From the NCBI GenBank assembly GCA_013368315.1, contig JAACJM010000112.1, forward strand, positions 124,001 to 188,000: a stretch of 64,000 nt of DNA, read 5' to 3'. Below, in pieces: positions 1 to 64,000 of the stretch (position 1 is the first letter of the stretch; every line of letters begins with the position of its first letter). The position numbers and the translations under genes were made by a program. The notes beneath the pieces are model-generated. The model made no database searches, was not told the origin of the DNA, and saw nothing but the letters and a program-made list of their open reading frames with translations. The DNA comes from Tetrapyrgos nigripes (taxonomy: Eukaryota; Basidiomycota; Agaricomycetes; Agaricales; Campanellaceae).

Positions 1-249
1 TTCTTCCCGATATGTGATCCCTGTAGACAACTTGTTCTCTTAAGACGGTCCATATACTAGTACAAATCGTGTATCAGGATGTATATTGCAGTTACTGGAT
101 GACAAATGGAATGTTTTCTGTCGGGAAGGCTGAAGCTGACACAGAATGCCTGCCGTGACTTGATGACCAAGCGAGTGATTCGTCAGATTTGCAAATTCTG
201 CTTCTGGTTATCGCGGCCATGGCTTGCTTACACTCGTTACCCTTCCACA

Positions 250-2112
250 ATGTCCTCCTCTTTCGACTTCTCCCAATGGCCTCCCAATCTCTCAAATGAT
301 GAGCTACAGCAGCTTCAGCTTCGTGCTACTTGCTATGCACTAGCGCATGGTCTTCTTTACCTCCCTCCGGGAACTCAACCAGCAATCCCAACATCTGCTA
401 TTCATGCGCCGATATCTCTCTTCCCAGCTCCCTTTCCCCGGCAATTGTTTGAGCAGGCAAAGAGGCTACAGTCTATCTATAACGTGCTATACGCAAGAGT
501 AGCTCTGGACACACAATTTCTCGACGAAGTCATGGGTACGGAGACGGGCGTAGGGAAAGTCGATGATTTTGTGGGTAAACTGTGGACTGGATGGAAGGAT
601 TTGAGAAACCAGGGACTTGAACAGGTTTGTGACGTTCTTTCCAGCGTGTACGGTGTCGTTCTGAGATACCAGCCAAGCCTTTGCATCTAGGATTATTTCG
701 CTCAGACTACCTCCTTCACTCCGCGAATAAGGAGACAACATTGAAGCAAGTCGAGTTTAACACTATTTCGTCATCGTTTGGACCACTTTCCCAGCGCGTG
801 TCCGAGCTACACCGGTATGTCTCTTCCATAGTCGCATGTTTACAACGGACCACTAACCTGTCCGGTTACTGTTTTAGACACCTTTATGCCTCCACACGCT
901 ACTTCGACTCTTCAAGTTTCCTGACCCCGGCCAATTTTCCAGCAAACGAAACCACAACTGGACTTGCAGAAGGACTCGCCGCCGCTCATAAGGCCTATAA
1001 CGTTCCAGGGTAGGGTATCCCTTGTGTCTGGCTTTTTATGAGACACTCACCAGCCCTTCCACGCCCAACAGCTCCCGAATTCTCTTTGTCGTCCAGCCAG
1101 GCGAACGAAATGTCTTTGACCAGCTATGGTTGGAATATGAGCTTATAGAAAGGTATGTGACAATTAATACGTCTGTCTCTACGTGAACCATCTGAGCATC
1201 ACTTACTAACTCTTTCCATATTTTCATATCAACAGGCATCAAATTGCTGTCATCCGCCTTACCCTTGACGAACTCAACTCTAGGGCTTCTGTCGAGAGTG
1301 TCAACGCTCCTCTCTTCATTCTACCCGCTCCGTCCTCCGCATCTTCCTCCTCGGCTGCCTCTGGATTCACCACCTCTTCCACATCCGAGCCCTCTTCAAG
1401 TCGCCCAATTGAAATATCCACGATCTACTTTCGTTCCACCTACACCCCTACCGATTTCCCTACCCCAGCACACTTCGAGACTCGCTTCACCCTCGAAAAA
1501 TCCCGTGCAATAATTTGCCCTTCTATCCCTCTCCAGTTAGCCGGAGGAAAGAAGGTCCAAGAGGTATTGACACGAGAGGGTGTCGTTGAGCGTTTCCTTG
1601 GAGCAGACTACTCTAAAGAGGCTATCCACGAGTTGAAGGAGAGTTGGATGGGCATGTGGGGTCTGGACGTGTACCCTTTACCCTCCTCTTCCTCTCTCTC
1701 TGGCAACGACGAATCGACCTCGGTCTTCAACAACCTCGTCTTGAAACCCCAACGCGAAGGCGGAGGAAACAACGTCTATAAATCCGATATCCCTCCTTTC
1801 CTCGCTAGACTCCCAGAAGACGAAAAACCAGCGTGGATCGTTATGGAGATGATTGAGACTCCGAAGGATGTGGGTGGGTATCTCGTTAGGTCGGGAGGTG
1901 GAGACGAGTTGGTTAGGGCGGAGGTAGTGAGTGAGCTTGGGATGTTTGGGTGGGCGTTGTTTGGCGAGGGTGTGAAGGCCTTGGACGGTAACAAGGGCAA
2001 CGTCATAGAGAAAGAGGCTGGGTGGTTGGTTAGAACGAAAGGGAAGGAAAGTAATGAAGGAGGCGTGGCTACGGGATTCTCGGTGTTGGATTCGGTGGTC
2101 TTAGTGGACTAG
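250..2112 (+). CDS. GSH2: Glutathione synthetase (eukaryotic type)
   Basis: Catalyses the ATP-dependent joining of gamma-glutamylcysteine and glycine, the second step of cytosolic glutathione synthesis. Five exons splice cleanly: 250-624, 678-814, 878-1009, 1072-1152, 1236-2112, giving 533 residues, close to the usual family length. Family motifs seen in order: LGLFRSDYLLH and LKQVEFNTISSSFG (substrate-binding part), then LKPQREGGGNN (ATP-grasp nucleotide binding) and the glycine-rich EGGVATGFSVLD near the C-terminus. I chose the ATG at 250 because it begins the conserved N-terminal region; an upstream in-frame ATG at 106 would add 48 unconserved residues. The first intron uses a CAAG acceptor just before LHLGLFRSDY. 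No disabling change was seen. Identification is confident; exact exon ends are inferred from frame and consensus. Confidence 0.93.
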
Positions 2113-2124
2113 CCTCAAGAGTGT

Positions 2125-2305
2125 TTGGGTGGGCGTTGTTTGGTGAGGGTGTGAATTGGTTAGGGGGTTTGCAAGGCTTTGAAGGTTTAGAAGGAGCGAA
2201 GGGTACTGGGCGAATAGCAACGGCAACGCTGTAGGACGAAAGGAAAGGAAAGCAACATGAGACCTAGATACGGGATTCTCGGTGTTGTGTTCGGTGTTAC
2301 TTCAC
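2125..2305 (+). repeat. Decayed tandem copy of the GSH2 3' end
   Basis: Just after the GSH2 stop, the sequence repeats the last part of the gene in degraded form. The 'gtttgggtgggcgttgtttg' stretch of 1945 recurs at about 2130, the 'aaggaaaggaaagcaa' region follows, and 'acgggattctcggtgttg' recurs at about 2270, in the same order as in the gene. Frame is lost, so it cannot encode the C-terminus. Confidence 0.75.
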
Positions 2306-3296
2306 CGTCAGTCGTCAGTACCCGTGTTGGTATACAGTACATGCGCTTTTTTCAATCTTCAGAACTTCGTTTTCACAACCTGTACAACACATCAAGTCAT
2401 CCATATCTGAGACTCAAGTCGGAGAACATCGAGAAAAGTATTTTCTCGAGGGTGAAGCTGGTCGAGCTTTACCTTATTGGAATCACCCCCCAGGTACTGT
2501 GACGCCTTCCTTAATAGGGGTTATTTCAAGGCCGCCGGAGTGTCTATATCGAGTCTATATCCTCCGTCTCTATTTTTCCGACCCAATACACCCGGTTGCT
2601 CTTCGGAAAACTTTGCCTGCCGAGCTCATCATCACCTGGAGTGCGCGGATGTCAGTCATTTTCACAAAGGATCAAGACCGGAGGCCAAGTTAATCCGATG
2701 TGGTCATAAAATGTCCTTCGTAGGCTTTTGACGTTGTTCAACCATCTTATTTGTTCATCCTACACGTTCCAGCGGGCGGGTCTCGGAAGACTTTAACGTC
2801 ATCATTTATGGCTCGCGTCGCCAGTCGGTATAGGTTACCTGTGTACAGAGGTCGATGGTTACCAACCCATGCTGTCGAATATTAAACGTATCCATCCTGC
2901 GGAATCTAGGGCAGAGGTGCTTCTTGAGCGAAGGTGAGCCTCTTTCTGTCTTATTGATTTACCAAAAATGAAAACGGATCATCAAAGTGCTGCTGATCCA
3001 CTGACCATTCATTCTATAGGTTCACATCCATATACCTTGATGCCATACAAACGTTCGGCGATTTGCAATGTTTCACTTAGATCCTCGACGTCGACTGAGT
3101 ATCACTCTTCACCCAACAAAACCGAAATACCGAAATCAGCCCGATATTTTTGCAAAAAGTCGCTAAAAGACCGACTATACGTCCTTGAAGAGGTCCCTTC
3201 CTAAGTATAAGAGACGTCGTTCGCGATCTCGGAGGTCAGCTCAGTTTCAGCCAACTCGCTCAGGTCTCGCTCAGTACTTCCAGTCAACTACTCGCA
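2306..3296. other. Intergenic region and xylanase promoter
   Basis: No convincing gene is seen. Short open frames here lack family motifs. A TATA-like 'aagtataagaga' lies near 3202, about 95 bases before the xylanase ATG at 3297, and is the likely core promoter. Confidence 0.5.
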
Positions 3297-4355
<1,059 letters not shown>

Positions 4356-4460
4356 ATACTTTGGAGCTACGGTTATATTCACAGTAAATTCCTATGTACG
4401 CACTAATCAATCTTCAATGTACTTGAAAATTTCACGCCATGCGCATTTAGGCGTAGTCAG

Positions 4461-4706
4461 GCGTCCGATATACAGGGGTGCAGTCTGGACCACATTTCTT
4501 CTAAATGAGCTTATTATTTCTCAACAATTACCGACAAGAACCCGACGATTATGCCAACCAGTCACCGTGAGAACTGCGTTGCGAGTATGGGCGTCCGGTA
4601 CGCAGGGGTGCATGCTGATCTTCTAAATGAGCTCATTATTTCTCAACAATAACCGACAAGCAACCGACGATTATGCCAACCAGTCACTGTGAGAACGCGT
4701 CGCGAG
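4461..4706 (+). repeat. Direct repeat of about 120 bp upstream of the second xylanase
   Basis: Two imperfect tandem units start at 4461 and 4591. Both contain 'caggggtgca', 'ttctaaatgagc', 'attatttctcaacaat', 'cgacgattatgccaacca' and 'gtcac(c/t)gtgagaac'. They lie between the two xylanases and directly upstream of the second, so they may hold its regulatory sites. No gene is seen in 4356-4783. Confidence 0.8.
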
Positions 4707-4783
4707 AAGGTATATTAACCTCGCTGGACATTGTCAAGACATTGTTGCGAGTAGGTCTCTCCGTCGTCAAGTCATCTTTACAA

Positions 4784-5532
<749 letters not shown>

Positions 5533-5889
5533 ACCTTCGATGGTTTATACCTAATACCCTTATCCTGTTGACGGAATGATCCAATCCGCCTTCCTTTTGC
5601 TCTACTATTCATCCCATTCGACGCCACTAAGTTCAGTCAAGGAGTTTTCGTCGAAGACGATTATATACTTTCCACACATGATCATCTATTGCTCGATGCG
5701 AATCCTCCAGAAACTTCTCTTTTAATTTACCATATCGGTAGCACGACGGCGTTCCGTACGTTGGAGTACGTGACCTTCAGTACCTTTTTCAATGTCGTCT
5801 ACTGGGTGTCCAGTCAGCAATTAAGATTTGATTTAAACAATGACTATATAATCCAGGAAGGCATCCTATCCTTGATGCATTCATTCACC

Positions 5890-8170
5890 ATGCCAATCAC
5901 CCCCCTTCTGCTTATCCTTGCATTCTTGATATGCACTTCCGTGTCTGCTTCAGATCCAAGGGTGTCGATGGGAGATTTCACATTTGTAGGACGGCAAATT
6001 TCAGAGAGCGTTGAATTTTTTGGAGGTCAGTAAACGAGTCAAAGTGCAGTCAAGCGATCCTTGATATTCAAACAACATGCGGCTCTGTATGAAGATGTTC
6101 CTTTTGCTGAAGCTCCTGTCGGTGACCTTCGCCTCAGGCCACCGATCCTCAAAAACTTCACGGCTGGAAAAGAGATTGTGTTCAACGCTACCCACTTTGG
6201 CCCTTCTTGTATTCAAACCCTGGTTCCTGCGGAGGAATTATCCGAGGATTGTCTGACCTTAAGTATCTTTCGTCCAGCAAACCTCGCACTTGAGGATAAG
6301 CAGCACGGTCTACCGGTGATGATATGGTTTTATGGGGGTGGATACATCGTCGGATCTTCGTCGATGTACGATGGGACTCCACTTGTCAATCGTAGTGTTT
6401 TCAGGGTACGAAACACAGCTCCGTAGGCATAATCTCGTATCTGAATCACAATCTTATCTGTGCAGGGAACGCCAACCATCTTTATCGCAGCCAATTATCG
6501 CCTAGGACCGCTGGGATTTCCGCGTGGAGACGACGTTGCACGGGAGGCCGCTTCTGGATCTCGTATTCTGAATCTTGGATTACAGGATAATATTGCGGCT
6601 CTGCAGTGGATCCAGAAACACATCGCTTCCTTTGGTGGCGATCCGTCAAAGGTAGTTCCAAGATCATGCGCTCTTGCACTTTTCCAACACCCAAATATTT
6701 ATAGGTTACAGTGTTCGGTGAAAGCGCCGGGGCTGGCGCGATTGAGTTCTTGTTGCTGAGCAGTGCGCTCAAAGGTCTGGCAAGAGCGGCGGTCAGCGAA
6801 CCGTACAATTCATTTGTTTCGTCGCTCCGCTCATCTTCACTCTCTAGATCATGGAATCAGCAGGTGGATTCCCGGCCATCCCTCCCAAGTCTTCTAGTGC
6901 GAATACAGTGTGGAATAATTTCATGGCAGCGCTACCTCAGTGCAATAATACGGCTATGACTGACGATATCGAATGCATCAGGCAACTTAGCACTCCAGAG
7001 ATTATTGACGGTTTCAACAAGGCGCAATTATTTTTTAATACCTCAGGGAAGGGCGATTGGTCGCCTACTGCTGACGGCATTACTGTTCCCGATCTTCCGT
7101 CTACAAGTAGACCTGACTATGGATTGCTGGAAGCTGTTATGATGGGAAACAATAAAGACGAAGGTATTTGGCGTCATCATTTTCTATCAAACTACTATAG
7201 CTACTGTCTATCGGATCTATTTCTAGCGACGCTGTTTACGGACCAAATGACCAACTCGACACAGGCGATAATGGATATGATTCTTGGGTCCCCTCCGTCG
7301 CCTCCAAATGCTTCACCATCCCAAAGAAAGATCCAGCTTCAGAAGCTTAGGCATATCCTCAACGAAACGCTGGTTCTATACCCGAATGTTGCTTCGTTGG
7401 GCTCTCCTTTCGGGACAGGAAACGAAACCTTTGGTCTCAATCCAGAGTACAAACGTACTGCGGCCGTATGTGAGTATTCATCTATTATGGACTAAGTTAC
7501 TGGCTATGTAACCTCCTATAATCTGACTCTCAGCGACGGACTTCCTTTTCAACGCTGCACGTCGATTTCATATCAATCAACGACTTCTCCCGGCCGGTAT
7601 CTCCACATTCTCGTACTTATTCGCGGATCCGGACGCTGTTCCTGTACAAGACTTCGTAAGTGGGAATCCGGCTCCTGGATCATTGGGGTGTAAGTGGTTT
7701 GAATAGTCTTCTTGTCCATCTTCAATTGCTTATGATATCATGCTTATTCTTTGAAAGCGACACACTCCTCCGAGATATTCTACGTCTTCGGCACGCTCAA
7801 GGACCGCCCTGAGCTGAGAGAAGTGACACCGACTGCAGCCAAGCTCAGCAAAATGATGATGGACTATTGGATTTCGTTCGCAAATGTCCTCAATCCGAAT
7901 GATGGTAAAGGCTCTTCTCGTGAGTCAGTCTTCTTCACTCCGAATGGTAATCTTAAAATTCATTTCGTAAGGTCCCAGTTGGCCGGAGTACGAAGCACAT
8001 CGGCACGTAAGTAATTGGATGTTCTTCAATCTTCAGACTGGTATCTGAATAATACTTACTACCAGGTATTGATGCAACTGAACGGCTATAACACAACTGC
8101 GATCATGGATGATTTCCGCGAGAGGCAGATAGCACTTTTCAGCAGGGACCCGGCAGTTTTTGGACAGTAA
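5890..8170 (+). CDS. Secreted type-B carboxylesterase/lipase, copy 1
   Basis: An alpha/beta-hydrolase of the carboxylesterase type-B (COesterase) family, probably extracellular; substrate unknown. Ten exons: 5890-6025, 6095-6405, 6466-6651, 6705-6791, 6848-7163, 7227-7469, 7534-7689, 7758-7919, 7972-8006, 8066-8170, giving 578 residues, normal for the family. A signal peptide covers about 1-20. Oxyanion-hole region WFYGGGYIVGS; nucleophile Ser about 218 in GESAG; acid Glu about 345 in NKDEG; His about 481 in THSSE. Start 5890 matches the start of both paralogues; an in-frame ATG at 5875 is possible. It is the most diverged of three copies in the window (8794 and 15808). The xylanases next to it suggest a role in plant polymer breakdown, which is inference. 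Confidence 0.88.
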
Positions 8171-8389
8171 AGGGCAGAAATTTATCATGAGATTTGTTTC
8201 AATTACTTATGATAGCAAGCCTATGAGACTGAGGAATGAAATCGTTGTAGTAGTGGCACTGAAGCCCCGATCCGCATGAGTTATCTCATCATTCCCGCAA
8301 ATTGGCTGCCGTAACAGAGAAGCCCCTAATCGCTCCGAGCTTTTGTCTTGAAGAGCTTCAATGCCGTCAGCTGGGGTTCTCACAACTAC

Positions 8390-8617
8390 TTAGGAATCTA
8401 TGTACCAAGGAATATCTGACATTTGCTTCAATAGCTCATAGTTAATCTTCTCAATCGTCACTCCATCATTCATCTTAATAAGATAGCAGCAAGCAGGTGG
8501 AAGAGGCTTAGGATGAGAGAACTCAGTGGTGGATGGTGGAATCTCCCTGTAGATAACATTGTCACAGATGTGTGCGAAGCTATCGGCGGCTTTAGACGTC
8601 CACACTGCATTCCTCAT
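8390..8617 (-). CDS. Hypothetical ORF diverging from esterase copy 2
   Basis: A 75-residue frame beginning MRNAVWTSKAADSF and ending QMSDIPWYIDS. I do not recognise a family. The right arm of the inverted duplication keeps a clearly similar frame (18378-18614) with the same end, despite many base changes and an in-frame length difference in the middle. That suggests a real coding exon, perhaps the 3' exon of a longer gene whose 5' part (near 8620-8710, MATERYVPSHVAESP) is interrupted by a stop. It would be transcribed away from the esterase. Gene or relic remains open. Confidence 0.35.
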   Translation of the reverse strand: MRNAVWTSKAADSFAHICDNVIYREIPPSTTEFSHPKPLPPACCYLIKMNDGVTIEKINYELLKQMSDIPWYIDS

Positions 8618-8793
8618 TCCCAGCCGTCGTTATATTTGGATGCCTTCGAGAAGACATGGGGACTCTGCGACATGCGAAGGAACATACCGTTCAGTAGCCA
8701 TGACGCGATTCGTTGAGTCAGCAATAGGTATACTTAGAACCATGACTATTAAAACTGACAAAGTCATCCGCCTCCAAACAACGTCCTTCCACT

Positions 8794-11096
8794 ATGACAC
8801 CCGCCCTTCTTCTACTCTTCGCATTCTCAACATGGACTTCTGTCTTTGGCGCAGGTCCAACCGTTTCTATCGGAGATTTCATGTTTGTTGGACGGCAAAC
8901 CTCGGAAAATGTTGAATTTTTTGGAGGTGAGTAAAGCAGTCAAAGTGAAGTCAAACGTTAACGATATCTAATACTCAAACCATTGAAATTGGAACTATAC
9001 GCAGGTGTTCCTTTTGCAGAACCTCCAATCGATAACCTTCGCCTCAAACCGCCGGTACTCAAGACCTTCTCGTCTGGACAACACATCGTGTTCAATGCAA
9101 CCCAATTTGGTCCCTCGTGTGTTCAGACTCTGGTTCCTGTGGACGAAGTATCGGAGGACTGCCTCAGTTTGAGTATCTTTCGTCCAGCAAATCTCGAACT
9201 AGACCAGGCCAAGGGTGACGGTCTAGCGGTCATGGTATGGTTCTATGGGGGTGGGTTCATCGTAGGATCTTCTTCGATGTACGACGGAACACCGCTAGTC
9301 AACCGTAGCGTTTTCAGGGTACGAGACACAGATTAATAGGCATAATGATGTCATATCTGATCCAGACTCTGACCTCTACAGGGAACGCCTACCATCTTCG
9401 TTGCTGCCAATTATCGCCTAGGACCGCTGGGATTTCCACGTGGAGACGACGTTGCACGAGAGGCTGCTGCTGGATCTCGTGTTCTGAATCTTGGATTACA
9501 GGATAATATTGCAGCTCTGCAGTGGATCCAGAAACATATCGCTTCTTTTGGAGGCAATCCGTCAAAGGTAGTTCCAAGAGTATGTTGCGTTGCATCTTTC
9601 CAACGACACAATTATAGGTTACCGTATTTGGTGAAAGCGCTGGGGCCCGTGCCATCGAAGTCTTACTGTTGAGCAACCAGATTCAGGGTCTGGCAAGAGG
9701 GGCGGTGAGCAGATCACACATTTATATCTTGGCTCTTGCTCTTTCTTAATATGAGTTTCCAGATCATGGAATCAACGGGCGGAACACCGCCCATATCTGC
9801 TACGTCTTCCACCGCGAATGCAGCTTGGGATAATTTCATGGCAGTTCTACCTCAATGCGCAAATACTTCAGGGACCAATGTGGAGTGCATCCGACACCTG
9901 AAAACCTCGGAGTTGATCGAAGGGTTCATCAATGATCGTATATTCTTCAATGCTACTATAAGTGCAGGAAATCCTTGGGGGCCAACTCTCGACGACGATA
10001 TAATTCCTAGCTTTCCATCTACGCTAAAGCCTGACCATGGAGTCCTCGAAGCTGTTATAATTGGATGCAATAAAGACGAAGGTACATAGCCTCGCCACCT
10101 TCAAACTAAAATCTATTTGAATTCATCGATGCATTTCCAGCAACGCTTTTCACCGTCCAAACGGTAAACTCAACACAGGCGATAAGCGATAAGATTCTCG
10201 GGTCACCTCCATCTCCACCGGACGCCTCACCATCGCAAAGAAAAGTCCAGCTTCAAAAGCTTCACCATATTCTCGAAGAAACGCTGGCTTTATACCCCAA
10301 TATCCCTTCCTTAGGATCTCCTTTCGACACTGGTAACGAGACATTTGGATTAGATCCAGAGTACAAACGTTCTGCAGCCGTATGTGAGTATTCTATAGTT
10401 CGTTGCTTCATTCCCTCCACTTAATTTGAAGCTAACCTCTTTGAATTGACCCGCTTGCGCAGCAACGGATATGGGATTCCAGGCTGAGCGTCGATTCCAC
10501 ATTAATCACCAACTCCTCCCAGCCGGCATCTCAGCTTTCTCATACTTATTCACGGATCCAGATGCTGTTCCTGTACAAGACTTCGTAACTGGGATGCCTG
10601 TGCCTGGATCGTTGGGAGGTAACTGCTTCAAATTTGATTTTCTTTTCCACATCATATCTAAAGTGCTTTTGAAAGCAACACACTCCTCCGAGATTTTCTA
10701 TGTCTTTGGCACGCTCGCTGAACGTCCGGAGGTGAAAGAAGTGACGCCAACAGCAGCTAAGCTCAGCGATATGATGATGGATTACTGGATTTCGTTCGCA
10801 AATACGCTAAATCCGAATGATGGTAAAGGCTCTACTCGTGAGTGGCAGTCTTCTCGTCCGAATGATAAATTTCTAAAAGATTTCATAAGGTCCAAACTGG
10901 CCGGAGTACACATCTAATCGGCAGGTAAGTCTATGATATCGTTCTATTGTGAGCTCCAGACCACCTACTATTCGAATAATCCCACTACTAGGAACTGATG
11001 CAGCTAAACGGCCACAACACGACTGCTATCAAGGATGATTTCCGCGAGAGACAAATCGCCTTTTTCAACCGAGATCCGACGGTTTTTGGATATTGA
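8794..11096 (+). CDS. Secreted type-B carboxylesterase/lipase, copy 2
   Basis: Close paralogue of copy 1, with an identical intron layout. Exons 8794-8926, 9005-9318, 9382-9567, 9618-9704, 9763-10081, 10141-10383, 10463-10618, 10676-10837, 10890-10924, 10992-11096 give 579 residues. Signal peptide about 1-19 ([14 protein letters not shown]). Oxyanion-hole region [11 protein letters not shown]; Ser about 218 in GESAG; acid in NKDEG; His about 482 in THSSE. All splice sites and frames are intact, so it appears functional. It lies in the left arm of the inverted duplication; copy 3 at 15808-18083 is its inverted partner. Substrate specificity cannot be read from sequence. Confidence 0.88.
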
Positions 11097-11130
11097 AAGG
11101 AGAGAGAGCAGCATTATGCACATCTAATGA

Positions 11131-11647
11131 GTCAAATACGTATGATGTACGATAGTCAAAAGAAAGTGCAATCGTCGCGGCACCCGAAGCCCCTATCGAA
11201 ATATTATTACCGGCAACTGGAAGATGCCGTATCCGAGAAGCCCCTAATCGCTGGTACGTTGGTTTGGCAGATCTTCATGCTCTTAGTAGGGATGAATACA
11301 TTAACATGAGATCATCATTCCCCGAAGCGATGTTCGGAAAAAGAGAGCTGAGTACATTATCAGCTGTGCGTGAATCTGGAATCTTGCAGTAAACCATGGC
11401 GCATATGATGGCATGTGCTGATCATACAGTTGGCAGTGTCTGGCGCCCAAATACAATGAGTAGCTCTACTCGTATCCGTGCACTCATAGCCCCACAATTT
11501 CAATTCAAACAGCATTCAGACTATTCATTAATGTTGCATCAGTGTATTCTGTTTCACGGTATTTCCATATTAATCAAGAATACTTAGCGAGCTATTTAAG
11601 CAGCGTCATGAGCACACCTTTCTTCCAAGTTCCAAACACTTTCCATC
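11131..11647. other. Intergenic spacer
   Basis: No gene, repeat or RNA was recognised between the esterase and the ConA-like gene. The stretch just before 11648 is presumably that gene's promoter. Confidence 0.4.
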
Positions 11648-12689
11648 ATGATCAACACTGTCCTTCAGCTCGGTATCCTCAGCCTTTCCATCCAGCTGTC
11701 TGGCGTATGCGGCTCCCCAGTAGCGAATAATGATGTCGCCGTCAGTTCTCGAGCTACAGGCGCCACAGTCATCGACGATGGAAATATACCATCCGGAGAG
11801 AAGTACAATCAAGGGAAACTTGACAATGGTTGGGTCTGGCAAAACACTGGTGAGTCCTTTTACCTAATGCCTATTCGTCAAGTTAGTACTTACGTCGTGT
11901 ATTTCAAGGTCTTCTGTTACAGGGATGCACCGATTCCAAAATCCATATCACCGACTGCTATGGTCTTCGGTTATCCGCCAATACTAACGAGAACCTCGAG
12001 CAAGAATTACCTTCAAGTGCACAACCGCGTCAAAGAATTGAAATCGCCACTGGACAAAAAGGAGTGAATGGAGAAACTCATCAATACGAATGGAAATACT
12101 AGTAGGTTCTCGACTATACAGTTGGAGAGAATTGGGTGCTCACCCTCAAGACAACTCTTCAGCCTCTCTTCCCAAACCGGCACGGCGAACGGCTTCTTTC
12201 ACCTCATGCAACTCATCAACGAGAAAATCGACGGAAAAGTAGGAAATGGTCCCGTCATCACTCTGGACGCCCGGAACGACAAAGTCTTCATTGATGATTT
12301 CTACGACCAGGGTTGCTCGGGGAGTAGCTGCCCATCTATCCCGCTTTCGAGCTTTGTCGACCGTACCACCTTGCACCGGGTGACAGTCACTTTTGGGCAC
12401 AATGGACATTTCTTGTATACGATACAAGACACTGATAATGGGAACAAGCAGTTGTTGAAGTACGAGGTTTCGGGTATTATGGGGACAGGTGGATCGTAAG
12501 TGTAGTTCTTGCTCTTCAGCCAGAAAGTAAGTATGCTAATTTGGCCTCATAGAGTGAAACTTGGTACGTACCGAGCAGCAGTCTCGGGCATGACAGCTTC
12601 TCTGTGAGTTTCCAGTTGATTTGGGTTGTCTGTAGCTACTAAATCACAATATCAGGGCTGCTGCAGGAGACTTCAAGCGACTTTCCTGA
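11648..12689 (+). CDS. Secreted concanavalin-A-like protein, possibly a polysaccharide lyase
   Basis: Exons 11648-11849, 11909-12101, 12163-12495, 12553-12603 and 12656-12689 give 270 residues with a signal peptide (about 1-23, ending GVCGSP). The mature part has RQRIEIATGQKG, GETHQYEWKYY, TANGFFHLMQL, NGPVITLDARN, TLHRVTVTFGHNG and LGTYRAAVSG, the pattern of beta-strands of a jelly-roll (concanavalin-A-like) fold. Size and motif order resemble fungal glucuronan-lyase-type (PL20-like) proteins, but I cannot confirm catalytic residues, so enzyme activity is a guess. The model is supported by the paralogue at 18754-19786, whose introns fall at the same places. It lies downstream of the esterases, among other secreted plant-polymer enzymes. 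Confidence 0.7.
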
Positions 12690-13034
12690 GTGGAGACGAG
12701 CGGTTTGAAAGGCTGTTTTGAATGCTACATTACGAGTACATCTTAATTGTTGTCAATCACTCGCAAATCATTGGTTTGAAATGGTGTAGAAGACGTTTTG
12801 CTTCGCAAACGAGAGGTAGAGCCGAGGATTTGCAATTGATGGTTCGATAAGAGCCCAAGCGGAAAATGCCGAGAAAACACGCTGCATCAACGTCATCAGT
12901 GTGCTGACGCGTCGCGGATTTGTTTCCCCACCTGCTCGTCTTCCACTATTAATATGACGCACGGTCCGAAACATCGAGGACCCGAGTAAGAAAAAACATA
13001 CATAAGGCTGACGGTATCCCTTTCGAATCCAACG

Positions 13035-14031
13035 ATGAAATCACCAAGAACTGCCCGAGCTCGTACGTCTTTTCCCCTCATGTTTGCAGTCCCAAACCTG
13101 ACCAGCAACCATAGCGCTCCCAGATGAAGAATGCGACTTAGACCTCGGAGCAGAGAACCCAAACTCTGTCCTCGAGGAACAAATTGCTCAATCTTCTCTA
13201 CCCACTCCCGACGAAGACCCAGAACACTTGAAAGAATGGAAGACCTCTGGAATCGCAGTCCATACAGCTGTACCTCCTCGTCCGAGAAACTGGCGTTCAA
13301 ACTCGTATGAAGAGAGGCTGAAAGAGGAGCAAGCGAGGCATAGGAAAGAGCAATTGCTGAAGGTGAAGGGAAGAAGAGGAGATGAGAGGGAATGTGGCAT
13401 TTGGTGAGTAGTCTGTCGTTTTCTTTGGTCCTTTTCAATTTTTCCATATTTTTCGTCATACTAATCCTGATTTATCTAGCTTTGACCCTGCTTTGAATCC
13501 ACGTAGAACGCCGTGCTGCAAGACACTTTACTGTCTGGAGCATATTACCGACGTACGTCGCAGATATCTTGTCTTGCTTTTCCTATGTTCTGATTAAAAG
13601 GTTTTACTTTTTTCGTCATATCCGTACATGCCAAACGTCAACAGTGGCTCACAGGTCCCTCTGCTGCCGGTCTCTGCCCTTCCTGCGACACACCCTGTAC
13701 AATTGAGAATGGTCAAGTCGTACTGTCATCACCCTCCAACTCCAAACCTACGTCCACGGTTTCCTCTTCTAACTCTACGAATCCCTCTACCCCCACGCCT
13801 CAATTCGCTGAAGCTGCGAAGACTACCACGACACTGTCTTCCCTTTCTGCTTCTGTTATAACCGCCGTTGCAAGTTTAGCGTCACCTACCTCTCCTTCTG
13901 AGTCTCAGTCTCATACGTCCCATACGTCTTCGAAGTCACCGGCATCGCCGGGTACCTACGTCGAAACCGTACATCATCCTATAACGGAGACTGTAGTTGA
14001 TACGGGAGGGATTAAGCTTCGGGACGAGTGA
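13035..14031 (+). CDS. RING-like zinc-finger protein
   Basis: Exons 13035-13062, 13115-13403, 13480-13552 and 13645-14031 give 258 residues. The N-terminal half is acidic then basic, with a likely coiled coil (YEERLKEEQARHRKEQLLK). A cysteine-rich domain follows at about 103-150: CGIC, then PCCKTLYCLEH, then LCPSCDTPC, a RING-type cross-brace. It is assembled across two introns, which supports the model. The C-terminus is a long Ser/Thr/Pro-rich tail. RING domains usually give E3 ubiquitin ligase activity; that is family knowledge, not shown here. No clear signal peptide or membrane segment is seen. The very short first exon (28 nt) is the least certain part. Confidence 0.7.
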
Positions 14032-14823
14032 ATGAGTGACGTAGCAGCTCACCGGGTTGAGAAAGAATTGCTTTCCAAAGTCCCTAAGTTGACGAAGAAT
14101 CTGTAATGTCCATTGTCAACAGAAATGTGATGTACGTGTACCAATGTTAATGACATGCTTGTATGTTTATGTACTGCAGTCCTTAGGACCTATTTCTGTT
14201 GCCTTTGCGTCACGATCGCCGGTGCCGGGGATTCTCCACGATGAGGGTACGGACAGGCGTCTCAAATGCTTGACCGTCGGCGGCTGGGAGACTGGTCATT
14301 TTTATGATTCTGTATCATCTTCCTATGCCTGGGCGTTCTATCTAGTCACGAAGCAATTCCTGGCATGAGCTTGTGGAGTTTCCGTTGGCGATGAATTAGT
14401 ACTGGCTCTTAACGTCGTCGTCGGTGAATCCCAATAAACTTGTTTAACATAGCCTAAGGACATAATCTTCTAGTAGCTCCATACATTAAGTCCAAGGTAC
14501 CCATGACACACAGAACCCGTGGAAAAGTTGCGAGGAGTCATACTACACGAAGACGACATAAGTTAACTCGGCCTAGTTGGAGGTTTAAGCTCCTTGTTCT
14601 GTTATAGTTGGCGCGAGAATCCCAACGGGCACACAGTGACAGAGAAAACGTTGGAGGTTAGTACAGGATACCTGTCAACTTCTACTCAGTAGGTATCGCC
14701 TAACTCCTCCTGGTATATTCTACTTATTCGCTAAATATTTGAGGAGTATTAAGCTTCGGAAGCAACGCCTGGTCTTTCCAGCAGTTCACCAGCAGCAATG
14801 CCTACTCACACATCACTTTCAAA
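14032..14823. other. Intergenic region
   Basis: No gene recognised. A stretch at about 14514-14585 ('acccgtggaaaagttgcgag' then 'aagttaactcggccta') resembles 58800-58850 ('acccgtggaaaattttcgag' then 'aagttaactcagccta'), suggesting a dispersed repeat that I cannot classify. Confidence 0.35.
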
Positions 14824-15759
14824 ATGGTCAACTTCCTCACTATCGCTCAAGCCGCAGCCGCCGCTTCCATCTCCATCATCGATCATACCCAAGGCCACGC
14901 CGTAGACCTTACGAACACTGGTTGCAAGGATTTCCAGCCAGTTACGCAGTATGAGTTTCATAGGACTACGGTTGAGCAGGTGAATCGACCTAGTATGGAC
15001 GCTGTCGCTGGCCGGTATTTCTGACGAATATTTCATTTCCAGTTGAAGCTCAAGACTGTTGCTGCGAACGAGTTCCAGGTGGGTATACCACGTTCTTTTC
15101 TGTAGAGGATGTTTTTGCTGAATCCATGTCCTCGAATCCCCATCTCGTAGATCATCAATATCAAATGCAATACCACAGTCACCTATCCCGGATCTGGCTC
15201 TGGAGTTGAGCCTGAGAGATCCCAAACTGTAGCAGTCGCTGGCTCTTATACCGCCTGGAACATCACCTCGGCCAATGCTTCCAGTACCACTGGGCCTTTC
15301 CAGTAAGTCGATATTCGTCATGCATGGATATCATTTCCAAGCACAATCACGTTCGTTAATCGTTCTCTGTTGTAATCTTTCCACTTAGCCTCCTCGAGAG
15401 GGTCTCTGGATTGGCATTGACCGCTTGGCCCATCGATCCCGCTGGTAACGATGCTACTCACGGACCGGTAAGCATCACTCCTTGATGAGATTCGAAACGC
15501 GGACTCACTCATTTCTCGAATTCCACTTGAATTCTACTTACTAAAAGGTGACCTTGGAAAGAGTCGGAGCCAATGACACTCGTCAATTATTCTACTTAAC
15601 TCTTTGTGAGTGTTTTCGCGGCCAGTAGGACTTTGATTCGCGCTGACTTACATTTATGTACCAGCAAGCGGTACGTAGTTGACTAACTACATCATCAATA
15701 TGATCATTGTGTTTGGAATCGAGGGTGATACAGCCAGTGCCAACAAGTTCACCTCGTAA
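14824..15759 (+). CDS. Small, possibly secreted protein of unknown function
   Basis: Seven exons fit one frame: 14824-14979, 15043-15078, 15151-15302, 15389-15467, 15548-15605, a 6-nt micro-exon 15665-15670, and 15734-15759, giving 170 residues. The N-terminus has a hydrophobic run (NFLTIAQAAAAASISII) that could be a signal peptide. The body has NTTVTYPGSGSG, SYTAWNITSANAS and VTLERVGAND, with several N-glycosylation sites, fitting a small secreted beta-rich protein. No family recognised. The first exon and the micro-exon are the weakest points. The stop at 15759 lies 48 bases from the end of the convergent esterase copy 3, so the inverted duplication landed right at this gene's 3' end. Confidence 0.5.
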
Positions 15760-15807
15760 GCTTAACGCAGATCTCATTAGACATGCGTAATGCTGCCCTC
15801 TCTCCTT

Positions 15808-18083
15808 TCAATGTCCAAAAATCGCCGGATCTCTGTTGAAAAAGGCGATTTGTCTCTCACGGAAATCATCCTGGATAGCAGTCGTGTTGTGGCCATTTAG
15901 CTGCATTAGTTCCTAGTAGTGGTATTATTCGAATAGCAAATGGTTTGGAGCTCATAGTATAACGATATCATACACTTACCTGCCGATTTGCTGTGTACTC
16001 TGGCCAGTTTGGACCTTATGAAATGTTTTAGGAATTTATTATTCGGACGAGACTGCCACCCACGAGTAGAGCCTTTGCCATCATTAGGACTCAGCGTATT
16101 TGCGAACGAAATCCAATAATCCATCATCATATCGCTGAGCTTAGCTGCTGTTGGCGTCACTTCTTTCACCTCCGGACGTTCAGCGAGCGTGCCAAAGACA
16201 TAGAAAATCTCGGAGGAGTGTGTTGCTTTCAAAAGCACTTTAGATATGATGTGGAAAAGAAAATTAAATTTTAAGCAGTTACCTCCCAACGATCCAGGCG
16301 CAGGCATCCCAGTTACGAAGTCTTGTACAGGAACAGCATCTGGATCCGTGAATAAGTATGAGAAAGCTGAGATGCCGGCTGGGAGAAGTTGGTGATTGAT
16401 GTGGAATCGACGCTCAGCCTGGAATCCCATATCCGTTGCTGCGCAAGCGGGTCAAAATTCAAAGAGGTTAGCTTCTAATTAAGTGGAGTGAATGAAGCAA
16501 CGAACTATAGAATACTCACATACGGCTGCAGAACGTTTGTACTCTGGATCTAATCCAAATGTCTCGTTACCAGTGTCGAAAGGAGATCCTAAGGAAGGGA
16601 TATTGGGGTATAAAGCCAGCGTTTCTTCGAGAATATGATGAAGCTTTTGAAGCTGGACTTTTCTTTGCGATGGTGAGGCGTCCGGTGGAGATGGAGGTGA
16701 CCCGAGAATCATATCGCTTATCGACTGTGTTGAGTTTACCGTTTGGACGGTGAAAAGCGTTGCTGGAAATGCATCGATGAAATAGATTTTAGTTTGAAGG
16801 TGGCGCGGCTATGTACCTTCGTCTTTATCGCATCCAATTATAACAGCTTCGAGGACTCCATAGTCAGGCTTTAGCGTAGATGGAAAGCTAGGAATTATAT
16901 CGTCGTCGAGGGTTGGCGACCAATTGTTTCCTGAAGAATTGAAGAATATGCGATCATTGATGAACCCTTCGATCAGCTCCGAGGTTTTCAGGTGTCGGAT
17001 GCACTCCACATCGGTCATAGAAGTATTTGCGCATTGAGGTAGAACTGCCATGAAATTATCCCAAGCTGCATTCGCGGTGGAAGACGTAGGAGATATATGC
17101 GGTACTCCGCCCGCTGATTCCATGATCTGGATATCACATTGAGAATAGGAAGAGCCAGAAGATAAATGTGTGATTTGCTTACCGCCCCTCTTGCCAGACC
17201 CTGAATCTTGTTGCTCAATAGTAAGACTTCGATGGCGCGGGCCCCAGCACTTTCACCAAACACAATAACCTACAATTATGTCGTTGGAAAGATGCAACAC
17301 AACATACTCTTGGAACTACCTTTGACGGATTGCCACCAAAAGAAGCGATGTGATTCTGGATCCACTGCAGAGCTACAATATTGTCTTGTAATCCAAGATT
17401 CAGAATACGAGATCCAGCAGCAGCCTCCCGTACAACCTCGTCTCCACGTGGAAATCCCAACGGTCCTAAGCGATAATTGGCAGCAACGAAGATGGTAGGC
17501 GTTCCCTGTATGGCCCAGACTCTGAATCAGATATGACATTCCCATTAATCTGGGTCTCGTACCCTGAAAACGCTACGATTGACTAGGGGTGTTCCATCGT
17601 ACATCGAAGAAGATCCTACGATCCACCCACCCCCATAGAACCATACCATGACCGGGAGGTTGTCACCCTTGGCCTGGTCTAGTTCGAGATTTGCTGGACG
17701 AAAGATACTCAGGCTGAGGCAGTCCTCCGATACTTCGTCCACAGGAACCAGAGTCTGAACACACGAGGGACCAAATTGGGTTGCATTGAACACGGTGTGT
17801 TGTCCAGATGAGAAGGTCTTGAGGACCGGCGGTTTGAGGCGAAGGTTACCAATTGGAGGTTCTGCAAAAGGAACACCTGCGTATAGTTCCAGTTTCGTTT
17901 GAATATCAGATATCGTTAACGTTTGACTTCACTTTGACTGCTTTACTCACCTCCAAAAAATTCAACGTTCTCCGAGGTTTGCCGTCCAACAAACGTGAAA
18001 TCTCCGATAGAAACGGTTGGACCTGCACCAAAGACAGAAGTCCATGTTGAGAATGCAAAGAGAAGAAGAAGGGCGGGTGTCAT
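15808..18083 (-). CDS. Secreted type-B carboxylesterase/lipase, copy 3
   Basis: Inverted paralogue of the gene at 8794. Minus-strand exons (5' to 3'): 18083-17951, 17876-17563, 17505-17320, 17269-17183, 17126-16817, 16762-16520, 16438-16283, 16225-16064, 16014-15980, 15912-15808, giving 576 residues. Signal peptide as in copy 2. Oxyanion-hole region [11 protein letters not shown]; Ser about 218 in GESAG; acid in DKDEG; His in THSSE. Every exon keeps phase, so it appears functional. Compared with copy 2 it has a three-residue net shortening in exon 5 (near [15 protein letters not shown]) and a few substitutions. A MITE sits about 130 bases upstream of its ATG, which could alter expression. Substrate unknown. 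Confidence 0.88.
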
Positions 18084-18214
18084 GGTGGAAGGACGTTGTT
18101 TGGGGGCGGATGACTTTGTCAGTTTTAATAGTCATTGTTCTAAGTATACCCTATTGCTGACTCAACGAATCGCGTCATGGCTACTGAACGGTATGTTCCT
18201 TCGCATGTCACAGA

Positions 18215-18326
18215 CACGCCGAAAGGACAAAAATATCCGCTCGACGGATAGATGACATTATTGTACTGATGTAAGATGTTTCTGTACGCCTTTCTGCCGA
18301 GCGGATATTTTTGTATTTTCGGCGTG
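18215..18326. mobile_element. MITE with CACGCCGAAA termini, 3-bp target duplication (copy 1)
   Basis: A 112-bp non-coding element with long terminal inverted repeats: the left end reads 'cacgccgaaaggacaaaaat' and the right end is its near reverse complement. It is flanked by AGA on both sides (18212-18214 and 18327-18329). The matching place in the uninterrupted left arm (about 8660-8680) has one AGA, so the insertion and its 3-bp target duplication are seen directly. Two more copies lie at 28967 and 56078. No transposase is present. A 3-bp duplication fits PIF/Harbinger-type elements, but that class is inferred. Confidence 0.88.
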
Positions 18327-18377
18327 AGAGTCCCCATGTCTTCTCGAAGGCATCCAAATACAACAGCAGGGCTGGGA

Positions 18378-18614
18378 ATGAGGAATGCAGTGTGGACGTC
18401 TAAAGCCGCCGATAGCTTCGCATACATTTGTGACAATATTATCTACAGGGAGATTCCACCATCCACCACTGAGTTCTCTGATCCTAATCCGTCCTTCCCT
18501 CTTCCACTTGCTTGCTGCTATCTTATTGAGATGAATGATGGAGTGACGACTGAGAAGGTTAACTATGAGCTATTGAAGCAAATGTCAGATATTCTTTGGT
18601 ACATAGATTCCTAA
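18378..18614 (+). CDS. Hypothetical ORF, partner of the ORF at 8390-8617
   Basis: A 78-residue frame starting MRNAVWTSKAADSF and ending QMSDILWYIDS, similar to the left-arm ORF. The middle is three residues longer (around SDPNPSFPLPLACC). No family recognised. The frame is open further upstream, but only by reading into the MITE. Conservation of both ends and of frame suggests a real exon, transcribed away from esterase copy 3. Confidence 0.35.
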   Translation: MRNAVWTSKAADSFAYICDNIIYREIPPSTTEFSDPNPSFPLPLACCYLIEMNDGVTTEKVNYELLKQMSDILWYIDS

Positions 18615-18753
18615 GTAGTTGTGAGAACAACTTTTATTTCCTGCAGTTCTGGGCAAGATTTACATGAATGATCAAGTGAGAATCGAAAAGCTTGGTATAC
18701 AGTATTGGAACAAACTGAACATCAGTCCCAACATCAGAGTAGATGACTCCCGT

Positions 18754-19786
18754 TCAGCTTAGCTGCTTGAAATCACCGACGGCGGCACTGAAAATTCCCA
18801 TTAGCAGGTTTGCAACAGGACTTGTGAAAATTGAGACTCACTAGGAGGCCGTCATCCCAGCTACCGCTGCTCGGTATGTGCCAAACTTAACCCTGTCAAA
18901 TCCCTATTTGAGCTTTTGCAAGGCTGTGAGTAATACGAAACGATTTACGGTCCACCAGTCCCCATGATCCCATGAACTTCGTACTTCAATAGCTGCTTCC
19001 CACTATCAGCATCTTGTATCGTATACAAGAAATAACCATTATGTCCATAGGTTACCGTGACTCGGTGTAATGTGGTCGGCCCACGAAGCTTGAGAGTGAG
19101 ATAGAGGGACAGCTACTCCCTGAGCAACCTTGATTGTAGAAATCATCGATGTACACTTTGTTGTTTCGAGCATCAAGTGTGATAACTGGGCCATTTTGAA
19201 CTTTCCCATCAGGGTTCTCGTTTAGGAGCTGCATGAGATGGAAGAAGCCGTTCGCAGTGCCAGTTTCAGGAGAGAGGCTGCCAAATTACTCGAGAGTAAG
19301 TCAATAACTTTGAACGGATAAGCTAAAAGACTTACTAGTATTTCCACTCGAACGAATGGGTCTCCCCGGCTACTCCTTTTTGTCCAGAAGCGATTTCGAT
19401 TCTTTGACGTGAGATCGCATCGGGAGGTAAGTCATGTTCCAGATTCTCGTTCGTTTTGCTGGATAATTGCATTCCATAGCAGTCAGAGATATGAATTCTC
19501 GAACCCGAGCATCCGTGAGTCAAGAGACCTTGAAATAGATATCGTCAATGTTCTGGGGAATGGACAAATGATTAATGGACTCACCAGTGTTCTGCCAGGA
19601 CCAACCATTTGAGAGGCTTCCCTGATTGCGCTTCTGTCCAGGGGGAATGTTTGAACCATTGTCGATTACTGTGACTTCTCCAGCTCGAGCGCTGATGGAG
19701 ACGATTTCAGTAACTGGAGTACACCATACACAGGACATTTGTATAGCTAAGTTGAAGAGTGCGAAGTATAGAATAGTTTGAATCAT
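18754..19786 (-). pseudogene. Frameshifted paralogue of the secreted ConA-like protein
   Basis: Same exon pattern as the gene at 11648: 19786-19585, 19528-19336, 19277 down through the frameshift, then two short 3' exons ending at 18754. The signal peptide (MIQTILYFALFNLAIQ) and the segments RQRIEIASGQKG, TANGFFHLMQL and NGPVITLDARNN are preserved. Near 19075-19082, one base is missing compared with the other copy, turning VDRTTLHRVT into VGRPHYTESR followed by a stop. Downstream sequence continues to match in the shifted frame. So this is a recent pseudogene, or a sequencing error at one base. It lies upstream of esterase copy 3, whereas the intact copy lies downstream of esterase copy 2, so it was not part of the same inverted duplication event. 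Confidence 0.8.
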
Positions 19787-21593
19787 GTTGGTGAAGTATT
19801 GGAGAAACAATTGCCCTTGGTACAGCTTAAATACGCTGTTGGGGATTGCATCATCCTGAAACTGAGTCTACAAATCTTATACGAATCGTGGGGCAAGGAA
19901 TACGGAAAATCCTGATTCACCTCGACCTGGTACTGCCTTGGCACATTCAAAGTCCCCGAATTTTGCGTAGTCAGTACAGCCTCCCGGCGGTGAATGTGAA
20001 GGTGACTTAGCTTCGCCCCGTTTTACTAATTCAAAGTCAGACTGTACACTACTGATCTTCCGGGTACAGCTTTCTTGAGACGTAAAATTGTTTTATTAAT
20101 GACCCTGAGTATGTTTTTCCTCGCAGTATCTGTGAAACATACCTCATCATGATGATCAGGGGCTTTCGCAAATAGGGGCGTTACGCGACGATGAACGTGA
20201 TGTGCAGATGACTCCCACCAGTTCAGGCGACAAATTCCCAGGGCCGATTCTAAAAGCCCCGTGCACTGGCTCCGAAAGTTTTATTCCCGTTCTAGTCTCG
20301 TTCAAGTTCTTTTGCGCATGTCCCTAAGCGCAAGATTGTTCTAGGCAAAGTACGGTGTGGAGGGTCACTCAACTTGTTATCTCAGGCCGTTTACCTCCAT
20401 CATGCGGTCTAAGACACAGTGGACGGCGATGGGTATTTGCCATCCATTTTTGTGCAACCTTAAATCTCGAACTTCTGCTCGGCGCCGGAACTACCTCATA
20501 TGGAATTCCGGCCTCAAAACGGTCACATATGGGGTATGTTCGGCCTGCAAAAACTGCTCTGAAAGATTTGAGATTTACGCCTGCGCAAAAATGGCTGGCA
20601 AATACCCATCGCCGTCCGCAGAGTGGTACATTGTCCTCGTTCTACCTATACGACTAACTACTGATCATGATACTTGGTTGATTACCTGTCTGTGTTGTCT
20701 CTAGGTACAACATATTTAATCGTTTACCTCCATCATACGAACTGAGTGTTGACTACGTATCTGTGTTGTCTCTGGGTGTTGGGATCCTACATACAGGCTT
20801 ACCGGTTTGATTTATACTCATCGATCAAGTCTACATTACTCCGCGCACTGCGGAGCTAACCTCGAGGCCGGAATCATGGGAATGACTCATTTGATGAATT
20901 CTGATGTATTTGTCCTCCATGTAGATTCGACAGTGAGTCAATGCAGGCCCCTAGGAAAGGAAGGAAACGAGGCATTGTTAATCTTCTGGCTCCTTTCGGA
21001 TGGCTTCTGCCGATGTCACATGTCTGAAGGGCAATTGAGGAAGAGGGAGGTGACCATGAATGGTGATAATGAGGACGACTCGGAATATGACGGTACTTGG
21101 GCGTCTCCAAAGTGTCCAAGTTGTGAACTGGGGAGATTTTGGGACATACGTATTGCTTCAGTTTCTAGATAATTCTTTCATTTTCGTGAGTCTCATCATC
21201 TTTAGTGGGGTTTGTCTTCATCGTCACTCACTCTTTCACATTCAAGAACGCCTTTCCTCGCCTATTTGATTCTACTATGACTCGGATCTACCCTTTCCGC
21301 GCACACACCGTCTTTTCTCTTTTCTCCTTTCTTATTTCACTTCTTCTGCTATCGATGTACCTGAATTACGTACAGTGTGTGCTTTGTGACTCGTGCGGGG
21401 CTCTTTCGGACTCGGGTTTCATACACGCCTGGTTCCATCAAGTATTGCATTCGCATCGAAGCATTGCGCACTGAAGATGACTTGTTCTGACTCAGGAGCA
21501 CCATTCAATCAACTTATAAAAGACTCTGGAAGCTGGACATTAAATCAACTCACCCCAAAAAAACGACTTCGAAAAGCTCTCCGAATCCTCACA
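19787..21593. other. Long intergenic region
   Basis: No gene recognised. It contains the fold-back element at 20421-20617 and an imperfect direct repeat around it: 'cgtttacctccatcat' occurs at about 20388 and 20719, and 'tctgtgttgtctct' at about 20688 and 20760. The last 200 bases, including pyrimidine-rich tracts, are the likely promoter and 5' UTR of the GST gene. Confidence 0.45.
20421..20617. mobile_element. Fold-back (MITE-like) element with about 50-bp inverted ends
   Basis: The left end 'ggacggcgatgggtatttgc' through 'ttaaatctcgaa' is matched, reversed, by 'tttgagattta' through 'gcaaatacccatcgccgtcc' on the right. The centre ('catatggaattc', 'cctcaaaacggtc') resembles 34490-34580 ('catatggaaatttgacctca'), so related fragments exist elsewhere in the window. 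Exact limits and target duplication are not clear. Confidence 0.65.
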
Positions 21594-22409
21594 ATGGCTC
21601 ATCCAGAAGACATCGTTTACTACGACATAGCCTCTCGTGCTCCAGTCACTTGTTTTGCTCCTAATCCCTGGAAAGCACGGTAATCCCATTCACTTGTCGA
21701 TGCCTTGCAAGAAACAGCGACTCATCACTGTCTGTCTGCTAGATACGCTCTCAACTTCAAAAACGTCGACTATCGCACACATTGGGTAGAGCATCCTGAC
21801 GTGACATCGACACGGAAATCCCTCGGCGTAGCACCGTCACGCTACTGGCCAGATGGAACACCCTTTTACACAATGCCTGTCCTGCAGATCAAATCAACTG
21901 GGGAACTTGTGGGGGATACCTTTGAGATAGCACTCTGGCTCGACAAAACGTATCCCAATAGCGTACGCAGACTGATTCCCGAGGGAACCGTAGGCCTGCA
22001 TAGGACGTTCAACAAGTACGCGGACACGATGCTTTCCCGCTTTTACAAATTGTTCAGTCACGGGCTGCCTTTCAATCCTGACACGGCGGAGGAGTCGAAG
22101 CGAATCTTTGTACAGAGAGCCCAGGTGCAAGATTGGGAAGAACTGACTGTTCGTGGAGAGGAGAGAGAGGCTGTACTGAAAGAATTTCAGAAAGCGTTGG
22201 GGGAATTGTCTGAATGTTATGTAAAGGGCGAGTGTAGTGGTCCGTTCTTGGAGGGAGGGGATCAACCGACGTACGCGGATATCATTGTGGGAGGTTGGTT
22301 GCAGTTCATCAGTAGGACGGTGCCGGAGTGGGAGGTCATAGCAAAGTGGCATGGAGGGCGATGGGGTGATATACTTCGCGCGCTAGAGGAGTATGCTGTG
22401 GTGCATTGA
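21594..22409 (+). CDS. Glutathione S-transferase, fungal etherase-like/FuA-type
   Basis: Exons 21594-21679 and 21743-22409 give 250 residues. The N-terminal thioredoxin-like domain has VYYDIASRAP, NPWKARYALNFKNVDYRTHW, the cis-proline region YTMPVLQIKSTGELVGDTFE (glutathione-binding Asp/Ser position) and IALWLDKTYPN. The C-terminal half is helical, as expected (about 100-245), ending GGDQPTYADIIVGGWLQFI. The motif order fits fungal GSTs that conjugate or cleave aromatic compounds (etherase-like and FuA groups). That would suit a wood- or litter-degrading fungus coping with lignin fragments; this role is inferred. Cytosolic: no signal peptide. The catalytic residue cannot be assigned with certainty. 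Confidence 0.85.
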
Positions 22410-23871
22410 TGTATATGCGATGTAACAACTTATTGAGAAATGCCCATGAGCGAATCGAATACCCTGTACTCTGGAGATAAAGATTTAGGTGAGCAGTGGA
22501 CTTGGCGACTTCAAAACGCTCAAGTTGTCCGGGAACGCCCGAGTACCCTTCCCAACACTGTTCACTGGAACACATTTTCCAAGAGTTTGGCGCATTGAGT
22601 GATAGTGACTATAATGGGTTTATCAAGTTTTGGCGATATCAACCGTCTTGGGGGGGAAATAACAAAGCGACAGGAGTGGGTGCAAAATGATTGACTTGAA
22701 CCCTGGATAGGACGAGTTAGCGATGAAAGAAAACATTGGCAGGGAGATTCGAATACTCACTACGTCTCCCAACCGTCCACAGTAGCGTCATACTGGTAAG
22801 TAGCATCTGCAGCATTCAGAACGAGGTAGTCGATTCTGTCAAGCTCTTTCTTTGCTCTATCTGCCACAGCCTTGACTGTAGAGAAATTTCCTTGTCCATT
22901 TGTTACTGGTGGTGGGGTTTGTAGAGGATGAATCATTTTTCTTACTGCTGAGTGGACAGGACTAAAGAGTCGGTGAAACGGTGTCAGTCACCCCGAGCGG
23001 AATGATGACGAGGTTGAATGCAGCAGTTAGAGGACCAGCCAATGATGCTGCAATGAAGTGAAGTCAAGCAGAGTAGAAGGAACAGGGACAATCCCATTCA
23101 GACAAATTGAAGAGAGAGAGAACGATCGACCAGTGAAGGACGGTTGATGTCTGAGGAAAAAGACCACAGTTCGGGTAGCTTTTATAGGTGCTTGCCAGCC
23201 ACGAAAGTCCCAAGTTGGGTCAGCTTTGATCGATGCTGTATTGACTTAAAGTTGTTGTATCAACCAATTGGTATCAACTGGCATAACATGAATTTGGGTC
23301 ACGTCCCGCATTCCACCCATCCCGAGCCTTGAATCAGGAGGTCTTATTATACTTCATGATATTAATCTAATGAGCTCGCAAGGATGGTTAGGAAATTCTA
23401 TAAATGGGGAGTATACTCGCATTTCTCCGTCATCGAAGATTGACGAGGTCATAGCTTGTTCTGCAGTATACCACGCATGATGTACTTTTTGCCTGGAGAT
23501 CTTGTACAAGGGCAGAGTGATAAATAGTGGTGCTGATTGAGACATACCCTCCTGATATAACTCGGAATCGAAAGCCAAAGACAAACAAAAATTGCGCTCC
23601 AGAAGAACGACCACGCTGTGGAGAATGTTGAAACACTGACCATGTTAACACCCATCCATCTGTCGGCCCACAACACACTCACGCACGAAAGAGTTCGACA
23701 AGGTACACAGAGCAAACAAAAAGTCCATACGATAGCCAGACATTGTAATAAAAAAAAAGTTCAAAGGGACGACAAGCTTCAGTGATCATTACACAAGCAT
23801 AATAATATTATATCCAACATCCACCATCCACCAGTTGCTCTCCGAGTCTTGATCCGTCCTTCCCTCTTCCA
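22410..23871. other. Intergenic region with a promoter relic
   Basis: No convincing gene. Minus-strand short frames at 23350-23750 include a hydrophobic stretch (WSFFWSAIFVCLWLSIPSYI) but no family match, and their exon joins are speculative. 23004-23340 is a copy of the promoter and 5' leader of the repeated secreted gene (see that entry). Confidence 0.4.
23004..23340 (-). repeat. Detached copy of the palindrome gene's promoter and 5' leader
   Basis: Reversed, this matches 37830-38070 and 30160-30410: 'caccaaccgtccttcactgg'-like, 'cgatcgttctctctctcttc', 'ggtcctctaactgctgcatt'. The similarity stops near 23004, before any coding sequence. It is therefore a fourth copy of the upstream region only, without its gene. 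Confidence 0.7.
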
Positions 23872-26800
23872 CTATCTTAACCCCTCATACGGATCATCAT
23901 ACGGCCTCTCCTCACCCTCAGACTTATTGTGCCCTCCCAAACTTGTCTCCTGATAATGATACGGCGCTAATCTTATATCCTCATCGTAGCTCATTCTATT
24001 AGATCTAGGAGTACGAAGTGGGTACTCACTAGCATCCGTACTCCCCGCGCCTCCATTGTGTCCATTATGATTGTTGATAATAGCAGTTGACCTCCATCTA
24101 TGATCTGAAGACGCTGATCCAGGACCTACTTTTGTATACGCAGAATCGACACGGAAGGCTGTAGCGAGTGTGGGTCGAGAGGTGGAGGTCATATGACCGT
24201 GTCCATGCGCGGTAGGTACTCCACGGAAATAGTCTACGAAGAAACGGCAGGAAGAGATAATTTCACGCGCAAAGTCGGAGTAGTTTATTCTGTAGGGGTT
24301 TAGAGTCAGCGTTGACGTCGTTGAGAGTATATAGGCACTCACGAATCCCACAAAGGCTTCCAAATTTTCGTCGGCGGTGCACCTGGAATACGGTATTCTT
24401 TGGGAGTATATGCCCACCACATCATAATGGAGAAGAGGATCATCTGTATGGTGCAGAAGGGTTAGAATGACTCAAACAATTCCAATGTACGAACTCAGGA
24501 ATGATCAACGCACCTCGATACAAATCGCCAGAGCATTCAACCCGTTCGATATATTCGTCGCCGACCAGTAATCCGTTGCGTGGATGACTCGACCTTCAAG
24601 TGCAGAGAACTATGACCGTTCACGAGTCAGTCAGTATATATACATTTTCTCATTCATAGTTGGGCAATAGACAGAGCATTGAGAAAACGCACCACAAAGC
24701 TCTGATAAAACGTAAACATCACAATCAACTTGATCGACCAAAACTTGGCGAGAGGTCTTTTATCGGCCAATTCCGCTGAGGTTAGTCCGTAAAACACGAA
24801 GAGACCGTACAGGGCGACACTGTGAACGTTAAGTATATCCAGATAAACCCAGCAAGGACAGGTGAGAATACAGGATAAGAACTCACCTAATACTAACAAA
24901 ATCCACTGCCTCGAGGTACACATTCGCATACCTCGCATCAAACCCTGCAGATTCACATAGGACGTTGTAATGTTCGCAGATGATACCTGCGATGGAAGCG
25001 AGAGGTCGGATGATGACGTATTGCAGGACCGACCACTATGAGACAGACGGTTCATGAGTCGTTGAGCACACAGACGAGCACACGGTGGAAGACGTGCTTA
25101 CTTTGACGGTATACATGAAGTAAGCCTATCCAAATATCTGTGTCAGTCATGTTCTCGAAAACATCGATAGAAAGAGTGAAAGGGGAGAGACGGAAGGATC
25201 AACAGGAGTACAAGCTAAAACGTGAATAGAAGCATAGACGTAGACTTAGACAAGGGTAGAATGATAAGGAGTAAGGGTTTTGGGATAGGTAAACCGGGGG
25301 TAGCGGGATGGAGTCGATCCTCCTTTTACCTTTCCACCTTTCATTCCTTCCCTGAATACGATCCAAAACAAAGACTTTGGGATAGGTAAACCGGGGGTAG
25401 CGGGATGGAGTCGATCCTCCTTTTACCTTTCCACCTTTCATTCCTTCCCTGAATACGATCCAAAACAAAGACGAGAAAAAGGGGTAGGTGGGGGTTTGTG
25501 TGGTAATGGAACCAAAGTGGCCATGAGCAGTAAATGAAACAGTAATGAAAGATGTTACACGACGATGCACGATGGCATAAAACCCCTTCAAGAAAGCAAG
25601 AACCCAAGCATCCCAACGAATCCGGCAGATAGAAGAAATAAAAGATAGTTCCCTTGACACTCACCTTCGTAGGTCTATACCTCCAACAACAGAACTATAT
25701 CCCATATTCCCATCACCAACAACCAACGTAGCCGACAGAGCCCAACCAGGCACCAAACCCAGACCCAGACCCAGTAATCCAATACGTTTGATCAATATCA
25801 GGACACGTCCCCACCCCAAATCCCGAATGCCGAACCCGATCCAAACAACCCAATCATCCGAACCGACGATGGTAAAACACGACCAGTACACGTCCCATCC
25901 CGCATCGCAACCAACCAATCAAGCCATCATTGGCAACCAACCAGATATCCACATTCCAATCCGCATTCCATCCACCAATTATCCACCACCCAACGCGACA
26001 CCAATCACCAATCCAAGCCCACGCATAACCGACCAGGCACCAATCGCCAATCCAGGGTTGAACCGACATCCGAAAGCGCAGCAGCAGTCGAGGCACAATG
26101 CCATGATATGGTGATGTGGCAGGTCGGGGCGACGGCCCGGATATCCAAGTGGAGTAAGCCACGTAGTGACGTAGCGGTAGCGGAAATATGAGAAAAAGCA
26201 AAAACAAAAGCAAAGAGGCGTGGAGGATGTCAGCATATCATTCTCTAGTCACATAGCATGGAACATAAAAAGGGAACGCCAGAACGCAGATCCTTGGGTC
26301 TCGGGCGCGAGCGCCCAAAACACGAAGGAAAGACAAACGGAAAAAGGAAAACGCACGGGAATAGGTAAAGGCCTCTTATCCTTTCTCACAATTGCTCCAT
26401 CTGCTGTATGATCTGCGGATGTTGCGGCAACAAATTCGATCAGGAGGAGTCTGGATTGTCATGAGTTGGGGTAGTAGTCGTGGTGTGTGGATGGAAAAGA
26501 AGTTTGGATGAATGGGTGTTGTATGTATCATAAAGATGTACGAAATCATGTATTGGAGGAATACATGCAGCACGGAAAACACGGAAAGATGATGAGATGG
26601 ATATGACACTTGGAACGAAGGAAGAAAGTCACGTACAAGAATGCACTGAGTGTCACTGCCTTGGAACCGCAACACGGAATGACGCAAGGAAAGGACCGCA
26701 AACGGCAGCAGGGTATGCGATGTGAGTTGAAACGAATAAGAGCGGGTGAGACGAGAGAGGAAACGAGTATGGATGTCTTCGTCAGAACCTTGAGCAGCCA

Positions 26801-27443
26801 GTCTCCACGTAAAGCTTACCTCGTAAGCTGGATGAAGGAGCGAAGAAAGGTTTGAGAGGGAATAGAGAATAAGGATACGAGAGCCGAAGAGCAAGAGCCG
26901 ATGTCAGAGCGAGACGAGTAGGCCCATGGTAAGTGACCCAGAGAACGCTATAATAGGCTAACGGACGCACCAACTTCGACCAATGAATAATATGTGTAAC
27001 TCCGGAAGAAACGATAGGAAAAGAAGGATACGACTGCGTAGACGGGTGGCATATAGAGGATCCGGAGACTATGGAGCCGGGTAGAGCAAGAAGTCAGCAC
27101 GGGTTGATTGGTGAGGTGAGGTAGAGGCGGACGTACATTTGCCGCTGCTCAGCAGGGTTGGTATAGGTTCTATGGAGTCTATGAGTTGACTTGGGAGGTA
27201 GCTGAGGAAAGGAAGGGACAGGACCTGCAATGCTGATACACGGAGAATGACGAGATTATTACAGTCTTTTTACGAGTCAGCATTAGACAAGCAGAAGGAC
27301 GATTTGAGGACTCAAGGACGCACAACAACAGCACAAACCCCCGCAATAGTCCACCCTATCCTATGAGCATCCCAGTGAAGCTCTCCCGACTCCCAAAACT
27401 TGGACTGGTCGATGACTTGTTGGTTATCGGACGGGCACGACAT
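23872..27443 (-). CDS. TMEM184 / OST-alpha family multi-pass membrane protein
   Basis: Member of the organic solute transporter-alpha/TMEM184 family; fungal members are poorly characterised. Fourteen exons splice in phase: 27443-27324, 27265-27225, 27169-27137, 27068-26971, 26827-26820 (8-nt micro-exon), 26659-26637, 26450-26357, 25694-25665, 25125-25102, 25035-24887, 24819-24693, 24609-24514, 24443-24343, 24289-23872; 453 residues. Family motifs: SGELHWDAHRIGW, NPAEQRQ, ILYMPPVYAVVSFFSYRF, AYEAVTLSAFL, DKRPLPIP, FCCWRYRPTK, WSVLQYVIIRPLASIAGI, FYGLTSAELADKRPLAKF and LIVMFTFYQSFVFSALEGR. About seven hydrophobic segments, then a hydrophilic His/Asn/Gly-rich tail. Two introns exceed 500 nt, unusual here; one holds a 97-bp tandem repeat. 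Confidence 0.88.
25279..25472. repeat. Perfect 97-bp tandem duplication inside an intron
   Basis: Units 25279-25375 and 25376-25472 read the same, from 'tttgggataggtaaaccggg' to 'ccaaaacaaagac'. They lie in the intron between the exons ending at 25665 and starting at 25125 of the TMEM184-type gene. This is a very recent duplication with no visible coding effect. Confidence 0.92.
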
Positions 27444-28249
27444 CCCGAGTGAGGCTTGGAGCGGTTTGGTGTTTTGAGGGCGTTACAGATACACAACAAG
27501 AGACGAAAGACTTGAGAGAAGAAAGGCGTCTCGAAAAAACAAGGTAATGGGACAACGCACAGTTGCTGTTTACGTCAGTTTATGACAGAGGCGGTGCGCC
27601 GCCAAGGCTTTCTCATCATGCCGAATTGCGCCATGCTTGAACAGAGAGGCAAAGGATCTCTTTAAGGGAGAGATGATTAGAGTCAAAGATGGTTGAAGGA
27701 AGTAAAAAGACCAAAATTTGGCTTTTCGATACCAAGTTTTTTTGGTCGAAGGGACACTTCCCGGAAATCGACGTTTCAGTTCTTGGACCCATGCATATGC
27801 CGCGTAATAAACTCCTCCACGTTGCGCGTCAGAAATGCCTGAAGAGGGCATTGCAGTAGGCGGAAGAAAGCTCATCTTTAAACCTCTGTGCTTGACGAAC
27901 CGTGGAGTGGTCTGGTAATGATCGTCTATACCAATATGTCGGTGCGGGCCACTGTATACAGCGGCAGGTACGAGTCCTCGTCCCATTGCACAAAATGCAA
28001 TAGACTCTGAAGAGGTAGATGTGGGTCATGGACTGGCCACTGGCCACTGGTTCTTTGCTCGACGAAAGTTGACAGAGAATTTGCGGAGAAGCTTGGTACC
28101 GAGTCTGCCGAGCTGATGGAATAGGATATATTTTCCCGGGATACGAAAAATGCGGCCATTTGAGCTCACAATAAGACTCGTCCTATAAATAGGACTCGTA
28201 AATGGCCACAGTATTTCTTGAAAAGTTTCAGGTACACGTCCCCGGAAGT
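27444..28249. other. Intergenic region upstream of the TMEM184-type gene
   Basis: A minus-strand open frame of 138 codons (27570-27986) is present, but it has no motif I recognise and no supporting intron pattern. It may be chance, or part of a 5' leader. Otherwise nothing is seen. Confidence 0.3.
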
Positions 28250-28966
28250 TTCTTATGGACTCCCTACCTAACGGTACAGAAAGTTTTGATCCATCAAGAG
28301 TACTGGATGGTTGATGCCAATTGCCTAGTATGGCACTCAGCACTGTACGGTACATGCATGGTGATTTCCGCAGATACTAGTATCCGATGACTGTATCAAC
28401 AGTCAACAACCCTTATACGTAGGTATATCACTATGAACTGATGCTCATCGACACGAAGTCTACGATTCATTTCTATAATGGGATAATCCGAGCAGTGAAT
28501 ACGGTCATCCAATGCACTACTGTATATGGATCGACGATGCTATGCCCAGCACCAGTCAGCTTCATTGTATAAATTGCCCTAGTCTCGAGTACTACAGCCA
28601 TCGCGCTACTTGTCATTATCATTATCACTGAGGATATCATGATGAGATGAGATCTGAGACTGATCATGAGAGACGATGCGCGACTCGACACAGATGGATA
28701 GTTGTTCCGTCACGGAGTGACTCGCGGTCGAGATGTATGGACCATTGGGCGTTATCCATCTGATGCCGACCTGGCAATAGTTCAAGCATAAGAAGGTATC
28801 ACTGTAGCAATCTAGGCATGGTAATACGTGGCCATCGAGTACAATAGCCACTTCCATTCCTACTCAAAAGCCACAGTGTGGAGTGAAGGAACGAAACGTG
28901 AGACTGGGAGGAAACGTCATGCATCGAACCATTGGACTTGGAGACGTAGATAAAAGTTCAGGCCAT

Positions 28967-29047
28967 CATGCCGAAAAGACAAAAATATCCGCTCGACGGA
29001 AAAGTGAACTGATAGACGAGCAGACTCATCTTTGTCTTTTCGGCATG
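28967..29047. mobile_element. MITE with CATGCCGAAA termini, 3-bp target duplication (copy 2)
   Basis: An 81-bp member of the family at 18215: the left end 'catgccgaaaagacaaaaat' is mirrored by 'atctttgtcttttcggcatg'. It is flanked by CAT on both sides (28964-28966 and 29048-29050). Locus copies B (near 33520) and C (near 37740) lack the element and have a single CAT-like triplet at the same place, which confirms insertion and TSD. Confidence 0.85.
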
Positions 29048-29128
29048 CATGCTGCTCGATACCTGCTTACTAACGCCACAATCATCATCTTACTCCTATC
29101 AGTACGCAATATGCAAGTAGTAAGTAAT

Positions 29129-30148
29129 AGCCGGGAATAGCACGGTTTTGCGGGTAAGTGACGGTGAAGAGGTACGGGGCTAGCGGGGACGAGGACGGGT
29201 CAGCATGTCTGAACCCGACACTAACCCGTTACTCTTTAACAGGGTAATGAGCACGTCAGAGTTCGTGTATCTGGCCTGTAATCATGGTCAGTTGTACCTA
29301 TGATCACTCTTGAAGTGACCACTCACCAGCAGTGTTGCCGAGGTCCGGGCCATGACCCTGTTGGCCCTGAACCGACCCCGGACCGACCCCGAGGTCCAGG
29401 TCCAGTGGCTATGCAGGACCTGACCCGGACCTAGAGGTCCGGGTCGAGGGCCAGAGGCTGCAGAGGAGGGCCGGACCCGACCGGACCCAGGACCTCAAGT
29501 GTCGGTATGACCAAGTTTAGGGACTTGAAATGGTATCGTCGACCTTCTTTTGAGCTTCTTCGTAGTACATATAGTGACCTGAGCTGCCATGTGGTCGCCA
29601 CAGTTCGTTTTCTTTCGTTTTCTCACCCAAAATAACTGTACTCGGAATATGCCGAGGATGACCTCACAGCTGCAAAAATGCGCAGACGCATTGTGGCTCC
29701 GTTATCACAGTAAGTATTGTCAATTTACATAGATACTAGTAGTAAAATACATTATTTATGGACTGGAGCACTTTTTATGGCTTTACCTTCGAGAAAAAAT
29801 TTTCAATGTGCGAACCAGGGCCGACCCTGGACCGACCCTCTTGAACCGGGTCCAGCAGGTCCAGGGTCAAGGTCCAACGAGAAGGTGGACCGACCCCGTA
29901 GGTCCGGGTCGAGGGCCAGAAAATTTTGGCCGGACCTGACCCGAACCGGACCTTGCTCACCAGATTAACAACAAATTCAGCCCCTTTTCCCTCTATGCAT
30001 TTCGTGTACAAAACCCGCGAGTTCGGGAGAGAATCTGCTCAAACCGTCGATAGTCCTAACCCGTCGTCAAGGGGACGGGTGTTGACGGGTACGGGAGTGG
30101 GTCAGAAATTTCTACCCGCGAGATCCCTGCACTGTTCCCTAGTACTAC
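29129..30148. mobile_element. Non-autonomous hAT-like insertion, 8-bp target duplication
   Basis: Copy A of the segmental repeat is interrupted here by 1,020 bp. TAAGTAAT occurs immediately on both sides (29121-29128 and 30149-30156), and once at the uninterrupted sites in copies B and C. The ends are imperfect inverted repeats ('gggaatagcacggttttgcg' against 'gggaacagtgcagggatctc' reversed). The interior has two GC-rich clusters of 'ggtccgggtcgagggccag' (29400-29460 and 29840-29930), perhaps a nested relative. The 8-bp duplication fits hAT elements. No transposase frame is seen. Confidence 0.7.
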
Positions 30149-30493
30149 TAAGTAATCTAATTATTGTATCAACCAACCAGTCATTGGGACTTCAAGTTGG
30201 CAAGGGCCATGGCTGGCAAGGATATAGAAAACCCCTGAATCAACGTCTATTTCCTCAGACACCAACAGTCCTTCACTGGTCGATCGTCTCAACTTGTCTC
30301 TCTCATCGAACATCTCTTTGAACGGACTGGTCCCTGTTCACTCTACTCTACTTCATCGCAGTATCTTCAGCCGGTCCTCTGACTGCTGCAATCAACCTCG
30401 TTACTCTATTCAGCTACTCTGCTACCTACTCGACCCAGTTCCTGAATTCCCACTTCCTTCATCACTCCTCCGCCTCACAAATCACGAATCACG

Positions 30494-31470
30494 ATGATGT
30501 TCAAGTCCAAGGTTTTGTACCTCTTCCTCACTCTCGCCGTTTTACAGGTGACGGTGAACGCAGCTCCGGTAAGTTCAAGCTCTGACTCGCTGTCCTTGCA
30601 ATTCATTACCTTGACTTTGCTTCAAATCATACTGTTTCGACAACTGAGAAAACCACCGCAACTTGAAAAACCTCTGTGTTGACTAGTAGTACTAGGAGCT
30701 CGACCTCGTCGAAACCTACTGCCACCACCACATCGACATCGGGCGCTACTGGAAGATAGAACGGCTACTAGTACCGGCAACTCCAGCGTCCCAACTGATT
30801 GACCTGTATGCTGTCCAAGCTGCACATTTATTCAGTGCACCCATTTTCATTGAAAATTTGACCTGTTCTCATTGAGTAGTCCAACCCGTTTTGAATGATT
30901 TGTATGAACCCGTCTTCAAAGAGTGAGCTGACTATCTTCCAAGTCCATCATGACATTTCCGATGACATTTTGAAGTTGTCGAGTCATTCTAAGTAACTCT
31001 CACTCTTTTCCCCTCTACTGCCGTCCAATTATCAAGTGTAGCATGCTCTCCGATCGGTACAAACCGAACTCGACTTCAAATTGCCAGACTTACGGCACAG
31101 CTTGAAGCGAAAAATGCAAAGAATAGTAAAGAGGACTGGGCAGGGGGGGATCATAAATCGTCGAGGTAAGTCAAGTTTTATTCCTAGGGTTCAATGTTCA
31201 ACAACGTTGACATTGCCCTGATCCCGTCATTGAATATTAATATTCAATCATGCTCGCAGTGCTTGATGACGAGGAATCCAAACATCTTTGGGGCAGTCCT
31301 ACCACTGAGCAGATTATCAGAGATATTGGCCGGCCGTGATCGTGCTCAACGAGCTGATGACGATGACAAAGTTACAAACGACGTCAAATTCCCGGTCTTA
31401 CGAAGCTTGAAGCGACAGATGCAAAGGATAGTAAAGAGGACTGGACAGTGGGGCCGATGTATCGGCGAGT
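30494..31470 (+). pseudogene. Degenerate third copy of the palindrome-borne secreted gene
   Basis: The 5' end is well kept: signal peptide KSKVLYLFLTLAVLQVTVNA, the first donor site, and the Ser/Thr-rich second exon start. That exon is then truncated, with stops and deletions (30640-30810). Downstream fragments at about 31070-31165 and 31360-31470 resemble each other (both contain 'atagtaaagaggactgg') and weakly resemble the last exon of the intact copies. It cannot encode the full protein. Two transposons lie in its upstream region. Confidence 0.7.
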
Positions 31471-31818
31471 GGTCAACCTTGTTTATAGCGTAGTCGGCTA
31501 ATTTACTCTCAATTCTCAGTTCACCCGAATCCCTACTCCAGCAGTCACTCAGCTAGCTCAAGAAAAAGTTATTATGCATTTGAATTTGCTTAATGATAGC
31601 TTGTTGATAGCTTGACTGGTGGTTTGACTGGGTGGCTTGGAAAACTGGTGGCCCGCTGAATCACTATCAGCCACGGCGAACCGGCGTATAATCTTAAGCC
31701 CTGGTCGATACTCTAGTACAGCCATTTCGTTTTCCTGATTAAAATTCAACCTGATACCATTCAATCTGCTACTGTACCCGTACAAATTCCCTAAACATAA
31801 CAATCCCCAATCCCTGAA

Positions 31819-33111
31819 TTAACAGTTGGTAAACTTAATGTCCCATTCTGCAGCCTTCTCCGCATATTTCAACCCCTGCACAGCCTTCAGCTCAGGAGCA
31901 TTCTTGTCATAACACCTGATGATGATGTGGTCCGCGATCATATGGTTGGGAATAGCCATTTGTGCACCATTGTTATACCCAGAGAACCTGACCATTGGGT
32001 ATGAAGAGCCTTGCTTAGCGCCAACGGTTAGACCAGCGCTCTCAGCAGCTGCTTTACGGTTGTCCTCGAGCCTGGCGCGCATTCGATCGTTGCTTTGGAA
32101 GTCTGCGATGACGGGTTTGTTGTTTACCTTGTCTTGGGTGAACCAGATCTGAGAAGAAATGGGCGAGAATAAGGAGGTATGCCTTGCGGACTGGGATTTT
32201 CGAATAACTCACCTTCTGAATAGCCTTCCAGTCATCGAGCGATTTGGCATAGACCAAACAGACTTTGTCCTTCGTATTGTACGAGCTATACAAGACAAAC
32301 AGCGGTGAGTTGGCCATCAATGCAATGGCACCATCGATCACGTACTTATCAAAATCTTCCGCAACATAAATCGCAATACCCAATTCTGCCTGACGGTCCA
32401 AGTGCTCAGGGAATTGACCACTCTCGTATTCCTGAGCCAATGCGTTTTCTACACCACGGAATCCGAGGAATTCTTCACCGGCTCGAGCTGACAACGTTAC
32501 GATATCTCTCTTGGGTTTCCCGGTCGTCGTGTTCGTGGAGGAACCGGTACCGTTGGCCTTGCCGCCGGGGAGGGGACAGGACTATGAAGAACAGACGAGG
32601 ATCAATACAAGTCCACGAGAATAATATATAAAGTGCGTACATTCAAAGGCTTAAATTTGAACGAGTCTGGAATCGTTCCGTTCTGCCCTCCGCCAGTTGT
32701 AGAGTTCCCAGGTCCACCAGTTGGGACTGTGGAGTTGCCGGTACTAGTAGCCGTTCCAGTTCCAGTCTTCGTTCCTGTAGATGTAGAATTCGTTGTTCCA
32801 GTGGGGACCACAGAGCCCGACGTCGACGTGGTGGAGCCAGTAGGTTTCGACGAGGTCGAGCTACTGGTACTAGTGGTAGACACGGGCTTGCTGGTACTAC
32901 TAGTCGACGTAGAAGTTTTCGAAGTTGCTGTGGTTTTCTTGCTCGAAGCCTTTGATTTGAAGGAAAATCAAGGTTAGTAGTTACTAATGAATTGCAAGGG
33001 CAGCGAGTCAGAGCTTGAACTTACCGGAGCTGCGTTCACCGTCACCTGTAAAACGGCGAGAGCGAGGAAGAGGTACAAAACCTTGGACTTGAGCTTGTTG
33101 TTGAACATCAT
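31819..33111 (-). CDS. Secreted Ser/Thr-rich protein, possible ADP-ribosyltransferase-like fold (copy B)
   Basis: Exons 33111-33025, 32949-32641, 32581-32213, 32148-31819 give 364 residues. Signal peptide (about 1-27, LYLFLALAVLQVTVNAAP); mucin-like Ser/Thr/Gly region with N-glycosylation sites (about 30-135); GKPKR, a Kex2-type site (about 160); then a folded domain (about 165-364). The domain begins EEFLGFRGVENALAQEY followed by ELGIAIYVAEDFDKY, resembling the HGT/RG...GELG-x-x-Y-V-T pattern of ADP-ribosyltransferase-like folds, and ends with a QMAIPNHMIADHIIIRCYD strand. The key C-terminal glutamate of active enzymes is not evident, so activity is doubtful. This is inference from pattern only; no family is firmly recognised. 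Identical to copy C. Confidence 0.75.
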
Positions 33112-33372
33112 CGTGATTCGTGAGGCGAAGGATTGATAAAGGAAATGGGGGAATTCAGGAACTGGGTCGAGTAGGTAGCAGAGTAGCTGAATAGAGTAAC
33201 GAGGTTGATTGCAGCAGTCAGAGGACCGGCCCAAGGTGATGCGATCAAGTAGAGTAGAGTAGAAAGAACAGGGACCAGCCCGTTCAAAGAGATGAAGAGA
33301 GAGAGAAAAGTTGAGACAATCGACCAGTGAAGGACGGTTGGTGTCTGAGGAAATGGACGTTAATTCAGGTGG

Positions 33373-33380
33373 TTTTTATA
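33373..33380 (-). promoter_or_regulatory. TATA box of the copy B secreted gene
   Basis: TATAAAAA on the minus strand, about 265 bases upstream of the ATG at 33111. It is kept in copy C (37879-37886). In copy A (about 30220) it reads 'ggatatagaaaacc', a weaker form. Confidence 0.6.
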
Positions 33381-33925
33381 CCCTTGCCAGCCAGCGCCCC
33401 TGCCTTGAAGTCTTAAGGACTGGTTGGTTGATACCATGATTTGATTACTTACTACTTGCGTATTGCGTGCTGACGCGTAGTGGTCCTAGGATTGCTGACG
33501 GCGTTAGCGAGTAGGTATCGAGTAGCATGGCCTGAAATTGACGTCTCCAAGTCCAGTGATTCAGTGGATGACTCCTCCTGCAGTCTCACGTTTCGCTCCT
33601 TCGCTCCACACTCCGGTACGTGACTAGGAATTGGAGTGGCTGTTCTACTCGAGATGGTCATTGACTGCAGCTTGGCCTTGAACGCTCATGAAACAGAATA
33701 GGTATTGGTCCCGCAGCATATGAATGGGGAAAGGTGATTCTCCATATTGTACTCGATGGCCACGTAGTAAATGCCTTGATTGCTACAGTGATACTTCTGT
33801 ATGCTTGAAATATTGCTTAGTCGACATAGCTAGCACGTACATCTCGACTGGAAGTCAGTCCAAGACGGAATAACTATCCCTCCGAATCCGTGTCATACGT
33901 CGCGGGCGGCGTCTCTCATAATCAG

Positions 33926-34334
33926 TTACGAGGCCGAATGAAATGAGGCTGAGTTTATTACACTCGACTTCTGCTTGTGGCTATGCTTAAACGGTCCCGT
34001 CTATCCGTCCGATAAACGGGTTGGACCGAATTTATCCGTGTGGCTGTGTTCATACCTTTCCTGTCTAGTATTCCCCACTTCTCCCGACGTCCTCCCTCAT
34101 CTCCACATCGCAAGATACACGACAACACCTTGAAACGTGCAATACTGGCATATATTTCTTTCATATATTTCTGTAGTCACCTTACTCGTCACGCGTTGTC
34201 GTCTGCTTCCCTGTTTTTACAAATGTGTGGTCATTGATGGTCTTACGTCGTCTTCAAATGCAAGCTGAATATGCTTGGATGCTTAGAGATGGCCTCGTTA
34301 CCGCCACACGCAGCGTTGGCCCACACCCCTTTCA
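33926..34334. mobile_element. 409-bp element with TTACGAGGCC end and hairpin end, no TSD (copy 1)
   Basis: Copy B of the segmental repeat is interrupted here exactly: copy A reads (reversed) '...gatcag|tctcag...', while here the two halves are 409 bp apart, with no target duplication. One end is TTACGAGGCCGAATGAAATG. Near the other end the reverse complement GGCCTCGTTA recurs at 34291-34300, followed by a palindrome (GCCACACGC / GCGTTGGC) and CCCACACCCCTTTCA. A second 409-bp copy lies at 49451-49859 in reverse, and a longer one at 35791-37051. No coding capacity is recognised. Confidence 0.85.
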
Positions 34335-34748
34335 TCTCAGATCTCATCTAATCCCTATGTCCTCAGTGATAATGATAATGGATGACAGGTAACGCAGTGG
34401 CTGTAACACTCGAGACTGGGGCAATTGATGCAATGTATGTGAAGGGCGGCACTGGGCGGCATCGCATATCTTGAAGGATGAATTTATGTTCGGGGTCGGT
34501 ATTACTCCATATGGAAATTTGACCTCAAAACGGTCCTACATGGAATAGGTCGGGGCGAGCATTACCTGCACTGAAAATTTGATTCTTTTAAATTCCATTT
34601 AAAAGAGGCTAAACAACCTGGTGAGTGACCTCGTAGTCTACAGATATACCAGTGTGCCATTCACCACCCAGTTTTATACAAGTTCCTATCGTACCGTCCA
34701 AACATCGCGTCCTCAGTGCCCAGTAAGGTCTGGCCTTTATTTGTGTTA

Positions 34749-34847
34749 CAGTGACTGACAAAACTGATGTCACCCCCGTGACCAGATCTAATTGAGTTTT
34801 TGAATTGAATCTGGTCACGGGAGTGACATCAGTTTTGTCGGTCACTG
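34749..34847. mobile_element. Fold-back Tc1/mariner-type MITE, TA target duplication
   Basis: A 99-bp near-perfect palindrome: 'cagtgactgacaaaactgat' at the left matches, reversed, 'atcagttttgtcggtcactg' at the right, with the arms meeting near 34795. TA lies on both sides (34747-34748 and 34848-34849). CAGTG termini and a TA duplication are typical of Tc1/mariner-derived MITEs. No empty site is available in this window. Confidence 0.85.
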
Positions 34848-34849
34848 TA

Positions 34850-35690
34850 GCAGTGATATTCACCATCTACCGTTAAACGAGCACTTACTGTTATATTCCG
34901 GGTTCTGTCTCTAGATCTTCAAGTTCATATCTTCCCTTTCCCTCTGCTCATCGGGATTCTCCGGCTATCCGCAAGCCTCTGAGCGTCTCGAGCGGACTTC
35001 CTTTTCCGCGCATCAGTAATTCCCCAATGATATGAAGTCAATAGACTCGTCTGACTCACTGACCCAGACTCAATACCAAGGCTCATGATCAGTACCTATC
35101 TTTTACACAGAACAGTCATGGAGACGTATGCCCTCCAGAACCCGGCGTTCAGCTCGTGGACCCATGCCGGTTAATAACTACCTCCTCCTCCAACATGATC
35201 CTCTTGTCCCTATCAGAGAAGAAATTCTTCACCTGTATACTACACAGAATCCCACACCTAGCTTATACCTACTGGTCATGCAGCAGAGTCGACAGCAATT
35301 TCTGGCCAACCTATTTTCCTTCCAGCTACTCTATGCAATTACTGCGACTCGGAAGTGTGTCTATTCAGTGTTCCAAATTAATCTATGAGAAAACTCCGCT
35401 CTTCATACCACCTGAATGTCGTCGTCGTTGAAGGCATCCACGCTCGTATAGATTGCTTATTATACTTATTTATTGTACCAACTGTATCTTGGCGGTCTCC
35501 ATAACCGGATGGATGTACAGCGGCTTAAACGCGCTACGAGCTCGTCATACCCGGATAGATAGATAGATACACAGTGGTTGACCCGGGACGATGATGTACC
35601 TGTTACATATAGTAGCTACATCGGGCTGCCTCCCGGACCTCCCGGTGTATCAGTTCTGGGTCCCAGCCCGGGTAATACACTCCTCCTCCT
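34850..35690. other. Intergenic region
   Basis: No gene recognised. Contains a short GATA run near 35562 and pyrimidine-rich stretches. Short open frames look random. Confidence 0.35.
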
Positions 35691-35790
35691 CCTCCCTACC
35701 TAACAGCACAGAGACATACGAGATTTAGGAAGAGTTTGGGAAGAGTTTTGATTCATCAAGAGTACTGGATGGCGGATGCAAATTCCCTAG

Positions 35791-37051
35791 TTACGAGGCC
35801 GAATGAAATGAGGGTGAGTTCTTTACACTCCATTTCCGCGTGTGGCTATGTCAAATCGATCCCTGCTTGTCCCGTTCATAAATTCCTAAAACTCCCGAGT
35901 TCTAATTATCATAAAAAAACGAATCCAGCCCCTTCCCGGCATCCTTCTCCTCTGATACTTTGTACACTCACTAAATCTCTGTTGTAGCGAGATACACCAG
36001 TCCTTAGTCCTCGCTGTTGACAACGTAGAGCTCCAGTCCTTTCCCTCGAATTCCACATGACACAGCCACTAAAACGTGGCCAGAGCTGAGTTCCCGGTGT
36101 TCATAATCTTAGCGGCGCACTGAAGTGTGCCATCCCTGACTCCTTTACTCCCATCTCCTTCATCTTTTTCTTTCTTGTAATCCACTAACTGAGCTTGTGT
36201 TGACTGTGTAGTCACTGGAATGGAAATCATGAGTTGACTGAGATAATGCAGAGTTTCAGAGTCAAAGGTGTGACAAATGAACTCAACACCTTCATGGGTC
36301 TGTTTGATATATTTTGGGACAGATAGCAGCATACAAGAGCTTTTCTCCAAATATGCAACAGAAACCCTCTCCAAACAGATTGTCTAGCATGATAAGAGTG
36401 TACACATGCACTATCTACTCTATATTGGGTGAGTATACCTGTCACAATCACTGAGTTTTTAATTGATTATTCTTTCAGAATCTGTCCTTGGATCTTGTCC
36501 TCCATAGGACTGTTTGGAGTGAATCGGGATTGCAATATCTAAATCGAATTTGCCCTATTCATCATGCTAAATCTGACAGGCAATGTGAAGTACCTCATTT
36601 TCACTGTCAGTATGTATTGTTCTCCGACCTTCAATCCCGTGATGCGGTATTGCTCGTATCTTTGCAGTTGCCTTATGGATCATCCAGATTGCCTACTTCA
36701 TTATGCAAGTCATCTCAATCAAGACGCTGTATGCATCCAAGAGAAAGCACTAGTTCTCCGTGAACACAAGATTCACATCCCCAGAATTTCAAGCTGAGCA
36801 TGCAGATCTGGAATATTTTATGGGGAAAAAGGCAGTAGCTGTTTTATATATTTCTTTGTGTACTACCTGAGTGTTTTTGAGACAGCTTTAACCACTTGAC
36901 TGACTCCATATGGAACATTTAACTAGTCTCAAAAATTCCAATCATCAATGACACTTTATTTTTCAAAAGACTAGTAATTATGTACTATAAATCTCCTGCC
37001 TGTCTGGGCTCGTATTCGCCACGGCTCACCGATGGCCCACACCCCCCTTCA
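35791..37051. mobile_element. Long (1.26-kb) member of the TTACGAGGCC/hairpin element family
   Basis: Inserted in locus copy C: copy A reads 'gcctag|tatggc' where here 1,261 bp separate 'ccctag' and 'tatggc', again without a target duplication. The left end TTACGAGGCCGAATGAAATG matches the 409-bp copies. The right end has a degenerate 'ggctcgtattcgccacggct' then 'gatggcccacaccccccttca'. The interior (36070-36960) is AT-rich, with short frames of no recognised family, so it is either a foreign filler or a worn longer form. Confidence 0.75.
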
Positions 37052-37878
37052 TATGGCATTCAGCACTGTACGGTACATGGGGATTTACGCAGGCACTATC
37101 CGATGACCGTGTCAGCAACAACCCTTATACGCAGGTATATACATCTATCACTGTGAACTGATGCTCATCGACGTCAACGTTCAATGATGATCCATTTCTA
37201 TAACAGGATAAGCCAGGCAGTGGATACGATCATTCAATACACTAGTATGTGGATCGACAATGCTATGCCCAGCGTCACAATCAGACTCCTTGTCTCAATT
37301 GCCCCAGTCTCGAGGGCTACAGCCATCGCGCTACTTGTCATTATCATGATGAGATGACATCTGAGACTGAGACGCGACGCGCGACACGGTCACACGGATG
37401 CGGAACCGATAGTATTCCGTCACGGACTGATTCGCAGTCGAGATGTACGGACCATTCGGTGTGTATCTATCTGTCTTCTATCTATCTGATACCGACTCAG
37501 CAATAGTTCAAGCATAATAAGGTATCCCTTTAGCAATCAAGGCATGGTACTACGTGGCCATCGAGTACAATATGGAGTCTCCCAGCTTTGTCCAACTGCA
37601 GTAAATGACAATCTCGAGTACAACAGCCACTTCCATTCCTAATCAAACGCCGCAGTGTGGAGTGAAGGAACGAAACGTGAGACTGAAAAGAGACGCCATA
37701 CAGTGAATCATTGGACTTAGAGACGTAGATTGAAGTGCAGGCAATGCTGCTCGATACTTAACGCCGACAATCATCTGACCTCCTATCAGTACGCAATACG
37801 CAAGTAGTAAGTAATCAAATCATGGTATCAACCAACCAGTCCTTAAGACTTCAAGGCAGGGGCGCTGGCTGGCAAGGG

Positions 37879-37886
37879 TATAAAAA
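37879..37886 (+). promoter_or_regulatory. TATA box of the copy C secreted gene
   Basis: TATAAAAA about 262 bases upstream of the ATG at 38148, within 'gggtataaaaacca'. Identical in copy B. Confidence 0.6.
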
Positions 37887-38147
37887 CCACCTGAATTAAC
37901 GTCCATTTCCTCAGACACCAACCGTCCTTCACTGGTCGATTGTCTCAACTTTTCTCTCTCTCTTCATCTCTTTGAACGGGCTGGTCCCTGTTCTTTCTAC
38001 TCTACTCTACTTGATCGCATCACCTTGGGCCGGTCCTCTGACTGCTGCAATCAACCTCGTTACTCTATTCAGCTACTCTGCTACCTACTCGACCCAGTTC
38101 CTGAATTCCCCCATTTCCTTTATCAATCCTTCGCCTCACGAATCACG

Positions 38148-39440
38148 ATGATGTTCAACAACAAGCTCAAGTCCAAGGTTTTGTACCTCTTCCTCGCTCT
38201 CGCCGTTTTACAGGTGACGGTGAACGCAGCTCCGGTAAGTTCAAGCTCTGACTCGCTGCCCTTGCAATTCATTAGTAACTACTAACCTTGATTTTCCTTC
38301 AAATCAAAGGCTTCGAGCAAGAAAACCACAGCAACTTCGAAAACTTCTACGTCGACTAGTAGTACCAGCAAGCCCGTGTCTACCACTAGTACCAGTAGCT
38401 CGACCTCGTCGAAACCTACTGGCTCCACCACGTCGACGTCGGGCTCTGTGGTCCCCACTGGAACAACGAATTCTACATCTACAGGAACGAAGACTGGAAC
38501 TGGAACGGCTACTAGTACCGGCAACTCCACAGTCCCAACTGGTGGACCTGGGAACTCTACAACTGGCGGAGGGCAGAACGGAACGATTCCAGACTCGTTC
38601 AAATTTAAGCCTTTGAATGTACGCACTTTATATATTATTCTCGTGGACTTGTATTGATCCTCGTCTGTTCTTCATAGTCCTGTCCCCTCCCCGGCGGCAA
38701 GGCCAACGGTACCGGTTCCTCCACGAACACGACGACCGGGAAACCCAAGAGAGATATCGTAACGTTGTCAGCTCGAGCCGGTGAAGAATTCCTCGGATTC
38801 CGTGGTGTAGAAAACGCATTGGCTCAGGAATACGAGAGTGGTCAATTCCCTGAGCACTTGGACCGTCAGGCAGAATTGGGTATTGCGATTTATGTTGCGG
38901 AAGATTTTGATAAGTACGTGATCGATGGTGCCATTGCATTGATGGCCAACTCACCGCTGTTTGTCTTGTATAGCTCGTACAATACGAAGGACAAAGTCTG
39001 TTTGGTCTATGCCAAATCGCTCGATGACTGGAAGGCTATTCAGAAGGTGAGTTATTCGAAAATCCCAGTCCGCAAGGCATACCTCCTTATTCTCGCCCAT
39101 TTCTTCTCAGATCTGGTTCACCCAAGACAAGGTAAACAACAAACCCGTCATCGCAGACTTCCAAAGCAACGATCGAATGCGCGCCAGGCTCGAGGACAAC
39201 CGTAAAGCAGCTGCTGAGAGCGCTGGTCTAACCGTTGGCGCTAAGCAAGGCTCTTCATACCCAATGGTCAGGTTCTCTGGGTATAACAATGGTGCACAAA
39301 TGGCTATTCCCAACCATATGATCGCGGACCACATCATCATCAGGTGTTATGACAAGAATGCTCCTGAGCTGAAGGCTGTGCAGGGGTTGAAATATGCGGA
39401 GAAGGCTGCAGAATGGGACATTAAGTTTACCAACTGTTAA
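38148..39440 (+). CDS. Secreted Ser/Thr-rich protein, possible ADP-ribosyltransferase-like fold (copy C)
   Basis: Exons 38148-38234, 38310-38618, 38678-39046 and 39111-39440 give 364 residues, the same as copy B. All three introns are phase 0. The layout is signal peptide, Ser/Thr/Gly-rich stalk, dibasic GKPKR, and a C-terminal domain of about 200 residues with two cysteines (VCLVYAK and IIRCYDK, plus a terminal TNC). The dibasic site suggests the stalk is cut off as a propeptide, or that the domain is released from a wall-bound form. It could be an effector-like, defence or self-recognition protein; none of these is demonstrated. Both copies share an identical promoter, so dosage may be doubled. 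Confidence 0.75.
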
Positions 39441-39695
39441 TTCAGGGATTGGGGATTGTTATGTTTAGGGAATTTGTACGGGTACAGTAGCAGATTGAAT
39501 GGTATCAGGTTGAATTTTAATCAGGAAAACGAAATGGTTGTACTGGACTATCAATCCGTGATACCTCGTTGGAGGGAGTCCTACGATGGGTCAATCTGCC
39601 CAGCATTGGGTGGATTAACCGGAACTATTTTCATTCCGTTTGAGTAAGGGTACGAGAATCGTTCAACATCACCGCGCACGTCGTAATGACAAAAG

Positions 39696-42600
39696 TCAAA
39701 AATTGAACTGGTCGAAATTCGCGTCCGCAGAAGAGTTATTCGCGGTATTCAGTAGCTGCCCAACACCTGCCATGAATGAATCCCAGTCCTGGTTCGCGCT
39801 GTGGTAAGAAGATTGAGGTCAGAAAGAATCACGACAGAAAGAGGAAGGCATTACCTGGTACTATTTTGCAGTGTGCCTTCGAGAACAAAAAGAAATCAAG
39901 TACTTATTAGCATCATGCATTGCGAAAAAAAAAAAAAAAACGTTTCTAGCGAACTCACCCGGATTAGACGGAGACATAACACTAAATGATCCATTCGCAT
40001 TCCCCATGGTATCGTCAAACAAGGAAAAATACTGGACGTCCGGGTAAGGCGAAGATGAAGAGGTGAGCGAGTCAAAGTTCAACGCCTCGAGGTAATTGGA
40101 GTTCGAATTTGACGGATTTTGTCCAAATTGCCCAGTGCCAGGCGGTCCATTGAACGAACTCTGACTGGAATTATGTATGGGAAGTTCTCCGAGTTCACTT
40201 GAATAGAAAGGAAGTTGGGTTGGACTAGGAGGGTGATTGTTTTCCGTAAACCTCGGGTTTTGGGGTACATTGGCCCATGCACCGCTGATTGCGGACACTT
40301 GATTTGAAGGAAGCTGATTGGGATGATTGGGTATGGTAGGACCCTGTGTCATGGAGTTATTTTCCGTCGGAACAGCGGGAGATCCCAACGTGCCAACCGG
40401 AGGTGGTAAGTGGCTAGCAAACATCATGACATTGAGGACGTCGCTAGGAATCATAGGCGTATGAGGACAGTATGGAGCAGAACGGTACAGGGAACTTACA
40501 CGAATCGACCAGCAAGTAGATACCTTCAAATTAATGTGAGCATCAGTCTTGTAGAAAGATGTGACCGACATACTTTGGTTCGTACAAGCGAAGGAGGTCC
40601 ATACATTTGTGAATATCCATCATCTCTTTTCTGACATCAAACTTGATGTTCAATCGTATGGATCTGATGAGGTTCAGCGCGAGAACAGTAGCAGAGTTGA
40701 AGAGCACGATCTACGTATACCAGAATAACGGATTCGTCACATTCGTCAGAACACTGTAGAGAGGTAGAGAGAGGATGACAACTTACCATCAACTGTGGAT
40801 GATAACGCATCGAGCGCTTCATGCATCTCTCGCAGACGCGTAAGCACGATCTAGCTGCGTTCGTGCAAATGGCCAAAGAAGGGAACGACAATATTCCAGA
40901 GCCATCCTTTGGGCGAGGTATGAAGCGCCTATGAACTCCAATTTGAACCCAGTAATACCAAGAGTACAGAAGGGTGGATTGAGTGAAAAAGATCGGGTCT
41001 TGATGCTCCTGGTCCCATTGAACTAGAAGATTTTTCATGTTCTCTGAATCTGCGAAAGGACGGATGAAGGATGAGCTTACGGTGTTCCGGTATCAGACCC
41101 ATCCATTGGTTCAACGCCGAGTCAATCCCCATCACTGCCTTTTCGTACCACTCAATGCTCCCTATACCCATCTTGTTCCCAAGTTCAGATTTCCTCACGG
41201 AGTACTGTTCGAACGAGCATATGCACATAAGCCTTCAATCAATAGCGTCGCAAATGCACTACTCACAATAGTTAGCTGAGCGAACCCGTATATTTCCATC
41301 AACTTCAGATATGCATTGAAGTAGGAAATTCTACACGGCTTTCCGGGCGGTTGAACGAAAGGGGGGCTACCGTCCTCCGGGTCCCAATACTCGTCGTCAC
41401 ATTCAATCAAGGGTTCTACGTCAAAGCTAGAACAGAGCTTATCATATCGGTTCTATAATCTCAGGCTAAAGAAGACAGGGAAACGTACTCTTGAATAGAC
41501 GTAGCCCTCGGCCTCCCAAAAAGCGTGCTCATCCTGATATCCACGACGATCAAAGTCCAAAAAGCCCGTTTCCACAACTCTCCTTGGACAGTAGGCTGCT
41601 TAGAGCTAATAGTATATCGCCTATGAGCTCCCTTCTCTTGCGCACGCCGAATAGCCATTCCAGCTATCAACCACGCACTGTCAACTCCCTTTGGCATGGA
41701 ATGCATATAAAACAGCATCAACTTGTAGGCCGACCCAGCAAGGAAGAAGTCAGCTATGAAAACAAACTACATTATGCGGAAGTTAAAGTCACTTACGCAA
41801 TACAGCTGAAGATGCTCCAGCTCCAACGTCTGATTAAACACAAATTGATCCATCCGTACCTGACTAGCCCACCGTTCTCCTTCATTCGCATCCGTACGAG
41901 ATCCAGACAACAGTCTAGTCCCAAGAGCGCATACTGCCAAGACAATCGCGCCGAATGCTGGATCACGACGATGTAGACCTTCTGATATGGATTTTTCGAA
42001 AGACGGTCGATGAAGAAGAGGGCTATAGGGCTCCCATTGGATAAAGTAGACGTTTAATAGTTGGGAAAGGACGTCTTGAGAAGGAAATTCGTATGGGGGA
42101 AGAGGAGGTTGTAGTTCTGGTCGCGAGATTGGGTACCAAGATGGCCACTGTACCGTTACACCGTAGACGAATGATTAGACGAATGATGATCAGCGTGTAA
42201 AAAGTTCACTCACAGGTTCAGGATCCCAAAACTCAGGCCTCCTCACACTCGCAAAGATAGACGTCCAATCCGGTAAATCAGACCCAGCAAGTTCCTTCTT
42301 ATGCTCCATCGCAACCTTCATAAGCATAATGTTACTCGATTCACCAAAATGTGTCCCCTTTAGAGTGCCAAACGAAAAGTGCGCGAGAACTTTGGACAAG
42401 TCGTCTACATTATCATTCTCGTTGTCGGTGGGCTCTAACTCGGGAGATTTAGTGAAACTTGAAGAGGCTTCGAATTCGCAAGGGAGACTTGGACTCCGGC
42501 AGACTCCGGAGCCGTGGAGGATACTGGATGGTGATTGCTCAGACGCAGACTGTGATCCAAGTCTAGAGTGGGGAGGATTCGAGTTCGAGTGTGACAATTT

Positions 42601-43342
42601 CGAGTCCAAGTTCTCTTCACCATGACGGAGGCTGAGGATCCAATTGTCGTAATCACCAAGCTCGCGGTCCTTCTCGAGTTCTTTGATCCTATTGGCCAGT
42701 TTGATTAAGATTTTTCGAATGGATTCTTTGTCTTCTGGAATCAAAAATGGTTCCGAAGACGTTCCTTTGAGGATATTGGCAACCAGAACGTGTACTGATT
42801 GGGAAGCTGATGTTCGGATGGCCCTGTACACGAAAAAATAAGAAAAAAGAGGAGAGACAGATGATTAGACGGCGCATATGAACAGTTGTGATGTAATACC
42901 CAGGTTTAGGTCCACGTTTCTGAAAAGTATCATATCGAGATGTAAGCAACCGAGTGTGCCAGCAAGAAAATAAATGGATGACCGCTCACCTGGTGCGCTT
43001 TACTACGGACACAGGCAATACCCAAGGTCAAGCACGAGCTACATATATTGTTGACCATTTTTTCACTGTCACCTATCATCTCGAAAGGAAATTAGGGCAT
43101 CGTACGCTTCGAAGTCACAGCACATATATGTGAGTGGTGAGAGATCGTGGACTTACAGCGAACTATAGGAGTAGGTTACCAGCAGAGAAAAGAAACGGGA
43201 AAAGATTAGTAAAAGCGTCCCTCCTGCTCAGAACAACCTAGGAAAGAAAAAGAATCAACGACTCACTTTTTCTCCTCCTACATTCATCACATGCATTCTG
43301 GAGTCTTTTCTTCTTCTCTGGGCCTGGACGATCCTCCGGCAT
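39696..43342 (-). CDS. Zn2Cys6 transcription factor with fungal-specific regulator domain
   Basis: Nuclear DNA-binding regulator. N-terminal exons: 43342-43267, micro-exon 43161-43156 (6 nt), 43072-42990, 42919-42900, 42823-42214, 42147 to about 41797; further exons run to the stop at 39696. They assemble the binuclear cluster (six cysteines, about residues 18-50) beginning NACDECRRRKIRC and then CSSCLTLGIAC, followed by the basic KRGPKPG linker. The regulatory domain shows LLNVYFIQWEPYSPLLHRPS, SAWLIAGMAIRRAQEKGAHR, LWKRAFWTLIVVDIRMSTLF and FGRPRATS. The C-terminus is Asn/Ser/Pro-rich and ends WDSFMAGVGQLLN...FDQFNF. The join near 41797/41750 does not keep frame with the GT donor; a GC donor two bases earlier would. 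Target genes unknown. Confidence 0.85.
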
Positions 43343-43805
43343 GGATGGTGGTAGTGGTTTGAAGTCAAGAAGCGTTTATTTGGACGTGTTTCCGCTGCAA
43401 TACAGTGAAAAGATCGGCGAGTTGCGTATTTTGCCGGCAACCCCTACATCAGAAAGGCTCCGCAAGGGCTCAAGCCCAGGATCAGGGGACTTGCCTGAGA
43501 ATACGCGTCAGTAGCTGCGCCAATGTAATAATAGTATGATACGTACGGTAGCTGGAAGATAAGTATCACTGAATTGCGAATGAGTCATTGGCAGTCATAT
43601 TTCTCCTCGAAGTGACTCGATTCTACTTGGATTCCTAGCGAGGTATACATAGAGTTCTGCCACCTAAGTCATTGAGTCTTGACGTATGTGTTGAGGTCTT
43701 CATCGTCACCAGATCGTCACTATGAAGACTGGTTGAGTAGCAGGAAGCAGAAGGAATATGAAACATGGCTAAAAGTCTTCCCTACAAGCGGCTGGCCGTA
43801 GGGGG

Positions 43806-45287
43806 ACTTACCATTGACACGACCTATAAGTCTAGCGGAATCCCTATCACTGTACGTGACAATGAAACTTGAAAGACCTGCCACCAACAGTGGTATCCGA
43901 GTCGATTGCTCGAGAATTGCCACTTGTATAGATAGTGTTTCCGGATCCTGAATGAATGAATGATTTTGAATGTTTGAAGTAGCGATAATTATTGCCAAGT
44001 CTGGACTGACCATTAGTACGATGCAAGTAAGTACGATGAACTATGTAGTTCGGCTACCAACGGACCGTCATAAGCCTCGGGACCGAAATCGCCTGATCCA
44101 GGAGTTATGTTGCTCGCTGATGAGGTTATCCTTTCCTTCAATAAAACAGCGATACTCATCACTCACCATTAATATTGATACGATCAACAAGTCTAGTGGA
44201 ATCCCCGACGTTGTTAAAAAGGCTTGCCACCAACAGTGAGGTCCGGGCGCTTCAGTGTTTACGCCTTCTCACTGCCATTCAGCATTAGAAAGACCCACAA
44301 TACTATTGAAGTGATGAATATGACAGCTAAAATGACTTTCTGCATGCGAGGGACTTACCAACATGCGAATACATATACTTTAATGGTAGTATGAGCCATT
44401 TCTGCAGAAAGTCCTCTAGTGAAGACAATGTCTCTACACAGCAACAACTATCATCTCCTACCACTTAGCTGACTCCAATAGACTCATAGGTATATGGTAT
44501 GGAGGGGGAAAAAGAGAGGACAAGTCCCAGCCTACCTTTTAAATCAGGCATGTCCGAACTCGCGGAAAACAAACTTCCGGCTTACAAGCACTTGTGTAAG
44601 CGGCCGCAATGCCTGTAAGTGATCGGACAAAATGCTGATGCTCAGTCATCCTCCGACCCTTGGTGGCTGGTTATCGGCTCCTTCGTTTAATTCGAGATGT
44701 ATAACGTTTTCAAGAACCTTGACCTATGAAATTTGCGCTTACCACTAGTGTGAATACATTCCATAAATCCAGAGACCATTGGCAATGGATCCCCAATCAA
44801 CGCGAAATTATACAAGCTGTACTTATCTGAACCAGACATCAGCTGCATTACACGGCGTCCCTGCTCAGAAACATGAATTATCCAACCTTGGTTAGCTCTG
44901 ACGTAGAAATTAGTTGAATTCGGAGTTTTGGACGGTCTCCAAGAATATTTGAAATCGACATCCGGCCCGGGGGAAGTGAAGTGACATTTTTGAGGAATAA
45001 CACCTGAAATAACTCACCCCGAGTCCATTGCCAGCGTTGCAAACAACGAGTCTAGAGGTGGGAAGTGGAAGTATACGTGCTGTAATGCATGGTATATGTA
45101 CACGGGGAGCTGGCTTGACATAGATACTTAGTATCTGAAAGTGCTTTGACATGAGAACGGAGGGGGAGGAGCCGGGACAATGAGAGCTAGAGCTAGAGAT
45201 GGATGGCACGAAGGGGGGAAGGGAATATGAAAAGGATTTACAAACTGAAATGCACATAAGAATGAAGAAGAGACAATCATGCAGCAT
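43806..45287 (-). pseudogene. Decayed relative of the repeat-peptide precursor locus
   Basis: Read on the minus strand, this stretch matches the 61.7-62.6 kb locus in order. About 45070-44980 resembles 61740-61850 (both have 'tttgcaacgct' or 'cttgcaacgct' and a 'gtcacttcac' followed by 'cggatgt'). Exon-like ends GDSTRLVDRI...NG (44190) and RDSARLIGRVNG (43815) match GGDSARLINRING of that gene and are followed by 'ggtgagt' or 'ggtaagtcc' donors. An intron-like 'aaatcattcattcattcag' is also shared. No intact signal peptide or Lys-Arg repeat is visible. A small diverged gene is the alternative. Confidence 0.45.
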
Positions 45288-48200
45288 TTGAGTTATTCAA
45301 CAGACGACATATAAGCTTTCTAACTCCTCCTTTACAAGGAGACAATGACAGAAAGATAGAATAAACACGCAAGTTGGAGTAGGTATTTGTGGCAGGTCTA
45401 GTACTGCTTGCGTATACATCGTAGTTAGCTCTGTACCAGAATCCATAGCGTGCGGCGCTTACATAGCGATAGCTAGCAATTGGCCTACTCCAACGTACAT
45501 ACCTGAATTGGGACCAATGCGCCTGCCCACTGCCCTCTAATCTGATGCAAAGAGAGTACTAGTTACTAGTAGCACAGAAACGCTACGTGTACACATTCAC
45601 TCCACGATGCCTGAAGGTAACATTGGTTGGCTCTGGGTGTGACGGTGTGTTGACATGGTCGTAGATGGTCGTCTGCATCTATTTCAACTTCAGTGTCTTT
45701 TGGTTACATGTAGGTATACTTACGATCTTTAATCTCTCCAACCATAGCCGTGGCCGGCCGCGGTTCCACTCCGTCCTCCCTTTCTCCTCTCGGTCTCTCC
45801 TCTCCTCGTTACCCAAAATTCCTGCCATCATCCAAAGGGTCGAGCGCCAATCCAGCCTCCTCTGGTGGTCGGTTCTGCTCTAAATTTCCCCTTGTGCTTC
45901 TTATAGTACCAAAGAGTGCCATCGCCAAACCAAGGTATGGATAGAGCACTCCGTCATTGTCGGCAACGTCAAACACGATGAGCTCGAGAATTTTCGAGCA
46001 AATCCGCGCGTTATGGTGTGACTGTCACGCCACACGTCTCCTCCTGATTGGCTGACGACCTCTTGCTCCTCGACCTCCTCTCCTTTACGGGTTACTATGG
46101 AAACCCGGAAGGCCTCGCTCGTTAAGCGATCCGCTTTTCATTGGCGATACTTTGGACCCCGAGCACTCTCTCACCCTTGATATGCCCATATTGTATATTA
46201 ATCTGTATTTCGTACTCGGATCCAAGAGTTTTTTCGTGAGACAGTGAAACCAAGCTGGATGTTAGACTGGGGAAAAGACTTAACCACCTGATATCACCAA
46301 GTAACCAGGGATATAAGCGTTTAATGAGATGCCCTCCACTTGGATAAACCAGGGTACCCAGATGGACTTCAAGGTCATTGGTATGGTGGCCCGTAAGCTG
46401 TGCAGGAATGAGTTACATTAGCTATATAAGGAATATGACGGTGACGGCGCGTACGTCGGGATTCTGCTTCGCATCGCGCCTTTCATCATGCAGCACGACA
46501 TCGTAAATTATATCATTAATACTTGAATGTCATGCTACTGTGGAATATCTCTCTGACCTGTGCCACACAATTTTACAAACCAATGGTGGATAGCGGCACA
46601 TATTTCTTGAATATAGTCGTAAGTAGAGTGAGACTTTCAACCTCAAGAGGATGCACTGAGGCTTATATATCACTAGAAAAGAGTATATATATTGAAGGAT
46701 CAGTATTAACCAGTCGCAGGAAGTGCACCGCCATTTTGTACTGATGGAATCTCTGCCCGCCGCTTTGGCTTTGCGACGACGACGAGCTCATGTCTAGGGG
46801 TATATGTGATGTATTTCTTGCGTTAAATAGCTTCTGTATGCCATAGGATGGGTTATATATAGTTTGATGCCTATCGGAAACGATGAAGGGTTCTGAACTA
46901 GAAAGTTACTGTTTCGCGTAAGATTTCCTATGTACTTCATAGGACCAAAGTGCTTTAAGAGTGTGCCAAACGCACATAGTTGTAAACTAATGGGATAGCT
47001 TCAGGTTTCATTATATACAGCACTGCCCCATATAAGTGCTCTCTTCAAGTACGAATGCTGCAAAATGGTGAAATTTCGAGTCTTTTACTAACACCATTGT
47101 AAGGAATCACTTATACATGTCCTGCACATATCCTGACTCAAAGCAGGAGACAGCAATGAGGCAACAGGAGGATGGGAACTTGTGTCAGGTGTGGCGAGTA
47201 GCAGTTCCTGACCAAGATGGAGATATGAGAGGAATAAAATGAGCAATAACCAAGATCTGAAAGAAGATGCACATACCAAAAGACTCAGGACTTAAAGGAA
47301 AGGAGGATGAGTGTGTGAGCGTGATTTGAGTCAGCATGGAACCATGTAGTAAGTACAGTTGAAATAGTATGTGTGAATACTTGAAAGATGTAAGATTATA
47401 AGAGACTACAAGATAAAACCAAGGGAAGGGATCATCGACACGTATAAAAGGAGATGCATTAGTGTATGTCCTGAAGAGAACAATAGTTACATGCATGAAA
47501 GAGGACGGACATAAGCAGTGAAGCACATGTTCCAATGCTCGAGTCTCCGGTTGCGGAAGATTGAATCTGGCTCAAAGGGGACTGTAGCTGGCAATCCCTG
47601 TTATTTGAATGTAATTCAAAGCAGCAATAGTTGAAATTCAATGCTTTCAATTGATCCTCTGGGTTGGATCATCACTAGTACTTAGATGCAAGAATTGATA
47701 TTTGATATGTGTGTTCAGCTGCATTTGCCATAATTTGCAACTTATTATTATGAAAATTTGCTTGAGAATAAATAAAGGGACACTGTTTAAGTCACTGATG
47801 CTGCTTAGTATTATGCAGAAGGTTTATGAAGCTGAATACTGTAATACTGATTTCAGTATTGCATGAAGACGCGTCCAGCTTGATTAATCTCTATACGCGT
47901 GGTTTAGCCACAATCACGTACTAACGAAGTCACGACCCCCACACCAACGACCTCATTAATTCCTTGCATCCTAGATAAGCTACTTTTTCTGGCTTAGCTC
48001 CGCATGATTCCCATTCTTTCTCTGGATTTATTATGTCTACACTCTACAGGTTTCGTATTTCTTATGTGTTTTCTCCTTCATTATGTCTTTTTGTGATTAC
48101 TTATACCCTTTATGTCTTTTTCTTATGAGTTTCTGTCTTCCTCGCCCTCGTTCCAGTCTCAATTTACCTCCCATGACCTGTCCAAACTGCCTTGACTCAT

Positions 48201-49245
48201 ACTTACTCAGTATTGTATATAAACCTAGTACAAAATATATCAAAGTGTTCATCCCCCAACTTCACAGCCTAAGTTCCTTTCCTAATCAGCCCTATCCAAG
48301 CCCACTCAGCCCTATCACAACTATCCAGCTTCTTCTTATAAAGTCCTTTGCCCTCTACTCCTCGCACCTTTGCTGTTTCAATTATATTGGCCAGTATCTG
48401 CCATAGTCAATAGATCAGTATCACAATATGCCTCTAAACAGTTTCTTGTACTTACTGGGGTTCAAGGAGTTTTCTCTTTAGGTTTATTTCTCTCGTGTCA
48501 ATACAAGCCATAAAGTTGGTACAGGTTGAAAATTGAAATGGAGTGCAAAGGTACCTACAGTTTATGTACTGGTTCGGCGACTCAGATTAAGCCAAAAATT
48601 CTCACATAAGGTAATAAAGGACTCTTAATCATGAATAAGTTATAGATCTAGGGAAATATCAAGGCCATACATAGCATGGATTGCACCAGGTAAGAGGTCT
48701 CTTCTGGCAGGTACTGTTTGTGAGAAAAATACAGTTATTACCGGTCGGCACGCCATCAATATAGGGGTGCTTATATGGCTCCTACAAGGACGTTTAATTA
48801 CTTACTCTTTGGGCTTGTATGTATAACGATTAGCAAGTTTTGAAAGCCGTTGCTGAACAACACAAAACCATAGGACTTTGTGCCTAGTGTCCCAGGGTCA
48901 TTTTGGATTATGCAGTCTTTGCGGGTCGAGGTGCATACTAGGTACCTGTTGTTCATATTCATGTACATTGCACATTTCCTTTCCTTTAAGTGAACTGACC
49001 AGTCGCATGTACCTACAATATTCTACTACATAATTCCCTGCGACATGTGTACATGGGTGTCGGGGGTCCAATTTCCATATCAGTGCTGCCGACTGATCAG
49101 CAGAACCGCTTAAAGTGAGCAAGGCTCTCCAGGGCGAGCGAGGCCTTCTGGGTTTCCATAGGTTACCACTATGGATACCCTCTGAGAGTACCAGGTTCCT
49201 GGCTGCTTTGCCTCTCCTCTCACAAGTATTTACGTAGTACATTTA
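45288..49245. other. Gene-poor region
   Basis: About 4 kb without a convincing gene; many short frames on both strands, none with family motifs or good splice patterns. 46020-46060 ('tcctcctgattggctgacga') and 49300-49320 ('tccacctgattggctggcaa') share a short motif. The base composition is visibly AT-richer than in the gene-bearing parts. Confidence 0.4.
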
Positions 49246-49378
49246 TGAGGCCCTTTAGGACTCATTTCTTCTTCTGTGTGTGGCTATGCTCCTTAGCTCC
49301 ACCTGATTGGCTGGCAATTCCTGCTATCACGTCTCATGCCACACACAGTGATGGCCCACATTTTCCTCGTATCACTAC
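49246..49378. repeat. Short fragment related to the TTACGAGGCC/hairpin element
   Basis: Begins with TGAGGCCC followed by 'tcatttc' and 'gtgtgtggctatg', like the left part of the 409-bp element, and ends 'gccacacacagtgatggccc', like its hairpin end. About 130 bp, so it is an internally deleted or separate short member. Confidence 0.5.
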
Positions 49379-49450
49379 TCCTGTATCCCGAACACTCACA
49401 AATGGACCTTCTCCTTCTCCTCTACTATCTCTTCGCTCCCTCCTCCTCAA

Positions 49451-49859
49451 TGAAAGGGGTGTGGGCCAACGCTGTGTGTGGTGGGAACAAGGCCATCTCT
49501 AAGCATCCAAGCATATTCAGCTTGCATTTGAAGACGATGTAAGACCATCAATGACCACACATTTGTAAAAACAGGGAAGCAGATGACAACGTGTGACAAG
49601 TAAGGTGACTACAGAAATATATGAAAGAAATATATGTCAGTATTGCGTGTTTCAAGGTGTTGTCATGTATCTTGCAATGTGGAGATGAGGGAGGACGTCG
49701 GGAGAAGTGGGGAATACTAGACAGGAAAGGTATGAACACAGCCACATGGATAAATTCAGTCCAACCCGTTTATCAGATGGATAGACTGGACTGTTTAAGC
49801 ATAGCCACAAGCAGAAGTCGAGTGTAATAAACTCAGCCTCATTTCATTTGGCCTCGTAA
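49451..49859. mobile_element. 409-bp element with TTACGAGGCC and hairpin ends (copy 2, reversed)
   Basis: Reverse-oriented copy of 33926-34334 with exactly the same length. It begins TGAAAGGGGTGTGGGCCAAC and ends CATTTGGCCTCGTAA; scattered substitutions separate the two. It directly abuts the retroelement relic to its right. No coding capacity. Confidence 0.85.
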
Positions 49860-52800
49860 ACCAAGCTCCATGCATAACCTGTCTCCCCTGGACAGGTTTC
49901 GTTACGGCAGTGGAGACATTGGACCCAACAGGAATATTCAGTGGTTTCCTAGGGAATTCTGCTTGGCAAGCATATGGGACCAGTCAAACTTGATGTCCTT
50001 TCAGGTCAGCTTGAACAGCGGTCATGCATGATGAGAGAAGTCCTGGATAAACCGATGATAGAAATTGGTGAATCTTTCTTGCTTTCAGGTACAGGTCACT
50101 CTGCAACACCAGACACCTTGACGGGGTCCATTTCAACACAATTATGGGAGATGATGACACCGAGGTACTCGATACAAGTCTTCTCAAACTCACACTTGTC
50201 TGCTCTAAGGTACAGCTTGTGTTGCTGCAACTGGTCTAGGACTAGGCGAGTCACATGACAATGCTCTTCAACAGTATTGGTATAGATCAAGATGTCGTTG
50301 AGATAGACAGATACAACACCCTCCATAATGAGGTCATGGAGAATGTCATTCATCATTGTCTGGAAGGTCACAGGGCTGTTGGTGAGACTGAAGAACATGA
50401 CAAGGGGTTTGAAGAGACTGCAGTTAGTGCAGAAAGCTGCCTTCACAAATCCAGATATTGTTGAAGCCCCAGCATACATCCAATTTAATGAAGTATCATG
50501 CACCCTTGAGGTTATTAACAAGTTCGTTAATCAAGGGCAATGGATAATGGTTCTTAATCGTCATCTCATTTAGCATACAATAGTCTTGGACAAGTTGGAG
50601 GTTTCCATCCTTCTTCTTTACAAAGAAGACTGGAGATGCCATGGGGGATTTGGAGGAACGAATGCAGCTGGTAGACAGGTTCTCCATGAGGAATTCATCA
50701 AGGGCCTTTTGTTCGTTAGGAGCGAGTGGGTAGACCTTGCAGTTGGCAGGTTTAGAGTCAGGGACTAACTCTACTGCGTGGTCCCATGGTTTGCGATCTG
50801 GCAGCACATCAAAAGAGTCCTTGGAGAAAACATCCACATATTTATAGAAGTGATCAGGGAGGCCATTGTGAGGATTCCTTGAAGCCTTGGCATGTGCTTC
50901 TGCTAGACATTGAGAGGTGGTGCTCATTGCATTGATGAATTCCGACTCTGGAGGAACCAAGGTAACAAATATGCGGTCACCTTCCTCAATAGAAACATCA
51001 TCAGGGAGGTCATCACAGCCAAGGGTCCTGAGGTTATTCATCTCATCTTCACCAGGGTCCAATTCAATAACATGGGGAGATGGACCTTCCTGACAACGTT
51101 CTAGAGCTTGGCGTTGACAATGCACAGCAGATAGGGATAGTTGATGTTCTTGTTGTACCTCTTCATGACATGTAGAGCACTGCCTTGGGCATTGGCTGAG
51201 CTTGATGTTGCCATTGTCCCAATCCACCTCAGGGTTATGGGCTTGTAACCATCCATAGCCAAGAATGATGTCTTGGCTGCTGAGCTGAGTGACTGCTAGC
51301 TGGATGCGTTCAGAGTGATCTTTGAAACACAGGATAGTGTCCACAATCTCAGTTATGGCTCCAGCCTCATTAGGAGTGCTGTTGACATTGAAGACAGGGA
51401 TAGGCTTTTGGAGTTTCTGGGTTGGAATAGAGTTCTTGGTAATAAACTCAGTGTTGGCATAACCCATACTAGTGGCTCCACTATCAATGAGCACACTGCC
51501 AGAGATCAGAGAGGCATTAGATGTGGACTCTAGCTCTATTGGGACTGTTAGGCAGTGGCTTCTGTCAGAGGAGATTACTAATTTGTGAGATAGATGGTGT
51601 TCCCAACACTTTAGACAGCACCAAGGAACTGGACAATGAACAGAAAAAATGGAAGGGGGAGTAGAGGGAGCAGGGGGAGACACAACTGAGGCAATTACTT
51701 CACACATGGACTCAAGGACAGAGATACAATCATTATCATTGGTAGAGTCTATAGATAAACATGCGAAGTAATTATTTTTTGACCATGAGGGCATGTCCAT
51801 CACTCCTGGTCCTTGGCAAAATCCTCCTGAGTGGGCTTGTTTGTTGGGGCAGCTTGGAAATCCTGGAAAGCTGTGTATGCTTCTGTGATCTCCTGCCAGT
51901 CATCAACAGACATATCCATGATGCAAACATGTTCACATTGGCAGTCTGGACATGCTGCAGAGAAGTGACCAGTCTTGCCACATGTGTAGCAAGTGTGGCA
52001 GGCTAGGAACCTCTGCCTTGAAGTGTCGACTTCCATGGGAATGCCTTGGGGAAGAGGAGCTTGGGCAGGGGCTGGCACACAAGGGGCAGGATTGGGAGCA
52101 GGGAACTGGATTGGGAAGAGGGAATGGCCCTAAGGTTGAGCATGAGAGAGGAAGGAAGGCTTGGGCAGACCAGGGGGCACACTTCTCTGAGCACCACAGA
52201 AGATCACATCTTCCCATTCATGCTTATCAAACCTCTTGGCCAGGGAATACAAAGCCATGACATCCCATTCCTGTGGACGAGCTTCTGCCTCTGCAACCTT
52301 CTTTTCTAAAGTGGGCTGCAGTCCACATTGGAATTTGAGGACCACTGTCTGACCAACATGTTTCACATCCTCAAGTCAGGCCTTGATGGTGGAATAGAGG
52401 ATGGGCTCAATGTTGAGGCCAGCCATGGTGATAAGAGCATGGAAGTTGTCGACAAATTTGTCAACAGAAGTTGTGCCCTGAAAGTAGGAGACGCCCTCTA
52501 AGGTGAGACTAGCCTGAGTGCATTCATCTTCTGGCATGAACTCCCTAACAAACTCGGTTTCAAACTCTTACCAGGTATTGAAACGGGAGGAGCCATAGAG
52601 GTGTTCATGGTCAATGAGGCTCTGGCAGTAGGTGGCAGCACAACCTGTCTGGAAGTAGGACAACACCCACATGATCTTGGCAATGTCATCTTGGAAACAA
52701 ACGGTGCTGGCATAAATGATCACACTGGTCCACCAGACTCAGCCATTAGCACGTTGACTGTCAAAGATGCCAGGTGGAGACACCTTAGCATGTGAAGCTC

Positions 52801-53698
52801 CAGAAGAGTGATGAGAGGGAGGAGGCAAAGACGAGGCAGAGGATGGAGGTCGAGTGGGGTGGTGTGATGTGGGTTGGGAAGGTGGAGGGGGATTTCAGCC
52901 TTGGAGGGCAGCAAGGATCTCAGCAAGTTGCTCACTCTGACTCTGAGAAGCCTGCTCTAAGTGGGCAAGACAAGCGTCAAATTGTTCAGACATTGTGGGG
53001 GACCCAGGTAAAGAAGCAGAAGGGACAGAGGGTGGAGAGAACTGAGGAGTGGAGGAGGAGTCTTGGGGAACCATAGGAGGAGGAGCAAGAGCAGTGTGAG
53101 CACTATCAGAGTTGCTCTCACTGGTATCTGGAGCTCAGAAAGAAATGGTTGCCAAAGATGACTAGTCCACTTGATGAGGAGTTTTTCTGCTGTAAGGGCG
53201 ACTCCTGACATGTAAGGCAATCACTCAACAACTGCAGGAGGAGATCCAAAGATATGTAAATCAGAACTAGAAGATACCAAGCTAACATACTATGCACTTG
53301 CAGGAGGAGATCCAAAGAGAAAAACTCAAGGATACTTGCCTGCAGGGAAGGGGTATATATACTTGTATGAAGGCCTGGGAAAAGATCTACAAAACTATAT
53401 AGTCGAAATGAAATAATAGAAAGGTGGAATGATGAAAGATCAAATGATGAACAATGAATGATGGATGATGAAACAATGAAACAGGGATAAACAAGTCAAT
53501 GAAGTCCAGATGAAACAAGAACAAACAAGTCCTAAAGGAGAAGGGAAGGAAAAAGGAAACTGTCCTCTTACAGATTTTGTATAACTCTCAGCTATGTATC
53601 ATAACTTTTTCTAGTAAAATATTCATCTTTTATTCAATAAGGAAAAATATCTCAAAAGGGATTGCAGGGATGGCTAGGTTTGGGATGTCAGAATGACA
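49860..53698 (-). mobile_element. Truncated, inactive Ty3/gypsy LTR retrotransposon
   Basis: Minus strand, from an LTR at 53698 to a break at 49860. Gag remnants run from about 52993 (MSEQFDACLAHLEQ) with several stops. A zinc knuckle (CYTCGKTGHFSAACPDC) is at about 51950. An open frame 51803-50496 carries a retroviral-type aspartic protease ([11 protein letters not shown]) and the start of reverse transcriptase ([12 protein letters not shown]...[13 protein letters not shown]). The RT continues degraded to about 50096; the catalytic motif reads YLND instead of YxDD. RNase H and integrase are missing, as is the second LTR. The element is dead by substitution and truncation. Confidence 0.88.
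53211..53698 (-). repeat. Probable 5' LTR of the Ty3/gypsy relic
   Basis: On the minus strand it begins TGTCATTCTGACATCC at 53698 and ends CTTACA at 53211, giving TG...CA ends and about 488 bp. It contains TATA-like 'agtatatatacccc' and the leader of gag follows. With no partner LTR in the window, the limits are provisional. Confidence 0.5.
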
Positions 53699-54424
53699 TT
53701 TATTAGCTATACAAGACACACAAGAACTCGCTGGAGCATTTGGGGGCAAAAGGCTGCTAATCTGGATGTTTCTCTAGCTACCAAATGGCGCTTCAGAGCT
53801 GACAGTCAGCGGTATTTGTCACAGAACCAAATTGGGAGGTAAGCATAATCATGATTTGTCTAATATCCCAATTAGGTTCTGGCACTTCCCAGGCACTAAT
53901 TCAGAGCCAAGCATACAGCGGAAGCGACTGAGGTATCCAATATTTCACAAGACACTTCTGTTCGTATCACTGGACTCCGGATCTCCAGGTACTAGAGTCC
54001 ACAGCAAGTCCACAAGACCTCCATACAACGTCACTACGGATCCGTGACTTCCTCTCGATTCCGTCTTATCTCTATGCACGCCCCGCCGCCCCTCACCTCC
54101 AACGCCATCGCACCGCCTGCTCTTCCGCCAACCATCCCCACTCATCTCCACTCGCTCCCTATCCAAACTCGCTCAGAGCCACCGTGCTATCTTGAGACTG
54201 AGGTCTCCCGTCATCGGTCAACCACGGCCATTCTCGGGGAAACAAGCACATGAGGATTTCTCAATGATAAAGGCCTATAGTGGCAAATTAATAAGAATGT
54301 CATTTTTCTGAACATAAGGTATATGTCAGACCCGAAGACTCCGACTGTTAGACGGAGATTGAATTTTTGGTGCGCTTTGAGGGGCATACTAGGATATGTA
54401 CATTACTTCTGAACGAATTAGAAT
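53699..54424. other. Intergenic region
   Basis: No gene recognised. Short frames at 53832-54047 and 54044-54253 have no motif. This is the 3' flank of the terpene synthase. Confidence 0.35.
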
Positions 54425-55593
54425 TTAAAATCCGAGCTCATTCAACTTATACCTCTCCCCATAGACATGGTACGCCATGTATCCTTGACTAAAGCTTCTA
54501 TAACAATCCAACGCTTCCTTATTACAGCCCAAAACTCTGATGATATTTTCGTGAGCAAGGATGACTTTCTCCACCGCCAGTCGCAGCGAGTCTATCTTCG
54601 AGATTCCCTGAGATTTGGCCAAGAGAGATATGTAGTTTACATCTTCTCCTGCTATCTCTTCTTTGTAGAACGAAAGGATGTCGCTGGATAACGGGAGTAA
54701 GTACTCACGCTGAGGAAGCAAGATTTTTAGAGGCCAATCACTCACTTTGTATGGTTCAGGAACACGCCTATCTCTGGGACGGTCTGTATGAAATCTGATA
54801 GGTTTATATTCCGATTCGAAGGGAAGATGAAAAGCGAGTAAGCATCCGTGACTCCCGACATCCTTCGATAGAACTCGGCGTAGCTAGGTTCGGTGACCTT
54901 GGAATTATCCGGGTAGGACAAAAGTTAGTTGTCACGTACTACTAGCCGTATGATTTACTCACCTCAATTTTGGTAGACTCCAAAATAACCGACGTAGACA
55001 TGTTGAGCGCCGCAGCAGTAATGCAATTGGCTTGAATGCGCCCAAAATATTGGTACATCTCTTTCAGAAGAACATCGCCCGCCTGCAGGACCGGATCTGT
55101 ATGTCTCTCGCCCGAGAGAAAACGTTCTTGAAAGCGATCGACATCCTCCTGAGCATCAGCGCCGAGCTGGTGAGCCTCATCCATGTATATGGCGAACGCG
55201 GTAAAGAGAGCCACGATCATTTGTAGATGAGGACTGGCGTCAAGGTGTCCATAGGCTGTGGTGGTAATTTGAACGCCTGAGAAGAGAATGGGGCCAAAGT
55301 ATGCTTTTAGCTTCTTCCGATTTGGAAAGTCTTCATTGGCGTTTGTGACATATTCGGGATATGGTATGCTCCTGCGGATAGACTCCTCGATGGCCAGTTT
55401 GTAAAGCTTGCTGTCAGCGTCTGTACATGGCCCTGGGTAGGTGAAACCAGCGCGATTGAGAAAAGAGCGATAGATAGCTTGGACTTCCGAGAAATTGGAC
55501 TGTGAAGGATAGTAGCCATAAAAATCTTCGTCGACTTCTATTCAGAAAGGAACATACCTGGAGCCATACCTGGGTAATCTCTGGCAAGCCCAT
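54425..55593 (-). CDS. Terpene synthase, trichodiene-synthase-like class I cyclase
   Basis: Would cyclise a prenyl diphosphate (probably farnesyl diphosphate) to a sesquiterpene. Exons 55593-55558, 55499-54963, 54897-54746 and 54683-54425 give 327 residues. The first metal-binding region is in FTAFAIYMDEAHQLG (about 115-130), with an Asp-Glu pair rather than the usual DDxxD. The second, the NSE triad, reads NDILSFYKEEIAGE (about 243-256; N, S and E in place), its Asn codon being split by an intron. A long helix with YRSF...GYMAYHVYGERY forms the C-terminus. The family pattern is that of fungal TRI5-type cyclases. No P450 or other tailoring gene is next to it, so it is not part of an obvious cluster here. 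Product unknown. Confidence 0.85.
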
Positions 55594-56077
55594 AGTGCGA
55601 GTAAATAGTTGCGATAAGGTGAGTGACACGAGTAGTCCCTTTTATGTGGTTTGCCGATGTCTAAGTCTTGGTCTGTACGACTTTGACAACGAGAATGTTC
55701 CCAAGTTTTGCTCAAAATTAAAGTCTAGGCCATGTATCTGGATCTGTCTACCGAAGGCTCCCTGAAAGAAGGCTGGAAGGTACAACTGTACGTATGAAGC
55801 ATTAAAATACCAAATGATAAGTGTGAGTCAATCTGCCCGGAATTGGGATTGCTACGCTTCGACCGTATCAGCAAGCCAGCATTTTTACTCACGAACTTTC
55901 CAAACTTTCTGGTGCTTTCCCACTCACCTGAAAGTTTGCATATACTGATGCACTTCACTGAAGCCCTTTTACTACAAAAAAAGTCCATTTCATTAATCAG
56001 CGTACTGGTTGTATAGTAAACTTATGTTAGAGAAGAATACCTCATGAATAATAGCTGTTTTAATCACAACTTGCAGT
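55594..56077. other. Terpene synthase upstream region
   Basis: No gene recognised; presumably the promoter of the terpene synthase. Confidence 0.35.
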
Positions 56078-56208
56078 CACGCCGAAAATACAAAAATATC
56101 CGCTCGGCAGAAAGGCGTACAGAAACACACTCTTTTACAGATATATCTTATATCAGTAGTAGTGATGTGATCTATCCGTCGAGCGGATATTTTTGTCTTT
56201 TCGGCGTG
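56078..56208. mobile_element. MITE with CACGCCGAAA termini, 3-bp target duplication (copy 3)
   Basis: A 131-bp element: the left 'cacgccgaaaatacaaaaat' and the right 'atttttgtcttttcggcgtg' are near-perfect inverted repeats extending about 33 bases. It is flanked by AGT on both sides (56075-56077 and 56209-56211). Same family as 18215 and 28967. Located about 480 bases upstream of the terpene synthase start. Confidence 0.85.
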
Positions 56209-56449
56209 AGTAGCTTGAAGACGCGCGTAGTCCGCGTGTCATGTGAACTCGCGGAAAAACTGATTCAGCTCGCCAACTCACGGACTCACGGACTCACACG
56301 GTTTGTAGGCAAGTGCCTGTGAGTGATTTGCTGCAAAGCTGATGTGACGTTTAACCTGAACTATATTATTCCGTGCGATTAGAGGTATAAGTATATGTAT
56401 GTTACAAGGTACAAGAATCCCTGAACCGGAGCACACCGCATCGTATAAA

Positions 56450-56842
56450 AATTGGAGATTGAATGGATCAACACTTGCGTCTGCCGCAGGAATATTAGCC
56501 GCCGTGTTCAGTAGCTGACCCACACCGCCATAAACGAATCCCAGTCCTGATTCATACTGCACCAAGGAGATCAAAGTCAGAAAGATACACGACATGGAAA
56601 GTAAGAATCTGAACATATTACCTGGTAAGATTTTGCGATGTATCTTCAAGAAAAAATGGCCTTAATCAAGCGAGGTACTTTGTACTCACCAGGATTAGAA
56701 GGAGACATAACTGGGGAAAGGTACCACTTCAGACATGTCCAAATCTCAACACCAATATACACATAGGGATACCGAGATTTGTACATTACCATAGCTTTCA
56801 AGGTGTTCCAAAAGATCCAGTAGTAATGGTATTGCATACACC
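56450..56842 (-). pseudogene. Remnant of the C-terminus of a second Zn2Cys6-type regulator
   Basis: On the minus strand, VMSPSNPGE (about 56710-56690) is followed by an intron-like gap and GFVYGGVGQLLNTAANIPAA. These are clear relatives of VMSPSNPGEF and SFMAGVGQLLNTANNSSA at the end of the regulator at 39696. Further upstream, VYAIPLLLDLLEHL resembles its VYLL...DVLNVM segment. The zinc cluster and regulatory domain were not found nearby, so this is a worn fragment of a paralogue. Confidence 0.65.
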
Positions 56843-59003
56843 TAGGTACAAACAAGCCAGTTCAGAATCAAAGGACAGGTGTGGGATTTTATCTCGATTG
56901 GAATTTACTGACGCCTGGAAAGTAGAAAGCAGAAAGATTAGTGTTCAGAGCCAGAGTCATGACGTCGATGTATAGTAATTAAAAAACACAAGCCCATGAT
57001 GAATTGAATGAAGAAGTATGCGCTCACACTAGTACTCATCATTGAAAACTTCACCACTGTCACAGGAATCGTTCCAACCAACCCCAAATATCGGATGATA
57101 AGGAAGCAATAAGAAGATAGGATTTTAGGCCGAGTCTAGATGTAGTTGACTTCATCGCCTGAAACGACATCAATCAGATGCGAGAACATTACAGTCAACC
57201 ACTGAGTACTAAGTTAGGTAGAAGTTAAGCAGGACTCACCGAAAGTGATAATATGATCCAAAAAAAGAATCCCTGTAATTTTGTGTTTGTGAGTTACGAA
57301 AGCGTCCAGATCGAAAAGCTTGCAAAGACAACCTACTGATACCCAGGAGGTACATATACTTATGAACCATTCTGTGGACCCGTAGAGTAGTATCATCAGT
57401 ACGTATCAGAAACAAGTGCCCCTGTCAGCGAACGGGAAAGGGAACGGGCAGGGAACGGGGAAGGACATAGAATGGAGCTACTCACATCTGTCCTTCAATA
57501 TCGACGATGCCAACGCCAAGATTGTTGCCCTGGTTCATAATGATATTATAATATCTTCCTGAATCCTCAGGATTTTAGGACGAGATCGTTTTGGTTTTGT
57601 TTCTGAGTCGGTTTGTTCAGAGAGGAGAGCAGAGGAGAGAAAGCCGAGTGTAGAGCGTAGACTGACAGATGGAGCCAAAGAAATGCAAAGGAAGGGAAGG
57701 GAGGGAGGGAAATGGAGAGAGGAACAGGATTTCGTCAGTTGAATGGAGTGGGGGCAAGGATACGACAGCACAGACACAAGCCAAAAGAAACACAAGAACA
57801 CGAACGCGAAAATACAACAACGCAGGTGACAATATTCTCACAATATTCTCTAGAGAATCAAAATGAAAAGGCCTGGGTCCGGGGGACTCGGGGGCTGGGG
57901 AGAAAGTGTTCATTAGAATTCAATTATGTATGCAAGTCGCCTCAACCCAGAGACTCGGTAAAAATCGGACACCTCGAATGGATCGGGTAACCCCTTAGCA
58001 CCCCCAAGTCCGTTAAAGCTGGGGGTAGAAGGGAGGTGGGTAAGGTAGGTACTGGTGCCGGTACATGCAGGTTATCTTCAGGAAGGCGTCAGTCTTTTTT
58101 GTTTATTCCTCTAAAGCTGAGAAGCAACTGAGAAGACGTAAAAGTGAAATGTGACAGACGTGTGACAGCATGCCATTTCCACCAACCAATGTGCGTACTG
58201 GGGAAAGATGCCACTGCTTCGCATGGCAAATTACGGGGCCCAAGATAATATGACCAAAAAAAGGTCATCGCTACTAAGGAATAGGCAACATACTGAATCC
58301 GTCCCTCCAAACTCAGCTTCCGGTATACCGTAGTGATCTTCGCATACCTTCCGATCTCTCCCAAATCCATAGACGCGTCACTAAACGGAAATAGAAAGGA
58401 TGATTGGCATATGAAGGAATAAATGAATAGGGAGGAGGGACGATCCATGTCCAGCGAAGCTGGCAAACCCGATTACTATTTTTTCTATCTCATTCTAATT
58501 TATCATGCACGCTAATCGTCCTTTTCCTAACTCTATCACAGGCCATATCTCTAACCAGATAACCAGAGCCCGACCAAACCATGAAACCCATCCAAAACTC
58601 CAATTACAATGAAAATTGATGAAAAAGGGAAGATGAGGAGAACTACGCCCACTTCGTTTCTGAGAGAGAGCGTTAATGGCATCAGCTGCAGCATGACGTC
58701 GTGGTCGTCAACGTCAACGGTCCTTGGACCCGGTCCAGACTGAGTCTAGACTTTTCGGTTGTCGGGAAGGGTGGAGACCGGCCTAGGGGTGGGAGACTGA
58801 ACCCGTGGAAAATTTTCGAGGTCGACCTAAGTTAACTCAGCCTAAAGGCCTCGTAATCTCACTCCAAGAATTTTCAGTTCCGCCAGCTACGTAACCCCCC
58901 GCCCCCCACAACCTCCCAAGTCCTCCAATGTGCCTCCAATCCACCTATGCCTCTCCGAGTCGTCTGAGGACGTTGCTATTATCACGGGTCCACTACCAAC
59001 AAC
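56843..59003. other. Mostly non-coding region
   Basis: No convincing gene. A minus-strand frame at 58089-58466 has no family motif and runs through a dispersed hairpin repeat (58197-58242). Purine-rich tracts lie at 57420-57470 and 57680-57720. Confidence 0.35.
58197..58242. repeat. Dispersed hairpin motif GCCACTGCTTCGCATGGC
   Basis: 'tactggggaaagatgccact', 'gcttcgcatggcaaattacg', 'gggccc' closely repeats 60668-60723 and resembles the hairpin end of the 409-bp elements (GGCCTCG...GCCAC..GC..TGGCCC). Confidence 0.6.
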
Positions 59004-59276
59004 TTGGTCGCAACATCAAGTCATGGCATAACGGGAACGAGATCTTCTCGTCGGGCTGCAATGGTTAACTACGCCAGCCCTGGTTCGGGGGATGATATCA
59101 GTGTCGAGGAAAGCGAAGACGAAGGTGGTGCGAAGGACAAAGAGGATGATAAGGACAAGGATTATAACCCAGACGATTTCGTTGCAGAAACAGGCAGACG
59201 GCGTTACGTGGGGCCAGTCTTGCTTGGGTATGGTCCTCCCATCGAGGTTTATAAAGAGTCGAGCGATATATCATAA
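59004..59276 (+). other. Open frame with SNF5/SFH1-like N-terminal motif (fragment?)
   Basis: A 90-residue frame: TRSSRRAAMVNYASPGSGDD, an acidic stretch, then NPDDFVAETGRRRYVG. This order (RR..VNYA-P-SGD, acidic, DFVA-G) resembles the region just before the SNF5 domain in fungal SNF5/SFH1 chromatin-remodelling subunits. The SNF5 domain itself was not found downstream; instead Pro/Ser-rich frames with plausible introns follow (59440-60000). It may be a truncated copy or a different acidic protein. Low certainty. Confidence 0.3.
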
Positions 59277-61639
59277 TCATTCGGGGCATGTGTGTCTGTA
59301 AGTCGTGTCGCCTTCCTTCGGTTCCTAAGCGTCTTCCCCCCAACCTTTACATGCCTTCCTACCTATACTCTCTTCTCTTATCACCATCTTTTCCCTGTTT
59401 CATGCTCTTTGCTAGTACGCTAACGACGCTTTATTTCTAGATCCTCAGATCCATCTCCTTCTACCTCCCAATACGGAGACAAAGACAGACCTCCTACCCC
59501 TTTTTCCCATCCACGTCAAACTCAAAACACCCACTCATCCATCGTATACGAGATTGTGGGAGATATGTCTGCTTCCGGTATGCCTTTTATACTCGACTCT
59601 AGTTTTCGCATTCGTAATGCTCACCGTTCTTCCATTCTATCTTGCTTCCGTCTTCCCTAACTCACCACCATCATCCAACCGACAGAACTGCAATCCACCC
59701 TCTTCCCGTCGTCCTAAACTCCGCTGTTCTCATCCGACCTACCATCTTCTCCCTCGTCAGCAGAGGAATAGACATACGAGCCTCCGTAACGCCCTTACCC
59801 CCAACCCCAACCCCTCTCAACCGCGTCTTTCAGTCCTTCACGAATCGCAAACCCAGTACTTTCAACACTCAAGGCCCCCACACCCACACCCACACCCTTA
59901 CTCACGTTACCAACCCTCGAGAGTCAATAACGACTCTCAACCTTGGCATTACCTCGGTATCGACATTGCAGTGGGGGACATAGCAGGGTCGTAGTATTCC
60001 TATGCCCACATCGACAATGATGGAGGTGCTGGCCCGGGATGGCGAGGCGGTAGGGCGGGACATTGTTGGTAGTCTCCTTGGACTCAGACTCGGACATAGA
60101 CAAAGTATGTTTCAATTTTGCTCTTCACCTTCACCTTTACATTTATTTGTTGCCTACATCTAGCGTACTCTGACTGACTTTCTTCTTTCTCCCTCTCTCC
60201 TTACCCTATTCTCAAAGAGAGAGAAAAAGAAAACACGCCTCCGAGTCGGTTTAACATAACGTTTACCCTCCTTCGTCTGCTCGTTTCGTTGAGATGGGCA
60301 GTGAGTGGTCCAAAAGGGAATTGAACGAGTGGGGATTGAGTAGGGATGTAGCTTCTAGTGGAGCAGGGTCTGGGTCCAGGCTAGGGATGCGTAGGCTTGC
60401 GGCGAAGGCGGCCGTGTAGCCAAAGAGAACGAGAGTAGGCGAAGGTGTGGGGAAGGGAAGTCGGGTTGGATAGAGAATGGCGTTGGGAACTATTGTGACT
60501 GGTCAACGTTCCGTCGACGTGGCCACTGAATCCATTCATGAGGCTTAGATGACGGACAGTACCTGTTGCATCTTTTCAAGTGTCACCCAGGCCGTTCGTT
60601 CTGATCCATTCCAAATTTTCACTCCCAATTCCAACTCCGGCTACTCAAAGACTCACCACCACTACTTCACTGGGGAAAGGTGCCACTGCTTCGCATGGCA
60701 AGATACGAGGCCCTTTCCCAGTGAACACTTCTTTGAAAGTAAGGGAATACAGCCATTGAAATATATAGACATACGCCACTCAGGGATTAGTAGTACACGC
60801 GTACATAAAACAGTACGGATATATGCAGAGAGTCAGAGTACACAATGTGTGATACCTAGTTATGATAAGCTCATCTCCTGAACACCTCACTTAATAGGAC
60901 AAATTTTGCGTAAATACCAAAGTATGAGAAATAAAATCATGCAAGTCTTGACCGAGATTGATGCCGTTGGTATCACGAAGCCCGGGTAATACACTCCTCC
61001 ACCTCCTCCCACACCACACGCTTCTTCAAACGAACGAAGATTTCTTCCATTTCTTCTCTCTTGAACTTCTTCATTGGGTCATTGGGGGGAGCACAGTCGT
61101 TTGGTCTTTCCCTTCGTCTTAACTTTGGCCCTGGACTTAGACTATGTCGCCTTCGGCCCTTCTTCGTCAGCATCCTCATATCGTATTGTATGGTGTGCGT
61201 GGTACTACGAGGAAAAAAGGGGAAGGAAACTGGACTTGGTGGCTCGATGTTCCGCAATCGTTCACATCTCTACGTCTTCGTCATAATTTTCCTCTTCGCC
61301 TTCGTTCTCTCTTCATACCCTTCAACGACCCCCCTCCCCCCAATCCCAATCCCTTCCTCCCCCCTTCCTCCCCCCTCTTGTTTTTGTACTGTAGTACACT
61401 TGATATCTAAACGACTATGTTGCAAACTTGCAGTGTTCATGGCAAGTAGACGTACGTTTATCGTAGACAACGTTTTGTCAGTCACCAGTTCTACTTCAAC
61501 TTGAAGTTGGTCACAGTTGATAAACGATAGACGAGAGTGCCCATACACCTACACATATGAGGAGGGCTATCTTCATGAATTACAACGCCCATCTTCCGTC
61601 TTTCCGTTCCTCTCCTCCGCTCCAAACCGTCTTGGTTGC
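59277..61639. other. Region without recognisable genes
   Basis: Several Pro/Ser/Thr-rich open frames on both strands (for example 59554-59994 +, 60973-61257 -, 61061-61504 +) but no family motif. A hairpin motif repeat lies at 60668-60723. Confidence 0.35.
60668..60723. repeat. Hairpin with CACTGGG(G)AAAGG ends and GCCACTGCTTCGCATGGC core
   Basis: 'cactggggaaaggtgccact' and 'gaggccctttcccagtg' are inverted around the core 'gcttcgcatggcaagatac'. Related to 58197-58242 and to the hairpin end of the 409-bp element family. Confidence 0.65.
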
Positions 61640-61855
61640 TAGCCGTCGTTGCCATTTGCAACGCTAGCAGCCAACTCAATGCTAATTGTTCCAGACACTT
61701 CATTGAAGTTCACCATCCTCGGATGTTGTCGCCGCTAATCGTCATTGCCACTTGCAACGCTAGCGGCCAACTCAACGCGGATTGTTCCAGGTATAGTTAA
61801 TACGCGTCATGCTATTGCTCAAAAAAGTCACTTCACCATCCTCGGATGTTGTCGG
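61640..61855. repeat. Direct repeat upstream of the repeat-peptide gene
   Basis: Two units of roughly 100 bp start at about 61643 and 61737. Both contain 'ttgcaacgctagc(a/g)gccaac', 'attgttccag' and 'ttcaccatcctcggatgttg'. A single diverged unit exists in reverse at about 44980-45070, upstream of the decayed relative. Likely promoter material of the gene at 62171. Confidence 0.7.
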
Positions 61856-62170
61856 TGCAATGTGCACAGGTCGGATAATATTCTTGGGGAATGTTAACCT
61901 CCGAGTCCATTCTAACTTTCTGATGTCTAACTTTTGAGTCACACCAGGTTGCCAGGTTTCCGCGCAAAGAGTGTCGCAAGTCCACGTTGTAGTTCACCTT
62001 ACTGCAGCTTGCATAGCTATACGAAACGATAATTATAGATAAAATTGGTTGTGGCAGGACCAGCTATAAAACCCTCGAAGCTTAATCACTCTTCCTCCCA
62101 TCTATCCATCCAACCAAGTTTCTTATACACCTATTTAATATCTTTCATCTTTCATATCTTCTTAACTCAC

Positions 62171-63237
62171 ATGGCCGTCTCAAACTCGAATTCTAATCCT
62201 CAATTTTGCCAACTCCTTCTCACTCTCTTCCTCTGCCTCACTGTCTCCCTTCAGTTCGCCGACATGGCCCAGGGCGCTCCAGTTCCAGTTCCAGGTCCAA
62301 AAGAGAGCGAAGGAGGGGGAAACGGAGTAGATGTACTAGCTCGCGTCAATGTCAATGGTATGTCCAAAGCTTATCCTTCGTCCAATATCCTTCATATATA
62401 GCTCAAGCTCACTGAATCTTAATTACAGGAGCCGATAACAGCTTCAGTGACACACGGCGATGGAACCCTGTTGATGTTGGCACCTTGCCGCCTGGTACTC
62501 GTAGACAAACCGATATCCCAGGTGCCGAGCCTATAACAGGCGATCCCCCTGTTTCTGGTGGTGATTCTGCTCGACTGATTAATCGTATTAATGGTAAGTC
62601 CAGATCTACACTCGCCATTTTCCACCTGAAGCTTTCGAAATCATTCGAGTCATTCATGATCATTCAACGTTATTGACCAAACTGTGACTGACTGCTATCT
62701 GTAATATGGCAGGACAAGCTGCGTCCTGGAAACGGATTAATGGTAAGTCCCTCCTCCAGCCTTCTTTCCAATCATCTCGCGCTGTTTTGCACTTGGAAGC
62801 CTTCCAAATGATTATCATTCGAGTCTTTCATTCAAAGCTATTGACCAAATTGTGACTAACTGCTATCTGTGAATGTAATATAACAGGACAAGCTGCGTCA
62901 TGGAAACGTATTAACGGTAAGTCCCTCCTCCAACCTTCTTCCCAATCATCTCGCGTTACTTTGCACTTGGAAGCCTTCCAAATGATTATCATTCGAGTCA
63001 TTCATTCAAAGTTATCAACCAAACTGCGACTAACTGCTATCTGTAAATGTAATATGGCAGGACAAGCTGCGACCTGGAAACGTATTGATGATGGTAAGTC
63101 CCTCCTCCAACCTTCTTTCCAATCATCTCGCAGTGTTTTGCACTTGGAAGCCTTTCAAATGATTCGTTTTCTCGTTCATTCCGAGTCAAAGCTATTGAGC
63201 AAACCGTGACTGACTGCTACCTGTAGCCTTCCCCTGA
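62171..63237 (+). CDS. Secreted repeat-peptide precursor with Lys-Arg (Kex2-type) sites
   Basis: Exons 62171-62357, 62429-62593, 62713-62742, 62887-62916, 63061-63093, 63227-63237 give 151 residues. Signal peptide about 1-36 (LLLTLFLCLTVSLQF, cut near AQG-AP). A spacer with TRRWNPV and TRRQTD (dibasic sites) follows. The tail is three repeats, each from one mini-exon of 30-33 nt: QAASW-KR-ING twice, then QAATW-KR-IDD, closing with AFP. If cut after each Lys-Arg and trimmed, two octapeptides result, INGQAASW and INGQAATW. This is the layout of fungal Kex2-processed repeat proteins, which include pheromones, wall-active repellents and cyclised RiPP precursors. Which class it belongs to is unknown; no modifying enzyme was seen in the window. 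All introns are phase 1, so units can be added or lost without frameshift. Confidence 0.75.
62713..63234 (+). repeat. 174-bp tandem array of mini-exon plus intron
   Basis: Units begin exactly at 62713, 62887 and 63061 (174-bp spacing). Each has the mini-exon 'gacaagctgcg(t/a)c(c/a)tggaaacg', the donor 'gtaagtccctcctcca', the shared intron body 'gcacttggaagcct' and the branch-site region 'ctgactgctacctg' or 'ctaactgctatctg'. The third unit is shorter and splices to the terminal exon. The intron before 62713 is a more diverged half-unit. Confidence 0.92.
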
Positions 63238-63603
63238 ACGGAGAGAAGAGGCTATCGGTGGTGATCTGAGCATATTGGGATATTATTAGGCTCCGAGACT
63301 TGATTTTTCGGCTGGTCATGGCCTAACCTGTGAAGACGGGAAGCGGGATCGGGATCCCGACAGGGACAAATATGAATATTTATTTATGCAGCTTGTCTAC
63401 TCTTCTATTACTGGTAATAGCAGTAAGAGGATATAGTCAATCAGTGTTTTATCAAATCACTCGCGGGCACTCGCAGCCGCTTGAGTCTGTGAGTCCGCAA
63501 AAATTCCGTGAGTTCTTTTGACTAAAATGTACATGAAGAGCTTGTGGGCCACCGCTTCGCGTGGCAATAACGAGGCCCTGAAATCAACAAACATTATTAT
63601 TAC
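63238..63603. other. Intergenic region with a hairpin motif
   Basis: No gene. At 63543-63579 'tgtgggccaccgcttcgcgt' and 'ggcaataacgaggccct' repeat the hairpin end of the 409-bp element family (reversed), so another member or fragment may begin here. Confidence 0.5.
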
Positions 63604-64000
63604 TTATACAAATAAGCCATATAGCAAAACTGCTGCTTTTTTATTGTCATAATATGTAACAGATTCAGTTCCATTTACCAATATGCTAGCTTTATGGGGT
63701 ACTCCATTTTTGATACCATCATATATATATTCTGCTTGATTACTGAATATACGGAGAATAAAGTGCTCTTCTCCAAAATAAATTATAGCTTTCAAATCAT
63801 ATGGTTTTTGGTTGCCATTGACAGTGAGGTTAATCATCCTGTCAATGTCCATTGAAGCATTTATTGGGACATACAGTAAAAAGAATTTAGGAAATCTAGT
63901 AAACTCAATGACAGTTTGAAGCTCTGTATGACAGATTTGGCATTGCCAACCAAATGGTTGAACAAAATTGTCTACCCATTGTTGTGTAGATTGATACATT
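63604..64000 (-). CDS. C-terminal part of a protease-like ORF of basidiomycete mobile elements
   Basis: Open on the minus strand from the window edge to a stop at 63604, 131 residues visible, so the protein is incomplete. It shows QPFGWQCQICHTELQ (two cysteines) and then LKAIIYFGEEHFILRIFSNQ and YIYDGIKNG. This matches the general pattern (I-I-Y-x-G-x-x-H-F-x-x-R...DG) of ubiquitin-peptidase-like domains that I associate with large ORFs of basidiomycete transposons. The His in EEHF would be catalytic. The frame is intact and AT-rich compared with its neighbours. The assignment is by pattern only. Confidence 0.45.
   Translation of the reverse strand, partial: MYQSTQQWVDNFVQPFGWQCQICHTELQTVIEFTRFPKFFLLYVPINASMDIDRMINLTVNGNQKPYDLKAIIYFGEEHFILRIFSNQAEYIYDGIKNGVPHKASILVNGTESVTYYDNKKAAVLLYGLFV

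Follow-up and report, generated by a model that had tools for sequence, protein, structure and literature searches.

Does the right-hand end of the window (the whole 64,000-nucleotide stretch of DNA analysed here) carry a gene in which every copy of a short secreted peptide is encoded by an exon of its own, and which peptides would such a gene release? The predicted peptide-precursor gene, read from the DNA, occupies 62171–63237 on the plus strand, exactly the coordinates given by the initial annotation, and its six exons form a coding sequence of 456 nt for a protein of 151 aa. In the best reading, which we regard as probable, the gene is present once in the genome of a mushroom-forming basidiomycete and encodes a KEX2-processed repeat protein (KEP) predicted to release the linear peptides INGQAASW and INGQAATW, with a signal peptide judged by hydropathy. 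The KEP-type precursor is itself of a known kind, and the arrangement of one mini-exon per repeat appears to be what is new here.

Structure of the predicted gene

The features of the gene model are as follows.

62065–62071, plus strand: TATA-box-like TATAAAA, about 100 nt 5' of the start codon, found by eye
62171–62357, plus strand: exon 1, 187 nt, signal-like N-terminus and start of the pro-region, ending ARVNVN-G in phase 1
62358–62428, plus strand: intron 1, 71 nt, GTATGT..CAG
62429–62593, plus strand: exon 2, 165 nt, phase 1-1, pro-region with two RR sites, ending LINRIN-G
62594–62712, plus strand: intron 2, 119 nt, 71–76% identical to introns 3–5 over 111–116 aligned sites
62713–62742, plus strand: mini-exon 3, 30 nt, QAASWKRIN unit
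62743–62886, plus strand: intron 3, 144 nt, from the gene model and the intron alignment
62887–62916, plus strand: mini-exon 4, 30 nt, QAASWKRIN unit
62917–63060, plus strand: intron 4, 144 nt, 90% identical to intron 3, with no in-frame stop
63061–63093, plus strand: mini-exon 5, 33 nt, QAATWKRIDD unit
63094–63226, plus strand: intron 5, 133 nt, from the gene model and the intron alignment
63227–63237, plus strand: exon 6, 11 nt with the stop codon, C-terminal AFP

All five introns run from GT to AG and every one is in phase 1. Introns 2–5 have GTAAGT donors and a CTAAC/CTGAC branch-point-like motif that starts 17–31 nt before the 3' end; in intron 1 the donor is GTATGT, and a motif of the CTAAC/CTGAC type is absent. 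Each of the mini-exons 3–5 encodes one QAA(S/T)WKRI unit, and the preceding intron interrupts the Gly codon with which each unit begins. The gene structure proposed in the initial annotation is thereby upheld as an open, phase-consistent six-exon model with near-consensus splice sites, and its proposal of one repeat per phase-1 exon is borne out, the exons being symmetric and 30, 30 and 33 nt long. All three QAA(S/T)WKRI mini-exons that it described are present, with the correction that the last unit reads QAATWKRIDD. It had also named a gene on the opposite strand as a competing explanation; eight stop-to-stop frames of 48–84 aa overlap the gene there, and the seven that were scanned gave no Pfam match.

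Predicted processing and released peptides

The C-terminal part of the precursor reads LINR INGQAASWKR INGQAASWKR INGQAATWKR IDDAFP, with nearly identical internal repeats (INGQAASWKR twice, INGQAATWKR once). KR sites stand at residues 124, 134 and 144, and RR sites at 72 and 87. KEPs are defined by a signal peptide, internal repeats and KEX2 sites between the repeats (PMC6339444). The earlier description of a KEP-type precursor with Lys-Arg sites agrees with this arrangement, within the limit set by a repeat number of just three units. Two of its details need qualification. The dibasic spacers exist as three WKR and two RR sites, but in front of the first repeat unit stands a lone Arg (LINR), with no dibasic site. 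The signal peptide corresponds to a strong hydrophobic stretch at residues 13–29, followed by AQGAP, with hydropathy as the sole criterion.

In-silico cutting at dibasic sites followed by trimming yields an N-terminal piece, WNPVDVGTLPPGT, a 35-residue fragment ending in INGQAASW, INGQAASW, INGQAATW and IDDAFP. The predicted release of the two octapeptides thus holds for one copy of each from dibasic cuts alone; the first INGQAASW stays on the 35-residue fragment because the single Arg before it needs cutting too. Some Coprinopsis KEPs were reported to be cut at single Arg residues when produced in Pichia (PMC9769878), and similar cutting would, by analogy, free the first copy as well. The computed [M+H]+ values are 846.41 for INGQAASW and 860.43 for INGQAATW; with KR untrimmed they rise to 1130.607 and 1144.622, respectively. 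A profile search of the genome (98.46 Mb, 587 contigs) found one match to the proprotein-convertase P domain, a domain of KEX2-type proteases. In the proposed pathway, the precursor would enter the secretory pathway, KEX2 would cleave after RR and WKR, KEX1 would remove the basic residues, and the linear Trp-ended peptides INGQAASW and INGQAATW would be secreted, probably as signals for the fungus itself or for other organisms.

A narrower version of the KEP reading, in which the peptides form an alpha-pheromone-like signal read by a STE2-like receptor, seems rather unlikely. Some basidiomycete KEPs, including Pleurotus 1091723 with its AADW ends, have been described as alpha-pheromone-like (PMC6339444; PMC7329392; PMC9769878), but the feature behind that label, a STE13-type XA/XP dipeptide, is absent from the present precursor, in which KR is followed by IN or ID. 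For this reason, the precursor is not classed with the agaricomycete KEP peptides ending in -AADW. A search of the genome for the AADW-plus-basic pattern returned three matches on three contigs against three in the control, and no array. The genome does contain four STE2 (alpha-factor receptor) profile matches, one of them above the Pfam cut-off, yet they are short and weak (25–30 bits), and the strong receptor matches are those to STE3 (22 in the genome, 17 of them on one contig). The MAT alpha-box profile had no match in the genome, nor in the control genomes, and so carries no information here. The open-access literature search found nothing on STE2 in Agaricomycetes together with alpha-pheromone. 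The STE2-like matches are possible receptors for alpha-like KEP peptides and lie at the following positions.

Contig C45, 96339–96566: weak STE2 match, Pfam profile
Contig C45, 101313–101555: weak STE2 match, Pfam profile
Contig C67, 171959–172138: weak STE2 match, Pfam profile
Contig C158, 129634–129879: weak STE2 match, Pfam profile

Growth of the exon array

The repetition is no accident of sequence: Tandem Repeats Finder reported a 174-nt unit present 3.3 times at 62660–63225 (score 780), and therefore the duplicated segment is a mini-exon together with its intron. The array grew through tandem duplication of this exon-plus-intron segment. Identity is 90.3% between introns 3 and 4 (14 differences over 144 sites), 83.1% between introns 3 and 5, and 79.2% between introns 4 and 5. 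Exons 3 and 4 differ at three of 30 sites, two of which fell within a 27-nt comparison and the third of which came from the full exon sequences, and all three differences are synonymous. Three random changes were all synonymous in 1.4% of trials. Since exon 5 departs from exons 3 and 4 by an S to T change, an N to D change and one additional codon, the selection signal in the mini-exons is suggestive, not strong; it rests on three synonymous changes and is weaker across all three units.

Among 311 mini-exon-like candidates in 284 kb (the window, the stretches L007 and L008, and twenty 10-kb regions around UstYa matches), the only similar, neighbouring [KR]R mini-exons that recurred were the three of this gene. 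At the RNA level, the array folded no better than its shuffled versions, 17 of 20 of which did equally well (z 0.93), and Rfam gave no match at gathering scores in window positions 58000–64000. Because each repeat is a symmetric phase-1 mini-exon, a duplication or a skip can alter the number of peptide copies without a frameshift. The locus illustrates one route to a different repeat number in a KEP, in which a symmetric exon is duplicated along with its intron.

Exon skipping, intron retention and peptide dose

Each of the four internal exons has a length divisible by three and is flanked by phase-1 introns, so exon skips stay in frame. Any combination of skips of exons 3–5 keeps the frame and leaves three, two, one or no WKR units; with all three skipped, the computed product is a 120-aa protein ending LINRINAFP. 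This 120-aa protein is the main product in an alternative that we consider unlikely: the secreted-protein gene would be real, but most transcripts would skip the mini-exons, or these would be duplicates in decay, with the repeats arising as a side effect of tandem duplication. The exons of 30 nt are indeed short, and intron 1, at 71 nt, is exceeded in length by the introns of the array (119–144 nt). The array, however, has kept its GTAAGT donors and branch-point-like motifs throughout introns 2–5 and the residues W, K and R in all three units, and the synonymous nature of every change between exons 3 and 4 also speaks against it.

Under the KEP reading, splicing could in principle alter the copy number of the peptides. 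Computed retention of intron 1 gives 76 residues and that of intron 2 gives 144, both with zero WKR units; retention of intron 3 gives 164 residues with one unit, and retention of intron 4 or 5 gives 199 or 186 residues, respectively, with three units each. The most frequent alternative event in Schizophyllum commune is intron retention; exon skips make up 1% of the alternative-splicing events in coding regions, although a junction-level analysis counts 1,527 of them (PMC5034255). Given this preference, if splicing tunes the precursor, intron retention would be at least as likely a means as exon skipping. The stronger proposal, that each mature-peptide copy is an independent symmetric splice unit and that regulated skipping or array-truncating retention sets the peptide dose as an RNA-level rheostat, strikes us as improbable.

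Relatives, paralogues and genomic surroundings

No homologue of the precursor was found in the protein database at E ≤ 10, either with the whole protein (16 candidates) or with residues 101–151 (1029 candidates), and hence no cross-species conservation can be claimed for it; the search depends on shared 5-residue words, and exons of 30 nt may escape gene callers, so relatives could be missed. As a positive control, the glutathione synthase frame at 1210–2112 retrieved 924 proteins at E ≤ 1e-30 from 4317 candidates, which indicates that the database holds many mushroom proteins. This frame is closest to Tetrapyrgos nigripes (59% identity), and the named matches below it, among the best 120 of the 924, are from Agaricomycetes. 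Together with the STE3 matches, these nearest protein relatives place the host among the basidiomycetes, in the Agaricomycetes.

Within the genome, the gene was found as a single copy. The one DNA match is the gene itself, both protein matches are this gene, and all three matches to the QAA-WKR pattern lie within it. An exon-plus-donor pattern with one mismatch allowed gave five matches, two in the gene and three single ones on other contigs, against four in the control. A looser WKR-plus-donor pattern gave 126 and 136 matches against 152 and 143 in the reversed control, which is no excess; among the 100 of 262 matches listed, the close same-strand neighbours amounted to two places, each listed twice.

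To the left of the gene, the Pfam matches in the window are to ordinary enzymes and a retroelement protease. To the right, the adjoining 20 kb hold 18 frames of 110 aa or more, which match PIF1 helicase, Helitron_like_N, gag, aspartyl protease, integrase-type or reverse-transcriptase families or have no Pfam match, in a scan that genes split by many introns could escape. The initial annotation had suggested looking for UstYa-like, methyltransferase or peptidase genes just beyond the right edge; these 18 frames gave neither a UstYa nor a methyltransferase match, and the 33 UstYa matches listed for the genome are all on other contigs. Further observations on the surroundings are listed below.

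3325–4218: GH11 xylanase-match frame, which also spans a 24-nt tandem repeat at 4073–4175
25279–25472: perfect 97-nt tandem duplication, 100% match
54425–54883, minus strand: trichodiene-synthase-like (TRI5) terpene synthase exon, about 7 kb left of the gene
58216–58240 and 60682–60713: short motif GCCACTGCTTCGCATGGCAANNNACGAGGCCC
63548–63578: degenerate copy of GCCACTGCTTCGCATGGCAANNNACGAGGCCC, seen by eye, between the precursor gene and the right-hand transposon genes
63607–63999, minus strand: frame with no Pfam match of its own, in phase with the PIF1 frame
L007 3–3086 and 5451–8153, minus strand: Helitron-like genes (PIF1 helicase, Helitron_like_N, DUF6570), Pfam
L007 3545–5484, plus strand: zinc-knuckle/aspartyl-protease retroelement piece between the Helitron-like genes

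The PIF1 frame starts about 770 bases to the right of the precursor gene. The motif GCCACTGCTTCGCATGGCAANNNACGAGGCCC occurs in 289 and 307 genome copies with at most one mismatch, against none for the reversed control, and is perhaps a transposon end.

These surroundings bear on the reading that the gene is not functional and is a chance open model within transposon-rich intergenic DNA. Transposon-like genes do lie directly to its right, the precursor has no homologue in the database search above, and the Pfam scan of the precursor returned no family and just one sub-threshold match (E 0.47). Against this, chance would hardly produce six exons that agree in phase and splice signals, together with a codon pattern that repeats exactly, and we regard this reading as very unlikely.

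UstYa matches and other repeat arrays in the genome

Dikaritins, of which phomopsin is one type, contain Tyr in their core for cyclisation. That the present gene is a dikaritin-type RiPP precursor, with KEX2-released peptides cyclised by UstYa (DUF3328) oxidases, is highly improbable. The genome does hold at least 33 UstYa matches, some of which have KEP arrays with 16-residue repeats within a few kb, but none of the 33 listed is on this gene's contig (C109), none of the 18 right-hand frames is UstYa-like, and the 151-aa precursor contains no Tyr.

The UstYa profile matches are spread over 13 contigs, and twenty 10-kb regions on eight of these contigs were examined. Long KEP arrays were present in three of the twenty regions, on contigs C31, C68 and C93.

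C31, 557104–558537: KEP array, 478-codon open frame with 24 [KR]R sites, units such as APHVYALSEDEAVSKR
C68, 81968–82297: KEP array, 110-codon frame with 7 [KR]R sites
C68, 83926–84570: KEP array, 215-codon frame with 13 [KR]R sites
C93, 119532–119999: KEP array, 156-codon frame ended by the region edge, with at least 9 [KR]R sites

With units such as APHVYALSEDEAVSKR, VPHEYGPDAVEALSKR and VPHDYGLAKEEVVDRR, these arrays are likely the dikaritin precursors of this fungus. The C68 array may be interrupted, since the 110-codon frame ends inside an array reported by Tandem Repeats Finder. No introns separate successive repeats in the frames on the three contigs; since the repeats of these arrays follow one another within open frames, a layout of one exon per repeat seems unusual even by the standard of this genome.

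Demanding term combinations in the open-access literature returned neither a fungal precursor with one exon per repeat nor alternative splicing of KEX2 repeats, and in the portion of PMC8786786 consulted the repeats are not one per exon. The main texts of three KEP papers make no mention of exons or splicing, their sole mention of introns being intron-less cDNA cloning (PMC9769878). Of the two large surveys of KEPs, at least one began from predicted protein catalogues (PMC6339444), and such catalogues may miss the layout described here, as 30-nt exons would easily escape gene callers. As testable predictions, the locus supplies exact masses for two peptides and exact positions for five junctions.

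Comparison with known systems

Dikaritin precursors of the ustiloxin and asperipin type share KEX2-spaced repeats with the present gene (PMC7329392); unlike them, it has no UstYa match on its contig among those listed, no Tyr, and introns that split the repeats. The alpha-pheromone precursors of ascomycetes have a signal peptide, to which the signal-like N-terminus here would correspond, and KEX2-spaced repeats (PMC6339444), but their repeats carry STE13 dipeptides, which are lacking here, and the present host is a basidiomycete.

The agaricomycete KEPs (Coprinopsis 490115 and 447393, Lentinula 2599, Pleurotus 1091723 and 1439342) resemble the predicted precursor in having a signal peptide or signal-like N-terminus, KEX2 sites and short Trp-ended peptides (PMC9769878). 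Mass spectrometry detected SGTGEASAADW in Lentinula, SGVAADW in Pleurotus and GPPAPSW in Coprinopsis, the last stemming from a non-repetitive C-terminus; MSGVAADW is also among the agaricomycete peptides detected, QYKAPSW and QMRPPSW were detected after yeast expression, and other detected KEP peptides, such as pyro-QVPVDEPA, have no Trp end (PMC9769878). The AADW, APSW and PPSW ends of these peptides resemble AASW and AATW, a likeness four residues long (PMC9769878). All three units of the present gene end in A-A-x-W (AASW, AASW, AATW). The composition-based chance of [AP][AP][SDT] before Trp is about 0.7%, a figure that overstates the likeness because the pattern was drawn after the peptides were known. 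STE13 dipeptides are found in Coprinopsis 490115 and both Pleurotus precursors but not in the present gene (PMC9769878). The functions of mushroom KEPs are largely unknown; six C. cinerea KEP knock-outs were reported to show no apparent phenotype, and it was suggested that KEPs act towards the biotic environment (PMC9769878). By analogy, we infer for INGQAASW and INGQAATW a function similar to that of other mushroom KEP peptides.

In architecture, the closest analogue found is the micro-exon genes (MEGs) of schistosomes, a likeness of layout. MEGs likewise encode secreted proteins with short symmetric exons and are described as producing variants via alternative splicing; symmetric exons of 6–36 bp account for about 80% of their coding region (PMC5825161), compared with 93 of 456 nt (20%) in the gene described here.
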